A stretch of DNA of 64,000 nucleotides from an uncultured Bacteroidota bacterium. GTDB taxonomy: Bacteria > Bacteroidota > Bacteroidia > JABEUT01. Positions 1 to 64,000 of this stretch are shown piece by piece. The stretch is taken from the NCBI GenBank assembly GCA_903863935.1, contig CAIPDV010000121.1, forward strand, positions 1-64,000. The letters are read 5' to 3'. The notes under the pieces were generated by a model, which saw nothing but the letters and a program-made list of their open reading frames with translations, made no database searches and was not told the origin of the DNA. The position numbers were made by a program, and so were the translations under genes. The stretch's first letter is position 1. Each line of letters starts with the position of its first letter.

Positions 1-599
1 AGTGTTTTCATTTGCTTCCTTTTGTTTTTTTAGTCCCTCCCATCCTAACGACAAGATGTAAGTTACTGTGGTTGATTTTTACATTCCGATTTAGTTTACA
101 AGGTTGTCCAACGCATAAGTTTTTAAAAGAGTTACAAAACAGGGGGTTTTTCAAAAAAACAATCGCAAGTCAATAAAAATCCATTTTTATTTGATTTACT
201 GTTGTTTACATTAAAATTTAGTAAAATCCACTGATTTGAATCAGGTTTTTGAAATTTGATTTTTTACATATTGATTTTCTGTAGTTTATGGCAATTATTT
301 GAAAAAAATAAAAAATTTAGCGATTTTCATCACAAATGAAACCTCACAGGCTCATTATTCATGTATTCTCAATAAAAAATCGAAATATAATCTGGTTGAT
401 CTCTATTACCGCATTATCAGGCCACGAAGGCAAAAAATTAGAAACATAATCCGATTTAGTACCATCAAACTATTTATATATACCTGATAACCTATACATA
501 ACAAGGCATCTCGCCTAAGTTTACTATATTAGTACCCAACATTTACTTCCGGAGGCACGTTCTTAAGGTAAAGTGCACATTTATAGGGAACATAATTAC

Positions 600-1166
600 A
601 TGAAGGTAGAAACGGAGATAATAACTGCATGCTTGCAGAGGGATGAAAGAGCCGAGTATGAGCTCTATCGCCTGACGCATAGTTATCTCATGACTATATG
701 CCTTCGGTATTCAACCGACCGGGAAGAAGCCAGGGAGATGCTGAATTTAGGGTTCTTTAAAATATTGACCAACCTTAGGAAATATCAACTGGAAACCTCC
801 TTCAAATCATGGATACATAAGGTAATGGTGAATACCTTAATAGATGAATACCGAAAGAAAAAAGTACACCATGAACATATGAAATATGTAGAGGACTATG
901 AAGCCATAGAAGAGGATACGGAGGTAAACAGCGCAATTGTTAAAATGGATGTGGAACAGATACACGCGTTGATTGTGAAACTGCCACCGGTAAGCCGCAA
1001 AGTATTTAACATGTATGCTATTGATGGATTCTCTCATAAAGAAATTGCCAATTTGCTTGGGATAACAGAGGGAACCTCAAGATGGCACTTGAATTTTTCC
1101 AGGCAAAAATTGCAGGAAATGATATTACATATAAACCCGAACTTATATAAACTAGTAGCAGGATGA
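600..1166 (+). CDS. RNA polymerase sigma-70 factor, ECF-like
   Basis: Region 2-like (YSTDREEAREMLNLGFFKILTNLRKY) and region 4 HTH (LPPVSRKVFNMYAIDGFSHKEIANLLGITEGTSRWHLNFSRQKL); ORF track starts at 573, internal ATG at 600 is the likelier start. Confidence 0.9.
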   Translation: MKVETEIITACLQRDERAEYELYRLTHSYLMTICLRYSTDREEAREMLNLGFFKILTNLRKYQLETSFKSWIHKVMVNTLIDEYRKKKVHHEHMKYVEDYEAIEEDTEVNSAIVKMDVEQIHALIVKLPPVSRKVFNMYAIDGFSHKEIANLLGITEGTSRWHLNFSRQKLQEMILHINPNLYKLVAG

Positions 1167-2536
1167 ACACAGAAAAAAACTTTTACGAAATCCTACAATC
1201 TAAATTCAGCGAACAGGAGCAGCCTTTTGACGAGGCTAACTGGAAATCGATGAGGAAAATGATTGATGATTCAAGAGCAAAGAAAAAGCGTGCATTATGG
1301 TTGGCGTCTTCTCTTGTATTCCTTCTCTTGGCAGTAGGCACCTATAGTATTATTGAGTGGAAAGCAGGAAACGGAAAATCTTCAGTAATATCGTCTCAAA
1401 ATACAGTTGTTAATAATCCCAAACAAATTTCCGCGACCAATACTAAGGCTCAACCTGGTGCAACAAATTCAAATAGTGGGAATCTGGTTGAAGCTTCTAA
1501 TAATGCAGTTACAACAAACAATATTGGAAATAGAACAAATTCAAATACTGATCAATTCGTTACCAGTAAAAACCCAGTAGTTGCAAGTGCCCTAAACTCA
1601 CCAAAACGGCATACAAAAACTTCAAAGCATAACTATTATTCATCGGGTGGACAGGTTGTTACAGGAAGTTTTAAAACAACACAAGCGAATAATGCAGAAG
1701 TTAAAGTTGCTAATCAAAATATAGCAGCCACCAAAATTAGCGGTAACATTTCAGGTGAACGAGAGTCTTCTACTCCAAACCCGAAGACAAATTCTACTCC
1801 ACCTTTAACCCAGGCTAAACCACCTGTTAATGGCACAGCCCACAGACCAGATACTGCCATAGTTGGTCTGTCTCAACCTCTTCGTTTCTCAGAAGAACCT
1901 CGAGTTTTTAATGGAAAGGAACAAATGATTTCAATTGAAGCGGGAGTTTATGGAGGTTTTGGTTGGCAAATTGGGACAATAAATCAGGGAAGAGGAATAA
2001 ACTATGTATTCGGACTTGGATACTCTCATTACTTAGCATCTAAATGGTTTCTTAAAACAGGTATTCAATTTAGCGAGTATGGCAACCTTGGGACACTGCC
2101 ATATACCTATAGTACCTTGACCTTTCAAAATGCAAAGGTTGTTAATAATGACTCCTTAATTACAACTAAGCGTGTATACTACCTTAGCATTCCTATTCAG
2201 TTTGAACACTTCAATAGCTATAATGGAAAATTCAGTATTGGTTTTGGAGGAACAATTTCTTATTTACTAGGAAGCAAAGGTTCAGCTACTACTGAGCAAA
2301 TAATTGATAACGGTTCTCCTGTAAATATACATAACTACTCGCAAAACATTCAGATAAATGGCTTTAATAAGCTGAATGGCTCAGTTTATTTATTAGCCAG
2401 ATACGTTTTCTCGCATCATTTTTCTGCTTATTGCATGCCATATTACATGACTCCGGTTGAAAAGATGTCATTTTTCGGGAGTAATAAATACTTAGGCAAT
2501 GGAGGGGTGAAAGTTTTATTATCATACGCATTATAA
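1163..2536 (+). CDS. Single-TM protein with low-complexity linker and C-terminal outer-membrane-barrel-like domain; putative anti-sigma partner
   Basis: ATGA overlap with the sigma gene; one TM (ALWLASSLVFLLLAVGTYSII), Asn/Ser/Thr-rich linker, alternating aromatic beta-strand C-terminus. Confidence 0.6.
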   Translation: MNTEKNFYEILQSKFSEQEQPFDEANWKSMRKMIDDSRAKKKRALWLASSLVFLLLAVGTYSIIEWKAGNGKSSVISSQNTVVNNPKQISATNTKAQPGATNSNSGNLVEASNNAVTTNNIGNRTNSNTDQFVTSKNPVVASALNSPKRHTKTSKHNYYSSGGQVVTGSFKTTQANNAEVKVANQNIAATKISGNISGERESSTPNPKTNSTPPLTQAKPPVNGTAHRPDTAIVGLSQPLRFSEEPRVFNGKEQMISIEAGVYGGFGWQIGTINQGRGINYVFGLGYSHYLASKWFLKTGIQFSEYGNLGTLPYTYSTLTFQNAKVVNNDSLITTKRVYYLSIPIQFEHFNSYNGKFSIGFGGTISYLLGSKGSATTEQIIDNGSPVNIHNYSQNIQINGFNKLNGSVYLLARYVFSHHFSAYCMPYYMTPVEKMSFFGSNKYLGNGGVKVLLSYAL

Positions 2537-2662
2537 TTTTTAATAAGCATTAATAAACCTTATTGTTCTGCATAGTCTAACTAGATATTGAATTCATATT
2601 AGCTCCTCAAAGGGGTTTGAGGTAGTTTTCATAGGTATATCTACATGCTAATTGAATTCAAC

Positions 2663-2694
2663 AAGTCCCACAGAAAACCTGTGGGACTTTTTTA
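2663..2694 (+). terminator. Rho-independent terminator
   Basis: aagtcccacag / ctgtgggactt 11-bp stem followed by ttttttatt. Confidence 0.85.
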
Positions 2695-2804
2695 TTATCA
2701 AAATTATTTACCTTGAAAATAAAAACTCTTCAACCCAACGTTTATAAAATACGATTCGTTTCTAGTAATGAAAGCAGTTAATAATTTTTAAACTATCACC
2801 CTAT

Positions 2805-4247
2805 ATGAGAAGATTTTTACCTTTCAAAAAAACATTCCTTTTATTCTTACCGGCGATTTTATGCGTTCCTGCACTTACCAAAGCTCAATGGTCTGCAAAA
2901 AAAACCATTTCACCCAAGGCTTTTTCCGCATTTTTAAATGAAAATATGGGCCCCTGTCTTGCTGTTAGCGGGGATAGTCTCTATGTAACATGGTCCGATA
3001 AAAGAACGACAGGATCCGGTATTTTTTGTACTCATTCCTATGATACAGGAGCAACCTGGAGCCCGGCAGTGCCACTAACTGATACCCTCAATGGAAAAAC
3101 CACTTTCCCGGCTATCGCTGTTTCGGGCAGAAATGTACATGTTGTCTTTCTTGATACACTTGTAAACGGTGATACAGCCTCCTTTTATATGCATTCAACT
3201 GATGGAGGAAACACTTGGAGCACTCCCTACTGCCTAGACAGTAATACCAAATTCTGGCCCGGAGTAGCCGCGCATGGCGCACTGGTAGTTGTATCCCTTA
3301 ATAAATCACTTGCATCTACAAATACGGAAGTGTTCTTCAGGCGTTCAACAGATAATGGAAATAACTGGGACCCTGAACAACAAATTTCAAATGCTCCCAA
3401 CCGCTCGGAAGACCCTGCTATTAATACAGATGGTAAGAATGTATTTCTTTCATGGAATGATAAACGTAGTGGTCAAATGTTAATCTATTACCGTCGTTCA
3501 ACAGATATGGGTTTAACCTGGGGACCTGAAACTGCAAGGAGCTACTATGATTCATATACTTCAATGGTTAGTCTCAATCATGCCAGTACAGATGTCCCTT
3601 ACGGAAGCACACTAAGCGGTCATTTTGAAGTCTGGCTGAGACAGTCGCATGATTCCGGTACAACATTTGATTCTGCCCAACAACTTACAAATAACATTAA
3701 TGGTGATGCATATCCTTATTTGGTTCGCGATAGCAGCAGCATGCACCTCGTTTATCTTCAGTTCGGAACCGGGGGTGGCCCATTGTATATTCATTCCGGT
3801 GATGGAGGAACCACATGGGATCCCGCAGTCTCATTTGGTTCAGGAGGACAACCTTTCATTGTTTATACTTCTTGCATGCTGCACGTTATTTTTCCCGACA
3901 GCGGAAAAATTTATTATACCCGTAACCCAACCGGAAATGGCGACTGCTCAACTTCTGCAATTGCTGCAGTTTCTTCCCCTATTTTAAAAACAAGCCTGTC
4001 TGCTAATCCTTCAATATTTAATAAGTCGACCAGTATTGAATACTCGCTTTCAGAAAATGGCAATGTGGACTTAGAAATATATGATATAAATGGGCGTATA
4101 GCTAAAACCCTTGTTAATGGCTACCATAATGCCGGAGAAGGCAATACGATATTGCTGGATAGTTCGAATCTTGCACCTGGTATGTATTTCTGCCGGCTTA
4201 TCACAACAAGTTCTGAGGTTTCCCAAAAAATTATTATAACGCATTAA
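2805..4247 (+). CDS. Secreted BNR/sialidase-like repeat protein with T9SS type A sorting domain
   Basis: Repeated S(T/H)DxGxTW Asp-box motifs; C-terminal VDLEIYDINGRIAKTLV...LAPGMYFCRL...KIIITH. Confidence 0.85.
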   Translation: MRRFLPFKKTFLLFLPAILCVPALTKAQWSAKKTISPKAFSAFLNENMGPCLAVSGDSLYVTWSDKRTTGSGIFCTHSYDTGATWSPAVPLTDTLNGKTTFPAIAVSGRNVHVVFLDTLVNGDTASFYMHSTDGGNTWSTPYCLDSNTKFWPGVAAHGALVVVSLNKSLASTNTEVFFRRSTDNGNNWDPEQQISNAPNRSEDPAINTDGKNVFLSWNDKRSGQMLIYYRRSTDMGLTWGPETARSYYDSYTSMVSLNHASTDVPYGSTLSGHFEVWLRQSHDSGTTFDSAQQLTNNINGDAYPYLVRDSSSMHLVYLQFGTGGGPLYIHSGDGGTTWDPAVSFGSGGQPFIVYTSCMLHVIFPDSGKIYYTRNPTGNGDCSTSAIAAVSSPILKTSLSANPSIFNKSTSIEYSLSENGNVDLEIYDINGRIAKTLVNGYHNAGEGNTILLDSSNLAPGMYFCRLITTSSEVSQKIIITH

Positions 4248-4308
4248 AGGAAGCTGTTTGTTCCATAGAATCCAACTGAAATAGGAGTGTTTTAGTTGGT
4301 TAAAGAGG

Positions 4309-4345
4309 GCCCCTCCGGCATAAGAAACCGGAGGGCTTTTATTTT
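4309..4345. terminator. Bidirectional-looking intrinsic terminator between convergent genes
   Basis: ccctccgg / ccggaggg stem followed by cttttatttt. Confidence 0.75.
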
Positions 4346-4355
4346 CTGAGATTGA

Positions 4356-5687
4356 TCAAATCCCCTTCTTGATTTTATAATAATTCGGAAAATTTTGTTT
4401 TATAAAAACCGAATCTTTTCTAATTTCATCCGGCAGATATAAGAAATGATTCACATATCTTTCCAGTACTTCGTCAAGCACTACATCAGGATGCTCCTGC
4501 ATAATTAAATCAATACGAGGAGACTTTGCCCACACAAAAAATGAATGCCTGAATTGGGTAATAAAAAACATTTTAGGGGCACCCATATAGCTATCACGAT
4601 CAACAAATAATTTCAGCGGGCATGCCGAAATATTACCTGTACTTGTTTTCGGATTTTCAAATATTTCCACGTGTGCATCCGGCCTGTCATACTTTGATGA
4701 ATCTAATGTAATTGGTTGGGCATTATTCTTAGGTGTGAATTGGTAAAAATGCGAAGTAAATAAATCATCAAACCCAAGGTGGCGTTGCAAATCCCCACCG
4801 ACGGAAATGGTGGAATCCATTTTATAATCTGAAAGTTCGGCCACATTTATTTGAGGAAAATCCTTTTTCATTCTTTGCGTTATTTTTTGATAAGCAAAGT
4901 ATGCACCAAACATGTTCCAATGGCTATCAGTCTCCTGGTAGGTCAACCTTGTTTTCTTGTTATCAATTAACTCCTTTCTATAATCTATGAACCTGATAAG
5001 GGTGTCATTTTTAATATAATTATACAATTGATCGAGTTTTGAGAATTGGGTGCGGTATTGCAATCCTATAGACATTAATTCAGGGTAGATGCGATCCTTG
5101 CCCGGTGGAACTGTTATATAGTATTTAATCCCTTTACTATCGAACCATTTGGTCATAATCTCCATATTAGTCTTTAGTGTATCCAGTTGTGCCGAAGTAA
5201 AAGGTTCACTTATTTCATTCACATATTCAATGGTTGAATAAAAAAGCATATTGCCTTTACCAATCTCTACCAAGTTTGGCATGGGAGACTCATGGAACAC
5301 TTCATATTTTAATTTCCCCAGAAATGAAATGGAGGTATTTCGATAGGCAAAACGGTCATTTATATAATCGGCCAACCCATATGTAAAACCCCATACATAA
5401 TTAATATCAAACTTTGGAAATTCGCTAAGGGTACGCTTCTCGAGACTTGTAGTTTCTTTCTTCCCTAATAAAGGCACAAGTAAAACAAACAAGAAAACCG
5501 AGACCATTAATACAAAACTGAAATTATGGGTTTGAATTATTTTTCGTAAAACAAATAATAGAACTATCGACATAGTTAAACTAATACAACAAACTAATAT
5601 TATATTTTGCAGAAATACCGAAAACGCCACATAGCCGAGCAATGAAGCAAGAATTCCGACAATGATATATTTAATAAAATGCCTCAT
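4356..5687 (-). CDS. AlgJ/AlgX-like SGNH-type O-acetyltransferase-associated protein
   Basis: N-terminal TMs; LEKRTLSEFPKF, YITVPPGKDRIYPE, TDSHWNMFGAYFAYQ; end overlaps the adjacent AlgI-like MBOAT gene. Confidence 0.75.
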   Translation of the reverse strand: MRHFIKYIIVGILASLLGYVAFSVFLQNIILVCCISLTMSIVLLFVLRKIIQTHNFSFVLMVSVFLFVLLVPLLGKKETTSLEKRTLSEFPKFDINYVWGFTYGLADYINDRFAYRNTSISFLGKLKYEVFHESPMPNLVEIGKGNMLFYSTIEYVNEISEPFTSAQLDTLKTNMEIMTKWFDSKGIKYYITVPPGKDRIYPELMSIGLQYRTQFSKLDQLYNYIKNDTLIRFIDYRKELIDNKKTRLTYQETDSHWNMFGAYFAYQKITQRMKKDFPQINVAELSDYKMDSTISVGGDLQRHLGFDDLFTSHFYQFTPKNNAQPITLDSSKYDRPDAHVEIFENPKTSTGNISACPLKLFVDRDSYMGAPKMFFITQFRHSFFVWAKSPRIDLIMQEHPDVVLDEVLERYVNHFLYLPDEIRKDSVFIKQNFPNYYKIKKGI

Positions 5688-7120
5688 CAGAACCGGAAAT
5701 AAATAAAAGGGTTATAGGTGCCGTAAACAACATTTAACACAGTGTAAATAAATATAAGTGATAGTGAAACTGATTTAATATTCCTAAAGAATGCATTCAA
5801 TATGTCAACCGATGCTATAGCCCGATAGGTCAGTCTGACAATTCCTTTTAAGATATAATTCACCCCATTTACCGCCAGAATTATGGCAATAATCAGAATT
5901 ATCACATTTTCCTTAGTGATAAAGAAATTTACAGTGTAACCGCCGGTATTACCAATACCGAATAGGGTTTTAATAAATGAAAAAGCATCGGAAAAATTTT
6001 CAATCCGGAAGAATACCCATGCAATTATTACAACAAATAAAGTATAAATGTGTTGGACTACCCTACCCGATTTCTCAAGTACTTTATCAAAACCTAATCG
6101 TTCTATTACCATGAATAATCCATGCAACATGCCCCAGATAACAAAGTTCCAACTAGCCCCATGCCACAATCCAGTTAAGAAAAACACGATGAAGAGATTA
6201 AGATATACCCTCACATTTCCTACTCTGTTGCCGCCTAAGGGTATATATAAATAGTTACGAAACCAATTGGAAAGGGAAATATGCCATCTCCTCCAGAACT
6301 CGCGCACAGAGCTAGACAGATAAGGGAAATTAAAGTTCTCCATAAAATCAAAACCAAGCATTTTCGCCAAACCAATTGCCATATCGGAATAACCTGAAAA
6401 ATCAAAATAAAGTTGGAGTGTGTAACAAATGATTGCAAACCAAGCCGAAGCCGCAGATAATTGAGATGGGTGAATACTGAATAATAGATCGGTGCTTATG
6501 CCCAGTGTATTCGCAATTATTACCTTTTTACCTAGGCCAATTATAAAACGCTCAATACCAATTTTAAACCGAATTGATGTTAGTATTCGTCCCGTAAATT
6601 GTGATGCTATATCTTTATACCGTATAATTGGTCCTGCTACTAATTGTGGGAAAAGCGTGATATATAAAGCAAGTTGGGTGAATGATTTTTGGGCTTTATT
6701 CTCCTTCCTGTATACATCCATCAAGTATGATATACTATGAAAAGTATAGAAGGAAATTCCCACAGGAAGTTTTACATTAATTACTTTCAGGGTATGCCAA
6801 TGGAACAATTGTAGAATTACGTTGACATTTTCCGTTATAAAGCCTAAATATTTGTTAGCTGCAAGGAACAAGAGGTTTACCGTTATTCCGGCAACAATAG
6901 CAGTTTTGTTCCGGCATTTATCTACCCATTTACCAAGAAAATAATTTACAATTACAGAGCCCAAAAGCATTATTACAAAGTCAGCTTCACCAAAAATGTA
7001 GAATAGCAGGCTAAGTATTACTAAAACAATATTCCTGTATTTCGATTGTTTTGTAAAATATGCCAAGGCCAATGTCAATGGCAAAAAGAAGAACAGGAAT
7101 ATGGGTGACGGAAAAAGCAC
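5687..7120 (-). CDS. MBOAT family O-acyltransferase (AlgI-like)
   Basis: Polytopic; QLYFDFSGYSDMAIGLAKMLGFDFMENFNFPY, REFWRRWHISLSNWFRNYLYIPLGGNR, FFLTGLWHGASWNFVIWGMLHG. Confidence 0.93.
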   Translation of the reverse strand: MLFPSPIFLFFFLPLTLALAYFTKQSKYRNIVLVILSLLFYIFGEADFVIMLLGSVIVNYFLGKWVDKCRNKTAIVAGITVNLLFLAANKYLGFITENVNVILQLFHWHTLKVINVKLPVGISFYTFHSISYLMDVYRKENKAQKSFTQLALYITLFPQLVAGPIIRYKDIASQFTGRILTSIRFKIGIERFIIGLGKKVIIANTLGISTDLLFSIHPSQLSAASAWFAIICYTLQLYFDFSGYSDMAIGLAKMLGFDFMENFNFPYLSSSVREFWRRWHISLSNWFRNYLYIPLGGNRVGNVRVYLNLFIVFFLTGLWHGASWNFVIWGMLHGLFMVIERLGFDKVLEKSGRVVQHIYTLFVVIIAWVFFRIENFSDAFSFIKTLFGIGNTGGYTVNFFITKENVIILIIAIILAVNGVNYILKGIVRLTYRAIASVDILNAFFRNIKSVSLSLIFIYTVLNVVYGTYNPFIYFRF

Positions 7121-7213
7121 GTATTCTTACTTAAAGGCTGTAATAATAAGAAAATACCCTGAACATGATAGCTATTCTTATGAATAGGCTATCCTCTTTA
7201 TGCTAATAATGAC

Positions 7214-7221
7214 TATATTTG
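7214..7221 (+). promoter_or_regulatory. Bacteroidota-type -7 box (TATATTTG)
   Basis: TAnnTTTG about 25 nt before the ATG at 7247. Confidence 0.5.
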
Positions 7222-7246
7222 CACATAACTATTCTATAGGTTTTCC

Positions 7247-7771
7247 ATGCTTAATCGATATTTCCTTTTTCTTTTAGTTTCCGTATTGTATTTTTCTTCG
7301 GTTGAAGCTCAGATGAGGTCGTCTTTCGGATCAAAAAAATCTAACTCCGGCTTCGGGAATAAAGGTGGATTCAATAGTTCTTTTAGAAAATCAGGAGCTT
7401 TCGGAGGGCATTCTAACAAATCTAAATCGGGTGCTTCCTCCAATAACAGCAATAAATCATCCTCATCAGGCAAGGCATCTTCTTCAAAGGCTACAAGTTC
7501 TTCGTCAGGTGCAAAAAGTAATTCATCAGGACAAACTTCTGGTGCGTCTGGTTCAGGGACAGGTTCTTCATCGGGCGGCAGTTCAGTAAAAGGCAGTGGC
7601 GGAGCCTCCCAATCACACCCCGGGATTTCAGGTTCCGGCGGTGCTTCTAAATACACCTATCCGGGTGTTGGAAAATCAAAATCCAGTTCGTCAAGCGGAG
7701 GTACAAAATATTCTTACCCGGGTGTTCATTCAAAATCGCCAAGCGCAAAATCTTCTGGAAGTAAAAAATAG
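7247..7771 (+). CDS. Secreted Ser/Gly/Lys-rich low-complexity protein
   Basis: Signal peptide MLNRYFLFLLVSVLYFSSVEAQ; Ser/Gly-rich body; repeated KYxYPGV motif. Confidence 0.65.
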   Translation: MLNRYFLFLLVSVLYFSSVEAQMRSSFGSKKSNSGFGNKGGFNSSFRKSGAFGGHSNKSKSGASSNNSNKSSSSGKASSSKATSSSSGAKSNSSGQTSGASGSGTGSSSGGSSVKGSGGASQSHPGISGSGGASKYTYPGVGKSKSSSSSGGTKYSYPGVHSKSPSAKSSGSKK

Positions 7772-7812
7772 TTGTACTACGCTTAAGCTTCTTTAAGTTT
7801 AGATTCAAACCT

Positions 7813-8541
7813 TTAAAATAATTTATTTTCCAATTCAGGATATCTAAGTTCTTCTATAATTTCAGGATAATTGGAGTCCTTCGCTGGATTTGAAATAACT
7901 TTTGAAATAGTATGAAATTTTAACCATTCAGAGGGTGCAGGTTTCATTAATTCTTTTATTTCCATAACACTTGAACTGTTATTAATCCATTTTCCCCAGC
8001 CTTCTTCATCCAATATGAGAGGCATTCGCTTCTTTTTATTATGAATTTCCGCCATAATTGAATTTGCCTCCGTAGTTACTATAGCAAAAGTATTTAGTAT
8101 CTCGCCTGTTAACTTATCTGTCCAACTATCACTAATACACCCCAACGTAAAGACTTCATCATTTTCAGGGTAGATGAAATAAGGATATTTTACTTTATTA
8201 AACTCATGCCATTCATAAAAACCGTTAACAGGCAATATGCATCGCTTACAGGTAACCCCATCCCGGAACATAGGTTTCTCAAAAATAGTTTCAGCCTTCG
8301 CATTTAGAGCCATGTTTGAAAACTCATAGGCCTTTTCCTCATTTGGGCACCATGAAGGGATAAGCCCCCAGTGGAACAGATTAAATTCTTTTTTGTTTTC
8401 TTGCGTAAGTAAAGGAAGTTGCGGATGAGTAAAACCTGAAACATGATAGAACTTAATATTGTCAAGTGCCTTATCTGCCTCTGCTTTATACTTTTCACGC
8501 AGATACTTAGCCGTCAATTTATGGAAAATATGATAACACAT
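7813..8541 (-). CDS. SOS response-associated peptidase (SRAP/YedK/HMCES family)
   Basis: Cys2 after Met (MCYH), WGLIPSW, NAKAETIFEKPMF, RCILPVNGFYEWHE, MAEIHNKKKRMPLIL. Confidence 0.93.
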   Translation of the reverse strand: MCYHIFHKLTAKYLREKYKAEADKALDNIKFYHVSGFTHPQLPLLTQENKKEFNLFHWGLIPSWCPNEEKAYEFSNMALNAKAETIFEKPMFRDGVTCKRCILPVNGFYEWHEFNKVKYPYFIYPENDEVFTLGCISDSWTDKLTGEILNTFAIVTTEANSIMAEIHNKKKRMPLILDEEGWGKWINNSSSVMEIKELMKPAPSEWLKFHTISKVISNPAKDSNYPEIIEELRYPELENKLF

Positions 8542-8553
8542 ACAATTATGAAT

Positions 8554-9804
8554 TTATTCCCCAGCCTGTAATTTACCAAGCATTTGCCGCAATTCTGCTT
8601 TTAGTTCTATTGAGGTTATGACTGGCTTAACATGATGGGAATATCCGGTTTCCTTTTTCGCAATAATTTCTATTTGTAATAATGCGGAATTCCCGGCCAC
8701 TTCGCCCATTACTGCAATTACGTTAGGACAATACTTTCTTTTTCTTTTTACAAGCAGTCCAAATTCAGTCAGGGCTGCCAGATCCCGTCTGGCGGTTTTA
8801 GCCCCCTTAGCATATGCTTTGGCAATTGAAGGTGTAAGAATTAGTATTTGCTCAAAAGTAAGCCCATTATCATTTAAAAGGGGTATTGCATGCATAAGTT
8901 CGGTTCTCCTTTGTGTTACTTTAGAGCCTGCGGTTTCATCCAATGAAAGCTGAATTTGGATGTGTTGTTGCCATGCCAGAATGAACAATTGGCTAAGTTT
9001 TGCAAGTATGATAGATTCAATTCCATCACAGATTCCAAGTAATGCATATTCCAAAAAAGAAGTTAAGTCTTCCCCATCTTTCAGAAATTCAATTTGTTTA
9101 GTGTGTTCTGCTTTAGTTTCATAATAAAATATCGGCAATACGTTTAAAGCCAAGTAAGGCATTCCTCCTTTTAAAAGTATGCTCGACTCCAATAAATGAG
9201 CCGTTTTATAATTTGAGGTTTCGAAAGGTTGCATCCATATAAAATATGCGTGAGCTATAATTGCGTTAACAATACTTGCCGTTTTTTCATCAACTCCCCA
9301 ATTATGAAATTGCACGTTAAATAAACCATCTAAACCGCTCAAATAAAGACAAAATTCTTTTAGCCATTCATCCAATTCAACATCACTTCTATCTACTATA
9401 TTATCCGATGATACGTGGTGCAGTTTTTTGATGTATTCAGGTGTAATTTCAGGTCTCTTATTTTCGATAATAATTTCATTAAATAATTCCTTGGAAATTT
9501 TACTTAATTCTTGCACTTCATCCTCCTGAAATTTCTTACCTTGAGACAAAGGTTTCCCAGATAGTATTTGTTTAATATTTTCTACAGGAATTATATCACC
9601 ATCCCATGCCAAAACTGAATGTATGCCGAGTGCGGTTTGGTGTTGTAAAAATTCATTTCTAAAAGCAGGTAATGAAGGAATATTGTTCAAATCCTTTAAA
9701 AACACCTCTATCTTGCCTATTATAAAAGATAATTTTTCTATATTTAATTGTACATTTTCAAATTTAAGTATTTTATTATTCGCGTCCATATAATTGAATA
9801 GCAA
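8554..9804 (-). CDS. Fic-fold family protein with degenerate catalytic motif and C-terminal winged helix
   Basis: AHAYFIWMQPFETSNYKTAHLLESSILLKGG aligns with AHxxFxxIHPFxDGNGRxxRLL but lacks H, G-N-G-R; C-terminal helical/wHTH-like segment. Confidence 0.75.
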   Translation of the reverse strand: MLFNYMDANNKILKFENVQLNIEKLSFIIGKIEVFLKDLNNIPSLPAFRNEFLQHQTALGIHSVLAWDGDIIPVENIKQILSGKPLSQGKKFQEDEVQELSKISKELFNEIIIENKRPEITPEYIKKLHHVSSDNIVDRSDVELDEWLKEFCLYLSGLDGLFNVQFHNWGVDEKTASIVNAIIAHAYFIWMQPFETSNYKTAHLLESSILLKGGMPYLALNVLPIFYYETKAEHTKQIEFLKDGEDLTSFLEYALLGICDGIESIILAKLSQLFILAWQQHIQIQLSLDETAGSKVTQRRTELMHAIPLLNDNGLTFEQILILTPSIAKAYAKGAKTARRDLAALTEFGLLVKRKRKYCPNVIAVMGEVAGNSALLQIEIIAKKETGYSHHVKPVITSIELKAELRQMLGKLQAGE

Positions 9805-9979
9805 TATTTTTACATGATATTTTTTTGGACATTTTAAATGACAGTACTATGGACAAATATATTTATATTTTGGACACAAAAAGCACTTAAAATAGGGAAT
9901 TTGAGCCGAACGGGACCATAATTTTGAACTTAGGTCTCAAAAAACAGGTTCTAAATTGGGCAAATAATATTGGCATTTT

Positions 9980-11839
9980 TTACTCTATAAGAACCTTGGA
10001 CACCTTCTGGAAATTCGCATTTCCGATTCGTACAAAATAGGCTCCTTTTGCAAGCCCGCTGATGTTAATTTTTATTTCAAATTTTGATGCGTTTGGAGTT
10101 ACCCATTCAGAGGTTAATTGTTTCCCATTAATATCAAAAATATTTACAACAACTTTATCGTTATTTATCAGCCCGGTAGCAATAACATTTAAGAGGTCAT
10201 TTGCCTGGTAAACTTTTAACTCAGTCATCGGCGATGGATTGTTTGGTAAACCGGTAAAAGTTGACGTTAATCGGTATGAAAATATTCTAACGTTGGCCAC
10301 ATTACCTGTTGGGTCAATAATATACTGATTGGTGTGCCAGAAAGTTAACCCGTCAGGGTCGAGCCAGGATTCTGAAATATCTCCCCACTGGGTAACAAAA
10401 GTGTTAGTTCCCTTCATCGCCGTTTGCTCTGAAAAGGTCATTTGGTTAAGCGGATCACTTACCAATCTGCCGGTATAACGGATGCCAGGATAAAGATTGG
10501 TAGAATTTGTAACATTATAAGCTATTGAAATATCACCATTCAAATCCATTGCAATACTACTGTTCCAACGGCTTACACTGTCATTCGGACCAAAGGTGCT
10601 TTGTTGATGAATACTCCATTTTTTGGTTGTATCGTTCTGTCTCAATTCATACCAGCGTATCCCTGCCACCGAATCTCCCAGGTTAACGGTACAAGATAAA
10701 ACTACGGAACTATAGCCAGTAAACTTGATATATGGCGCATGATAACTAAAAGGTCCTTCAAGTGACCAGACACTTGCGCCACCCGGCTCTACAATATTAC
10801 CTCCGAAGGCATAACCGGCAAAATAACCGTTATAGGGTGCAGTCGCCAGTGAATCAACAAATGTAAGTGCGCAAGTCTTTGCTGTAGTATCTGTTTTAAG
10901 CTGATAAATCATAATACTATTTGTAGGATCACCCATATTTACATTTGTATAGTACATTAAGTATTCAGGTGTGCCCCAAGGTGGCAGAACTCCGTCGCAG
11001 GTTAGCAATCTTGGGGAACCAGGCAACTGGCTTTCCCTATTCACAACTATGCTGCTTGGGAACCTTGAAATAATAAGCCCGGCATTCGGATCACCTTTCA
11101 ACATTCTGTTTCGTTCAAGAACTGCAACTCCGGCTGTATCAAGATTTATATCTCTGTATGTTGCATAATAACCGTCTGTCCATACTGTGAATTTTGGGAA
11201 GTCCGGCATTACTGGAAAAGGATAAGTCCATACATCATAGGTACCTGTAGGATCGGATGTAGTAGAAACTGCAAAGGACAAGTTCATATAGTTATAGGTT
11301 ACATCACAAACAACCCATCGGTCGGCATACTTATCATAAATTACTATGGAATCGTCTGTGCAGTCGCCGCCCAACGTTGACATATCAGTTGACAGAAGCA
11401 GGTTTCCTACCTTATCATAGATATTATAGTTACATAAATTAACCCCCTGAACATAATTATTCGGGCCTGCAGCTCCATTTGCATCTGGCCTGTAATTCCA
11501 GTTACCACCCTCAAAATTTACTATTGTAGTATCCAAATAAGTTGAACCAACTTTTTGCTGAACAACAGGGTCGGAAGGATAGGATTGTTTTCGAATAAAA
11601 TTCGGAGCATTGCGCACAGCCTCACGCACGTCTCCGATGTCCGCTTTAAAAGGGCTTGTTTTCATAACACTGCTGGATAGCTCCCGCAATGGTTTTGTGA
11701 CATGAAAACTGGTACAATGAATATATTGGGAGGAGCCTGCAGGCTTTCCGCTTTTATATCCCAATAAGTTATTTGTATTTTGTCCGTAGGCAAAAGTTAT
11801 GGATGCGATTACGATTGGTAAGAACGTATATTTTCTCAT
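9980..11839 (-). CDS. Secreted protein with T9SS type A C-terminal sorting domain
   Basis: N-terminal signal MRKYTFLPIVIASITFAYGQ; C-terminal KVVVNIFDINGKQLTSEWV...LAKGAYFVRIGNANFQKVSKVLIE. Confidence 0.8.
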   Translation of the reverse strand: MRKYTFLPIVIASITFAYGQNTNNLLGYKSGKPAGSSQYIHCTSFHVTKPLRELSSSVMKTSPFKADIGDVREAVRNAPNFIRKQSYPSDPVVQQKVGSTYLDTTIVNFEGGNWNYRPDANGAAGPNNYVQGVNLCNYNIYDKVGNLLLSTDMSTLGGDCTDDSIVIYDKYADRWVVCDVTYNYMNLSFAVSTTSDPTGTYDVWTYPFPVMPDFPKFTVWTDGYYATYRDINLDTAGVAVLERNRMLKGDPNAGLIISRFPSSIVVNRESQLPGSPRLLTCDGVLPPWGTPEYLMYYTNVNMGDPTNSIMIYQLKTDTTAKTCALTFVDSLATAPYNGYFAGYAFGGNIVEPGGASVWSLEGPFSYHAPYIKFTGYSSVVLSCTVNLGDSVAGIRWYELRQNDTTKKWSIHQQSTFGPNDSVSRWNSSIAMDLNGDISIAYNVTNSTNLYPGIRYTGRLVSDPLNQMTFSEQTAMKGTNTFVTQWGDISESWLDPDGLTFWHTNQYIIDPTGNVANVRIFSYRLTSTFTGLPNNPSPMTELKVYQANDLLNVIATGLINNDKVVVNIFDINGKQLTSEWVTPNASKFEIKINISGLAKGAYFVRIGNANFQKVSKVLIE

Positions 11840-11908
11840 GGTAAAGGAGAATTTGGTTAATCAAAGATAGGAAAATTAAATCGCAGGAAAGAAAATGATC
11901 AATTCCTA

Positions 11909-11916
11909 TATCTTTG
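11909..11916 (+). promoter_or_regulatory. Bacteroidota-type -7 box (TATCTTTG)
   Basis: TAnnTTTG upstream of the CDS at 11966. Confidence 0.5.
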
Positions 11917-11965
11917 CAGGAAGTTAATTATTAGTGAGCTTTATTACACGAAAGGATTTACGCAA

Positions 11966-14134
11966 GTGAAACAGACTAAACAAAGCAACAAAAATCAGGT
12001 AAAACCTGCAAATAAAAACCAACACCCGGAATTGGTTGTTAATCGGTTTGCAAAGCTCGAAATATTCATTCCGATCGGTATTTGCCTTATAACTTTACTC
12101 TGCTTTTCTCACATTTTCAGCAACCAGTTTTTGTTCTGGGATGATAACCAATTTATCCTTAACAACATAAATATCCGCAGGTTTACTTGGGAAAATATGC
12201 GACAACTTATTTCCCATGAATACGGGGCAAACTGGCAACCCCTTACTATGCTTTCCTATTCCATTAACTACTATTTTTCAAAGTATTCTCCGTTTGGTTA
12301 TTTTTTCACAAACGTTCTTTTCCATTTAGGTAGTACAGCAATGGTGTTTTTCATAATAAAAAAACTACTGATTTCTTTTTGGGGTAATGCAAAAATGAAA
12401 CCAACACTGCTTATCGCCGGTATTGTTTCACTTTGGTTTGGCATTCATCCAATGCACGTAGAATCGGTTGGCTGGTTATTTGAGCGCAAAGATGTGCTTT
12501 ATACTTTCTTTTATTTGTTGGGATTATTGTTCTACATAAAATATGTGAATGGGGAAAAGTCGAAAGGTATGTTCATCCTGAATATTCTTTTAACCATTCT
12601 AAGTTTATGGGCCCTGATAGGCCTATCAGGGCCAAGTTTCCATTTCATGGTGAAGTCATTTCACATTACCATTTGGCCGCCTGTTGTTTTGCTGCCTCTG
12701 GCAATATTCTTTGCAATTGCAGCCTTAGGCGAATTAAAATTCATAAAAGTAAAAGTGGAGCTTTTTTATGTTTTTGAGTTTTTCTTTTTTGCTTTGATCT
12801 CAAAGCCTATGGCGGTGGTATTTCCATTTTCCATTTTATTGATCGACTTTTTCCTGAACCGGAAATTCAAAAAAAATGTACTAATAGAGAAAATACCTTT
12901 CCTTGCTCTTTCATTCGTAATAGGTCTTCTAACGCTCCAAACTCAGGATGCCAATCATGCCCTCGATTCGGTATTTCCTTTATCGGATCGCTTCTTTATT
13001 GCATGTTATAGCTTCACTGAATACATTGTGAAATTATTTTTTCCTTTTCACCTTTCGGGTTTCTATCCTTACCCTGTAAACCCGGGTACCAGCCTGCCAA
13101 CAGAATTTTATTTAAGGCCTCTTCTACTCATTTTAGTTACAGTAGTTCCTTTATATTTTACCTACAAAAAAAATAAAGCATGGTTTAAAGTTTTAGCCTT
13201 CGGACTTGGGTTTTACCTTGTAAATATTGCACTGGTACTGCAATTCTTCTCAGTTGGCAATGCCATTATCTCTGACCGATATTCCTACATGTCATACATT
13301 GGTTTGTTCTTCATAATTGCGTATTTCCTGAATGTTCTAATTGAAAAAAGTTCCGAGTCTGTCCGCTTTGCAATTATGACTGCGGGAGTATTATTCACAG
13401 CCATGCTGGGATATCTTTGTTTTGACAGAACGTATGCTTGGACCAACACTGAAACCATGCTGACAGATGTAATAAACCAGTATCCTGAAAAGGTACCACA
13501 GGCGTATAAATATCTTGGTATTTACTATGGAGAAACAGGCAGGCCAAAAGATGCTTTCAATTGTTATGATATAGTAATTAACAAAATGCATCTGATGGAC
13601 CCACAAGCTTATTGCAACATGGGTATGGTTTACATAGCACTCAACAACCTTAAGGAAGCGGGTAAATACCTGCTAATGTCAATAAAACTGGATAGTAATT
13701 CCTTTATGTCGTATCGTAACCTTGGCCAGATATGCCTTGATACAGGCAACTATGCCGGGGCTTTCCATTATTTTGACAAGGCTAAAAGCATTTATGCGAA
13801 TGATGAAGGGCTCTATTTCGAAATTAGCCTGGCTCATGTTGCAACCCAGCAATATGCCGAAGCTGTTAAAGATTACAACCTGTTGCTTCAAATGAATCCG
13901 GATAATGCTAAGTATTACTACAATCGTGGTATTGCAGAATACAGCTTAGGGCAAAAAGATGCTGCTACTGATGATTTCAAAAAGACTTTGAGTATGCCGG
14001 TCACACCTCAAAATGCGCCCTATCATATGGATGCAAACTCTGCTCACAATCTTTCCGTTCTGAGTAAAGAACGAGGTGATACAAAAGCTGCTGAACAATA
14101 CGATGAAATGGCTAAAAAATTGGGTGCGCAGTAA
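11966..14134 (+). CDS. Polytopic membrane protein with C-terminal TPRs (TMTC/PMT-like)
   Basis: FLFWDDNQFILNN, HPMHVESVGWLFERKDVLYTFFYLLGLLFYIKY, SDRYSYMSYIGLFF; TPR repeats in the C-terminal third. Confidence 0.85.
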   Translation: MKQTKQSNKNQVKPANKNQHPELVVNRFAKLEIFIPIGICLITLLCFSHIFSNQFLFWDDNQFILNNINIRRFTWENMRQLISHEYGANWQPLTMLSYSINYYFSKYSPFGYFFTNVLFHLGSTAMVFFIIKKLLISFWGNAKMKPTLLIAGIVSLWFGIHPMHVESVGWLFERKDVLYTFFYLLGLLFYIKYVNGEKSKGMFILNILLTILSLWALIGLSGPSFHFMVKSFHITIWPPVVLLPLAIFFAIAALGELKFIKVKVELFYVFEFFFFALISKPMAVVFPFSILLIDFFLNRKFKKNVLIEKIPFLALSFVIGLLTLQTQDANHALDSVFPLSDRFFIACYSFTEYIVKLFFPFHLSGFYPYPVNPGTSLPTEFYLRPLLLILVTVVPLYFTYKKNKAWFKVLAFGLGFYLVNIALVLQFFSVGNAIISDRYSYMSYIGLFFIIAYFLNVLIEKSSESVRFAIMTAGVLFTAMLGYLCFDRTYAWTNTETMLTDVINQYPEKVPQAYKYLGIYYGETGRPKDAFNCYDIVINKMHLMDPQAYCNMGMVYIALNNLKEAGKYLLMSIKLDSNSFMSYRNLGQICLDTGNYAGAFHYFDKAKSIYANDEGLYFEISLAHVATQQYAEAVKDYNLLLQMNPDNAKYYYNRGIAEYSLGQKDAATDDFKKTLSMPVTPQNAPYHMDANSAHNLSVLSKERGDTKAAEQYDEMAKKLGAQ

Positions 14135-14136
14135 GA

Positions 14137-14757
14137 TTATTTCTCTTTAAACTTACTGCTGAAAATAATATCCCAAAGGATGGAACTAACACCATATCCA
14201 CGATTGGGTTGTTGGTAGTGGTGTTTCATGTGGTTAACCTTTAGCTTAAGCCAGTACTGGCTTTTAAAGCCATAATGATGGATTGCATAATGAGTCATAT
14301 CATACACCAAATATCCTACAACAATCCCTACAAAAAGTGGGGCTACATAAACATTTCCCAGCAGTAACCAGAATATGCCATAGACAATAAATGCCAATGG
14401 AATGCTAAGTGAGGGTACCATAACCAACCTGTGCGTGTCATTCGGGTAATCATGATGTACTCCATGCATGATAAAATGGATTCTCCTGCCAAGCTCACCG
14501 GGTAACGCAGTGTGGAAAACCCAACGGTGCAAAACATATTCTATTAAAGTCCACACAAAAAGCCCCCCAATAAAAAAGGCACAGATTATTAGTGCTCCCA
14601 AATGCAACATAAAAATAGAGCGATACAAAAAGAAAACTATAACCGGTACAAATATGTAAAGTGGAACAGACCAGTGTATCCGTGACAGTTTATCAAGCAC
14701 AGGGCTTTTAAACATCACTATTGATTCATCCTTATTTGAAACAAAATTCTTTTCCAT
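14137..14757 (-). CDS. Fatty acid hydroxylase / sterol desaturase superfamily protein
   Basis: His-box motifs EYVLHRWVFH, HFIMHGVHHDYPND, MTHYAIHH, HMKHHY. Confidence 0.9.
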   Translation of the reverse strand: MEKNFVSNKDESIVMFKSPVLDKLSRIHWSVPLYIFVPVIVFFLYRSIFMLHLGALIICAFFIGGLFVWTLIEYVLHRWVFHTALPGELGRRIHFIMHGVHHDYPNDTHRLVMVPSLSIPLAFIVYGIFWLLLGNVYVAPLFVGIVVGYLVYDMTHYAIHHYGFKSQYWLKLKVNHMKHHYQQPNRGYGVSSILWDIIFSSKFKEK

Positions 14758-14775
14758 AATTTATAATAGCGGCGG

Positions 14776-14783
14776 CAAAGTTA
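14776..14783 (-). promoter_or_regulatory. -7 box (TAACTTTG, minus strand)
   Basis: Reverse complement of caaagtta just upstream of the hydroxylase start. Confidence 0.45.
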
Positions 14784-14791
14784 CGAAAAAA

Positions 14792-14826
14792 GCGAATAGC
14801 CATTAGCGGGTGGCAATTAGCCTTTA
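14792..14826. repeat. Five consecutive heptamer units (GCNNNTA-like)
   Basis: gcgaata gccatta gcgggtg gcaatta gccttta; includes the stop codon of the 14824 CDS. Confidence 0.6.
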
Positions 14827-17448
14827 TTTCAGGTTATCCTTGAAAAATTGGAGATATTCATCACTCTTTGCATGCTTTAAAAGTATACGGAAGTTTTTAT
14901 CGGATATATAAAATCCGTGGTAAGAATCAGGCGGTAAGGCCTTCAGGATATCAGGGTTTGTATTAATATAATTGTAGTAGTCTTTTGCGGTTGTTGGTGA
15001 TATGAATTTATGAACAACCAGCATTTGCTGTCCCTGATTAAGGAAGATATCATCCATTGTAAAGTTGTTCTGGCTATATATTTTGGTATTCATATCCGTT
15101 ACGGCATTCCGGACAATATTTACCTTACCCGATTGTTTGTTATCAATAGCCAGAACATAATAATACGTTGAATCGGCATCTTTTGAATATACTACAGGGA
15201 TTGTATCGTTACTTTTAACCTGCGGTTGTGTTTGTTGCTTAGGTTTTCTGTTCAGGTAATCAAGAATGGATTGGGCAACTACTTTAATCGTGTCTTTAGG
15301 ATATTCAATTATTACTTTTTCCAACGCATTTTTATAAGCTTCAATGCCATTAGCATGTCCAATGGCAGCTGCTTCCATAAATGCAAATTTTGGCATTTCA
15401 GGGTTTTTCGGGTATAAAGAATCAACCTGAGCACAGTCATTCAGAACCTCTGCATAATTGGCTTCGTTATATGATTTCAAGGTTGCAGTATATATCTTCA
15501 GAATTTCTTCACGGCTGGCTTCCTGCTGCTGACGGTATTTGTCCGGATCCCTGATCAGCAAAGCATATTCTGTATCCGGGTATTTTGTTAAAAGGATATT
15601 CTTGTAATAATCTGCTCTTTCCTGATTACCCGTTTTGGTGTACATCAGGTATAAATCATAATACGCTATCAGCTTGTACTTGTTTTCCGGAAAACGCAAT
15701 AGTAAATCTTCAAGATCAGCCTCCGATTTGCGGAAGTTTTTAATGTATTCTTTATATATAAAACCTACATTATAAAAGGCTTCAACAAGAGAGTCATTTG
15801 AAGCTTTCATTTGGGCATCACTGAAAGGAATATTTTTCATGTAAGCCGAACGGGCATCTTTCTTTTTGGTAGAATCTTTTCCGGCGGCTATACTTTTTTT
15901 ATTGGTATCGCCTCCGGCATCGTTACCATTTGTCAATTGCAAAGCATCTGCAATTTTCTTACTACGCCTCCAGTTATCTTCCAAAGGCCGGTTTCCCCAC
16001 CGCTGCACGAACTCGGTAATACCCTGGTTAACCGCACTTGGATTATAGAAATACCATTTACCATTCGAAATTCCAACATTCGGTAACTGTGGGTTCTGAT
16101 TTGCCTCCTGATTCTGTGCTTCCTGTTCTTTCCTTTCTTCTTCTTTTCGTTTTTCGGCGGCCATCAAACTATCAATATACTTCTCAGCACCTTTTTGGCC
16201 GCGTCTGGCAATTCGCTGCAGACTATCCTCGCGGTCTATAATATTCAAATTCTTAACCAGCCTGTCCAGGTTTTCCTTTTTGGCCAGAATTGAATCACGT
16301 CCTCTGAATTTTTTAGGCAGGGTAATTATGGTGCTATCATATAATTTCTTGGCACCTCTGTAATCCTCATGATTGAAGGCAATATTACCTAGCGCCAAAT
16401 AGGATATAGCCTTTTGTACTGTATTTGTAGTACTTGCCTTAATTGACTTATGAAGATCTTCAAGACCCAATTTTTCATCATTTTCTTTCAGGGCAATTTC
16501 ACCAAGGGCATAATAGATCTGATCCCGGTCGTCAATATACTTGGTAGGTTTAAGCATCTTAACAAGATTCTCCTTGATCTGCTCATTTTCTTTAGCACCT
16601 CCCATGTAAAGCAAAGCCCTCTTGATTCGGGCTTCAAAATCCAATGCATTGTAAGGATGCAGAGTAAGGCATTTGGTATAATTATCGTAGGCCTTTTTAT
16701 TATCACCTTCCCGTTCAGCAATCTGGGCTATTATGAAATAATAACGGGCTTTCGTTTTCTTGTCCTTCTCGTATTTTATTGCTTTCAGTAGCTGAGCTTC
16801 TACTTCCGGATATTGGCCTATCCTCATATTCCAGTCAGCTACTACTGCAAAAACCTGCGGTATTAATTTTTTGGGAACCTTTTTATCCAGGCTGCTCTTT
16901 AAAAGGTCAATAATTTCTTCAGCCTTACTTACCGACCCTAACTGGTCATACGTTCTGGCTTGCCAAATGAGGGCCTCATATTTAAAATCGGATTTGCGGT
17001 ATTCCTTGGTTGCATACTCAAGGGCGTCACTTGCCTCTAGCAGATCATTCTTATATAAATGTGCCTGTGATAGCAGTAAATAACAGTACTTAATATAATG
17101 AACCGCATCCGGAATTTCGTGCTTGTTCTTATCTGTAATAGTATGCTTTTGAATCATTGTATCGGCCTTTTTAATGGCCCTGCTCATATTCGGATAAACG
17201 GTAGCAGCTTCAGTAGGATCCGGATAAACGTAAACCGGAATAATATCTGTATAATCATCCTTATGGGTCTGGTTCAATGTAGCAACACCTTCATCAAAGG
17301 CAAGCTTCCCCCAAAAGTATCCGTTATAATGTGCACACGTATTATGAAAAGTACGCGTTAGCCAAGTGTTCTTTTGGGTTGTACACGAAGTAACACCCCA
17401 TAGCACTATAGCAATGGCAGCTAAACGGAATATATTTTGTTTGGTCAA
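14824..17448 (-). CDS. TPR lipoprotein, PorW/SprE-like (T9SS/gliding)
   Basis: Lipobox LWGVTSC; TQKNTWLTRTFHNTCAHYNGYFWGKLAFDEGV; many TPRs. Confidence 0.8.
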   Translation of the reverse strand: MTKQNIFRLAAIAIVLWGVTSCTTQKNTWLTRTFHNTCAHYNGYFWGKLAFDEGVATLNQTHKDDYTDIIPVYVYPDPTEAATVYPNMSRAIKKADTMIQKHTITDKNKHEIPDAVHYIKYCYLLLSQAHLYKNDLLEASDALEYATKEYRKSDFKYEALIWQARTYDQLGSVSKAEEIIDLLKSSLDKKVPKKLIPQVFAVVADWNMRIGQYPEVEAQLLKAIKYEKDKKTKARYYFIIAQIAEREGDNKKAYDNYTKCLTLHPYNALDFEARIKRALLYMGGAKENEQIKENLVKMLKPTKYIDDRDQIYYALGEIALKENDEKLGLEDLHKSIKASTTNTVQKAISYLALGNIAFNHEDYRGAKKLYDSTIITLPKKFRGRDSILAKKENLDRLVKNLNIIDREDSLQRIARRGQKGAEKYIDSLMAAEKRKEEERKEQEAQNQEANQNPQLPNVGISNGKWYFYNPSAVNQGITEFVQRWGNRPLEDNWRRSKKIADALQLTNGNDAGGDTNKKSIAAGKDSTKKKDARSAYMKNIPFSDAQMKASNDSLVEAFYNVGFIYKEYIKNFRKSEADLEDLLLRFPENKYKLIAYYDLYLMYTKTGNQERADYYKNILLTKYPDTEYALLIRDPDKYRQQQEASREEILKIYTATLKSYNEANYAEVLNDCAQVDSLYPKNPEMPKFAFMEAAAIGHANGIEAYKNALEKVIIEYPKDTIKVVAQSILDYLNRKPKQQTQPQVKSNDTIPVVYSKDADSTYYYVLAIDNKQSGKVNIVRNAVTDMNTKIYSQNNFTMDDIFLNQGQQMLVVHKFISPTTAKDYYNYINTNPDILKALPPDSYHGFYISDKNFRILLKHAKSDEYLQFFKDNLK

Positions 17449-17498
17449 CGACTTAAAAAAAGGTATAGCTATAACCTATAATATGTGATTTTAGTGTG

Positions 17499-17506
17499 CA
17501 AAGATA
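17499..17506 (-). promoter_or_regulatory. -7 box (TATCTTTG, minus strand)
   Basis: Reverse complement of caaagata about 50 nt before the 17448 start. Confidence 0.5.
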
Positions 17507-17523
17507 ATATCTAATGGCAAATT

Positions 17524-17558
17524 TTGAGTGTTGAATGCTAAATGTTTAATGCTCAATT
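17524..17558. repeat. Five consecutive heptamer units
   Basis: ttgagtg ttgaatg ctaaatg tttaatg ctcaatt. Confidence 0.55.
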
Positions 17559-17613
17559 AAGTTTTACACTCACCCCAAACCCTTAAAGGAGCTTTAAGTA
17601 GTGCTATTCAAAG

Positions 17614-17648
17614 CCCCTTTAGGCGTTTAGAGTGAACACCTAAAGGGG
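17614..17648. repeat. Inverted repeat CCCCTTTAGG...CCTAAAGGGG spanning a CDS 3' end
   Basis: 10-bp perfect arms, 15-nt loop; second arm encodes the last codons and stop of the carboxylase. Confidence 0.8.
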
Positions 17649-19181
17649 AATATTTCCATGTTTCTTTTTAGGCAATGTATCCACCTTGTTTTTCAGCATT
17701 TCAAAAGCTTTAATAAGTTTGATGCGGGTGTCTTCAGGCATAATAACCTCATCTACATAGCCCCTTTCAGCAGCCCTGTATGGGTTAGCAAAGTGCGAAA
17801 TGTATTCCTCTTCCTTTTCTTTCAGTTTGGCAGCGGGGTCTTTGGCTTCGGAAATTTCTTTTTTAAAGATGATTTCAGTTGCTCCTTTGGCTCCCATAAC
17901 GGCAATTTCAGCGGTTGGCCAGGCATAGTTCATATCGGCACCAATGTGCTTGGAATTCATAACATCATACGCCCCTCCATAAGCTTTGCGGGTGATGACA
18001 GTAATACGAGGTACTGTCGCTTCACAGAATGCATACAGAAGTTTAGCTCCGTTGGATATAATTCCGTTCCATTCCTGATCGGTGCCAGGCAAAAAGCCCG
18101 GAACATCTTCAAATACCAATAAAGGAATATTAAAGCTGTCGCAGAAACGTACGAAACGGGCAGCTTTTGCAGAGGACTTTATATCCAATACACCGGCAAG
18201 AAATGCAGGTTGGTTAGCCACAATACCAATACTTTTTCCGGCTAATCGCGCAAAACCTACAATTATGTTTTCAGCATAGTTTTTATGGACCTCAAAGAAA
18301 CTTTCACTATCGGTCACTTCATTTATTACATCCCTTATATCATAAGGCTGGTTAGGGTTTTCAGGCACTAACATATTAAGTACCGGTCTACTTTCATTCG
18401 AAGGTTGATAAGGTATAGAAGGTGCATCTTCCTCACAGTTTTGAGGCATGTAACTAAGCAAGGTCTTCAGATTCTGAATACACTCTACCCCATTGGCACA
18501 GGAAAAATGAGCCACACCCGATTTAGCCGAATGAGTAGATGCTCCTCCCAATTCTTCAGAGGTTACCTGTTCATGCGTAACGGTTTTAACCACATTTGGT
18601 CCCGTAACAAACATATACGAAGTATGTTCCACCATTAAAATAAAGTCGGTGATAGCAGGAGAATATACAGCACCACCTGCACAAGGGCCCATAATGGCAC
18701 TTAATTGCGGTATAACACCCGATGCCCGGGTATTCCTATAGAATATATCGGCATAACCACCGAGTGATACAACACCTTCCTGTATGCGGGCACCACCCGA
18801 GTCGTTCAGACCTATTACCGGAGCACCGTTCTTCATAGCCAGATCAAGTATCCTGCATATTTTTTCGGCATGCGCCTCAGATAGCGACCCGCCAAAGACA
18901 GTAAAATCCTGAGCAAATACATACACTAAACGACCGTTTACGGTTCCATAGCCTGTAATAACACCATCGCCTAAAAACTGTTCACGTTCGGTACCAAAGT
19001 TACTTTCCCTCGCAGTTACAAACATCCCAATCTCTTCAAAGCTACCTTCATCCATCAATAAGGCAACCCTTTCGCGAGCCGTAAGTTTGCCTTTTTTATG
19101 CTGAGATTTAATACGTTCTTCTCCTCCACCTAGTTTGGCTTCGGCTATTTTATCTTTAAGTTCTTTATGTTTCTTATCCAT
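17640..19181 (-). CDS. Acyl-CoA carboxylase beta subunit (propionyl-CoA carboxylase type)
   Basis: [60 protein letters not shown] track starts at 19274 but MDKKHKEL at 19181 is the likely start. Confidence 0.93.
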
Positions 19182-19204
19182 TAGCGAAAATTTATTGAGA
19201 CCTG

Positions 19205-19212
19205 CAAAGGTA
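19205..19212 (-). promoter_or_regulatory. -7 box (TACCTTTG, minus strand)
   Basis: Reverse complement of caaaggta, upstream of start 19181. Confidence 0.5.
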
Positions 19213-19214
19213 AA

Positions 19215-19297
19215 AGATAATAGATATGAGATATAAGAGATAAGATATACGCTTGTAAGATTTTTTTTGCTCATCTTTTATCTCTCATCTTTCATCA
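19215..19297. repeat. Convergent heptamer-iterated inverted repeat (AGATATN word)
   Basis: Arm 1 agataat agatatg agatata agagata agatata; arm 2 ctcatct tttatct ctcatct ttcatca. Confidence 0.65.
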
Positions 19298-19538
19298 TAA
19301 TTTTGGGTTTTGTTTTACACTTTTATACACTTTTTAAGGTGCTTAGTGGTGTGTAAATGCAATAGAATATATTATTGATTATCAAACATTTGAATCATTA
19401 TTTATTACAGACAGCTTTTACAAGAGGTGTAAAACAAAGTATTTATAAGCACAGGTAATCAGATACTTGAGATGATTTGACAATGTTTTTGTTTTACACC
19501 TAATTGAGGGATCAATAATACATTGTGTATAATGGTAT

Positions 19539-19820
19539 CTATTTTTGCGTATAAATGATGATGTTTATTGCTATGCTTAGAATAGATGCAACCAAAAGAA
19601 TGCGATTTAGTATCAGGAGCTTTTTCAATAAAATTACCTCTTTCCGTATTTCTTCGTTTGGTGAAATCTTAATGTGATAATTAATATCCTTCATATTAAT
19701 CCTTCGTCCAGTCATGTCAAAAACTCTTTTGCGTCCAATAATTATAGACTGAATTCCCATAATTAAATAAGAAACAAAATATAATGCTATAATACTATTT
19801 AACAATATATTCATATTCAA
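19539..19820 (-). CDS. Small two-TM hypothetical protein
   Basis: Two hydrophobic segments; ATGA-type overlap with the upstream DUF5103 gene end. Confidence 0.5.
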   Translation of the reverse strand: MNMNILLNSIIALYFVSYLIMGIQSIIIGRKRVFDMTGRRINMKDINYHIKISPNEEIRKEVILLKKLLILNRILLVASILSIAINIIIYTQK

Positions 19821-21142
19821 TTACTCGGCGCGTGCAGCGTCGAGAAACCTACAAGTTTATCGTAAAACAGCCCTATTTGCCGGTAATAGACATAGAAGAA
19901 ATAGGTATTCGTAGTCTCAAAATGGTTACCCTCTATAAGTGTAACATCTGCTACCCCCGAACCATTTTTAAGGTAGGCATACTGGTATTCGTAATAGCCC
20001 TGTTTTAAATAGGCCGACCCGACATAGCCATGTCTCATTTTATTGTAATGCATTTCGAAATCAGACTGGCATTTCCAATCTGACAAAGCCCCGAAAATAT
20101 AGAGTTTGCCGGTTGTAATTTCTGAATCAAGAGGCATATAAAAATCAATCCACACATATTGGGAATTGATGGGTGTGCTGTCATCATCCTTATCCTGAAT
20201 AAGATATTGCCCACCTATATCGGCAAAGGTGTAATATTGTTGAGAGGTGCGCGGTTCATCGGGTTTCAGTTTTATCTCGTAAGTCTCTTTGTTATCTACA
20301 AAGGCATCCTCATTTTGGGTGAGGTATTTCAGGCTGGTCATGTCAAAGGAACGGAACTGGTTGCCTCCATCGAAACTGTTGTTATAGTCCAAATCATAAA
20401 TAAGTGAATTACCCTGAACATTGTTGGGCTGAAAACCAGTCAATGCATTATCCCATCTGCCATTCTGGCTTACAAATATCTGCAGGGCATGGAATGGGTC
20501 GGTTATCTGCATCCGTAAAGTGTTGATGGTAAACATCACCTCCTGTTTGGTAAATAATCCACCGCCAATGCCACGCTTTTCGGTCCCAAGAACACTAACC
20601 CCATTCTCATATACATACACCTTACGGGTAAAAATAAGGCTATCCGGATTGTTGTCTTTAAATACTTTCAGGATATAATTCCCTGACAACAACAACTGCA
20701 TATTCGCATTTGGCAATACTAACCTGTAGTGGGTATATTTCTGAAAAGTATTGAATGAATAATAGTATTCGTTAATTTGGTCGGTGCTGAATCCTTTCAG
20801 ATAATCGAACGCAACAATATCAGAAGGAGACCAGTCGGCATCGCAATGAACGAGTGTATACGAATATTGTACAAAATCTCCGGCCAGGTCGTCAAAATCA
20901 AGTTGGAGCAGATCGCCGGAATTGAGCTGAACGATTGGCGGAGAGAACTTCCATCCTATCTGGTGTAATTGTAAGCTTTTTATATAATCCTTATAAATTG
21001 TATCGGTATATCTAATTTTGGGTTCGTCACTTTTTTGGGAAGCCTTAATCCCCGAGAATACAAAGCAAGACCATACAACTAAAAAAATCCGGCAGAAATT
21101 AAAGAGACTGCTTCGTTCCTCGCAGTGACGTGAATCCGTCAT
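19817..21142 (-). CDS. DUF5103 / T9SS plug-like domain protein
   Basis: IRYTDTIYKDYIKSLQLHQIGWKFSPPIVQLNSGDLLQLDFDDL...DADWSPSD...YYYSFNTFQKYTHYRLVLPN; ORF extends to 21295 but ATG at 21142 directly precedes the hydrophobic signal-like segment. Confidence 0.8.
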   Translation of the reverse strand: MTDSRHCEERSSLFNFCRIFLVVWSCFVFSGIKASQKSDEPKIRYTDTIYKDYIKSLQLHQIGWKFSPPIVQLNSGDLLQLDFDDLAGDFVQYSYTLVHCDADWSPSDIVAFDYLKGFSTDQINEYYYSFNTFQKYTHYRLVLPNANMQLLLSGNYILKVFKDNNPDSLIFTRKVYVYENGVSVLGTEKRGIGGGLFTKQEVMFTINTLRMQITDPFHALQIFVSQNGRWDNALTGFQPNNVQGNSLIYDLDYNNSFDGGNQFRSFDMTSLKYLTQNEDAFVDNKETYEIKLKPDEPRTSQQYYTFADIGGQYLIQDKDDDSTPINSQYVWIDFYMPLDSEITTGKLYIFGALSDWKCQSDFEMHYNKMRHGYVGSAYLKQGYYEYQYAYLKNGSGVADVTLIEGNHFETTNTYFFYVYYRQIGLFYDKLVGFSTLHAPSN

Positions 21143-21168
21143 TGCGAGAATAGCGAAGCAATCTCTTT
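21102..21168. repeat. Dispersed palindromic element, copy 1
   Basis: agagactgcttcgttcctcgcagtgac / gtcattgcgagaatagcgaagcaatctct imperfect inverted arms. Confidence 0.85.
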
Positions 21169-21331
21169 CTTTAACGCTGCGTTTACCAGATAAACCAACT
21201 TTCAACAGATGATACAAATCATCTGTTTTACGCCTGTTTAAAGGCTTTACGGTTATGTATAATGAATCTTTAATCTTACTTGAATTTAAAAGCATAAATT
21301 TGTAATCCCATGAATTCAGTTTTACAAAGAT

Positions 21332-22531
21332 ATGAATGTATATTTTGATAATGCAGCAACAACAGCATTAGATGCTGAAGTATTAAAAGAAATGGTAAAA
21401 GTGCTTGAAGGCAAGCATGGCAACCCATCTTCCATCCATTCCTTCGGGCGCGAAGCCAAGGCGATGGTGGAAAAAGCCCGGAAAACCATTGCCCACCACC
21501 TGAATGTTTCACCATCGGAAATTTTCTTCACATCCGGTGGGACGGAAGCTGACAACATGGCTATCCGTTGCGCGGTTGACGAATACAAGATAAAGCACAT
21601 CATCAGCAGCCCGCTGGAACACCATGCCGTTCTTCATTCTATTGAAGATCTGGTGCATAAAGGCAAGGTTACTGTGGGCCATGTAAAGTTGAAAGAAAAC
21701 GCCCGCCCGGATGAATCGTTCGGACGGGGGCATATTGATTTGCTGGATCTGGAAAAACAATTGCAGGAACATCCACATGCTTTAGTCTCTTTAATGCATG
21801 CCAATAACGAAATTGGAAACATTTTACCCATTGAGGAAGTAGGAGAATTGTGTAAAAAATACAATGCCGTTTTCCATTCTGACACCGTACAATCTATTTG
21901 TCATTATCCGATTGACCTGCAAAAAATACATGTTGATTTTATTGCTGCGGCTGCGCATAAATTCCATGGACCAAAAGGCTCCGGCTTTATTTATATCAAA
22001 GGCTCACGCAAGATAGCTCCGCTCATTCACGGTGGCGGACAGGAACGAAATATGCGTGGCGGAACTGAAAATGTAGCCGGGATTATTGGTTTAGCTAAAG
22101 CCTTTGAACTTGCGCATATCCACATGAAAGAACATGCTGACCATATTCAGCATTTAAAAACCCATCTGATCAACCGCCTTGAAGAAGAATTAAAGGGTGT
22201 TAAATTTAATGGAGATGCCAAAGGGAATTCGCTCTATACTGTGTTAAACGTAATGCTTCCGGAGACAGATGATTACGAAATGATGCTCATGAAACTCGAT
22301 ATGGATGGAATTGCCGCATCCGCCGGAAGTGCCTGTTCATCCGGTAGCAATGTGGGCTCTCATGTTATTGCTTCACTTGGTGTAAATATTGACCGCAGAC
22401 CGGTAATCCGGTTCTCGTTTTCAAAGTACAATACCATTGCGGAAGTAGATTTCCTGGTGGAGACTCTTAAATCGTATTATCCGGCGGACATATTGAAAAA
22501 GTCTGCTGTTAGCAAGAACGCCGTTAATTAA
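21332..22531 (+). CDS. Cysteine desulfurase (IscS/NifS family)
   Basis: MNVYFDNAATTALDAEVL, HGNPSSIHSFGREAK, FTSGGTEADNMAI, AAAHKFHGPKGSGFIYI, SAGSACSSGS. Confidence 0.95.
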   Translation: MNVYFDNAATTALDAEVLKEMVKVLEGKHGNPSSIHSFGREAKAMVEKARKTIAHHLNVSPSEIFFTSGGTEADNMAIRCAVDEYKIKHIISSPLEHHAVLHSIEDLVHKGKVTVGHVKLKENARPDESFGRGHIDLLDLEKQLQEHPHALVSLMHANNEIGNILPIEEVGELCKKYNAVFHSDTVQSICHYPIDLQKIHVDFIAAAAHKFHGPKGSGFIYIKGSRKIAPLIHGGGQERNMRGGTENVAGIIGLAKAFELAHIHMKEHADHIQHLKTHLINRLEEELKGVKFNGDAKGNSLYTVLNVMLPETDDYEMMLMKLDMDGIAASAGSACSSGSNVGSHVIASLGVNIDRRPVIRFSFSKYNTIAEVDFLVETLKSYYPADILKKSAVSKNAVN

Positions 22532-22549
22532 GAAATGAACATAAATGAC

Positions 22550-22614
22550 GTCACTGCGAGGAACGAAGCAGTCTCAACTACTAAAGAGATTGCTTCGCAA
22601 AGCCTCGCAATGAC
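22550..22614. repeat. Dispersed palindromic element, copy 2
   Basis: gtcactgcgaggaacgaagcagtctc is the exact reverse complement of the copy 1 arm; partner arm gagattgcttcgcaaagcctcgcaatgac. Confidence 0.85.
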
Positions 22615-22641
22615 GAACAAATACAGATTTGCAATAGATAA

Positions 22642-23415
22642 ATGCAGTTAACAGACACCCACACGCACTTATTTGCCGAAGAATTTAATGCCGACATGGC
22701 AGATATGATTCAGCGTGCGATTGATAAGGGTGTTACCAAATGTTTCCTTCCTAATATTGATGTTTCCAGCATCTCTGCCTTGCTGAAAGCTGCCGATGAT
22801 TTTCCAGTAATATGCCTTCCTATGATGGGACTGCACCCCTGTTCGGTTGATACGAATTTTGAACAACAATTAGCAGAAATAAAGCCCTGGTTTGAGAAGA
22901 GAAAATTCTTTGGTGTTGGTGAAATCGGAATAGACCTTTTTCATGATGTTACTTTTGCAGAACAGCAAAAAACTGCTTTCAGAACCCAGATCAACTGGGC
23001 TAAAGAACTGAACTTACCAATTATTATTCATTGCCGGAATTCCTTCAAAGAAGTAATGGAAATTGTTGCGGAACTGCACGATTCAAGCTTAAAAGGAATC
23101 TTTCATTGCTTTACCGGAACTACAGAAGAAGCCCACCAGGTAATGGATTTAAAAACATTTAAAATGGGTATTGGCGGAGTTGTTACATACAAAAACAGCA
23201 CATTACCACAAGTGCTCGCTGGCATACCATTATCCTACATTGTTTTAGAAACCGACTCTCCATATCTACCCCCGGTTCCCTTCAGAGGCAAGCGAAACGA
23301 GAGTTCTTATATTTATTACGTAGCCGACAAACTATCGGAAATATATCGCTTTCCAATTGAAAAAATTGCAGAAGCAACCACGCAAAATGCAATGGATGTT
23401 TTCGGACAGATCTGA
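22642..23415 (+). CDS. TatD family metal-dependent hydrolase
   Basis: TDTHTHLFAEEF, GLHPCSVD, GVGEIGIDLF, IIIHCRNSF, FHCFTGT, LETDSPYLPP. Confidence 0.95.
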   Translation: MQLTDTHTHLFAEEFNADMADMIQRAIDKGVTKCFLPNIDVSSISALLKAADDFPVICLPMMGLHPCSVDTNFEQQLAEIKPWFEKRKFFGVGEIGIDLFHDVTFAEQQKTAFRTQINWAKELNLPIIIHCRNSFKEVMEIVAELHDSSLKGIFHCFTGTTEEAHQVMDLKTFKMGIGGVVTYKNSTLPQVLAGIPLSYIVLETDSPYLPPVPFRGKRNESSYIYYVADKLSEIYRFPIEKIAEATTQNAMDVFGQI

Positions 23416-23506
23416 GCAGAACCGTACACTAAGATTTATCGCCAATTTGGATTATTTAACAATATCCATCCCTTTTAAAAGTTATTTTTACACTTTATTT
23501 ATTTCC

Positions 23507-25159
23507 ATGAAAACTACACTGCTTCTAATTTCCTGCTCCTTGCCTGTAGTAGCATTTTCGCAAGCTAACGTTGATGTTACACCCAATGTAAAAAGTGCTA
23601 CACTTTATCAAAATGGTGCATTGGTAACCCATGAGGGAGACGCTAACCTTGACGCGGGTAAAACAACCGTACTATTTCATGGACTGCCTTCCGGCATTGA
23701 CAAGCAAAGTATACAACTGTCGTCAAATGGTGACATTGTAATTTTGTCTGTCACCTCTCATGACGATTATCTGAGCATAAACAGAAATAATTCGAAAGTA
23801 AAAATGTGGCAGGATTCTATCGGATCGCTTACTGAAGACTATCAATCCGTAAGAAATGAGATTTCTATTCTGGAAGACGCTAAAAAACTGCTTGATAATA
23901 ACCGCAGTGTAGGCGGCACCTCAACAGGTACTACTGTTTTAGCTGTAAAATCGATGTATGAATATTATATAAAACAGGTAAATGAAATTGATGATTCGCT
24001 CCTGTTATTACATAAAAGAGAAAACAAATATTTAAGCAAGATCAGAAAAGTTTCTGATGAAATGGCCGAGTGGAAATCAAGGACTGATACGGTTGCTAAT
24101 GATGTGGAAGCAACCATCTCCTCTGATAAAAGACAAAAAGTAAGTTTCCATCTTTCCTATCTTACCTACGATGCAAGCTGGTCGCCGGTCTATGATCTGC
24201 GCGCTCAGGACACCAAGCATTCATGCCAGTTTTCGTACAAAGCAAATATCTCACAGCATACCGGACAGGACTGGAACAACATTGACCTTACATTATCCTC
24301 TTCAAACCCTGAAGTTAGCCAAACTGCACCAACGCTGAACCCGTGGTATTTATCGTATGCCTATACACTTGCAGTTACGGATGCAAGTGGCGCAGCAACT
24401 GGTTGGAACTACAATGGTAATGGCAATACACTAGGTATAAGTAACGCTAGTAATTATTCGGTGATGAAGAGTACTAAGAATATCGATATTCAACAAAAGG
24501 AAAACCGTTACGAAACCAAAGGGATTGGTAATACAACTACAGAAAACCAATTATCGGTGGAGTTTCATATTGATGTGCCTTACACTCTTCCTTCTGATGA
24601 CAAGCCGCATACGGTGGAAATAAAAAAATACGATTTGAATGCAATTTATCACTACCTCACTATTCCTAAATTACAAAAGGACGTATTTCTCTTAGCAGGA
24701 ATAACACAATGGGAAGACCTGAATATTCTGGCCGGAGAAGTGAATATTTACTATGATGGGGCCTATGTTGGAAAATCATCGATTACCCCTGAGGCCACTT
24801 CAGACACACTGAATTTTTCACTCGGCATGGATAAAAAGATTGTAGTGAAAAGAACAAGGACAAAAGATTTCTCTTCCTCCAAATGGATCGGCAGTACAAG
24901 AACACAAACCTTTGGCTGGGTAATAACCCTTCATAATTCACAAAATGATTCGCTTACCATGGATGTATATGACCAGATACCAAAATCAACCGATAAAGAC
25001 ATAGTGGTAACAGAACAGGATCTTGGCGGAGCAAAAGAGAACGCAACAGGAAAACTAAGCTGGCGAGTATCGATGGCAGCAGGAGAAACAAAGAAACTCA
25101 CATTCTCCTATTCTGTAAAATATCCCAAAGACAGAACCCTATCAAACCTCTGGCAATGA
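23507..25159 (+). CDS. DUF4139 (MuiA-like) protein, paralog 1
   Basis: Signal peptide MKTTLLLISCSLPVVAFSQ; SATLYQNGALVTHEG; YDASWSPVYDLRA; ORF track start 23357 overlaps tatD, ATG 23507 is likelier. Confidence 0.85.
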   Translation: MKTTLLLISCSLPVVAFSQANVDVTPNVKSATLYQNGALVTHEGDANLDAGKTTVLFHGLPSGIDKQSIQLSSNGDIVILSVTSHDDYLSINRNNSKVKMWQDSIGSLTEDYQSVRNEISILEDAKKLLDNNRSVGGTSTGTTVLAVKSMYEYYIKQVNEIDDSLLLLHKRENKYLSKIRKVSDEMAEWKSRTDTVANDVEATISSDKRQKVSFHLSYLTYDASWSPVYDLRAQDTKHSCQFSYKANISQHTGQDWNNIDLTLSSSNPEVSQTAPTLNPWYLSYAYTLAVTDASGAATGWNYNGNGNTLGISNASNYSVMKSTKNIDIQQKENRYETKGIGNTTTENQLSVEFHIDVPYTLPSDDKPHTVEIKKYDLNAIYHYLTIPKLQKDVFLLAGITQWEDLNILAGEVNIYYDGAYVGKSSITPEATSDTLNFSLGMDKKIVVKRTRTKDFSSSKWIGSTRTQTFGWVITLHNSQNDSLTMDVYDQIPKSTDKDIVVTEQDLGGAKENATGKLSWRVSMAAGETKKLTFSYSVKYPKDRTLSNLWQ

Positions 25160-26817
25160 TAACAACTAATTTTTTCAGGAGAATAATTCCGGTTGCAATA
25201 GCATGCACTATACCTGTGTTGGTATTTTCCCAGCCTTCGGTTGATATTACTCCAAAGGTTAAAAGTGTAACACTTTATCAAAATGGTGCATTGGTAACAC
25301 ATGAAGGAGAAGCAAGTATTGGCACGGGCAAAACTACTGTGGTGTTTCATGGCTTGCCATCAAGTATTGACAAGCAAAGTATACAGCTGTCATCCAATGG
25401 GGATATTGTGATACTGTCGGTAACTTCGCATGACGACTATCTGAGCATTAACCGAAACAATACGAAGGTGAAAAGGTGGCAGGATTCGCTGGAAGGCCTG
25501 ACCGAGGAACTTCAAACAATAAACAACAGAATATCCATTCTTGTGGATGCAAAAAAATTACTAGACGACAACCTTAAAGTTGGTGGAACATCAACCGGAA
25601 CCACAGTTGCAGCCGTTAAGTCAATGTATGCCTATTACGTAAAACAGGTGCATATACTTGACGATTCGCTTATGCTCCTCCATAAAAGACAATACCGCTA
25701 TGAGAACCGAATGAAAAAAATTGGTAATGAAGTGGAAGAATGGAAAGCAAGAACAGATACGGTAGCAAGTGATGTGGAAGCATCCATCTCTTCCGATAAA
25801 AGACAGGCGGTAGGTTTTCATCTTTCTTACCTCACATATGATGCTGCCTGGGCTCCTGTATATGATCTGCGGGCACAAGACACGAAACAACCCTGCCAGT
25901 TTTCATATAAAGCCAACATCTCGCAGCACACCGGCCAGGATTGGAATAATATTGACCTTACATTATCCTCTTCAAACCCGGTGGTGAATCAAACCGCACC
26001 TACTTTATCCCCTTGGTTTTTAACCTTTCAGCAGGTTATGAACTCATTGAATGAAATTACAACCGTTAACGCAGGTACTAATGCAAGATACGCGGAGTCT
26101 ACACCAAAGGCTGTTACTTTTTCCTCAGAACGTGCTGAAGATAAAGATGAGGAGAAAACAGATATATATACCACCCATGAAATTGGAAATACAACGAGTC
26201 AAAATCAACTATCAGTAGAATTCCATATTGACCAGCCATACACACTTCCTTCCGATGACAAACCTCATATGGTTGAAATTAAGAAATATGATTTGAAAGC
26301 CATTTATCATTACCAAACCATTCCCAAATTGCAGAGAGATGTGTTTTTGCTGGCAGGTATTACCCAATGGGAAGATCTGAACATTCTTCCGGGAGAAGTG
26401 AATATATATTATGCAGGAGGTTATGTAGGCAAATCATACATTAGCCCTGAGAATACTGCCGATACACTGAACTTCTCCCTAGGAATGGATAAAAAAATTG
26501 TTGTAAAAAGGACAAGAACAAAAGATTTTTCTTCAACCCAATGGATTGGAAGCAATAAAACACAGACCTTTGGCTGGGTTATTACACTTCATAACGCACA
26601 AAACGATTCCTTAACTATGGATGTGTTCGATCAGATACCACTTACAACAGATAAAGATATTATTGTTACCCCATTGGATCTGGGAGGAGCAAAAGAAAAT
26701 GAGTCGGGCAAATTAACATGGCATGTATCCCTTGCTGCCGGCGAAACAAAGAAACTTATATTCTCTTATTCCGTTAAATATCCTAAAGATAAGACAATAC
26801 CGAATTTGTGGCAGTAA
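25156..26817 (+). CDS. DUF4139 (MuiA-like) protein, paralog 2
   Basis: ATGA overlap with paralog 1; long near-identical stretches such as DKQSIQLSSNGDIVILSVTSHDDYLSINRNN. Confidence 0.87.
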   Translation: MITTNFFRRIIPVAIACTIPVLVFSQPSVDITPKVKSVTLYQNGALVTHEGEASIGTGKTTVVFHGLPSSIDKQSIQLSSNGDIVILSVTSHDDYLSINRNNTKVKRWQDSLEGLTEELQTINNRISILVDAKKLLDDNLKVGGTSTGTTVAAVKSMYAYYVKQVHILDDSLMLLHKRQYRYENRMKKIGNEVEEWKARTDTVASDVEASISSDKRQAVGFHLSYLTYDAAWAPVYDLRAQDTKQPCQFSYKANISQHTGQDWNNIDLTLSSSNPVVNQTAPTLSPWFLTFQQVMNSLNEITTVNAGTNARYAESTPKAVTFSSERAEDKDEEKTDIYTTHEIGNTTSQNQLSVEFHIDQPYTLPSDDKPHMVEIKKYDLKAIYHYQTIPKLQRDVFLLAGITQWEDLNILPGEVNIYYAGGYVGKSYISPENTADTLNFSLGMDKKIVVKRTRTKDFSSTQWIGSNKTQTFGWVITLHNAQNDSLTMDVFDQIPLTTDKDIIVTPLDLGGAKENESGKLTWHVSLAAGETKKLIFSYSVKYPKDKTIPNLWQ

Positions 26818-26836
26818 TCAGGCCGAACGATAACTT

Positions 26837-29125
26837 ATGAAAATATACTTCACCAGGCACATTCGAATACGAAGGACGTTTTACTTTTTCCCTTTTCAGC
26901 TTATGCTGATGACAGTAAAAAAGAACTTCTATTACATACTTATCTGGCTTGTTTTTTTTGGGTTTATTACGCACAATATAGGTGCTAAATATGGTGTACC
27001 CTATCTGTTCCTTTACCCGGAATACCTTAATAAGGTTAATTTCCTTTCCTATCTGCTCCTTGGGTTTTCAACCGGAGGGTTGATTATGGCTTTCAATATT
27101 TCGAGCTACGTAATAAACAGTTTTCGCTTCCCATTCCTTGCAACCCTTGAAAGGCCATTTTTTGTTTACTTTCTGAATAACTTACCAATTCCTTTGGCTT
27201 TTATCATAACTTATATAGCTGCGGTCTTTCATTTTCGTATTAACGACAATGTTCCTACATCCCTTATCCTGCTTCACGTAACGGGTTTTTTAATAGGAGT
27301 TCTTAACTTCATGATCATAACTATTTTCTATTTTTATCTTTTCGATAAAAATGTGTTCAGGATGTTTGGAGTTGGGCCAATCAGGGCCTCTAAAATAAAG
27401 TATTCTAAAATAAAAAAGAACGAAGAAATTGATGCAATATGGAAGACAGAGGCTCATCTCCCATTGTCCTATTCCGACCGTTCATGGTTTGTGGAAACAT
27501 ATTTGGCAGGTGGCTTTAAAGTAAGGCTTGCACGCGGCATTAAGCATTATCACAACAATTTACTGGAAAGCATTTTCAAACATAACCACCAAATGGGTGC
27601 CATATTTGAAATTGTTGCCATTGTGAGCCTCCTTACAATGGGACTTTTCCGTCAAAACCCAATATTTATGGTACCTGCGGGAGCCAGCATCATGTTGCTT
27701 TTTACCGTATTCATTATGCTAATTAGCGCACTGCATACATGGTTCAGGGGATGGACCGGAACTATTGTAATACTGCTGTTTTTTTGTGTTGATTATTTTT
27801 CCCGTACACATTGGTCTTACTTTTCTGCCAAAGCATATGGAATGAATTATTCGGTTCCGGCTGCCGAATATTCTTATGATGCATTTGATAAGATGCGCAA
27901 GGATACAACAACACTCAGGGTAGATAAGAATAATGTTTTAAGCATTGTGGAGAAATGGAAAGAACGCAATTCCCTGGCAGATACGCTGGATAATAATAAC
28001 CCCGACCTTGTAATTATCAATACCAGCGGCGGTGGCCTTCGTTCAACTTTATGGTCGTTCTTTTCATTGCAATATCTTGACAGTTTATCGAACGGAAACC
28101 TTTTTAAACACGCTGAGCTTATTACAGGTTCATCCGGTGGAGTTATCGGCGCAGCCTATTACCGGGAGCTTTATCTGGAAAAACTGCAAGGGAAGAATAT
28201 TGATCTGAACAGCCGTTCTTATTTCGATAAAATAGGTCAGGATATGCTGAACCCAATTGTGTTCACTATTGCAACAAATGATGTGGCATTCCGCTTTCAG
28301 CACTTTAACGACGGACCGAATACTTATACTAAAGACAGAGCTTATGCCTTTGAAGAAAAATTGAATGCAAATACAGACAGTGTAATGGCAAAAAGGCTAA
28401 AGGACTATAAATTACCGGAAGCGCAAGGAATTATCCCAATGATGATTATAACACCATCCATTGTGAATGACGGACGCAAGATGCTTATTTCGCCACAGGG
28501 AATGTCGTTTATGACCGGCTACGATATTGACACCACTTTAACCTATCGCCCTATCACTCAATCCATAGAATTTTCGAGGCTTTTCAAAGAACAAAATGCA
28601 CAAAATCTTTTCTTCACAAGCGCACTCCGCATGAACTCGACATTCCCATTCATCTCTCCGCTTACAGAGTTACCAAGTGACCCTGCAATTGAAGTAATGG
28701 ATGCCGGAATGATTGATAATTTTGGTTTGGAAGAAGCTGTTAAATTCATTTATACATATCGAACATGGTTGCCTAAACATGTCCGCCGCATCATTATTAT
28801 TCAAATCCGCGACCAGGTGAAAAAACAACGCATTTGGGGTAATTCACCTACCGATCTTCTTGGAAGCATAACCTTTCCCGTTACCCAATTTTACAACAGT
28901 TTGTTTCCAGTTGAAAACTTCAAAGAAGACCGCATGGTGGAATACATGAGCCAATGGTATAAAGGAAAAGTAAATGTGGTGTATTTCCAGCTTAACAATA
29001 ATGGCAATGAAGACATTTCATTGAGTTGGAGACTTACCGATCGGGAAAAAGATACCGTCCTGAATTCCATGAAAACAATGGAAAATCAGGATGCAATTCA
29101 GCAACTGAAGAGGTTGATGAAGTAA
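26837..29125 (+). CDS. Patatin-like phospholipase with N-terminal membrane domain
   Basis: NTSGGGLRSTLWS, ITGSSGGVIGA (GxSxG), VMDAGMIDNFG; multiple TMs in the first ~330 aa. Confidence 0.8.
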   Translation: MKIYFTRHIRIRRTFYFFPFQLMLMTVKKNFYYILIWLVFFGFITHNIGAKYGVPYLFLYPEYLNKVNFLSYLLLGFSTGGLIMAFNISSYVINSFRFPFLATLERPFFVYFLNNLPIPLAFIITYIAAVFHFRINDNVPTSLILLHVTGFLIGVLNFMIITIFYFYLFDKNVFRMFGVGPIRASKIKYSKIKKNEEIDAIWKTEAHLPLSYSDRSWFVETYLAGGFKVRLARGIKHYHNNLLESIFKHNHQMGAIFEIVAIVSLLTMGLFRQNPIFMVPAGASIMLLFTVFIMLISALHTWFRGWTGTIVILLFFCVDYFSRTHWSYFSAKAYGMNYSVPAAEYSYDAFDKMRKDTTTLRVDKNNVLSIVEKWKERNSLADTLDNNNPDLVIINTSGGGLRSTLWSFFSLQYLDSLSNGNLFKHAELITGSSGGVIGAAYYRELYLEKLQGKNIDLNSRSYFDKIGQDMLNPIVFTIATNDVAFRFQHFNDGPNTYTKDRAYAFEEKLNANTDSVMAKRLKDYKLPEAQGIIPMMIITPSIVNDGRKMLISPQGMSFMTGYDIDTTLTYRPITQSIEFSRLFKEQNAQNLFFTSALRMNSTFPFISPLTELPSDPAIEVMDAGMIDNFGLEEAVKFIYTYRTWLPKHVRRIIIIQIRDQVKKQRIWGNSPTDLLGSITFPVTQFYNSLFPVENFKEDRMVEYMSQWYKGKVNVVYFQLNNNGNEDISLSWRLTDREKDTVLNSMKTMENQDAIQQLKRLMK

Positions 29126-29179
29126 TTCGACTTATAAAAGTTATTCCTGTTTGCTAGCTTTACATTTTCGTATTCGTGT

Positions 29180-29665
29180 ATGGCACCCACTTTTAAAAAG
29201 ACATTTATTCTTTTAACAATTCTCCCGGTTTTATTAATCGGCAATAAAGTAAACATTGTAAATTTCGAACAACTGCAAACATACGCTGCGCATAAAACGA
29301 ACGACACACTTTACGTGGTTAATTTTTGGGCTACATGGTGCGACCCTTGCGTGAAAGAATTACCTGCCTTTCAGGAGGTATATAAAAAGTATTCATCAAA
29401 AAAGGTGAAGATGATCTATGTCAGTATGAACTCAGCAAAAGAACTTAATAAAGTGGAGGATTTTGCGAATACCCATAAGATGGAACCATTGGTTTTATTG
29501 CTGAACGGCGGCAACCCCAATGATTGGATTGACAAGGTGGACAGTTCATGGAGTGGTGCAATTCCAGCTACTATTATGTATAAATCGGGGAAAAAGGTTT
29601 ATTTTCGCGAAGGGGATTTTACCTCTGCATCCCTCGATAAAATAATTCAATCTAAAATTAAATAG
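29180..29665 (+). CDS. TlpA-like thioredoxin-fold protein
   Basis: VVNFWATWCDPCVKELPAFQEVY. Confidence 0.9.
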   Translation: MAPTFKKTFILLTILPVLLIGNKVNIVNFEQLQTYAAHKTNDTLYVVNFWATWCDPCVKELPAFQEVYKKYSSKKVKMIYVSMNSAKELNKVEDFANTHKMEPLVLLLNGGNPNDWIDKVDSSWSGAIPATIMYKSGKKVYFREGDFTSASLDKIIQSKIK

Positions 29666-29667
29666 CC

Positions 29668-30267
29668 ATGAAAAAACTCGCATTCATTTCATTAGCGTTG
29701 CTTGCACTTTGCTCTTTTACAATTACAGGGTATAATGTTGGTGACAAAGCCACCGATTTCAAACTTAAAAATGTAGACGGGAAGATGGTTTCCCTGGCCG
29801 ATTATAAAGATGCCAAAGGCTACATTGTTGTGTTTACCTGCAACCACTGCCCTTTTGCAAAAGCATATGAAGACCGTATAATTGGATTAAACACCAAGTA
29901 TGCATCCAAAGGATATCCTGTTATTGCCATCAGTTCTAACGATCCTTCGCAGGTGGATGAAGACAGTTATGCAAACATGCAACAAAGAGCGAAAGCCAAA
30001 AACTATGCATTCCCTTATTTGTTTGATGAAAGCCAGTCTATCGCAAAATCCTATGGAGCCACCCGCACACCGCACGTATTTGTACTGGAAAAATCAGGCA
30101 ACGATTATACGGTAAAATACATTGGTGCCATTGACGATAACAGCGATGACGCTACGGCAGTGAAAGAAAAATATGTAGAAAATGCAGTAGATAACCTGCT
30201 AGCAGGTAAGCCGGTTAATCCATCATCTACTAAAGCAATCGGCTGCGGTATCAAGTGGAAAAGCTAG
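29668..30267 (+). CDS. Redoxin / AhpC-TSA-like thioredoxin family protein
   Basis: VGDKATDFKLKNVDGKMVSLADYK; FTCNHCPFAKAYEDRI; starts 2 nt after the previous CDS. Confidence 0.9.
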   Translation: MKKLAFISLALLALCSFTITGYNVGDKATDFKLKNVDGKMVSLADYKDAKGYIVVFTCNHCPFAKAYEDRIIGLNTKYASKGYPVIAISSNDPSQVDEDSYANMQQRAKAKNYAFPYLFDESQSIAKSYGATRTPHVFVLEKSGNDYTVKYIGAIDDNSDDATAVKEKYVENAVDNLLAGKPVNPSSTKAIGCGIKWKS

Positions 30268-31775
30268 GAGTAGGCCTCCAGGTTTATTTGCGGCATTTTA
30301 CAAACTGCACACAGATCGCATTTGTTGTAGGTTAGCCAGTGGTCACGTTCATTGAACGGATACTTGTTCACATACGGCTTCAGCATTATTTTTTGTTTCA
30401 GCCAGAACGTAGTTATCTTTGGATTATGTGTATAGAAACGTAGCACCCTAAAGGGCTCTTTGGGCATTTCTTTCTTAGCAATAGGGTATCTCGTAATTAA
30501 CCGGATGCAAACTATATCAAGGTTCTTTTCAAGTGTAAGTTGGTCATACACCTGCACTGTGAGGCCATAGCCAATAGTTAGTATATCGCCTCCCCAAACA
30601 TGTTCGAGACAATAAAGGAGGTTCCTAACAGATGTTGTTATCAGCAGCCTCCTGTCATTAAGGGGTTCATTGGAACGAGCCACCCTAAAGTCATTCTCTT
30701 TATATATAATATTCAAATATGACTTACTGATTGCATCCTCCAACTTTATGGAGAACCTGGAATCATTCAAGATCACAGAATTATATAACACTTTATTATA
30801 ATTCATCCAAACGATGAGCTTATTAACCAGTTTTACAATATCATTTTCGGAAGCATAATTTATAGTATCTGCATCCTGCATTTCCTTCTCATAATATTTA
30901 TATGCCATTTCATACTGCTCCACTTCATTCATATTATGCAGTACTGACAACTTATTTATCCGGCCTCCTTTAATAATATCTCCCGGATAGGGGGTAAAGA
31001 ATGTGGTTGAATCAGTATCTTTAAAATTGTCTTTGTAGTACTCTGCAAGCCTCGTTCTTGGAAATTTAACGTGATTTATCCATCGGTCGTTTTTCTTTAA
31101 CAGCACAAATCCCGGAGGAATAGAGACAGCATTTACAGGTTGAAGGTAATTTGTGAACCTGAAAAAATTATTGGCAAAATATTGTTCCCGTAACTTTCCT
31201 ATTTCAATATCATCCTTGCCCTGATACTTGACCTGGTTCGGAAAATAGCTGGCACCGCTCCAGCCCGAAATCAAATAATCAATTTTAGGCCATTTCGTTT
31301 TTATTTCCTTTAGTAATAAATTGGCAGCATTCTCATGATTTGAATTGAGGGCATCGTTAATATTTACAAGCACTTCATTGCCATATTCAATAACAATAAC
31401 ACTTTCCAGGGAATAGCCTAAATAAGTTATCTTAACGTTATTTATTGTGTATGTCCGCAAGGTTACGGCCTCTGTAACTTTTTTATACCCCAGATTATTT
31501 AAGTACCCTTTAATTCCTGCCTTCCATTGAAACGGGAAAAAAACATGCGCGCTTTTATCGAGTGACTTTAATGTTGCCGGATGCAAATGGTCTTCATGCC
31601 CATGTGATATGAGGATAACATCCGCCTTCAGTTTTTCGCACCCTTCAGGCGGAAGTGGCCATAGATACCATTGATCAAGGTAAGCAGAACCCATTAGCCA
31701 AGGGTCGAAAAGCAAGGTGGTCTTTCCGCAATTAACTAGGAATGATGAATGTGCCAGGTACTTTAATTGAATCAT
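30264..31775 (-). CDS. MBL-fold metallo-hydrolase (UlaG-like) with C-terminal Cys cluster
   Basis: LISHGHEDHLHPATL (HxHxDH); C-terminus NKCDLCAVCKMP. Confidence 0.8.
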   Translation of the reverse strand: MIQLKYLAHSSFLVNCGKTTLLFDPWLMGSAYLDQWYLWPLPPEGCEKLKADVILISHGHEDHLHPATLKSLDKSAHVFFPFQWKAGIKGYLNNLGYKKVTEAVTLRTYTINNVKITYLGYSLESVIVIEYGNEVLVNINDALNSNHENAANLLLKEIKTKWPKIDYLISGWSGASYFPNQVKYQGKDDIEIGKLREQYFANNFFRFTNYLQPVNAVSIPPGFVLLKKNDRWINHVKFPRTRLAEYYKDNFKDTDSTTFFTPYPGDIIKGGRINKLSVLHNMNEVEQYEMAYKYYEKEMQDADTINYASENDIVKLVNKLIVWMNYNKVLYNSVILNDSRFSIKLEDAISKSYLNIIYKENDFRVARSNEPLNDRRLLITTSVRNLLYCLEHVWGGDILTIGYGLTVQVYDQLTLEKNLDIVCIRLITRYPIAKKEMPKEPFRVLRFYTHNPKITTFWLKQKIMLKPYVNKYPFNERDHWLTYNKCDLCAVCKMPQINLEAYS

Positions 31776-31800
31776 ACATGAATTATTTTCGATCTGTACT

Positions 31801-32826
31801 TTATGTTAATGCGTTTTTAAGTAATAGTGCCCTTTTCTCTATTAAATGCCAGGAAAGTAAAGCAAAAGGTATGGTAACTATAACACCCCAAATTATTAAA
31901 GGAATAGTACTTAATTTAAAAAAATGTTCCAATGTTTGCTGAACAGGAAACGCATAGATATAAATGCCATAAGACAGATCCCCAATTCTGTTTTTTACTC
32001 CCGAAACAATACTGCCAATTGAGGAACCAATTGCTATTACAACAACTGGCAAAACCAGATATTGGGTCCATTTATAAAATTGAAAATAAACTGACCCGAT
32101 CCATAAGAGTACCATAAGAACCACAATTAAACTTTTACGGCTAAAATTCTCCGCTTTAAAAAGTGCCAGCATAGCACCAGCTATAAATCCTCCGCTATAA
32201 TCAACAGCCCGGTAAAGAAAAAACGGGTAATTGTGAGCAATAAGATATGGGTTAACAAATATTTTTAATAGTATGACAATACTAATCGCAATTGAAAGTG
32301 AAAGTTTCCTGACAGAATTTGATTTAAAAAAGAAAAGTGCAGCAAGAAGAAAATAAAACATCATTTCGTAAGGAAGCGTACATAGAGAGCCGTTAATAAC
32401 GGATTTGAAAGGGTTGTCCTCAAAAATTCCATTTATTGAATACTGAAATTTGAAAAGTGATAGATTCAGTGGAATGTAGGTCCATGTTGATTTATTTTGG
32501 AAATATTCTGTAAAAGTCCCTTTGAACACGAAAACACCTAATAACACAGTAATAACCAAAACTCCCAACAGGGCAGGGTAAATTCTTAAAATACGTTTGA
32601 AAAAATATTCTTTTAACGATTTACTTCTAGTTAAACTTTGCATTACCAGGTAACCACTTATAGCAAAAAAGCCTGCCACGCCTATATAAGAAAAGGACAT
32701 CTGGTTAAATGAAATTTGGGATATCCAGTCTGCCGATTGATTTCCTGAAAGCGGGTATGCATGCGTAATTATTACAAGTACCGCAAATACTATCCTTAAA
32801 AAATCGAAATTATTTTTTGGTGTCAA
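31801..32826 (-). CDS. Acyltransferase 3 (OafA/YrhL-like) family protein
   Basis: NNFDFLRIVFAVLVIITHAYPL, GVAGFFAISGYLVMQS, ISYGIYIYAFPVQQ-like C-terminal region; polytopic. Confidence 0.9.
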   Translation of the reverse strand: MTPKNNFDFLRIVFAVLVIITHAYPLSGNQSADWISQISFNQMSFSYIGVAGFFAISGYLVMQSLTRSKSLKEYFFKRILRIYPALLGVLVITVLLGVFVFKGTFTEYFQNKSTWTYIPLNLSLFKFQYSINGIFEDNPFKSVINGSLCTLPYEMMFYFLLAALFFFKSNSVRKLSLSIAISIVILLKIFVNPYLIAHNYPFFLYRAVDYSGGFIAGAMLALFKAENFSRKSLIVVLMVLLWIGSVYFQFYKWTQYLVLPVVVIAIGSSIGSIVSGVKNRIGDLSYGIYIYAFPVQQTLEHFFKLSTIPLIIWGVIVTIPFALLSWHLIEKRALLLKNALT

Positions 32827-32973
32827 TAGAAAAAGTAATGGTACGTGAGGTATTACTATCTATTCATTCTTCTTCTTTTGTGATTTTTTGCTGAACTACT
32901 ACCAAAATATATCCTGAAAACGAGATGTTTCACATTTTATTGCATCCTCACACTTTATTTATTCTTTAAAGCT

Positions 32974-32981
32974 TACTTTTG
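32974..32981 (+). promoter_or_regulatory. -7 box (TACTTTTG)
   Basis: TAnnTTTG 16 nt before the ATG at 32997. Confidence 0.5.
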
Positions 32982-32996
32982 CAAAAAAAATAATTT

Positions 32997-33944
32997 ATGA
33001 AAAAATATTCCCCGCTCATTTTAGGTGCATTTTTCGCTTTTGCCGGCTTGTCCACCAAAGCCCAGGACACACTATCAGAAAAAAATTATCGTGTCTATTC
33101 GGTTAAAGAAGGAAAGGAAGTTTCCCTGAAAGACATTATTAACGATGCCAAAAACTACGATGTTGTTTTTTATGGAGAAGAACATAATGATTCGGTTACC
33201 CACTACCTTGAAAAGACCCTATTCATGGGGCTTTATGATAAGTACAACAGCAGTTTGACCCTTTCGATGGAAATGTTTGAAAGAGATATTCAAAATGTGA
33301 TGAACGAGTATTTGATGGGTGCAATAAAAGAAAAGTATTTCAAAAAAGATGCCCGAGTCTGGAGTAATTATAAAGACTATCGCCCGATGGTGGAGTTTGC
33401 AAAAGCAAAACATCTGGATGTGGTTTGCGCCAATGCTCCCGGCCGTTACCCTTCTATTGCCGGAACCAAAGGAGAAAAAGCTTTGATGGCTCTTCCGGAA
33501 GAATCGAAAAGGAATTTCGCCCCGCTTCCTTATGATACTGCCACCGGAGAATACTATGAAAAACTACAGGAACAATCTGGCCACATGATGATGCCTGCAA
33601 CGAAGAACGACACCTCAAAATCAAAAATGCCTGCCATGATGATGCCTTCGTTTGACCTTGTGGTGGCTCAATCACTCTGGGATGCAACTATGGCCTATTC
33701 CATTTCGGAATATTTGAAAACCCACAAAGACAAGAAGGTTATGCAGGTGAATGGACGATTCCATAGCGATCAGGGATTTGCCGTTGTAACTCAGTTAAAG
33801 AAATACAACCCTAAGGCAAAGATTCTAATTATTTCCAGCGGTTCTGATGATGCATTCCCAACTATTGATTGGAGCAAATTCAAACAGAATGGAGATTACA
33901 TCATTGTAACAGATCCTAAAGTGCCAAGGACCTTCAAGGATTAG
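32997..33944 (+). CDS. ChaN-like haem-binding uptake family protein
   Basis: VVFYGEEHNDSVTHYLEKTL; LSMEMFERDIQNVMNEYL; VNGRFHSDQGFAV. Confidence 0.85.
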   Translation: MKKYSPLILGAFFAFAGLSTKAQDTLSEKNYRVYSVKEGKEVSLKDIINDAKNYDVVFYGEEHNDSVTHYLEKTLFMGLYDKYNSSLTLSMEMFERDIQNVMNEYLMGAIKEKYFKKDARVWSNYKDYRPMVEFAKAKHLDVVCANAPGRYPSIAGTKGEKALMALPEESKRNFAPLPYDTATGEYYEKLQEQSGHMMMPATKNDTSKSKMPAMMMPSFDLVVAQSLWDATMAYSISEYLKTHKDKKVMQVNGRFHSDQGFAVVTQLKKYNPKAKILIISSGSDDAFPTIDWSKFKQNGDYIIVTDPKVPRTFKD

Positions 33945-35305
33945 TTTCGAATCACATCCACTTTAGTAACGGTCCTTTGGCCATCGGGCGACAGGACTTC
34001 AAGAAAGTAGATTCCGGTAAGTAAATTATTTACCGGAATTTCCATTTTAGAATTGTTTGATGAACACTTCCCAACCCATATAATTTGCCCGGATAGGGTA
34101 TATAATTTTACTGCCGATGACTGTTTTATTCCATTAATATAAAGCCTGTCAGATACTGGGTTTGGATAAATTTCAATTTGATTGGGCTGAGAAATATTGC
34201 TCACACTAGTAGAAATGCCTTTCACCTCTCTAATCCTATTATTATTAGCATCTGCAATGAAAAGATTACCAGATTTATCAACTGTTACACTATAGTCCCA
34301 CCACAATTCAGCTAAAGTTGCAAGGCCACCATCACCGCTAAATCCTCCTGACAAATAGCCATTACCCGCAACAGTTGTAATTACTCCGGTTATGCCATCT
34401 ATCTCCCGCACTTTCTGATTATGTTCATCTGCGATAAAAAGATCACCGCTCCCATCAAAGGCAACACCGGCAGGGTAATTCAATTCCGCTGTTGTTGCTT
34501 GTGTTCCATCGCCACTACTTCCGGGTGTTCCATTACCTGCAAACGTTGAAATTAACCCCGAAGAAATATCAACCATACGGACCCTTTGGTTTCCATAATC
34601 GGAGATGTAAACATTTCCGGTTGCATCTAGTGCTACACCCGTTGGGTAATTCAGTTCTGCGGCAGTTGCCTGTATTCCATCGTTGTTATAGCCCATAGTT
34701 CCATTACCGGCAAGTGTAGTTATAATACCAGTTGAATGTGTTACTTTCCTGATACGATAATTGTCTTCATCTGCAAAATAAATATTATGTGCAGCATCTA
34801 CAGCTAATCCATACGGATAGAATATTTCAGCAGCAGTTGCCTGGCCTCCGTCGCCATTATAACCATAATTTCCTGATCCCGCAACAGTTGTGAGCACTCC
34901 GGTTTTCTTAACTACCATCCGAATTTTGTTATTTGCCGTTTCTGAAAAGTAAATGTTGCCTGAATCATCTACTGCTACAGCTAATGGCTGAATGATTGGT
35001 GAAGCAGTTGCCTGGCCTCCATCGGGGCTAATTCCACCAACACCTGTACCTGCAACAGTGGTAATAATGCCTGTTACATGGTCAACTTTCCTTACTGCAT
35101 TATTATTATCGGCAATGTAAACGTTTCCCGAATCATCTACACAAACACCCTGTGGGTAATATAACTCAGCCGATGTTGCTTGTCCCCCATCACCCGAGAA
35201 TACAGCCCCTCCATTACCTGCATAGGTGTATATGTTTTGTGCCGTAAGATTGTTTATGCCAAAGCAAACGACAAATAACATAAAACCAAGTATTGATTTT
35301 TTCAT
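33941..35305 (-). CDS. NHL-repeat secreted protein with T9SS type A sorting domain
   Basis: At least six ~55-aa repeats (GDGGQATxAELxYPxGVxxDxxGNxYxAD); C-terminal IEIYPNPVSDRLYI...GIYFLEVLSPDGQRTVTKVDV; ATG at 35305 favoured over 35341. Confidence 0.88.
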   Translation of the reverse strand: MKKSILGFMLFVVCFGINNLTAQNIYTYAGNGGAVFSGDGGQATSAELYYPQGVCVDDSGNVYIADNNNAVRKVDHVTGIITTVAGTGVGGISPDGGQATASPIIQPLAVAVDDSGNIYFSETANNKIRMVVKKTGVLTTVAGSGNYGYNGDGGQATAAEIFYPYGLAVDAAHNIYFADEDNYRIRKVTHSTGIITTLAGNGTMGYNNDGIQATAAELNYPTGVALDATGNVYISDYGNQRVRMVDISSGLISTFAGNGTPGSSGDGTQATTAELNYPAGVAFDGSGDLFIADEHNQKVREIDGITGVITTVAGNGYLSGGFSGDGGLATLAELWWDYSVTVDKSGNLFIADANNNRIREVKGISTSVSNISQPNQIEIYPNPVSDRLYINGIKQSSAVKLYTLSGQIIWVGKCSSNNSKMEIPVNNLLTGIYFLEVLSPDGQRTVTKVDVIRN

Positions 35306-35359
35306 GATACAAATATTATTTTTCAAATATAGAAATTCCATGGCTCTTTAATTGTGATA

Positions 35360-35396
35360 ACAAGAAAAACCCATCCGGATGTAGTCGGGATGGGTT
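35360..35396 (-). terminator. Intrinsic terminator downstream of hemL
   Basis: aacccatcc / ggatgggtt stem; T-run on the minus strand (ggtttttcttg). Confidence 0.7.
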
Positions 35397-35415
35397 ATTA
35401 AATGGGTAGATAAAT

Positions 35416-36753
35416 TTATTGGGCCATAGCTATTTCCCTGGCTTTTCGCATAGCAATAATGGTTTTATCAATATCAGTATCAGTATGTGCAGCTGACATA
35501 AATCCAACTTCATATTCCGATGGTCCCAGATAAACCCCCATTTCCAGCAAAGCCAAATGGAATTTTTTAAAGTTAACCATGCTCATGATATCAATATCCT
35601 TAGCTGCTCTAATCATTTCATTGTCGCTAAATACGCACCAGAAAATAGAACCAATATGATACATCCGAAACTGCACATCCAGTGTTAAACCTTCCATAAC
35701 TCCTTTCACCAGTTTCTTAGTTTTTCTTTCCAGTTCTTCGTAGAACCAGGGTTTAAGACATTCGGTAAGTTGAGCAATACCGGCAGCCATAGCTACCGGA
35801 TTACCCGACAATGTGCCTGCCTGGTAAACGTTACCATCCGGAGATATGGCTTTCATAATATCGGCACTGGCCGCATATGCACCAACGGGTAAACCACCAC
35901 CAATTATCTTTCCAAAAGTCACAATATCGGGCGATACATTATAGTAACCCGAAGCACCGGAAAATCCAACTCGGAAGCCAGATATCACTTCATCAAATAT
36001 CAATAATGAACCATGAACTGAACATATATCCGCCAAAAATTCAAGGAACTCTCTTTTTTGAATCAGCAGCCCGTTATTGGCCGGAATTGGTTCAATTATT
36101 ATGGCTGCAATTTCCTTCTTATGATGTTCAAATGCATGCTTAACTGCATCGATATCATTCAATGGAAGTACAATTGTTTCCTTTGCGAAAGAATCCGGAA
36201 CACCGGCAGAAGAAGATATGCCAAAAGTTGCCAAACCTGAACCGGCATTAACCAAAACAGAATCTGAATGTCCGTGGTAACATCCTTCAAACTTTATTAT
36301 CTTGTTCCGTTTGGTATGGCCTCGTGCCAGCCTTATTGCCGACATACAGGCTTCGGTGCCGGAACTTACAAAGCGTATTTTTTCAATGTGCGGATGGTTC
36401 CGGATAATCAAATCTGCTAGCTCATTCTCAAGTCTGGTAGGTGCTCCGAAAGAAAGGCCTTTATCGGCTGTTGCTTTTACTTTTTCAAGCACTGAAGGGT
36501 TTGCATGTCCTAAAATCAAAGGCCCCCAGGAACAACAGTAATCTATAAATTCATTTCCGTCTTCATCCCAAATATGAGAGCCTTTGCCATGCTCTACAAA
36601 TAAGGGAGTTCCCCCAACTGCTTTAAATGCTCGCACCGGCGAATTCACTCCGCCCGGAAAATGGGTTTTGGCTTCTTCAAAAAGCTTTTCTGATATTTCT
36701 CTTTTCAACATGGTAGTATCGTTTAGTTCACTAATTTCTATTATGTCTTTCAT
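35416..36753 (-). CDS. hemL: Glutamate-1-semialdehyde 2,1-aminomutase
   Basis: FPGGVNSPVRAFKAVGGTPLFVEHGKGSHIWDEDGNEFIDYCCSWGPLILGHA; LIFDEVISGFRVG; GKIIGGGLPVGAY; start may be 36711. Confidence 0.96.
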   Translation of the reverse strand: MKDIIEISELNDTTMLKREISEKLFEEAKTHFPGGVNSPVRAFKAVGGTPLFVEHGKGSHIWDEDGNEFIDYCCSWGPLILGHANPSVLEKVKATADKGLSFGAPTRLENELADLIIRNHPHIEKIRFVSSGTEACMSAIRLARGHTKRNKIIKFEGCYHGHSDSVLVNAGSGLATFGISSSAGVPDSFAKETIVLPLNDIDAVKHAFEHHKKEIAAIIIEPIPANNGLLIQKREFLEFLADICSVHGSLLIFDEVISGFRVGFSGASGYYNVSPDIVTFGKIIGGGLPVGAYAASADIMKAISPDGNVYQAGTLSGNPVAMAAGIAQLTECLKPWFYEELERKTKKLVKGVMEGLTLDVQFRMYHIGSIFWCVFSDNEMIRAAKDIDIMSMVNFKKFHLALLEMGVYLGPSEYEVGFMSAAHTDTDIDKTIIAMRKAREIAMAQ

Positions 36754-36906
36754 AATGGTTCAGGTTTACAAATATGCAACAAAATTGGACATAGCAGCAT
36801 CCATTGTCAATGATGGATGTCATAGAATGAATGAAGAAGAGTATTATTAGTCGATTTTTTGTTGATTACTTTCACAAAGCCGCCTTTTAGTGTCTTAATG
36901 TTTCTA

Positions 36907-36914
36907 TAATTTTG
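36907..36914 (+). promoter_or_regulatory. -7 box (TAATTTTG)
   Basis: TAnnTTTG 20 nt before the ATG at 36934. Confidence 0.5.
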
Positions 36915-36933
36915 CCATTCAAAACATTAAAAA

Positions 36934-38367
36934 ATGACTACACTCAAATCAACACAAACTATTGGTTCTACAGATAATCTGATTCTTATTGGCAATGCCA
37001 AAAGCGACTTTTCTAAACATGGGCTATCCAAAGCTGAAGCAGATTTTGTAACAAAACAAATCAAGGCTGAAGAGCATACTATCAATATAAATCAATACTC
37101 CCGCCGGATACTCATTTACATTGCAGAAGACAAGAAAAATGAGAACCTTTTACTGGAGGCATTCCGCAAAGCGGGAAGCAAAGCATGCGGAGTATTTAAT
37201 GCTGCCAAAGCAGCTCAGGTTACACTTGTTGATTTGGCCGGAAACGGAGCCCACACACTTGCTTTTGCAGAGGGAATGGCTCTTGCCAACTACCAATTTA
37301 TCCAATTAAAGAAAGATGCAAAAAAATTGGAGCATTCACTTAAAAATATCCTTATCCATTCGAAAAATATAAGCACCAAAGAAATTGGGAACTTACAAAT
37401 TGTGGTGGATGCTACAGAAATGGCGAGAACTTTGGTGAATAAACCGCTCAACTATCTTAACGCCGTTCAACTTGCAAAGGAATTTGAAAAGATGGGTAAA
37501 GAAGCAGGTTTTAAAGTAGAGGTATTTAACAAAGCTAAAATTACAGCCCTTAAAATGGGAGGATTATTAGCCGTAAATATGGGTAGTATTGACCCACCAA
37601 CTTTTACTGTTATGGAATACAAACCTAAGAATGCGGTAAATAAAAAGCCTTATATGTTGGTTGGGAAAGGAGTTGTATATGATACCGGAGGCCTCAGTAT
37701 TAAGCCAACCGCCGGTATGGCAGATATGAAATGCGATATGGCCGGAGCGGCAGTTGTTGGAAGCACCATGTATGCTATTGCTAAGGCTGGATTGCCGGTA
37801 TGGGTGGTAGGATTAACACCTGCAACAGACAACCGCCCCGGAGGAAATGCTTATACCAACGGTGATATACTTACCATGCATAGCGGTGCTACCGTTGAAA
37901 TGCTGAATGCAGATGCGGAAGGCCGGTTGATATTGGCAGACGCATTGAGCTATGGTAAAAAATACAACCCTGAATTGGCGATTGACCTTGCAACCTTGAC
38001 AGGCGCAGCAGCAGCCGCTATCGGTAAATATGGAATTGTTGCGATGGGTACTGCTGACAAAAAGCAATTCGATGCTCTTAAAGAGAGCGGTGAACATGTA
38101 AATGAAAGACTTGTAGAGTTCCCTATGTGGGAAGAATACGGCGACCTTTTGAAAACCGAAATAGCAGACATGAAAAACATTGGCGGACCTTATGCCGGAG
38201 CCATTACCGCAGGAAAGTTTTTGGAAAAGTTCACTTCTTACCCTTGGATACATTTGGATATTGCAGGACCTGCTTTCATTGAAGCTGCATGGGATTACAA
38301 ACCTAAAGGCGGGACTGGTTATGGTGTAAGATTATTGTTTGACTTTTTGAGTAATGTGAAGAAATAG
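36934..38367 (+). CDS. pepA: Leucyl aminopeptidase (M17)
   Basis: VGKGVVYDTGGLSIKPTAGMADMKCDMAGAA; NGDILTMHSGATVEMLNADAEGRLILADAL. Confidence 0.95.
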   Translation: MTTLKSTQTIGSTDNLILIGNAKSDFSKHGLSKAEADFVTKQIKAEEHTININQYSRRILIYIAEDKKNENLLLEAFRKAGSKACGVFNAAKAAQVTLVDLAGNGAHTLAFAEGMALANYQFIQLKKDAKKLEHSLKNILIHSKNISTKEIGNLQIVVDATEMARTLVNKPLNYLNAVQLAKEFEKMGKEAGFKVEVFNKAKITALKMGGLLAVNMGSIDPPTFTVMEYKPKNAVNKKPYMLVGKGVVYDTGGLSIKPTAGMADMKCDMAGAAVVGSTMYAIAKAGLPVWVVGLTPATDNRPGGNAYTNGDILTMHSGATVEMLNADAEGRLILADALSYGKKYNPELAIDLATLTGAAAAAIGKYGIVAMGTADKKQFDALKESGEHVNERLVEFPMWEEYGDLLKTEIADMKNIGGPYAGAITAGKFLEKFTSYPWIHLDIAGPAFIEAAWDYKPKGGTGYGVRLLFDFLSNVKK

Positions 38368-38395
38368 CACTTATATTAGGGGTATAAAAAATGAA

Positions 38396-39151
38396 ATGCG
38401 AGTTTGCCTGATTCTGATTGCAATACTTTTTCTCTTCAAGCCAGGTGAAGCGCAAGTTTCTCCTAAAAAGATTGAGGCAAGATTAGCTAATCTGCTCAAA
38501 CAACACTGTGACAATTATTGCCAAGATGAAGAATACCTGGATGCTTTTTCGAAAAAATTCATTTATTGCCTAAACAACTATAATTTCACTATAAAATATC
38601 CGTTTGAAAAATTAAAATCACTGGAATTTCAAACCCTGACTTCTCCCGACAGTCTGGTTCGGATTTATAGCTGGCCTGGTGTGCAGGGTGGCGATTCTTT
38701 CTGGACTGAAGATGCGATTCAATACTCTACGAATGATAAAGTCCATGCTTATATTACCGATTCCAATTCGAATGAAGCATACTTTACGTTTGATACTTTG
38801 AATGATTCCGGAAAAGTGTATTATATTCTGATAAAAGATGGAGGAGGCGCTTGTATGAGCACTGCTTCGGTGCGGATTTTTACAATAGAAAATGGAAAAC
38901 TAAATACTCGTGCTAAAATAATTAAAACAAAGTCGGGATTAACCTCAAACATCATAGTCGATTACAATTATTGCGACACACCGGATTCAATACTGATATC
39001 TAAGCGAAATGAAAAAGTTGATTTTATAGAATATGATGTTAGTAAGCGTATTATTTATATTCCGATTGTTACTGAAAATATGGTTATGACTACAAATCAT
39101 ATGACTTATAAATTTGATACTATTGAACATTGCTTTAAACGAATATTTTAA
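38396..39151 (+). CDS. Hypothetical secreted protein
   Basis: Signal-like N-terminus MRVCLILIAILFLFKPGEAQ; stop overlaps the next start. Confidence 0.6.
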   Translation: MRVCLILIAILFLFKPGEAQVSPKKIEARLANLLKQHCDNYCQDEEYLDAFSKKFIYCLNNYNFTIKYPFEKLKSLEFQTLTSPDSLVRIYSWPGVQGGDSFWTEDAIQYSTNDKVHAYITDSNSNEAYFTFDTLNDSGKVYYILIKDGGGACMSTASVRIFTIENGKLNTRAKIIKTKSGLTSNIIVDYNYCDTPDSILISKRNEKVDFIEYDVSKRIIYIPIVTENMVMTTNHMTYKFDTIEHCFKRIF

Positions 39152-39777
39152 TGAGCATAATTGACAAACTTGCCTCCGCTGTCAGAGTGCGAAATACAGA
39201 GCCCACCAAGGATTTAGCACAACAAATAGTTGCTAAGAATGATAAATCTGCGATTAAGGAATTGGTGGCTAATCTCAGTAATAAAAACAAGAACTTGCAA
39301 AGCGATTGTATTAAGACCTTGTATGAAGTCGGAGAGCGCAAACCGGACCTAATTGCAGAATATGACAAGGAGTTTTTGGAGCTTCTAACCCATAAAAATA
39401 ATCGCTTAGTTTGGGGTGCGATGACCGCCCTTGATTGCATTGCGAGTATCAACCCCAAAGGGATTTACAAGAATCTGTCTTTGATTTTGAAGATATCAGA
39501 TACGGGTTCGGTTATTACCAAAGACCATTCAATTGGAATATTAACCAAAGTTGCTGCTGTTAAGGAATACAAAGACAATGCTTTAACACTTTTGTTGGAC
39601 CAATTTAAAACTGCCGCCACTAATCAGTTGCCAAAATATGCTGAAGATGCAGTTTCGGTTATTGATAGTAAATACAAAAAAGATTTTATAAAAATCCTGT
39701 CTTCACGTTTGGGTGATATTGATAAAGACACCAAGCGCAACCGAGTTGAAAAGGTGATAAAGAAATTGAGTAAGTAA
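39151..39777 (+). CDS. HEAT-like repeat hypothetical protein
   Basis: Helical repeats (KNLQSDCIKTLYEVGERKPDLIAEYDKEFLELLTHKNNRLVWGAMTALDCIA). Confidence 0.65.
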   Translation: MSIIDKLASAVRVRNTEPTKDLAQQIVAKNDKSAIKELVANLSNKNKNLQSDCIKTLYEVGERKPDLIAEYDKEFLELLTHKNNRLVWGAMTALDCIASINPKGIYKNLSLILKISDTGSVITKDHSIGILTKVAAVKEYKDNALTLLLDQFKTAATNQLPKYAEDAVSVIDSKYKKDFIKILSSRLGDIDKDTKRNRVEKVIKKLSK

Positions 39778-40730
39778 TGAAAAGAACCATTTTGTTAAGT
39801 ATTTTATTTTGCAGCATATTGTCGCTATTTGAACTTGGAGGCTGCAACCGGAGCAACCATACCAACAGTGGTTTGCAAAATCATGATTCTTTAAAAGTAC
39901 AAAATCATGACTCCTTGCGAAAAACTATTACTCAAATTGCTCAAGACGCTAAGGGCACTGTTTGCGTATCCATCGAGAACTTAGAAATGGGTGATACCCT
40001 ATCTTTCAATGGCAGTCATCATTCGCCAATGCAAAGTGTTTTTAAGTTTCCAATTGCATTGGCAATATTGAATATGGTTGATAAGGGCACCCTATCCCTT
40101 GAGCAAAAAATACATGTTACAAAGGAGGATTTATCGGATACTGAAACTATGAGCACAATGCGGGATAAGCTTTCAGGAAATGATACTAGCGTAACACTGC
40201 ATGAATTACTCAATTATATGGTAACAGAAAGTGATAACATAGCCTGTGATATTTTATTGGAGAAAGCCGGCGGACCAAAACAAGTAGAAGATTTTATTCA
40301 TGATTTGGGAGCCAAGCAAATTGCTATTGCCGCATCAGAAAAAGAAATGCACCATGACGATAAACTGCAATATCTCAGTTGGTGCGAAGCCAAAGAAATG
40401 ACCCATTTATTAAAACTCTTTTATACCGGTAAATGCCTTTCGCCTTCGTCTACAGATTTCCTCCGAAAAATGATGGAAGGAACACAAACCAGCGCAAAAC
40501 GTTTCAGGGCATTATTACCTAAAGGAACAGTAGTTGCTGACAAAACTGGCACTTCGGGTACTTTGCATGGCATAGCAGCTGCTACCAACGATGCAGGAAT
40601 TATAACACTGCCTAATGGCAAACATTTAATTGTTACTGTTTTTGTAACCGATTCAAAAGCTGATTTTAATACCCGTGAAACTGTTATAGCAAGGATTGCA
40701 AAGGCCGCCTATGATGAGATGGGGAAATGA
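39777..40730 (+). CDS. Class A beta-lactamase, subclass A2-like lipoprotein
   Basis: Lipobox ELGGC; SVFK (SxxK), ESDN, SEKEMHHD omega loop, DKTGTSG. Confidence 0.88.
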   Translation: MKRTILLSILFCSILSLFELGGCNRSNHTNSGLQNHDSLKVQNHDSLRKTITQIAQDAKGTVCVSIENLEMGDTLSFNGSHHSPMQSVFKFPIALAILNMVDKGTLSLEQKIHVTKEDLSDTETMSTMRDKLSGNDTSVTLHELLNYMVTESDNIACDILLEKAGGPKQVEDFIHDLGAKQIAIAASEKEMHHDDKLQYLSWCEAKEMTHLLKLFYTGKCLSPSSTDFLRKMMEGTQTSAKRFRALLPKGTVVADKTGTSGTLHGIAAATNDAGIITLPNGKHLIVTVFVTDSKADFNTRETVIARIAKAAYDEMGK

Positions 40731-40793
40731 GATTATCCGTAATGTCTTGATTTGAATATAATGTTTTCTCCTTATAGATGAAAAAAAAATTGC

Positions 40794-40801
40794 TATCTTT
40801 G
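40794..40801 (+). promoter_or_regulatory. -7 box (TATCTTTG)
   Basis: TAnnTTTG upstream of the small CDS at 40827. Confidence 0.45.
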
Positions 40802-40826
40802 AATTAGATAATTGTAAGAAAGATTA

Positions 40827-41048
40827 ATGCAACAAAAACAGTTAATTATTATGGAAACACCTGAAGAAAAATTACCTGAAAGTATTGAAGTTAACTTATT
40901 ACAAGAAGGAAAAATTGAACCAGGAATACAAATTAACCGGTTTGTAAGTCTCCTTGCTAAAACAGGTTTAAGGCTTTTCCTAATCTCTGTTTTCGTATTT
41001 TTTTTCGTGCTAATATTTATGAGTCATACCTATAGTTACCATTTATAA
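40827..41048 (+). CDS. Small single-TM hypothetical protein
   Basis: Own -7 box; C-terminal hydrophobic helix LFLISVFVFFFVLIFM. Confidence 0.5.
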   Translation: MQQKQLIIMETPEEKLPESIEVNLLQEGKIEPGIQINRFVSLLAKTGLRLFLISVFVFFFVLIFMSHTYSYHL

Positions 41049-41120
41049 TAGAGTGAACCGATTCTAAGGAATAATAGGAAAAGTAATTAAACAATTTCGA
41101 AAGACCCGAGCAAGTCCGTA

Positions 41121-41768
41121 TTATTGCAACGCCTGATATTGTTGCTTAAAATTATAAAGCGGAACCCCAATAGATTTCTTACTTCCATCCGGATAAATAA
41201 CATTAAAGTGCACGTGGTCAAACTCCATAAACTTTTGGAAAATATCAATTTTTTCTTCCGTTCTTTCGTCCACTGCAAAACCACCTATTATCCGTGCAGT
41301 GCAAGTTTGTTTTTCCTGACTGCAACTAGCGAATGGAACCCTTAAGGGTTCATTTTTCTCCATATCTATTTGCCAATTGCCACTTCCATCTCTTCTGGTT
41401 TTTGAAAATTTAATTGAAACACCAAGTGCCTGTGTTACATTATTCGGAACGATGATTGAAATAAAGGCCGGCCGCTTGTTAACCTTGTCCTTTGCTACGG
41501 CCAGAGTAAGGTATTCCATCGAATCCTGACCTTCTCTTTTATAAGGAACATCCAGGAACATCATGGTCCCTTTCTCCATATTTTGTATATCCCATTTGAA
41601 AGACTGGTCTGCCCTATCCGCAATTGCTTTCACACTATCGGGATTATTTAAATAAGCTACCTGAATTCTGTTACCAAGCGCAGTTAAGGTATCTTGATTT
41701 TGACCGTAACTAGCGGTGCAAAGAAGCACTACTGGAATTAAACCAACCAGTTTTCTCATCAGAAACAT
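41121..41768 (-). CDS. Hypothetical secreted protein
   Basis: Signal peptide KLVGLIPVVLLCTASYGQ. Confidence 0.65.
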   Translation of the reverse strand: MFLMRKLVGLIPVVLLCTASYGQNQDTLTALGNRIQVAYLNNPDSVKAIADRADQSFKWDIQNMEKGTMMFLDVPYKREGQDSMEYLTLAVAKDKVNKRPAFISIIVPNNVTQALGVSIKFSKTRRDGSGNWQIDMEKNEPLRVPFASCSQEKQTCTARIIGGFAVDERTEEKIDIFQKFMEFDHVHFNVIYPDGSKKSIGVPLYNFKQQYQALQ

Positions 41769-41771
41769 CTA

Positions 41772-43100
41772 TTATTTTTTTGGTTTATCATCCTTCTTTG
41801 GTGGCGGCGGATCTGACTTGGCAATCTCTGCTATGCCTTCCACAAGCCTGTCCAGCTCCCAAAGTGAATTATAGATATTCGGGGAAACCCTAACGCAGTT
41901 TAGCTTTTCATATACTATAGGGGTAACAAATATCTTTTTATTCTCGAATAATTTAGAACATATATCCCCACCATTCCAGCCTTCAATGGAGAAAGCAGCA
42001 ATTGCGCAAGAATATTTGGCTAAACTTGAGGTGCTGAATGAAACCTTCGGAATATTCTTTGCTTTGTTCATCCAGTAATCTTTCAGGAAACGCAACCTGG
42101 CTTCTTTACGCTGTATTCCTATTCCCTCCATAAAATCCACGGCATTTCCTATTGCCATTTCACTGGCATTAGATCTTGTTCCTAGCCATTCAAACCTCTT
42201 TATATCGTCTCCTTCCGGATTATCATCACCCAGCAAAGGCCAGATATTTTTAATCTTATCCTTTTTGATGTAGAGCAAACCACTTCCAAACGGTGCCCCT
42301 AACCATTTATGCAGAGATGTAGCAAAATAATCGGCTCCCGTATCTGGTATTTTAAAATCAAAGTGATTGAAAGAGTGCGCCCCATCCACAACTACATCAC
42401 ATCCTTTGGCATGTGCCATATCGGCAATCTTTTTTGCCGGCATTATTTGTCCCACCCAGTTAATTACATGTGTAATATGAACAATCTTTGTTTTTGAGGT
42501 AATAGCATCTGCATACGCTTTCACAATTGCATCGTCATTTTCGAGCGGGAAATCCCAGTCAACCCAATTTAATTTAATGCCATCTCTTTTCTCCCGTTGC
42601 TTCCAAGCAGTCATCATGTGCGGGTAATCATACTTAGTAAGCACAACTTCATCGCCTGCTTTAAGGTGCAAGCCAAAGATAACAGTGTTCAAACCTTCGG
42701 TAGAATTGCGGTTTATGGCAATTTCCTCCGGAGAACATCCTGCAAGGTCGGCGAGTTTAGCACGTAAAGGCTCTCTGCCTTCTTCCAAAACCTTCCACAT
42801 ATAATAGGACGGCCCTTCATTACAATGCTTATAGTTTTCAATATGTGCATCCTGAACTACTTTAGGTTGAGCACTTACTCCACCTGCATTCAGGTTGACA
42901 ACGTTAGGTGATAAAGTATAGCTTTCCCTAACCCAGGTCCAAAAATCTTCATCATTTGCTGTATCAAGCGGATTTCGCCTGCCAAGTTTGGTTACTTTGT
43001 TTTCAAGCGTTTCGGCAAAAGCCGGATTTGAAAACTTTAAGAATGATAAAGAACCAGCCAATAAGGCAGATTTACCAATGAAATCTCTGCGTGATACCAT
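41772..43100 (-). CDS. Aminotransferase class V-fold PLP enzyme, Tat-like signal
   Basis: MVSRRDFIGKSALLAGSLSFLKF; INRNSTEGLNTVIFGL; VVDGAHSFNHF; ATSLHKWLGAPFGSGLLYI. Confidence 0.9.
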   Translation of the reverse strand: MVSRRDFIGKSALLAGSLSFLKFSNPAFAETLENKVTKLGRRNPLDTANDEDFWTWVRESYTLSPNVVNLNAGGVSAQPKVVQDAHIENYKHCNEGPSYYMWKVLEEGREPLRAKLADLAGCSPEEIAINRNSTEGLNTVIFGLHLKAGDEVVLTKYDYPHMMTAWKQREKRDGIKLNWVDWDFPLENDDAIVKAYADAITSKTKIVHITHVINWVGQIMPAKKIADMAHAKGCDVVVDGAHSFNHFDFKIPDTGADYFATSLHKWLGAPFGSGLLYIKKDKIKNIWPLLGDDNPEGDDIKRFEWLGTRSNASEMAIGNAVDFMEGIGIQRKEARLRFLKDYWMNKAKNIPKVSFSTSSLAKYSCAIAAFSIEGWNGGDICSKLFENKKIFVTPIVYEKLNCVRVSPNIYNSLWELDRLVEGIAEIAKSDPPPPKKDDKPKK

Positions 43101-43216
43101 TTGAAAATGAAATTGATTGGTTCAAATGTAAAAATTATATCAACGGCAGCAACTTTTACCTAATATTGCCTTCCCTATAAAATTTAGGGGCAGATGAGTT
43201 GATATTTAAAAAAATA

Positions 43217-43231
43217 TTACCTTTGCAGCCC
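43217..43231 (+). promoter_or_regulatory. -7 region TTACCTTTGCAGCCC
   Basis: TAnnTTTG upstream of rplU; the same 15-mer occurs upstream of pruA. Confidence 0.6.
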
Positions 43232-43266
43232 TTAAAGAAAAAAGAACAGTTAAAAATCTGAGAATC

Positions 43267-43791
43267 ATGTACGCAATTGTAGATATAGCAGGCCAACAGC
43301 ACAAGGTCTCCAAGAAACAAAAAATCTATGTGCACCGCCTGAAAGCAGCTGAAGGAAGCCAGGTAGAATTCAATAAAGTTCTGCTGGTGGATAACGAAGG
43401 AGCTATCAGTGTTGGTATGCCATTTGTTGACGGAACCCGTGTTGCAGCCAAGGTTGTTGCCCATGTAAAAGACGACAAAGTATTGGTTTTTAAGAAAAAA
43501 CGCAGAAAAGGTTACAAAAGACTGAATGGTCACCGCCAATATTTAACCCAATTGCTAATTCATGGCATTTTTGGTAAAGGCGAAGCTATTGAAGAAGTTG
43601 TAGAAGAAGTAAGGATTGTTAATCCGGTTGAAGAGGATGTAATAGATACAACCGACGAAAACATGGAAGAGCAAGAACAAGTGGAAGAAGCTCCTAAGAA
43701 AAAGAAGAAAGCAGCTGCCCCAAAAGCAAAGAAAGCTGAAGAACCGGTTGCAGAAAAGAAGAAGACAACTCGTAAAAAGTCAAAAGAATAA
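43267..43791 (+). CDS. rplU: 50S ribosomal protein L21 with acidic/Lys-rich C-terminal extension
   Basis: [46 protein letters not shown]. Confidence 0.97.
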
Positions 43792-43817
43792 TATTAACCA
43801 TTAAAGACTAAACAGTC

Positions 43818-44162
43818 ATGGCACACAAGAAAGGTGTTGGTAGTTCAAAGAACGGTAGAGAATCACACGGAAAACGCTTAGGCGTGAAAATATTTGGCGG
43901 ACAGGAAGCAATTGCAGGTAACGTAATCATACGTCAGCGCGGCACTGCATTCCACCCGGGTAAGAATGTTGGTATTGGAAAAGACCATACCATTTTTGCT
44001 TTGGTTGATGGCACAGTTGTGTTCACTACAAAAAAACAAGACAGACGTTACGTTGCTGTTGTTCCAAAAGGAGAAACAGTTGTTGACTTAGCGGCTCAGC
44101 ATGGTGTTAGAACCAAACCAGCCCGTAAGTCAGCTAAGCCTTCCGACGAAGCACAAGCTTAA
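43818..44162 (+). CDS. rpmA: 50S ribosomal protein L27
   Basis: [48 protein letters not shown]. Confidence 0.98.
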
Positions 44163-44181
44163 TTATACCCTATTATATATG

Positions 44182-44216
44182 AATCCTGCTTAAGAAATTA
44201 GGCAGGATTTTTTATT
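44182..44216 (+). terminator. Intrinsic terminator after rpmA
   Basis: aatcctgc / gcaggatt stem followed by ttttttattt. Confidence 0.75.
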
Positions 44217-44341
44217 TGTATCAATAACCGTGAACTATATAAGTTAGTCTGGAAATTATGTAACACATACCCTGTTTAAGATACCCACCTTTGTAGTGTT
44301 CTAACCTATAGCAATTTCATGTAGGCAAAACCGGGTACATT

Positions 44342-44836
44342 ATGAAAAAAAAGGAATTAAACATATTTATTGTAGACGAAAACTTAATGGCCAGTTTGGC
44401 TCTTGAAGACTACCTTATAAAGAGATTTGGAAATTGTATTCGGGTGTCCACTTTTAAAAATAATGAAAGCTGTTTGCAAGAAGTTGATAATAACACGCAC
44501 GTAGTAATTGTCAATCATTCATTGGACCAAACTACAGGTCTGGATACATTGAAATCAATAAAGGAGATCAATTCGAATGCAGAAGTTATTATGCTATCGG
44601 ATAAGGAAGACATAGCATTGGCAATTGCATCCTACAGATTGGGAGCAAAAGGCACAGTGATTAAAGGAACCGGTTCCAGGAAAAGAGTATCCATTGTAGT
44701 GAAGCGAATATTGATGGCTCCTATCAGGATAATTGTAAAAGAAGTAGGCTTATCGGAACGGCTAGCTATGTTCCTTACGTCATTTGTTACGGTTGGCGTA
44801 GTTGTTCTGTTCACCTTATTTATAACAAAACATTAA
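44342..44836 (+). CDS. Response-regulator receiver-like protein with C-terminal TM helix; phosphoacceptor appears substituted
   Basis: NIFIVDENLMASLALEDYL; VVIVNHSLDQTTGLDTLKSIKEI (N where D is expected); GAKGTVIKG; TM LTSFVTVGVVVLFTLFI. Confidence 0.75.
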   Translation: MKKKELNIFIVDENLMASLALEDYLIKRFGNCIRVSTFKNNESCLQEVDNNTHVVIVNHSLDQTTGLDTLKSIKEINSNAEVIMLSDKEDIALAIASYRLGAKGTVIKGTGSRKRVSIVVKRILMAPIRIIVKEVGLSERLAMFLTSFVTVGVVVLFTLFITKH

Positions 44837-44846
44837 ACTAACCAAT

Positions 44847-44936
44847 ATGGCATTCTGGAACTGGTGGGCACTTATAGCAGTAATGCTGGTGGTGGTGATT
44901 TTCGCCAAGCTGTTACATGGTTGGTATAAAAAATAA
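44847..44936 (+). CDS. 29-aa membrane microprotein MAFWNWWALIAVMLVVVIFAKLLHGWYKK (absent from the ORF track)
   Basis: ATG...TAA with a single hydrophobic helix flanked by Trp and C-terminal KK, between two same-strand genes. Confidence 0.5.
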   Translation: MAFWNWWALIAVMLVVVIFAKLLHGWYKK

Positions 44937-44953
44937 CACAGTAATTGAACGCG

Positions 44954-45166
44954 ATGAAAACAATGAGTTGCAAAGAGCTGGGCGGACCTTGTGATTCAAA
45001 AGTATCGGCTAATACCTGGCATGAAATGGTGCAGAAAATGACGAAGCACGTTATAACTAATCATCCTGCTACAGCCAAAGAAATGGAGAAAATGCATAAT
45101 AAAGACCCAAAAAAATGGGGCAAGATCTATAAACCAAAATGGGATGCGGCCCCCGAAATTGAATAA
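44954..45166 (+). CDS. DUF1059-like small protein
   Basis: MKTMSCKELGGPCDSKVSANTWHEMVQKMTKHV; the ORF track start at 44945 is a TTG, ATG at 44954 preferred. Confidence 0.75.
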   Translation: MKTMSCKELGGPCDSKVSANTWHEMVQKMTKHVITNHPATAKEMEKMHNKDPKKWGKIYKPKWDAAPEIE

Positions 45167-45178
45167 TTTTATAAGATC

Positions 45179-45586
45179 ATGAGACAAATAGATGAATACT
45201 CTAATATCCTAACATGGTTCGAAATCCCCGTTACAGATACGATAAGGGCAAAGCAATTCTATGAAACCATATTAGACATTGAAATGAAAACACAGGTCAT
45301 AGAGGAAACGAAAGAAGAAATGACATTTTTTCCTTCTGTAGAGGGAGTAACACAAGCAACGTCAGGAAGGGTTACCGGTGTATTACTTAAAAGCGAGCAT
45401 GCCAAGCCTTCACGTGAAGGTATGCTTATTTACATTAACGCTAGCCCCGAGATACAAACCATTATTGATAAAATAAAGCCTGCAGGTGGAGATGTTATTC
45501 TTCCAAAAACCAAAATGATAGCCGGTTATATCGCCCAGTTTATTGATACCGAAGGCAACAGAGTGGCCTTGCATTCGGAAAACTAA
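45179..45586 (+). CDS. VOC (glyoxalase/dioxygenase) family protein
   Basis: LTWFEIPVTDTIRAKQFYETILDIEM; YIAQFIDTEGNRVALHS. Confidence 0.9.
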   Translation: MRQIDEYSNILTWFEIPVTDTIRAKQFYETILDIEMKTQVIEETKEEMTFFPSVEGVTQATSGRVTGVLLKSEHAKPSREGMLIYINASPEIQTIIDKIKPAGGDVILPKTKMIAGYIAQFIDTEGNRVALHSEN

Positions 45587-45592
45587 AACTGC

Positions 45593-47227
45593 TTAGGTCT
45601 GCAAGACCCCCACATTATATGGCCTTGTTATTGGCGCGTGATTGGCCATTTCAATACCCAATGATATCCATTTGCGGGTATCTAATGGGTCAATGATATC
45701 ATCTACCCATAGGCGTGATGCCGCATAGTAAGGCGACAACTGCTTCTTGTACCTGTCCATTATGGTATCCAATAGTTTCTTTTCATCTTCCGGAGTAATG
45801 ACTTGCCCTTTTGCTTTTAGGGTGCTGACCTGAATCTGTAAGAGTGTTTTAGCAGCCTGCTCTCCTCCCATCACAGCAACTTGTGCAGTTGGCCAGGCTG
45901 CAATCAGTCGCGGGTCGTATGCTTTGCCACACATGGCATAGTTACCTGCACCGTATGAGTTACCAATTATGAAAGTAAACTTGGGCACCACACTATTCGC
46001 CATGGCATTTACAAGCTTTGCCCCATCCTTAATAATACCGCCATGTTCCGAGCGGGAACCAACCATAAAACCGGTTACATCTTGTAAAAAGACAAGCGGT
46101 ATCTTCTTTTGGTTGCAGTTCATAACAAAGCGTGCAGCCTTATCGGCAGAGTCGGAATAGATAACACCGCCAATCTGCATTTCGCCTTTTTTGCTTTTCA
46201 CAATTTTGCGCTGATTGGCTATTATACCCACTGCCCAGCCCTCTACCCGAGCTAAACCGCAGAGGATGGATTTACCATACTCCGCTTTATACTCTTCAAA
46301 TTCGGAGTTGTCTACAAGCCTGTCTATTATATCATGCATATCATACGGCTTTTCCCTTGACTCAGGAATCAGACCATAAATTTCCTTAGGATCTTTTGCC
46401 GGAGCTTTCGCTTCTACCCTGTCAAATCCGGCAGCATCGTACTTACCTATCTTATCGAATATCTTCCGTATCCGGTCCAGGCAATCTTTATCATTAGCAC
46501 ATTTATAGTCGGTCACGCCCGATATTTCACATTGAGTAGTGGCACCGCCGAGGGTTTCATTGTCGATATCCTCGCCAATTGCAGCTTTCACAAGGTATGA
46601 ACCCGCCAAAAAGATGGTCCCGGTTTTATCTACTATCATGGCTTCATCACTCATAATGGGAAGGTACGCTCCTCCTGCCACACAGCTACCCATAATGGCT
46701 GCAATTTGTATTATACCTAACGACGACATGTGCGCATTATTTCGGAATATCCTGCCAAAGTGTTCTTTGTCCGGGAAAACCTCATCCTGCAAAGGCAGGA
46801 ACACCCCTGCACTGTCCACCAGGTAAATGATCGGCAACCGGTTTTCCATGGCTATTTCCTGGGCCCTTAAATTCTTTTTTGCCGTGATCGGGAACCATGC
46901 TCCGGCCTTTACGGTAGCATCGTTAGCAACCACAATACACTGCCGTCCGCTTACGTAACCAATAACAATAACGGTGCCTCCACTGGGGCAACCACCCACA
47001 TCTTCATACATTTCATCGGCGGTAAAAGTGCCAATCTCTATACGTTGCGAATTGGGGTCAAGCAGGTAGTCTATGCGCTCACGGGCGGTTAGTTTGCCCT
47101 GGGCATGTTGCGCTTCTATCTTCTTTTTGCCGCCTCCCTCATATACCTTGGTTGTCTTCTGCTCAAGTTTCGACATGAGCATGCGCATTGTATCTTCCCG
47201 TTTATTGAATTCCATTTCGTTTGCCAT
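45593..47227 (-). CDS. Acyl-CoA carboxylase beta subunit (methylcrotonyl-CoA carboxylase type)
   Basis: IVVANDATVKAGAWFPITAKKNLRAQEIAMENRLPIIYLVDSAGVFLPLQDEVFPD; GSCVAGGAYLP; LGGATTQCEISGVTDY. Confidence 0.93.
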   Translation of the reverse strand: MANEMEFNKREDTMRMLMSKLEQKTTKVYEGGGKKKIEAQHAQGKLTARERIDYLLDPNSQRIEIGTFTADEMYEDVGGCPSGGTVIVIGYVSGRQCIVVANDATVKAGAWFPITAKKNLRAQEIAMENRLPIIYLVDSAGVFLPLQDEVFPDKEHFGRIFRNNAHMSSLGIIQIAAIMGSCVAGGAYLPIMSDEAMIVDKTGTIFLAGSYLVKAAIGEDIDNETLGGATTQCEISGVTDYKCANDKDCLDRIRKIFDKIGKYDAAGFDRVEAKAPAKDPKEIYGLIPESREKPYDMHDIIDRLVDNSEFEEYKAEYGKSILCGLARVEGWAVGIIANQRKIVKSKKGEMQIGGVIYSDSADKAARFVMNCNQKKIPLVFLQDVTGFMVGSRSEHGGIIKDGAKLVNAMANSVVPKFTFIIGNSYGAGNYAMCGKAYDPRLIAAWPTAQVAVMGGEQAAKTLLQIQVSTLKAKGQVITPEDEKKLLDTIMDRYKKQLSPYYAASRLWVDDIIDPLDTRKWISLGIEMANHAPITRPYNVGVLQT

Positions 47228-47247
47228 AACTTTATTTATAAAGGCTG

Positions 47248-47255
47248 CAAATATA
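47248..47255 (-). promoter_or_regulatory. -7 box (TATATTTG, minus strand)
   Basis: Reverse complement of caaatata 20 nt upstream of the 47227 start. Confidence 0.55.
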
Positions 47256-47309
47256 CCAAGTTAAAAAGAACCGATTTTTGGGGCACTTTTTCTGAAGGCG
47301 ATTTTCATT

Positions 47310-47350
47310 TATATGTCAGTAACTTTCATTTTTTTAAATACTGACATATA
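47310..47350. repeat. Perfect inverted repeat TATATGTCAGTA...TACTGACATATA
   Basis: 12-bp perfect arms, 17-nt spacer. Confidence 0.85.
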
Positions 47351-47392
47351 CCTGTATAGCTTTGATAATTAAATGCTTAACCTCCATATTTT

Positions 47393-47421
47393 TATGTCAG
47401 TCGCGGAGGGGTACTGACATA
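47393..47421. repeat. Second inverted repeat TATGTCAGT...ACTGACATA
   Basis: Same core motif as 47310-47350; 9-bp arms, 11-nt spacer. Confidence 0.8.
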
Positions 47422-47520
47422 TAATTTTTTTGCAAGGCAAATGTGTGGCAAATGCCATATAAATCCAGTCAATGACTTTTTGAGAAGACAACATTTTTTT
47501 ACAGGTAGAATCTCTTCACC

Positions 47521-47599
47521 ACTAAGACACTAAGCGCACTTATAAACACTGAGAAATTCCGCATTACTTAGTGAAACTTAGTGTACTTAGTGTCTTAGT
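47521..47599. repeat. Inverted repeat ACTAAGACACTAAG...CTTAGTGTCTTAGT
   Basis: 14-bp perfect arms; second arm is inside the 47564 CDS. Confidence 0.85.
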
Positions 47600-48409
47600 T
47601 AAACAACCTAAATAGTTTAATTGCATCTTTTTTATGTTCCCTATTTGGAAATATGTATCAGATGCTTCTTTTATATGGTTTTCTGCCGCTTCTTTTAGAT
47701 GTACTTCCGCTTTATCATAATCCCCTAATTCTATTTCTTCTAGAGCCTTCTTTTTTAACTCACTTTTATCTTTATCTCCTTTAAAATGTTTCTCAAGTTC
47801 TTGCTTGTCCTTTTCAAGTTGCACTTTAATTTCATCGCTCTCTTGCAAGGATTTTCTAAGCGATGGAACTTCTGTTAAAAGTAATTCAAGTTGCTTTCGT
47901 TCTTCATAAGTCAATTGTGCTTTTGCCTCTAACTCAATAATTCGTGCGTCCTTTAGGGCAAGTGACTCCATTGCTTTTAAGGCTATTTGCGACAAATTTT
48001 GTGAAGTAATCGTATCACCATATTTGGTAACTACATTGCTTTGTCCAGAAACATTATCTCCAGTTGTTAAGTTGCCAATAGCACCACCTAAAGTTTCAAT
48101 ATTTAAACCATTTATTTCTACTGACGGGACATTTTGTTTTAATACTTCTATTAAACTTTTTATCACTTCCAAAAACTCAGAGTCCTTATCAGCTCCCACA
48201 GATTTGAGGGATTCTTCCAATTGCTTTTTATTTTCCTCTGATTCAGGGTTCCTTTCAATGGCCTCTAATGCGACTTTACCACCAAATCTTTTTGACAATA
48301 AGCTTTTAACTCCATTATAGGATTCTTTAACTGCAATACCTGCAGAACTTTTGACTGCCTCTTTTGCTGCAAGACTTAATGCTTTTGCAATTAATGTACT
48401 TATTACCAT
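47564..48409 (-). CDS. Hypothetical coiled-coil protein
   Basis: Long ORF with heptad-rich Glu/Lys helices; no family recognised. Confidence 0.65.
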   Translation of the reverse strand: MVISTLIAKALSLAAKEAVKSSAGIAVKESYNGVKSLLSKRFGGKVALEAIERNPESEENKKQLEESLKSVGADKDSEFLEVIKSLIEVLKQNVPSVEINGLNIETLGGAIGNLTTGDNVSGQSNVVTKYGDTITSQNLSQIALKAMESLALKDARIIELEAKAQLTYEERKQLELLLTEVPSLRKSLQESDEIKVQLEKDKQELEKHFKGDKDKSELKKKALEEIELGDYDKAEVHLKEAAENHIKEASDTYFQIGNIKKMQLNYLGCLTKTLSTLSFTK

Positions 48410-48482
48410 TTTAACGAAAATTAAGGCTGTTAAAATACAAAATAATTAAACTAAAAAGCAGATTAATCAGTAATTCCTTCTC

Positions 48483-48607
48483 AATTGCCGTCTGCTTTAG
48501 CTGACGGTAAAAAGCAACTGGAAACCCTTTGGCTTTAGCCTCAAATTTCAGGCTAAAGCCAACATTATTTATATTATTTAGTCCGTCAGCTAAAGCAGAC
48601 GGCAATT
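48483..48607. repeat. Nested palindromic intergenic element
   Basis: Outer 25-bp perfect arms aattgccgtctgctttagctgacgg / ccgtcagctaaagcagacggcaatt; inner 12-bp arms ttggctttagcc / ggctaaagccaa. Confidence 0.9.
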
Positions 48608-48617
48608 AAACCCCACT

Positions 48618-50015
48618 TTAATTTCCTCCAAAAGCCCGTTGTATCTTTTTAAAGAAATTCAGATATGCATCCCTATCAAAAATAGCGGAATCGACGGAGG
48701 CTTTATAGGTAAGGAAAATAGCGACAGGTATAAGTACAAACGATGAAAGCCAGGAACCGAAAAATACGGTCATAGCCTCTTCCTTGGCCGATTTGAGGCC
48801 AATAATGGAAAGCACATAATAAATAACAAAAAACCCGGCGGCTACAACTACAGGCATTCCAAGTCCACCGCGTTTAATGATAGCTCCCAATGGCGCACCA
48901 ATAAAGAATAGTAGCAAACAGGCAAAAGGGAAAGTGAATTTACGTTCCCACTCCAGGTTGCGCTGGATAACGCTTCCGTGCTCGCCGTCGAACTGGGTAG
49001 AGGTTTGCGAAATAGTCTCCTTGGCGTTACGGACTGTATTGGTTGCTGCATCTACAATAGCCATCCTGCTTTGCACGGGTTGAAACTTCTGGGGCCGGAA
49101 AAATTTCCTCGGATAGTTTTTCACACTCATAAAACCATCTGCCAATTGTTTTCCAAACTCGCTCTTACCTTTTTCCAGGCTTTTAGAAATGGAGTCGGCC
49201 GAATGGCTTAGCTGGCGCATGTTCATCATCTGGTAATCGCTCTTGAACAAGTCCTCTTTCGTGCGGCTGAAACGGAAACTCGACAGATCAAAATAAACGG
49301 TCTGCGATTTAAAATGATTTTCGAGCATGGGATGGGAAATAGATGGCTGATTGTTTTCCATCATTTCCTCATAGGAGTTTCCATCATTCATTTCGAGTAT
49401 CATATAACGCGAATCGGTGGACATACTTATTTTTCCTGACTTGGCTAATTCAGTTTTTATATTCCCGAGGTTAGCTGTGTGGTCGTAAATGAGAATATTA
49501 TGCAGGGTTGTTTGGTCAGGGTCCTTTGCGCCTATGCGGATACTATAGCCGTTAATACCATTATAAAACACATCAGGTTGCAGGTTTAAAGCAGGTTTGG
49601 TGTTTTGAATGTCCCATAAAAGTGAATTCATTTTGAGGTTCACGAGTGGAAGTCCATAATTCGCAAAAAGAAAAGCTCCTATGGAAATTGCAAAAACAAG
49701 AATTCCCAAGGGGGCAATAATTTTAGGTAAGGATAAACCGGAGGACTTTAAAGCCACCAACTCTGAATTTTCGGCCAGGTTGCCAAAGGTCATGATGGAG
49801 GCCAGCAAAATGGCCATAGGCAAAGCCAGCGGAATAAGATAGAGCGAAACCCAAAGCATGAACTTGGTAATTACAAACCAGCCAAGGCCTTTGCCCACAA
49901 GGTCGTCGATGTACTTCCAGAGGAACTGCATGAGCAGGATGAAAATGGCAATTACCAACGTAAGTGCCAAAGGCCCCACAAAAGACTTTATTATATAACG
50001 GAAAAGGACTTTCAT
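48618..50015 (-). CDS. LptF/LptG (YjgP/YjgQ) family permease
   Basis: KVLFRYIIKSFVGPLALTLVIAIFILLMQFLWKYIDDLVGKG; LPLAMPIAILLAS-like segment; RKFTFPFACLLLFFIGAPLGAIIKRGGLGMPVV. Confidence 0.93.
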   Translation of the reverse strand: MKVLFRYIIKSFVGPLALTLVIAIFILLMQFLWKYIDDLVGKGLGWFVITKFMLWVSLYLIPLALPMAILLASIMTFGNLAENSELVALKSSGLSLPKIIAPLGILVFAISIGAFLFANYGLPLVNLKMNSLLWDIQNTKPALNLQPDVFYNGINGYSIRIGAKDPDQTTLHNILIYDHTANLGNIKTELAKSGKISMSTDSRYMILEMNDGNSYEEMMENNQPSISHPMLENHFKSQTVYFDLSSFRFSRTKEDLFKSDYQMMNMRQLSHSADSISKSLEKGKSEFGKQLADGFMSVKNYPRKFFRPQKFQPVQSRMAIVDAATNTVRNAKETISQTSTQFDGEHGSVIQRNLEWERKFTFPFACLLLFFIGAPLGAIIKRGGLGMPVVVAAGFFVIYYVLSIIGLKSAKEEAMTVFFGSWLSSFVLIPVAIFLTYKASVDSAIFDRDAYLNFFKKIQRAFGGN

Positions 50016-50126
50016 TTCAGTTGATAGAGCATGCAGTTAAAGGTTCAAAAGTATGAAACCAGCCTGTATAAACTTTACAATCTTTATGAACTTTACGAAC
50101 TATTATGAACTTTTAACAGTATTTAT

Positions 50127-50134
50127 TACTTTTG
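50127..50134 (+). promoter_or_regulatory. -7 box (TACTTTTG)
   Basis: TAnnTTTG 15 nt before ATG 50149; supports the shorter start of the glycosyltransferase. Confidence 0.5.
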
Positions 50135-50148
50135 CCTCCACAATCCAC

Positions 50149-50910
50149 ATGATAAACAATAAGAAATTAGTAATCGTTCTGCCGGCATATAATGCCGAGT
50201 TTACCCTCGAAAAGACCTATAACGAAATTCCATTCGACATAGTGGATGAGGTTGTGCTTGTGGATGATGCAAGTAAAGACAACACCATTGAGGAAGGTAA
50301 AAGGCTGGGCATAAAACACATTGTACGCCACGAGAAAAACCGTGGTTATGGAGGTAACCAAAAGACCTGTTATGATAAGGCACTTTCGCTTGGTGCTGAC
50401 ATCATTATCATGCTTCACCCCGATTATCAATACACCCCAAAGCTGATACACTCTATGGCTTATCTTATTGCAGATGAGGTATATCCCGTTGTTTTCGGAT
50501 CAAGAATACTGGGCAAAGGTGCTTTGAATGGCGGAATGCCGATTTATAAATATATTTTCAACCGTTGTTTAACGCTTTCGCAGAACATACTCATTGGCCA
50601 GAAGTTATCGGAATATCACACAGGCTACAGGGCCTATACTAAGGAGGTACTCGAAACGATTCCTTATGAACTTTGTTCAGATGATTTTGTATTTGATAAC
50701 CAAGTTATATCGCAAATATTTATGGCTGGTTTCGAAATCGCGGAGATAACCTGTCCTACTAAATATTTTCCGGAAGCGTCCTCCATCAACTTCAAACGTA
50801 GCATGAAATATGGCATGGGTGTTTTAGGCACTTCATTTGCCCATTTCTTCCACCGTATCGGGATGAATAATTCTCCTCTTTATAAGATGAGGAAGAAAAA
50901 GGAAAAGTAA
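50149..50910 (+). CDS. Glycosyltransferase family 2
   Basis: LVIVLPAYNAEFTLEKTYNEIP, EVVLVDDASKDNTIE, NRGYGGNQKTCYDKAL; ORF track start is 50053. Confidence 0.92.
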   Translation: MINNKKLVIVLPAYNAEFTLEKTYNEIPFDIVDEVVLVDDASKDNTIEEGKRLGIKHIVRHEKNRGYGGNQKTCYDKALSLGADIIIMLHPDYQYTPKLIHSMAYLIADEVYPVVFGSRILGKGALNGGMPIYKYIFNRCLTLSQNILIGQKLSEYHTGYRAYTKEVLETIPYELCSDDFVFDNQVISQIFMAGFEIAEITCPTKYFPEASSINFKRSMKYGMGVLGTSFAHFFHRIGMNNSPLYKMRKKKEK

Positions 50911-50919
50911 GGTCTTCTT

Positions 50920-51249
50920 ATGAATGACAAGTCAAAAAAACGGTTAAAGCGAATCCTTTGGCTTAATATTATTCCCGCAATTTGGTTTTCTAATTGGGTA
51001 GTTTATACCAGTACACCTGAAAAAACCCATGTAATGCGTTCAAGGCTTATTGGCTATGCCGTTTCTTTACCGCTAGGGTATATTGCATTGCTACTAATGG
51101 CTTTTCTACCTTCATTACTCATAGGTGTATTGATTAACGCCAATAACGGAAAAAGCCATTGGGATACGACTATTGGAGCAACTTATATTATGTGGCTTAT
51201 TGTCGCTGCCGGCACCATAATTTCGGCGATTCAGGTTGTAGGGATATAA
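50920..51249 (+). CDS. Small polytopic membrane hypothetical protein
   Basis: Two to three TM segments; 9 nt after the GT2 gene. Confidence 0.55.
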   Translation: MNDKSKKRLKRILWLNIIPAIWFSNWVVYTSTPEKTHVMRSRLIGYAVSLPLGYIALLLMAFLPSLLIGVLINANNGKSHWDTTIGATYIMWLIVAAGTIISAIQVVGI

Positions 51250-51263
51250 CCCACAGCTTTTTC

Positions 51264-51278
51264 TTACCTTTGCAGCCC
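51264..51278 (+). promoter_or_regulatory. -7 region TTACCTTTGCAGCCC
   Basis: Identical 15-mer to that upstream of rplU. Confidence 0.6.
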
Positions 51279-51314
51279 AAAATTATAGTCATTAATTTTT
51301 AATTATTCATTTAT

Positions 51315-52946
51315 ATGACCAACGCATTTTTTAAGGTTCCAACTGCTAAGAACGAACCCATATTAGGTTATAAGCCCGGAAGCCCAGAAAAAGATATTCT
51401 GAAAAGCACCATCCAAAAAATGATGGGCGAAAAGAAAGATATTCCCATGCATATTGGAGGAAAGAAAATACGCACTAAAAAGACCGTTACTTTATCTCCA
51501 CCGCATAACCACAAACATATTATTGGCCAATACCACAAAGGTGATGCAAGCCATGTTAAAATGGCTATTGATGCCGCCATGAAAGCCAAGCACGATTGGG
51601 CCAACCTCCCATGGGAACAACGTGCTTCTGTATTTCTTCGTGCCGCCGATTTAATGGCTGGTCCATATAGAGCCGCAATGAATGCCGCTACTATGATTGG
51701 ACAAAGCAAAAATGTATTTCAAGCGGAAATTGATTGTGTATGTGAACTGGCGGACTTCTACCGTTACAATGTGCAATTCATGACCGAGATTTACCACCAA
51801 CAACCGGAATCAGCACCGTTGATTTGGAATAGAACAGAACATCGTCCGCTGGAAGGATTTGTATTTGCGCTTACGCCGTTTAATTTTACCTCCATTGCCG
51901 GTAACTTGCCAGCTGCTCCGGCACTCATGGGCAATACAGTAGTTTGGAAACCATCCCACGCACAGATATATTCGGCAAGTCTCATCATGGAAATATATGA
52001 AAAAGCGGGATTGCCACCCGGAGTTATCAATTTGATATTTACTTCAGGACCTGAAGCCGGAGAAGTTATTTTTAATCACCGTGATTTTGGCGGAATCCAC
52101 TTTACAGGCTCTACAGACGTGTTTAACGGAATCTGGAAAACCATCGGAGATAATGTTTCTAAATACAAATCTTATCCAAGATTGGTTGGAGAAACAGGTG
52201 GAAAAGATTTTGTGGTAGCACATCCATCTTCAGATCCGAAAGCGGTTGCGACAGCCCTTTCCAGAGGTGCGTTTGAATACCAGGGACAGAAATGCTCGGC
52301 TGCTTCACGCGCTTATATTCCTCAATCAATGTGGAAAGAAGTGAAACAATTATTGCAGGAAGATATTGAATCTTTTAAAATGGGTGATGTGGATGATTTC
52401 AGTAATTTCATCAATGCAGTTATTGATGAAAAATCATTCGATAAAATTGCGGCTTACATCAATGGAGCGAAGAAAGATAAAAACGCACAAGTTATTATTG
52501 GCGGTAAGTGCGATAAATCAAAAGGATACTTCATTCAACCAACCGTTATACAAGCCCTCAAGCCCGATTACAAAACCATGTGCGAGGAGATTTTTGGGCC
52601 GGTGCTGAGCATCTATGTTTACGATGATAATAAGTTTGAAGAGATATTGGATATTGTAGATAAAACTTCCTCTTATGCTCTTACAGGAGCGGTTTTTGCA
52701 AACGACAGACAAGCCGTGCAATTGGCAACGACTAAACTCACACATGCTGCGGGTAATTTCTATATCAACGATAAACCAACCGGTGCAGTAGTAGGACAAC
52801 AACCATTCGGCGGAGCCCGTAAATCGGGTACGAATGATAAAGCAGGTTCAATGTTTAACTTAATCAGATGGACCTCACAAAGAACCATCAAGGAAAACTT
52901 TGTACCACCGACTGATTATAGGTATCCGTTTATGGAGGAGAAGTAA
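51315..52946 (+). CDS. pruA: L-glutamate gamma-semialdehyde (1-pyrroline-5-carboxylate) dehydrogenase
   Basis: EPILGYKPGSPEK; FNFTSIAGNLPAAPALMGNTVVWKPS; LVGETGGKDFVVAH; FEYQGQKCSAASR. Confidence 0.95.
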   Translation: MTNAFFKVPTAKNEPILGYKPGSPEKDILKSTIQKMMGEKKDIPMHIGGKKIRTKKTVTLSPPHNHKHIIGQYHKGDASHVKMAIDAAMKAKHDWANLPWEQRASVFLRAADLMAGPYRAAMNAATMIGQSKNVFQAEIDCVCELADFYRYNVQFMTEIYHQQPESAPLIWNRTEHRPLEGFVFALTPFNFTSIAGNLPAAPALMGNTVVWKPSHAQIYSASLIMEIYEKAGLPPGVINLIFTSGPEAGEVIFNHRDFGGIHFTGSTDVFNGIWKTIGDNVSKYKSYPRLVGETGGKDFVVAHPSSDPKAVATALSRGAFEYQGQKCSAASRAYIPQSMWKEVKQLLQEDIESFKMGDVDDFSNFINAVIDEKSFDKIAAYINGAKKDKNAQVIIGGKCDKSKGYFIQPTVIQALKPDYKTMCEEIFGPVLSIYVYDDNKFEEILDIVDKTSSYALTGAVFANDRQAVQLATTKLTHAAGNFYINDKPTGAVVGQQPFGGARKSGTNDKAGSMFNLIRWTSQRTIKENFVPPTDYRYPFMEEK

Positions 52947-52950
52947 GAAC

Positions 52951-52981
52951 GAGCTAAGAGCTAAGAACTAAGAGCTAAGAG
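52951..52981. repeat. Heptamer array GAGCTAA x4, left arm
   Basis: gagctaa gagctaa gaactaa gagctaa gag. Confidence 0.85.
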
Positions 52982-52982
52982 T

Positions 52983-53333
52983 ATGGAATATCCTTTAAGG
53001 GAAAAGAGCTACAAATTTGCTTTGAGGATTATTAAACTCTATAAGTTTCTAGTTGCTGAGAATAAAGAATTTGTCTTAAGTAGACAGGTATTAAGAAGTG
53101 GAACTGCAATCGGTGCCTTAATAAGTGAGGCCAAGTTTGGCCAAAGCACAGCAGACTTTATTTCGAAAATGAATATTGCCCTAAAAGAGGCTAATGAAAC
53201 AGATTATTGGCTCTCACTTTTAAGGGATTCCGATTATATAGATGAGAAACAATATAAGAGTCTTCACAAAGACATTAACGAATTAATTTCAATGCTTGTT
53301 TCAACTGTAAAAACCTTAAAAAGCAAGAAATAA
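52983..53333 (+). CDS. Four-helix-bundle protein (23S rRNA IVP-like family)
   Basis: FALRIIKLYKFLV, SRQVLRSGTAIGALISEAKFGQSTADFISKMNIALKEANETDYWLSLL. Confidence 0.9.
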   Translation: MEYPLREKSYKFALRIIKLYKFLVAENKEFVLSRQVLRSGTAIGALISEAKFGQSTADFISKMNIALKEANETDYWLSLLRDSDYIDEKQYKSLHKDINELISMLVSTVKTLKSKK

Positions 53334-53345
53334 CTTGTCTTTTCA

Positions 53346-53380
53346 CTCTTAGCTCTTAATTCTTACCTCTTAGCTTAGAG
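53346..53380. repeat. Heptamer array CTCTTAG, right arm
   Basis: ctcttag ctcttaa ttcttac ctcttag cttagag; inverted relative to 52951-52981; contains the stop of the 53375 CDS. Confidence 0.8.
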
Positions 53381-53899
53381 GTGCATGTCGTCTAGAATGA
53401 TATGAAGAAGCATCGAGTGAAAATTCTCTACCACTCCGAAACTCTTAACGGGGATAATAATATTGGCATCGCCTAATTTGCCGAGAGAATTTTCTTTATT
53501 GAAACCGCTCAGGGTAATAATCTTCCCTCCTATTTCTTTAGCCTTGCGGGTAGCATTCAAAATGTTTTTTGACTCGCCGGAACTGCTGATAGCGACTAAT
53601 AAATCACCAGGCAAAAACTGCGCAATAATCCATTCTTCCATAGCGCGTTCCCAACCGTAATCGTTGGCATAGCAGGTTATCATAGCAGCATCGGTAAACG
53701 ACATGGTATGCCTCCGAGCCATCTTCATATAATCTTCCATCATGTGCGAACAGATGGAGTTGGAACCTCCGTTGCCAATAAAGAAAATACGTTGGTGAGC
53801 ATTTAAAAGCTCTGCTGCTTTAGCAGAAGCACTTTTTACTTCCTCCGATGCGAAATACGTTGCAAAATCAGTTTGATATTGTGACCAGTGTTTAGACAT
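53375..53899 (-). CDS. SIS domain sugar-phosphate isomerase (GmhA-like)
   Basis: RIFFIGNGGSNSICSHMMEDYMK; FLPGDLLVAISSSGESKNILNA. Confidence 0.88.
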   Translation of the reverse strand: MSKHWSQYQTDFATYFASEEVKSASAKAAELLNAHQRIFFIGNGGSNSICSHMMEDYMKMARRHTMSFTDAAMITCYANDYGWERAMEEWIIAQFLPGDLLVAISSSGESKNILNATRKAKEIGGKIITLSGFNKENSLGKLGDANIIIPVKSFGVVENFHSMLLHIILDDMHL

Positions 53900-53909
53900 A
53901 TTCTAGGTT

Positions 53910-54218
53910 TTAAATTGGGTGCAAATATACGTATATATCCTTTTTAGCAATATAATCTTGGTTTAACTTTTCTTTTTGCTTTTCAAAATCGTCTTTTAGA
54001 TTAGCAATACTTTGCTTTATCTCTTTTAATTCGATATTCTTTCTTAATAATGTACTGTCAACATCAATAATGTCTTTATATTGGCTTTTGAAACTTTCTA
54101 AATCCTTTTCATTCTGAGAAACTTCTCCTTTTAGATCCCATATTCTTTGAGTTCTTGTATAAATAATAACACATAACACAGCTACCAAAGCTCCTAAAAT
54201 GATAATTGTTTCTGTCAT
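53910..54218 (-). CDS. Small TM-plus-coiled-coil hypothetical protein
   Basis: TM TIIILGALVAVLCVIIYT followed by a Lys/Glu-rich helix. Confidence 0.55.
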   Translation of the reverse strand: MTETIIILGALVAVLCVIIYTRTQRIWDLKGEVSQNEKDLESFKSQYKDIIDVDSTLLRKNIELKEIKQSIANLKDDFEKQKEKLNQDYIAKKDIYVYLHPI

Positions 54219-54311
54219 TGCTTCTAAAATTTAATATTTGCTTTCTCAATACAAAAAGTAGTAAGAACAAATATAATTGTTTCTCCCAACTATTCGTATT
54301 TTCGCCTCTCG

Positions 54312-56927
54312 ATGATTAAAGAACCCACACCGGTTTGGGATACTCCCCTTATGAAGCAGTACCAGGGCATTAAAGCCAAGTACCCTGATGCTATTTTGCT
54401 GTTCCGTATAGGCGATTTTTACGAGACTTTCGGCGAGGATGCCAAACAGGTTGCCAATATTCTGGGTATCGTGCTCACCAAAAAATCTATTGGCAATAAT
54501 GCCACCACCGAACTGGCGGGCTTTCCTTACCACTCTATGGATAGTTACTTGCCTAAACTGGTCCGTGCGGGGCATCGGGTTGCTATCTGCGACCAGTTGG
54601 AGGATCCCAAGGTTGCCAAGAAATTAGTCAAGCGCGGAATTACCGAACTGGTAACTCCCGGCGTTTCCTATAACGATAAAATATTACAACATAACGCCAA
54701 CAACTTTTTAGCCGGAGTGTATTGGCAAGGCAAATTGGCGGGAGTAGCTTTTCTGGATGTTTCTACAGGTGAGTTTTTAGTCGCGCAAGGTGATAGGGAT
54801 TATATTGAAAAACTGTTGCAAAGCTTTCAACCCACAGAGGTCTTATATCCCAAAGACCGTAAAAAAGAATACGAAGAAATTTGGGGTGATAAGTATTATA
54901 GCTATGCCCTTGACGGATGGATATTCACGGAAGATTATGCAACTGAACTTTTACTGAAACGCTTCGATACCCTCTCGCTGAAAGGCTTTGGTATAGAGGG
55001 AATGAAAGAAGCGGTAATTGCCGCAGGAGCGGTATTAAAATATTTGGCAGATACCCAGCATGACAAGGTTGCCCACATCAATAAAATAGCCCGGATTGAG
55101 CGCGACCATTTTGTTTGGCTGGATGAATTTACCATACGAAATTTAGAGTTAGTGCAAACCATTCACGAAAAGGGCAAATCACTTTTGGAAGTGATGGACA
55201 AGACCTGCTCGCCTATGGGGGCAAGGCTTTTGAGGAGGTGGATAACTTTTCCGTTGAAAGATAAAGTACTGGTGGATGAACGCTTGGGCATGGTAGATTT
55301 TTTCCTGAACCACGAGGAGTTTATGGAGAAAGTCACTCAGCAATTAAAATCTATCGGCGATTTGGAGCGCATCATTTCAAGGGTGGCTGTGGGTAAAATA
55401 GCACCTCGGGAAGTAGTGCAATTAAAAAATGCTTTGCATGCTATTGAGATTTTACAAAAAGAATCTGCGGCAACAAACGAAGCACATTTTAAAAAAATAT
55501 CAGAGCAGTTTAATCCTTGCAAAACCATATCGGAAAGGATAGCAAAAGAAATTGTGGCGGAGCCTCCTGCGCTTGTCAATAAGGGAAATGTGATAAGCAG
55601 CGGAGTAAATGCAGAATTGGATGAGTTGCGCAAAATTGCTTTTTCAGGCAAAGATTATTTAGTTCAGATTCAACAACGGGAAATTGAGCGCACAGGCATA
55701 CCATCTTTGAAAGTTGGATTTAACAATGTGTTTGGGTATTTTTTAGAAGTAACCAATACACATAAAGATAAAGTCCCGCAGGAATGGATACGCAAGCAAA
55801 CCCTTTCTAATTGCGAACGATACGTTACTGAAGAGCTTAAACAATACGAAGAAAAAATATTAGGAGCCGAAGAAAAGATATTGGTGCTGGAAGAAACGCT
55901 TTTTAATAATTTGGTGCTTTCATTGGCAGATTACGTAGCACCTATCCAACTGAATGCCGCTCTCTGCGCCCGTTTGGATTGCCTTTTATCTTTTGCAAAA
56001 ATTGCGAAGGAATATAATTATGTCCGTCCGCATATTAACGAAGGTAAAAAAATTGATATTAAAAACGGAAGGCATCCTGTAATTGAACAACAGTTGCCTA
56101 TTGGGGAAGCATATGTTGCGAATGATATTTTTCTGGATGACGAAACGCAACAAATTATTGTTGTCACCGGACCGAACATGTCAGGTAAATCAGCCTTACT
56201 TAGACAAGTTGCCTTGATTGTTATAATGGCCCAGATGGGAAGTTTCGTTCCTGCTCAAAATGCGGAGATTGGAATAGTGGATAAAGTATTTACAAGGGTT
56301 GGCGCATCCGATAACATTTCTTCGGGCGAATCAACCTTTATGGTTGAGATGAATGAAACCGCCAGCATCCTAAATAATATTTCGGAACGCAGTTTAATAC
56401 TACTGGATGAAATAGGCCGCGGTACAAGTACATACGATGGTATCTCAATTGCATGGGCCATTGCTGAATATATTCATGAACACCCCGAAGCAAAAGCTAA
56501 AACATTATTTGCTACCCACTATCACGAGTTGAACGAAATGGAAAGTCAGTATAAGCGGATAAAGAATTTTAATGTATCAGTAAAAGAAGTAAAGAATAAA
56601 GTCATTTTTCTGCGCAAACTAACGCCCGGTGGCAGCGAACACAGCTTTGGTATTCATGTTGCAAGAATGGCGGGAATGCCTGTAAAAGTGGTACAACGAG
56701 CAAATGAAGTATTAGGCCAATTGGAAAACTCGCACAGTCCTGCATTAAATGCAAAAGCAATTAAACCTGCCGAAAAAGAAGATAACCTGCAATTAAGTTT
56801 CTTTCAATTGAATGACCCCGTGTTGGAACAAATTAAAGAGGATATTCAAAACATCGACATTGATAACCTAAGCCCTATTGAGGCTTTAGTGAAATTAAAT
56901 CAGATAAAGAAACATTTGGGGAGTTAA
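54312..56927 (+). CDS. mutS: DNA mismatch repair protein MutS
   Basis: [99 protein letters not shown]. Confidence 0.98.
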
Positions 56928-56929
56928 CG

Positions 56930-57019
56930 ATGAACTATGAAGTATGAACTATGAACGAAATAATAACTATTGGTCATCGTTCATAGTTCATAGTTCATAG
57001 TTCATAGTTCATACTTCAT
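56930..57019. repeat. Heptamer-iterated inverted repeat (ATGAACT / AGTTCAT)
   Basis: Arm 1 four units 56930-56957; arm 2 six units 56978-57019. Confidence 0.9.
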
Positions 57020-57021
57020 AG

Positions 57022-58086
57022 TTATTTCATTGCTTTTCTGTCAGCAGCTTTTTTGCAGTCGTCGGCGTAAGATTGGGCATCATCACAGCCTAAGTCGGCT
57101 GCCTTTTGGAAGTAATCGCAGGCATCCTCACCCATTTTCTTTTTACGTAACCCCAGTTTGAACCAAGCAATACCTTCGCTCGGTTTCAGGTGAATGAGTT
57201 GTTGGTAGTCATACAATGCTGATTCAACCATCCCAAGGTTTTCACAATCTGCCGCCTGATGCAGATAAGCATCGGCAAATTTGGGATTTCTGACGATCAC
57301 TTTTGTAAGGTCGTTCATCGCCTCCTTGTATTTTTGTTTTTGCTCATAGGTAAGGGCTCTGCGGTAATATCCCATATAATTCAGGGAATCCATTTTAATA
57401 GACAGGGTATAGTCATCTATTGCCGAGTCAAGCTTTCCAAGTCCTTCGTATGCAATGCCCCTATAGGTATAATAGTTAGCCGAATCATGACAATATAAAA
57501 TAGCCTGATTCAGATTTTGTAAACCTTCCGCAAATTGCTTTAGATCTACTTCAGTTTTACCTTTTGCAAAATATTCAATGCCACACATCCAGCAGAAATT
57601 ATCGCGGTAAGCCAATTTGGCGGCTTTCATGGTATCACTCAGCCGTCGTGCTTTACTGATATATCTGCAAGCTTCATTTTTACCTTTCCCTTTCATCATT
57701 ATTCCCTTTTGGAGCAATGCTTCCGGGTATTGTGAATCAATTTGCACCGCTACATCAAAATCTTTTCCTGCCTGAACAAATTCGCTGTTATTCATATTGG
57801 CCATTCCAAGCTTATAATAACCAACCGCCCATTCGTGGTTAACCGAGAAGTTCGGATATAAACTTGATTTTTCGAAGGCAGTACATGTATCATAGCTGTA
57901 TATCTTGCTCAAATACTCCGGCAACTTGGCCTCGAAAGTTTTTATGTAACGTGTATAATACTCTGCTGCCAGTTTAAAGCTGCCATTATTATAGGCCCGT
58001 TCACCGGCAAGGAAATTAACATCGTCCTGCGCCTTTAACGAGATTACTGAATTTAATAAAAATAACAGGAGGAATATTTTTTTCAT
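57022..58086 (-). CDS. TPR repeat protein, secreted
   Basis: Signal peptide MKKIFLLLFLLNSVISLKAQ; repeated TPR units. Confidence 0.88.
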   Translation of the reverse strand: MKKIFLLLFLLNSVISLKAQDDVNFLAGERAYNNGSFKLAAEYYTRYIKTFEAKLPEYLSKIYSYDTCTAFEKSSLYPNFSVNHEWAVGYYKLGMANMNNSEFVQAGKDFDVAVQIDSQYPEALLQKGIMMKGKGKNEACRYISKARRLSDTMKAAKLAYRDNFCWMCGIEYFAKGKTEVDLKQFAEGLQNLNQAILYCHDSANYYTYRGIAYEGLGKLDSAIDDYTLSIKMDSLNYMGYYRRALTYEQKQKYKEAMNDLTKVIVRNPKFADAYLHQAADCENLGMVESALYDYQQLIHLKPSEGIAWFKLGLRKKKMGEDACDYFQKAADLGCDDAQSYADDCKKAADRKAMK

Positions 58087-58126
58087 GAACCTTTTTTATT
58101 GGGCTGCAAATCTATAAAAAAGAAAA

Positions 58127-58222
58127 CAGTGGTCGGTAGTCACATATCAGTGAACAAAAAAGATAATATTAAACTAAAATAAACGCTATTACTAGCCGCG
58201 GATAACTGACCACTGATAATTA
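58127..58222. repeat. Heptamer-like diverged inverted repeat (CAGTGGT word)
   Basis: cagtggt cggtagt cacatat cagtgaa ... ataactg accactg ataatta. Confidence 0.5.
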
Positions 58223-58262
58223 AATTAATTGCATATTTGCAGTCAACTAAACATCAATAGCT

Positions 58263-59633
58263 ATGAAAGAAATAGATGCATATATCGCAAAGAACAAAGA
58301 CCGTTTTACAAATGAGTTGCTGGATTTTCTCCGCATTCCATCTGTAAGTGCCGATTCCAAATTCAAAAAGGATATGGAGCGTGCGGCAGAATTTGTAAAA
58401 AAATCATTGCTTGCCGCCGGAGCAGATAAGGTTGAAATTCACCCTACCAAACTGCATCCCATAGTATATGGAGAAAAGATAGTAGATAAAAAACTTCCCA
58501 CAATTCTGGCATACGGACACTATGATGTTCAACCGCCTGATCCACTAAACCTGTGGCATTCACCTCCATTTGAGCCTGTTATTAAAGACGGTAAAATTTA
58601 TGCCCGCGGCTCATGCGATGATAAAGGACAAGTGTATATGCACATTAAGGCACTTGAAATGCTTTTGAAGATAGGCAAACTGCCTTGTAATGTTAAATTC
58701 CTGATTGAAGGGGAAGAGGAAGTTGGCTCTGTTTCGTTGGGAGATTTTGTAAAAAAGAACAAAAAGAAATTAGAATCGGATGTTATTGTAATTTCTGACA
58801 CCGATATTATTGACAACAAAGTTCCGTCCATTAATGTGGGCTTGAGAGGAATAGCAGGGGTAGAAATTGAAGTTACAGGACCTAACCGCGATCTGCATTC
58901 AGGGGTATATGGTGGTGCCGTAGCCAATCCAATTACGGTGTTGTGCGAAATGATAGCCTCTTTGAAAGATAAGGACGGGCACATTACCATACCGGGTTTT
59001 TATAAAGATGTAAAAGTTCTTTCGGCGAAAGATAGAAAGGATTTGAATAGCGCGCCATTTAACTTGAACGCATATAAGAAAGACCTTGGAATTAAGGACG
59101 TAACAGGCGAAAAAGGATATACCACACTGGAACGGACTTCAATCCGCCCGACTGTAGAACTGAATGGTATATGGGGTGGGTACCAGGGAGAAGGCTCCAA
59201 AACTGTGATTGCATCGAAAGCTTTTGCAAAAATTACCATGCGTTTGGTGCCCAACCAAAGCCCTGAAACGATATTAGCACTTTTCAAGAAGCATGTTGAA
59301 AAGATTGCCCCTAAGTCAGTTACTGTTAAGGTTACGTTAGGCCATGGTGGCGATCCGGTATTGCTGGAAACAACCTCTCCGGGATACCAGGCAGCCAGCC
59401 GGGCCATGCAGGAGTCGTTTGGTAAAAAACCTATTCCAACCCGCAGCGGGGGAAGTATTCCGATAGTAGCCCTGTTTAAAAAAGAACTTGGCAGAGACTC
59501 CGTATTATTAGGGTTCGGTTTGAATTCGGATAACATTCACTCACCGAATGAGCATTATGGCATTTTCAACTACCTGAAAGGGATTGAAACAATTGGCCTT
59601 TTTCACTATCAATTTGCAGCAGTAAGGAAATAA
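58263..59633 (+). CDS. M20 family dipeptidase
   Basis: TILAYGHYDVQPPDPLNLWHSPPFEPVIKDGKIYARGSCDDKGQVYMHIKALE; LIEGEEEVGS. Confidence 0.94.
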   Translation: MKEIDAYIAKNKDRFTNELLDFLRIPSVSADSKFKKDMERAAEFVKKSLLAAGADKVEIHPTKLHPIVYGEKIVDKKLPTILAYGHYDVQPPDPLNLWHSPPFEPVIKDGKIYARGSCDDKGQVYMHIKALEMLLKIGKLPCNVKFLIEGEEEVGSVSLGDFVKKNKKKLESDVIVISDTDIIDNKVPSINVGLRGIAGVEIEVTGPNRDLHSGVYGGAVANPITVLCEMIASLKDKDGHITIPGFYKDVKVLSAKDRKDLNSAPFNLNAYKKDLGIKDVTGEKGYTTLERTSIRPTVELNGIWGGYQGEGSKTVIASKAFAKITMRLVPNQSPETILALFKKHVEKIAPKSVTVKVTLGHGGDPVLLETTSPGYQAASRAMQESFGKKPIPTRSGGSIPIVALFKKELGRDSVLLGFGLNSDNIHSPNEHYGIFNYLKGIETIGLFHYQFAAVRK

Positions 59634-59660
59634 TTCCATATTTTACTTTATTGATTTACA

Positions 59661-59698
59661 AACCATTACATTCATTTGTAATGGTTTTGTAATTTTAT
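59661..59698 (+). terminator. Probable intrinsic terminator
   Basis: aaccattaca / tgtaatggtt 10-bp stem followed by ttgtaatttt. Confidence 0.55.
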
Positions 59699-59837
59699 TT
59701 GGCAATGCACCCAACCTTTCACAAAAACGGTGCGTACTAGTATACAGGTTTTAAACCCGGGGTGGCATTAACCCCGTCAATTAAAAAGATAAAATGAAAA
59801 ACAGGAATATACATGTGACTTTATATTCCAAAAACAA

Positions 59838-59845
59838 TATATTTG
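59838..59845 (+). promoter_or_regulatory. -7 box (TATATTTG)
   Basis: TAnnTTTG 20 nt before the ATG at 59865. Confidence 0.5.
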
Positions 59846-59864
59846 TAACCTTAATTTTATAAGC

Positions 59865-62800
59865 ATGAATAGAAATATCCTGTCCTTATGTGTAGGTTTT
59901 GCTTTTGTTTCAACAACAATCCTGACTACAAATGTTTCAGCTCAGTCTACTACCAAAGGTGAAGAACTTGAGCAAATCAATTTTTCATGGAATACGGTTA
60001 CCGATAACCTTTTAATAAAATTCCACCCCAGTGCCAATGAAATTAATACTTTTTACAGATTCGACCAGGAAAAAGTGACAGCCTTAAAGCTGGACTTTTT
60101 TGCGAAAATGCGTATGTCCAATTCTTCAAATACAGGCGGGCTTATAAAAGATGCTCAAACTAGTTTGTCTTCCTTATATGAAAAATTTATTGAAACCAAG
60201 AAAGCTTACCCATCTTCCGTTTCTGAATATTCAGGAAGAAGAGTATCTACAGTAAACCCTTGCGATTCTTCAGGATGTACTAATATGGATTTTCGTTCAG
60301 GCGACTTTACTTCATGGTACGGATACTATGCAAATCATGATTATAATTGCTCGGTCAGTACTTTAAGCAGTGTTACCGGAGGTTCTTTAGGTGCGGTTAC
60401 CCTTGCCTGTAACGATCCAGCAACAGCAAGTTACAATAGGCTTATAAATGACTATCAGCTTTCAATTACCAGCAGTGGATATGACGCTATCATTCCGGCT
60501 ATTTCCAGGGTTTCTCCCTGGGCAACCGGAGGTCACTCCGTTATGCTGGGCGACAGTACATGGGTAGGTTATGGGTCAGCTATTTTAGAAAAAACTTTCT
60601 ATGTTTCCCCCGGAACAGCCAATCTTACATATCAATACGCAGTATTTTTAGAAAACCCGGCTTCCCACTGTAAAGGAACTCAACCCCTCTTTACCGTTGC
60701 TGCATTGGATGAAAATGGGGATACAATACCAAATTGCGGTGAATATAATGTTACCGCAGGATATGGTACCAATACTTTTGACAGCACAATATACAATGGT
60801 GTAAAGTTATTTTACAGAGACTGGACCATTGCCAACGTTCCTCTTAAGAATTATATTGGTCATTGTGTTACCATTGTTTTTGAAGTTAGGGACTGTGGAC
60901 AAGGCGGACACTTCGGGTATGCATATGTTGATGCTTCGTGTTCACCACTTACTCCTATTTCTTCTTCGCCCGGTTTCTGCGGACAAGACTCCATTCAACT
61001 AATTGCTCCTCCCGGAGCTCAAACATACGAGTGGATCGGTCCATCCATTGGAAGTATACGGACAGACACCTCCAAACAAATTGTTTGGGTAGATAGCGTT
61101 GGTACCTATACCGTAGTTACTATTCCTGTTACAGGCGTTCAATGTGCTGATACACTTACTATTACTTTAGGTAAAGCCGCAGGCCCACCACCACATCCTA
61201 ACTTTGCAGCAGATACAGTTTGTGCAGGCTCACCTACTAAGTTCACCAATATTTCTTTACCGTCAACCGGTAAATTCTGGTGGGATTTTTATAATATAGG
61301 AATTTACAACTTGAGTGATACCAATAATTTTAATCCGACCTGGACCTATGTTACCCCCGGAACATACCATGTCAAATTACATGAAGTATTTAACGGTTGT
61401 GGTACAGACACCGTATTAACCATAAAGGTAGATACAGTGCCATCAGCAGGATTTACGGCATCAGGCGGATGTATGAATACGCCAATAACTTTCTCCAACA
61501 CGAGTGTTGGCGCAGGAAAGTATTATTGGAACTTTGGAGACCCTTCATCAGCCCCTAAAGATACTTCTACTGCTATATCTCCTACTCATACATTTACAAC
61601 GGCAGCAACCTATACAGTTACACTTGTTGTTACCAATTCGGGCCATTGCAGTGATACCGTTAAACAAACCATTACAATCTATCCGATTCCTCATCCGGTT
61701 ATAACTGGTGATACACTGATCTGTCCAGGTCAAAGAGACACCTTATCTGTTACAGGTGGAACAACCTATTTGTGGAGTAATGGAAAGACAACTTCTCAAA
61801 TTGCACCTACTCCTTCATCAACAATTACATATACTGTAACTGCTTATAATGGTACTTGCACGCATGATACTACTTTCACTATCCACATGATTCCGGCCCC
61901 CAGCCCTACCATCACTGTTACGAAAGATAGTGTTTGTAAAGGAGATACAATTACACTTGAAGGTTCCGGAGCTACAACCTATAAATGGTTGCCAAGCAAT
62001 AATACAACTACCAAAATACAGTTAACCGTCAACAAGATCGATACCATCAGATTAGTAGGATACGGTGGTGTTTGTGTTGATACTGCAACTGTAATTATTG
62101 GTGTTATTAAACAAATAACTGCTGCTTCAACAACCAGTGTAGATTCAATATGCCCTGGTCAGTCAGCAGTACTTACAACACAAGTTAGCGGTTCTTCGGG
62201 CACTTACTCCTGGAATACCGGGGAAACAACCTCATCTATTACAGTGAGTCCTGCTACAACCACTACGTATACATGTACCATTACAGGTAAGTGTAATACG
62301 ATAACCAATACAGTGAAAGTTACTGTTGACCCGATACCTGTTGTTAAAATTAAAGGAACACCTTGGAAATGTCAGGGAATCCGTGACACTTTAACGGTAA
62401 CAGGTGGGGTACATTATATTTGGAGTAATGGAAAAACTACTACCACGTATATCACAGGCCCTATTAATGGAGACTCCGTAATTTCAGTTGTGGCATACAA
62501 CAACCTTGGGTGTTCAGATACAACCAAGTTCCTTGTAACCCTGCGTCCAAAACCGAATATCATTATTACCGCGCCAACAAAAGCCTGTGCGGGACAATCG
62601 GTTCTACTTACTGCTACAGGAAGCGGCGTTGGTCCGTTCACTTATTCATGGTCAGTTGGCGGAACTACAGTTACTATAATATCTAATTATGATACGGTTA
62701 CTGTAAATCCTGATGTAACTACCATTTATACGGTTAAAGTATCAAATGGATGTCTCGCATCCAAATCAACCTCCGTGGTTCCGGATAACCCACCCATGCT

Positions 62801-63323
62801 GGTATGTTGCGACAAAGCTATTGTTAAGGGTGATGACACGATCCTTATAGCATCTAACAGCACGGGTAAGATATACAAATACAACTGGTACGATACCGCA
62901 GGAGTTGTTTGTTTAGATCCACCTAAGTGCGACTCAGTAAAAGTAAAACCATCAATAACTACTACCTATACTGTAATTGGAACAGATAGCCTCGGCTGTC
63001 AGATTGAAAGAGTTGTAACCATTGTTGTGGAAACACCTTGCTTTGATTTCAAAGTTCCTAACGTATTCACACCTAACTATCCGGGCCAAAGCGGATTGAA
63101 TGCTGAATTCTACATTAAAACAGAGAATATTGATGGTTGGGCAATAACGATCTTCGACCGTTGGGGTAAAGAAATGTTCAAATCAAGTAACCCTTATGTA
63201 TACTGGACCGGACTTACCGAAGGCGGTGCAAAAGCTCCGGATGGGGTTTACTACTATATAATTACAGGATCTTGTCAGAACAATACTTACAAGAGAGACG
63301 GATTCGTACAACTTATCCGGTAA
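59865..63323 (+). CDS. Large secreted PKD/Ig-like domain adhesin with CHU_C-type (gliding motility-associated) C-terminal domain
   Basis: PKD motif YYWNFGDPSS...SPTHTFTTAATYTVTLVV; repeated TYxWSNGKTT units; C-terminal VPNVFTPNYPGQSGLNAEFYI...ITIFDRWGKEMFKS. Confidence 0.9.
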   Translation: MNRNILSLCVGFAFVSTTILTTNVSAQSTTKGEELEQINFSWNTVTDNLLIKFHPSANEINTFYRFDQEKVTALKLDFFAKMRMSNSSNTGGLIKDAQTSLSSLYEKFIETKKAYPSSVSEYSGRRVSTVNPCDSSGCTNMDFRSGDFTSWYGYYANHDYNCSVSTLSSVTGGSLGAVTLACNDPATASYNRLINDYQLSITSSGYDAIIPAISRVSPWATGGHSVMLGDSTWVGYGSAILEKTFYVSPGTANLTYQYAVFLENPASHCKGTQPLFTVAALDENGDTIPNCGEYNVTAGYGTNTFDSTIYNGVKLFYRDWTIANVPLKNYIGHCVTIVFEVRDCGQGGHFGYAYVDASCSPLTPISSSPGFCGQDSIQLIAPPGAQTYEWIGPSIGSIRTDTSKQIVWVDSVGTYTVVTIPVTGVQCADTLTITLGKAAGPPPHPNFAADTVCAGSPTKFTNISLPSTGKFWWDFYNIGIYNLSDTNNFNPTWTYVTPGTYHVKLHEVFNGCGTDTVLTIKVDTVPSAGFTASGGCMNTPITFSNTSVGAGKYYWNFGDPSSAPKDTSTAISPTHTFTTAATYTVTLVVTNSGHCSDTVKQTITIYPIPHPVITGDTLICPGQRDTLSVTGGTTYLWSNGKTTSQIAPTPSSTITYTVTAYNGTCTHDTTFTIHMIPAPSPTITVTKDSVCKGDTITLEGSGATTYKWLPSNNTTTKIQLTVNKIDTIRLVGYGGVCVDTATVIIGVIKQITAASTTSVDSICPGQSAVLTTQVSGSSGTYSWNTGETTSSITVSPATTTTYTCTITGKCNTITNTVKVTVDPIPVVKIKGTPWKCQGIRDTLTVTGGVHYIWSNGKTTTTYITGPINGDSVISVVAYNNLGCSDTTKFLVTLRPKPNIIITAPTKACAGQSVLLTATGSGVGPFTYSWSVGGTTVTIISNYDTVTVNPDVTTIYTVKVSNGCLASKSTSVVPDNPPMLVCCDKAIVKGDDTILIASNSTGKIYKYNWYDTAGVVCLDPPKCDSVKVKPSITTTYTVIGTDSLGCQIERVVTIVVETPCFDFKVPNVFTPNYPGQSGLNAEFYIKTENIDGWAITIFDRWGKEMFKSSNPYVYWTGLTEGGAKAPDGVYYYIITGSCQNNTYKRDGFVQLIR

Positions 63324-63455
63324 ATGAAAAGTGAAAAGCTAAAAATGAACAATTTTTAGTTTGATTATAAAACTCAAAAGCCCTGCAATATTGCGGGGCT
63401 TTTAGTTTTGAAATTATTAATAATTCTTCCCTATTAGTTCTTCACTATTCACTGC
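63322..63455. repeat. Heptamer arrays flanking an intrinsic terminator
   Basis: aaatgaa aagtgaa aagctaa aaatgaa (63322-63349) and taattct tccctat tagttct tcactat tcactgc (63421-63455). Confidence 0.65.
63369..63409. terminator. Bidirectional intrinsic terminator
   Basis: aaaactcaaaagccctgcaa tat tgcggggcttttagtttt. Confidence 0.85.
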
Positions 63456-63458
63456 TTT

Positions 63459-64000
63459 TTAACCCCACACCTTGGTTCCTTCGGTGCAGTTTTTGCAGAT
63501 GTCTATCTCTTTGCGTGATTGCAATAAGGAATGACGGAACCGGCGGTATTTTTCATTATTCCACAGTTCTTTAAATGAGCTGTCGCGTAGCGAACCCATC
63601 GGATGCGAAGCATCTTTATCAAAGCAGCAAGGAACAACATTGCCATCCCAGGTTATTACACAGGAATTCCACATGCGCCAGCAATGATTGAGAAGCTTAT
63701 TTTTTATAGCGTATTTTCCATCGGCTCCCTTCTTATATCGTGAATATTCCTGCTGGTCGGGAATGAGTTCATTGCCGTTTTCGTAATCATAAATCTGCAC
63801 TGTTTTCAATCTAACCTCATCAATACCTATTTCCTTAGCCAATGCTTTTACTTCCGGAATCTGGTGTTCGTTAGCCTTCACTACCAAAAACTGAAATATC
63901 AAGTACGGAGTTTTAGATTTCAATTGCTTTTTGCTTTCCGCTACATTTCTGGCTCCTTCCAAAACTTTATCAAGTTTTCCTCCTATTCTATAAGAAGAGT
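63459..64000 (-). CDS. Radical SAM protein, SPASM-domain C-terminal part; truncated at the window edge
   Basis: In-frame extension reads SSYRIGGKLDKVLEGARNV; WRMWNSCVITWDGNVVPCCFDKDASHPMGSLRDSSFKELWNNEKYRRFR...CKNCTEG. Confidence 0.88.
   Translation of the reverse strand, partial: SSYRIGGKLDKVLEGARNVAESKKQLKSKTPYLIFQFLVVKANEHQIPEVKALAKEIGIDEVRLKTVQIYDYENGNELIPDQQEYSRYKKGADGKYAIKNKLLNHCWRMWNSCVITWDGNVVPCCFDKDASHPMGSLRDSSFKELWNNEKYRRFRHSLLQSRKEIDICKNCTEGTKVWG

Follow-up and report, generated by a model that had tools for sequence, protein, structure and literature searches.

Among described systems, the 23S rRNA intervening sequence (IVS) of Coxiella burnetii comes closest to the locus reported here. 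It measures 428-444 nt, is bounded by 28-bp terminal repeats and holds the S23p open reading frame, reported as decaying; tandem GACAGAT heptamers stand right before the S23p ATG, and the IVS is cut by RNase III (PMC4990558). The protein family concerned, IVP, has been described as functionally uncharacterised (PMC11270868). An earlier proposal, by Ralph and McClelland in 1993 as cited in PMC4990558, held that IVSs are mobile elements whose reading frame serves mobility. Outside rRNA, two further papers describe heptamer repeats in Xanthomonas (GGGAATC) and Nostoc (PMC4692102), and in Beggiatoaceae (TAACTGA; PMC4679880).

The unit we describe occupies 52951..53376 of the window—the whole 64,000-nt stretch analysed, from an uncultured Bacteroidota bacterium—and lies between a pruA and a SIS gene, not within a 23S rRNA gene. 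The likeness to the Coxiella IVS extends to size (~425 versus 428-444 nt), to inverted repeats (31 nt versus 28 bp), to a PF05635/S23p reading frame in the loop and to tandem heptamers directly ahead of the ATG. The link to 23S IVSs drawn in the original prediction is borne out by this common anatomy.

The unit between pruA and the SIS gene

Upstream, the insertion site is marked by a pruA-like aldehyde dehydrogenase gene (51315..52946, + strand). Four nucleotides past its stop begins the left arm (52951..52982, +), an array of 4.4 GAGCTAA copies at 52951-52981 (TRF score 55, 91% matches), which abuts the ATG of a 116-residue IVP / S23 / four-helix-bundle gene (52983..53333, +). The right arm (53345..53376, −) carries 4.3 copies of CTCTTAG at 53346-53375, the reverse complement of the GAGCTAA array; the two pair over 31 nt, 52952-52982 with 53345-53375, at 94% complementarity. 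Convergent to the unit is a SIS-domain gene (53375..53899, −), at whose stop codon the right arm ends and whose ortholog stands directly after pruA in a sister genome (G010) that is element-free here. The gene's position between an array after the pruA stop and an inverted array had been anticipated correctly; the right array had also been said to contain the SIS stop codon (53375-53377), which it overlaps by only 1-2 nt.

Assignment of the reading frame to the four-helix-bundle family likewise agrees with the original prediction, at 99.3 bits against a curated cut-off of 33.8 for the PF05635 (23S_rRNA_IVP) profile. Its nearest solved relative is 2rld (E 5.9e-38), and 2gsc is another relative by sequence; five chains are deposited in each, and by likeness to them the protein is probably a pentamer. 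Within the window, the GAGCTAA/CTCTTAG heptamer pair is confined to the unit: GAGCTAAGAGCTAA, with two mismatches or fewer allowed, matches six times, always at the unit (shuffles: mean 0.27, maximum 3), which chance does not predict. As single-stranded RNA, the unit has a predicted fold that pairs both arms (z = -5.4). An Rfam search of 51000-58000 returned no match, and hence no known RNA family.

A gene-less relative stands downstream at 56926..57023 (no strand assigned), where AACTATG x4 and TCATAGT x7 enclose a loop of ~20 nt and overlap the mutS stop; its heptamer is that of two IVP loci of the source genome, L005 and L006. A decayed heptamer palindrome without a gene, made of AAAGATA-type and CTCATCT arrays, is also found in the window at 19206-19296.

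Flanking arms across the IVP family

The source genome (G000) has eight IVP loci. Those inspected carry inverted arrays, mostly of period 7, at or near start and stop, and the heptamer differs at most of them (AATTAGG, GAGCTAA, AACTATG, AGTTATR, TAACTGA-like and AATTAGT types). Of 119 genomes across the phylum, 91 contain IVP genes, with a maximum of 16 in one. Flank complementarity was scored by comparing the upstream side of each gene with its reverse-complemented downstream side, flanks from different loci serving as the null. Median flank complementarity for 121 full-length phylum IVP genes was 17, versus 8 in this mismatched-flank null; 79% exceeded the 95% point of the null and 58% its 99% point, a level reached by none of 89 control ORFs from the same loci. 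The expectation that inverted heptamer arrays would be enriched around the family is thereby upheld. Retrieval with the IVP alignment added 80 further loci, mostly from other phyla though some again Bacteroidota, spanning proteobacteria, clostridia, acidobacteria, planctomycetes, chloroflexi, cyanobacteria, archaeal Methanophagales and others; here 81% lay above the 95% point and 34% above the 99% point of a null inflated by shared motifs.

The period of seven is a pronounced feature of the arms. It is the best period in 111 of 135 arms, and mean self-identity is 0.66 for lags of 7, 14 and 21 but does not exceed 0.32 for any other lag. Left arms are skewed on the coding strand, with G exceeding C in 117 and falling below it in eight. 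Units of 8 or 9 nt replace the heptamer at L055, L056, L071 and L081, as well as at L029 and several gene-less copies of G010, and at L032 and L034 a short period-6 GAGTGT-type palindrome lies upstream of the IVP gene instead of flanking arms. IVP genes with complementary arms also occur on Anabaena pANA02 (L344), a Picosynechococcus plasmid (L346) and Nostoc pNe_5 (L343), their settings being listed, respectively, as cas6-cas4, cas10-cmr3 and between ribonucleotide reductase genes. A crude motif scan of the retrieved loci gave no convincing case of an IVP gene within 23S rRNA, and a single-protein query of viral contigs found no relative, so that a viral origin is not supported.

Arm sequence follows the protein. 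With locus pairs that have homologous neighbours left out, like arms at unrelated sites rise from 0.3% of pairs with distant IVPs to 60% of pairs with close ones, an association restricted to the same strand, with nothing comparable on the opposite one. The Mantel rho for arm against protein similarity is 0.158, the top value in 1000 permutations being 0.123. For example, L002 and L024 occupy unrelated sites and have related arms, AATTAGGAATTAAAAATTAGG and AATTACGAATTAAAAATTACG; L005 and L006, at separate places in G000, have matching arms and are 89% identical; and the orthologs L007 and L048 retain 27 identical arm nucleotides despite 70% difference at synonymous sites. Because arms at unrelated sites go with the IVP protein, and because the pruA/SIS site of G010 has no heptamer palindrome, the arms belong to the element and not to the site. 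Purifying selection on the proteins themselves is strong (dN/dS of 0.03-0.11 in the computable cases). Some copies are nonetheless broken: at L008/L009 (G000:C81:71431-71743) the gene is split over two frames and apparently decayed, its sister-species ortholog L036 being intact, and in-frame stops are present in other IVP copies of the phylum.

Gene-less copies and sites without the element

In 464 kb of G000 we found 12 inverted array pairs, and none in shuffled sequence, which rules out chance as the origin of paired arrays. Three pairs have long loops (353-366 nt), each enclosing an IVP gene, and nine have short loops (10-54 nt) with no gene. In G010, too, every long-loop pair encloses an IVP gene but one, which joins the arms of adjacent elements. 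Gene-bearing and gene-less forms can share their arms exactly, as illustrated by the 27-nt arms common to the L007 IVP element and gene-less copies. The AGTTATR arm of L007 has 87 matches in G000, against 0 for a reversed-pattern control; among these matches 22 paired palindromes were counted, one of which encloses the IVP gene. Two genomes with an L007-type IVP have 102 and 58 AGTTATR matches and G009 has none; G008 has 28, with no close L007-type IVP found in a genome only 57% complete. Another dispersed palindrome, TGCTGAACTTGTTTCAGCATC with its complement, occurs at L012, L018 and L191, and is once nested in the loop of a gene-less AGTTATR element.

Two genomes bear on whether protein and palindromes go together. 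G009, a sister that is 99% complete, has no IVP match and is the one IVP-free genome in the census; its 285 kb contain no paired arrays by a strict detector that misses decayed arms, whereas the rates found in G000 and G010 (2.6 and 4.9 per 100 kb) predict about 7 to 14. G075 has eight IVP genes in 400 kb and yet neither strict paired arrays nor gene-less copies; IVP alone is therefore not sufficient, and the gene-less form is lineage-dependent.

In G010, the closest relative (pruA 95% identical), the pruA/SIS site has neither IVP gene nor heptamer palindrome and carries instead a different REP-like sequence, so the arms probably arrived with the gene. Joining the two flanks of each of 28 elements made another 15 sites readable in G010. 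Two are without an element, two have IVP in both genomes and two hold the same gene-less family; of the remainder, several have a palindrome of another family, one has another REP-like sequence and one a remnant. The element is missing from G010 at the L006 site and at one gene-less site, and at the position of the window's 56926-57023 palindrome a different, REP-like one stands in the sister genome. Two IVP sites of another genus also have gene-free counterparts in relatives. Element-free sites carry 13-62 nt of unrelated sequence, in which no target-site duplication could be read, and boundaries are not base-exact; since these sites are compared between species, loss is not separable from gain.

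Strict detection finds a palindrome at eight sites in G010: four are inherited in common, and the other four belong to a different family. Among the 11 sites without common descent, 4 have an other-family palindrome, where density predicts ~0.2 (our own arithmetic), so some sites are re-used. Re-use may reflect site preference or in-place replacement, and the data fit either. The original prediction cast palindromes as landing sites and looked to a relative with an empty pruA/SIS palindrome; the G010 site speaks against a pre-existing palindrome, and the part of the idea that stands is the re-use of some sites. Its broader suggestion of a mobile unit fares well, given the sites that lack the element in relatives, the arms that follow the protein, the L005/L006 copies and an IVP-free G009 without paired arrays. 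The term non-autonomous fits the gene-less copies best, and may or may not suit the IVP-bearing form. Neither outcome named beforehand as counting against mobility was found: the gene is not stably present in all relatives without repeats, and flank enrichment is not lacking.

A putative mobile element, its rivals and its relatives

We think it likely that the stretch 52951-53376 forms a small mobile element with a palindromic build, of the IVS type but situated outside rRNA, its IVP gene lying inside the element's own heptamer arms, and we extend that judgement to the whole explanation, including recognition and movement. In this model, the IVP protein would recognise its own family's heptamer arrays in DNA, as hairpin or duplex, and would help to move both the gene-bearing element and, in trans, the short gene-less palindromes with the same arms. 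No recombinase is encoded in the unit, where IVP (PF05635) is the sole gene in the loop; cutting and joining during the presumed transposition would fall to a separate enzyme, for which the Y1 (HUH) transposases of the genome are one candidate. On this view, 23S rRNA IVSs would have arisen as insertions of this element, persisting there because their hairpin is cut out by RNase III.

Could the arms instead be conserved for RNA pairing, forming an mRNA hairpin whose cleavage by RNase III releases or silences the IVP message? The strong predicted fold of the unit's transcript, the frequent placement of elements in likely operons (genes read as nuoE/nuoF, or biotin carboxyl carrier/carboxylase) and the RNase III excision demonstrated for the Coxiella IVS would all suit such a role. 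Selection for pairing on the sense strand should, however, leave more G-U than A-C mismatches, and none of this excess is seen: 168 arm pairs contain 204 G-U and 230 A-C (p 0.23). We read this as evidence of a DNA-level role, pointing to arms kept by selection on DNA rather than RNA. The pruA/SIS unit, moreover, sits between convergent genes, and gene-less copies enclose no message. With RNA-stem conservation rejected as the main driver by the G-U test, we regard this explanation as distinctly unlikely. Alternatively, the heptamer palindromes might serve Y1 (RAYT/HUH) transposases as REP-like substrates, the IVP gene being no more than a passenger caught in the loop. Of 11 genomes of the genus, 10 have Y1 transposases (seven in G000, seven in G010 and two in IVP-free G009), and a palindrome-bordered gene with dispersed short copies is the REPtron layout (PMC8266576). 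A mere passenger, however, should not have arm types that track its phylogeny, nor strong purifying selection, nor be always the long-loop gene in the two censused genomes; and G009 has Y1 genes, one of its two matches with an internal stop, and 0 heptamer palindromes in 285 kb. Because Y1 matches occur in G009 as well, Y1 is a possible enzymatic partner but not sufficient, and the passenger idea seems to us improbable.

A retroelement route, in which an Avd-like IVP works with a reverse transcriptase and the arrays are products of reverse transcription, is least credible of all, and we give it very little weight. PF05635 is reported to resemble Avd of diversity-generating retroelements (PMC10053308), and tandem 7-mers look like templated synthesis; against this, RVT_1 has 0 matches in G000 (98% complete) and G010 (96% complete), and a match in only 2 of 11 genomes of the genus. 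The missing reverse transcriptase match in G000 disfavours a retro-mechanism.

Returning to the IVP-type mobile element, a more ambitious generalisation is tentative, our doubts slightly outweighing our confidence: that IVP genes form a mobile-element class of bacteria and archaea, built around a small four-helix-bundle protein, apparently not an enzyme, that recognises inverted heptamer arrays particular to each locus, and that this class gave rise both to the IVSs of 23S rRNA and to the intergenic heptamer repeats that have long gone unexplained in many genomes. Because the arrangement recurs around the IVP family in many phyla, with gene-free repeat copies elsewhere, it suggests that a type of small mobile DNA is widespread and has been overlooked. 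Outside rRNA, genes of the family appear commonly to sit between heptamer arms that match, and to have gene-less relatives. A search confined to the open-access literature found no prior report of this link. The proposal of IVS mobility, so far with little support, thereby gains a concrete and testable form, namely binding of the protein's own heptamers and the moving of short palindromes.

Against known systems, the unit is set apart from the 23S IVSs by its position, yet in construction it is an element of their kind. Unlike the Coxiella IVS, it lies between protein genes, has many copies per genome with differing heptamers as well as short gene-less ones, and encodes an IVP under strong purifying selection. 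It resembles the REPtron and RAYT-REPIN systems (PMC3116915, PMC8266576) in its palindrome-bordered gene and the many matching palindromes without a gene across the genome, but its protein is no Y1 HUH transposase, its arms are tandem heptamers, several families coexist per genome and Y1 genes lie elsewhere. The repeats of Xanthomonas, Nostoc and Beggiatoaceae are likewise intergenic 7-nt tandem arrays, with 70-75 inverted pairs per genome in Xanthomonas, and the passages searched in PMC4692102 and PMC4679880 draw no link to IVP genes. X. campestris, for its part, has an IVP protein, XCC0516, whose structure is solved (2gsc). As a lead, these repeats may be related to IVP elements, which could explain heptamer arrays so far reported without a mechanism in all three groups.
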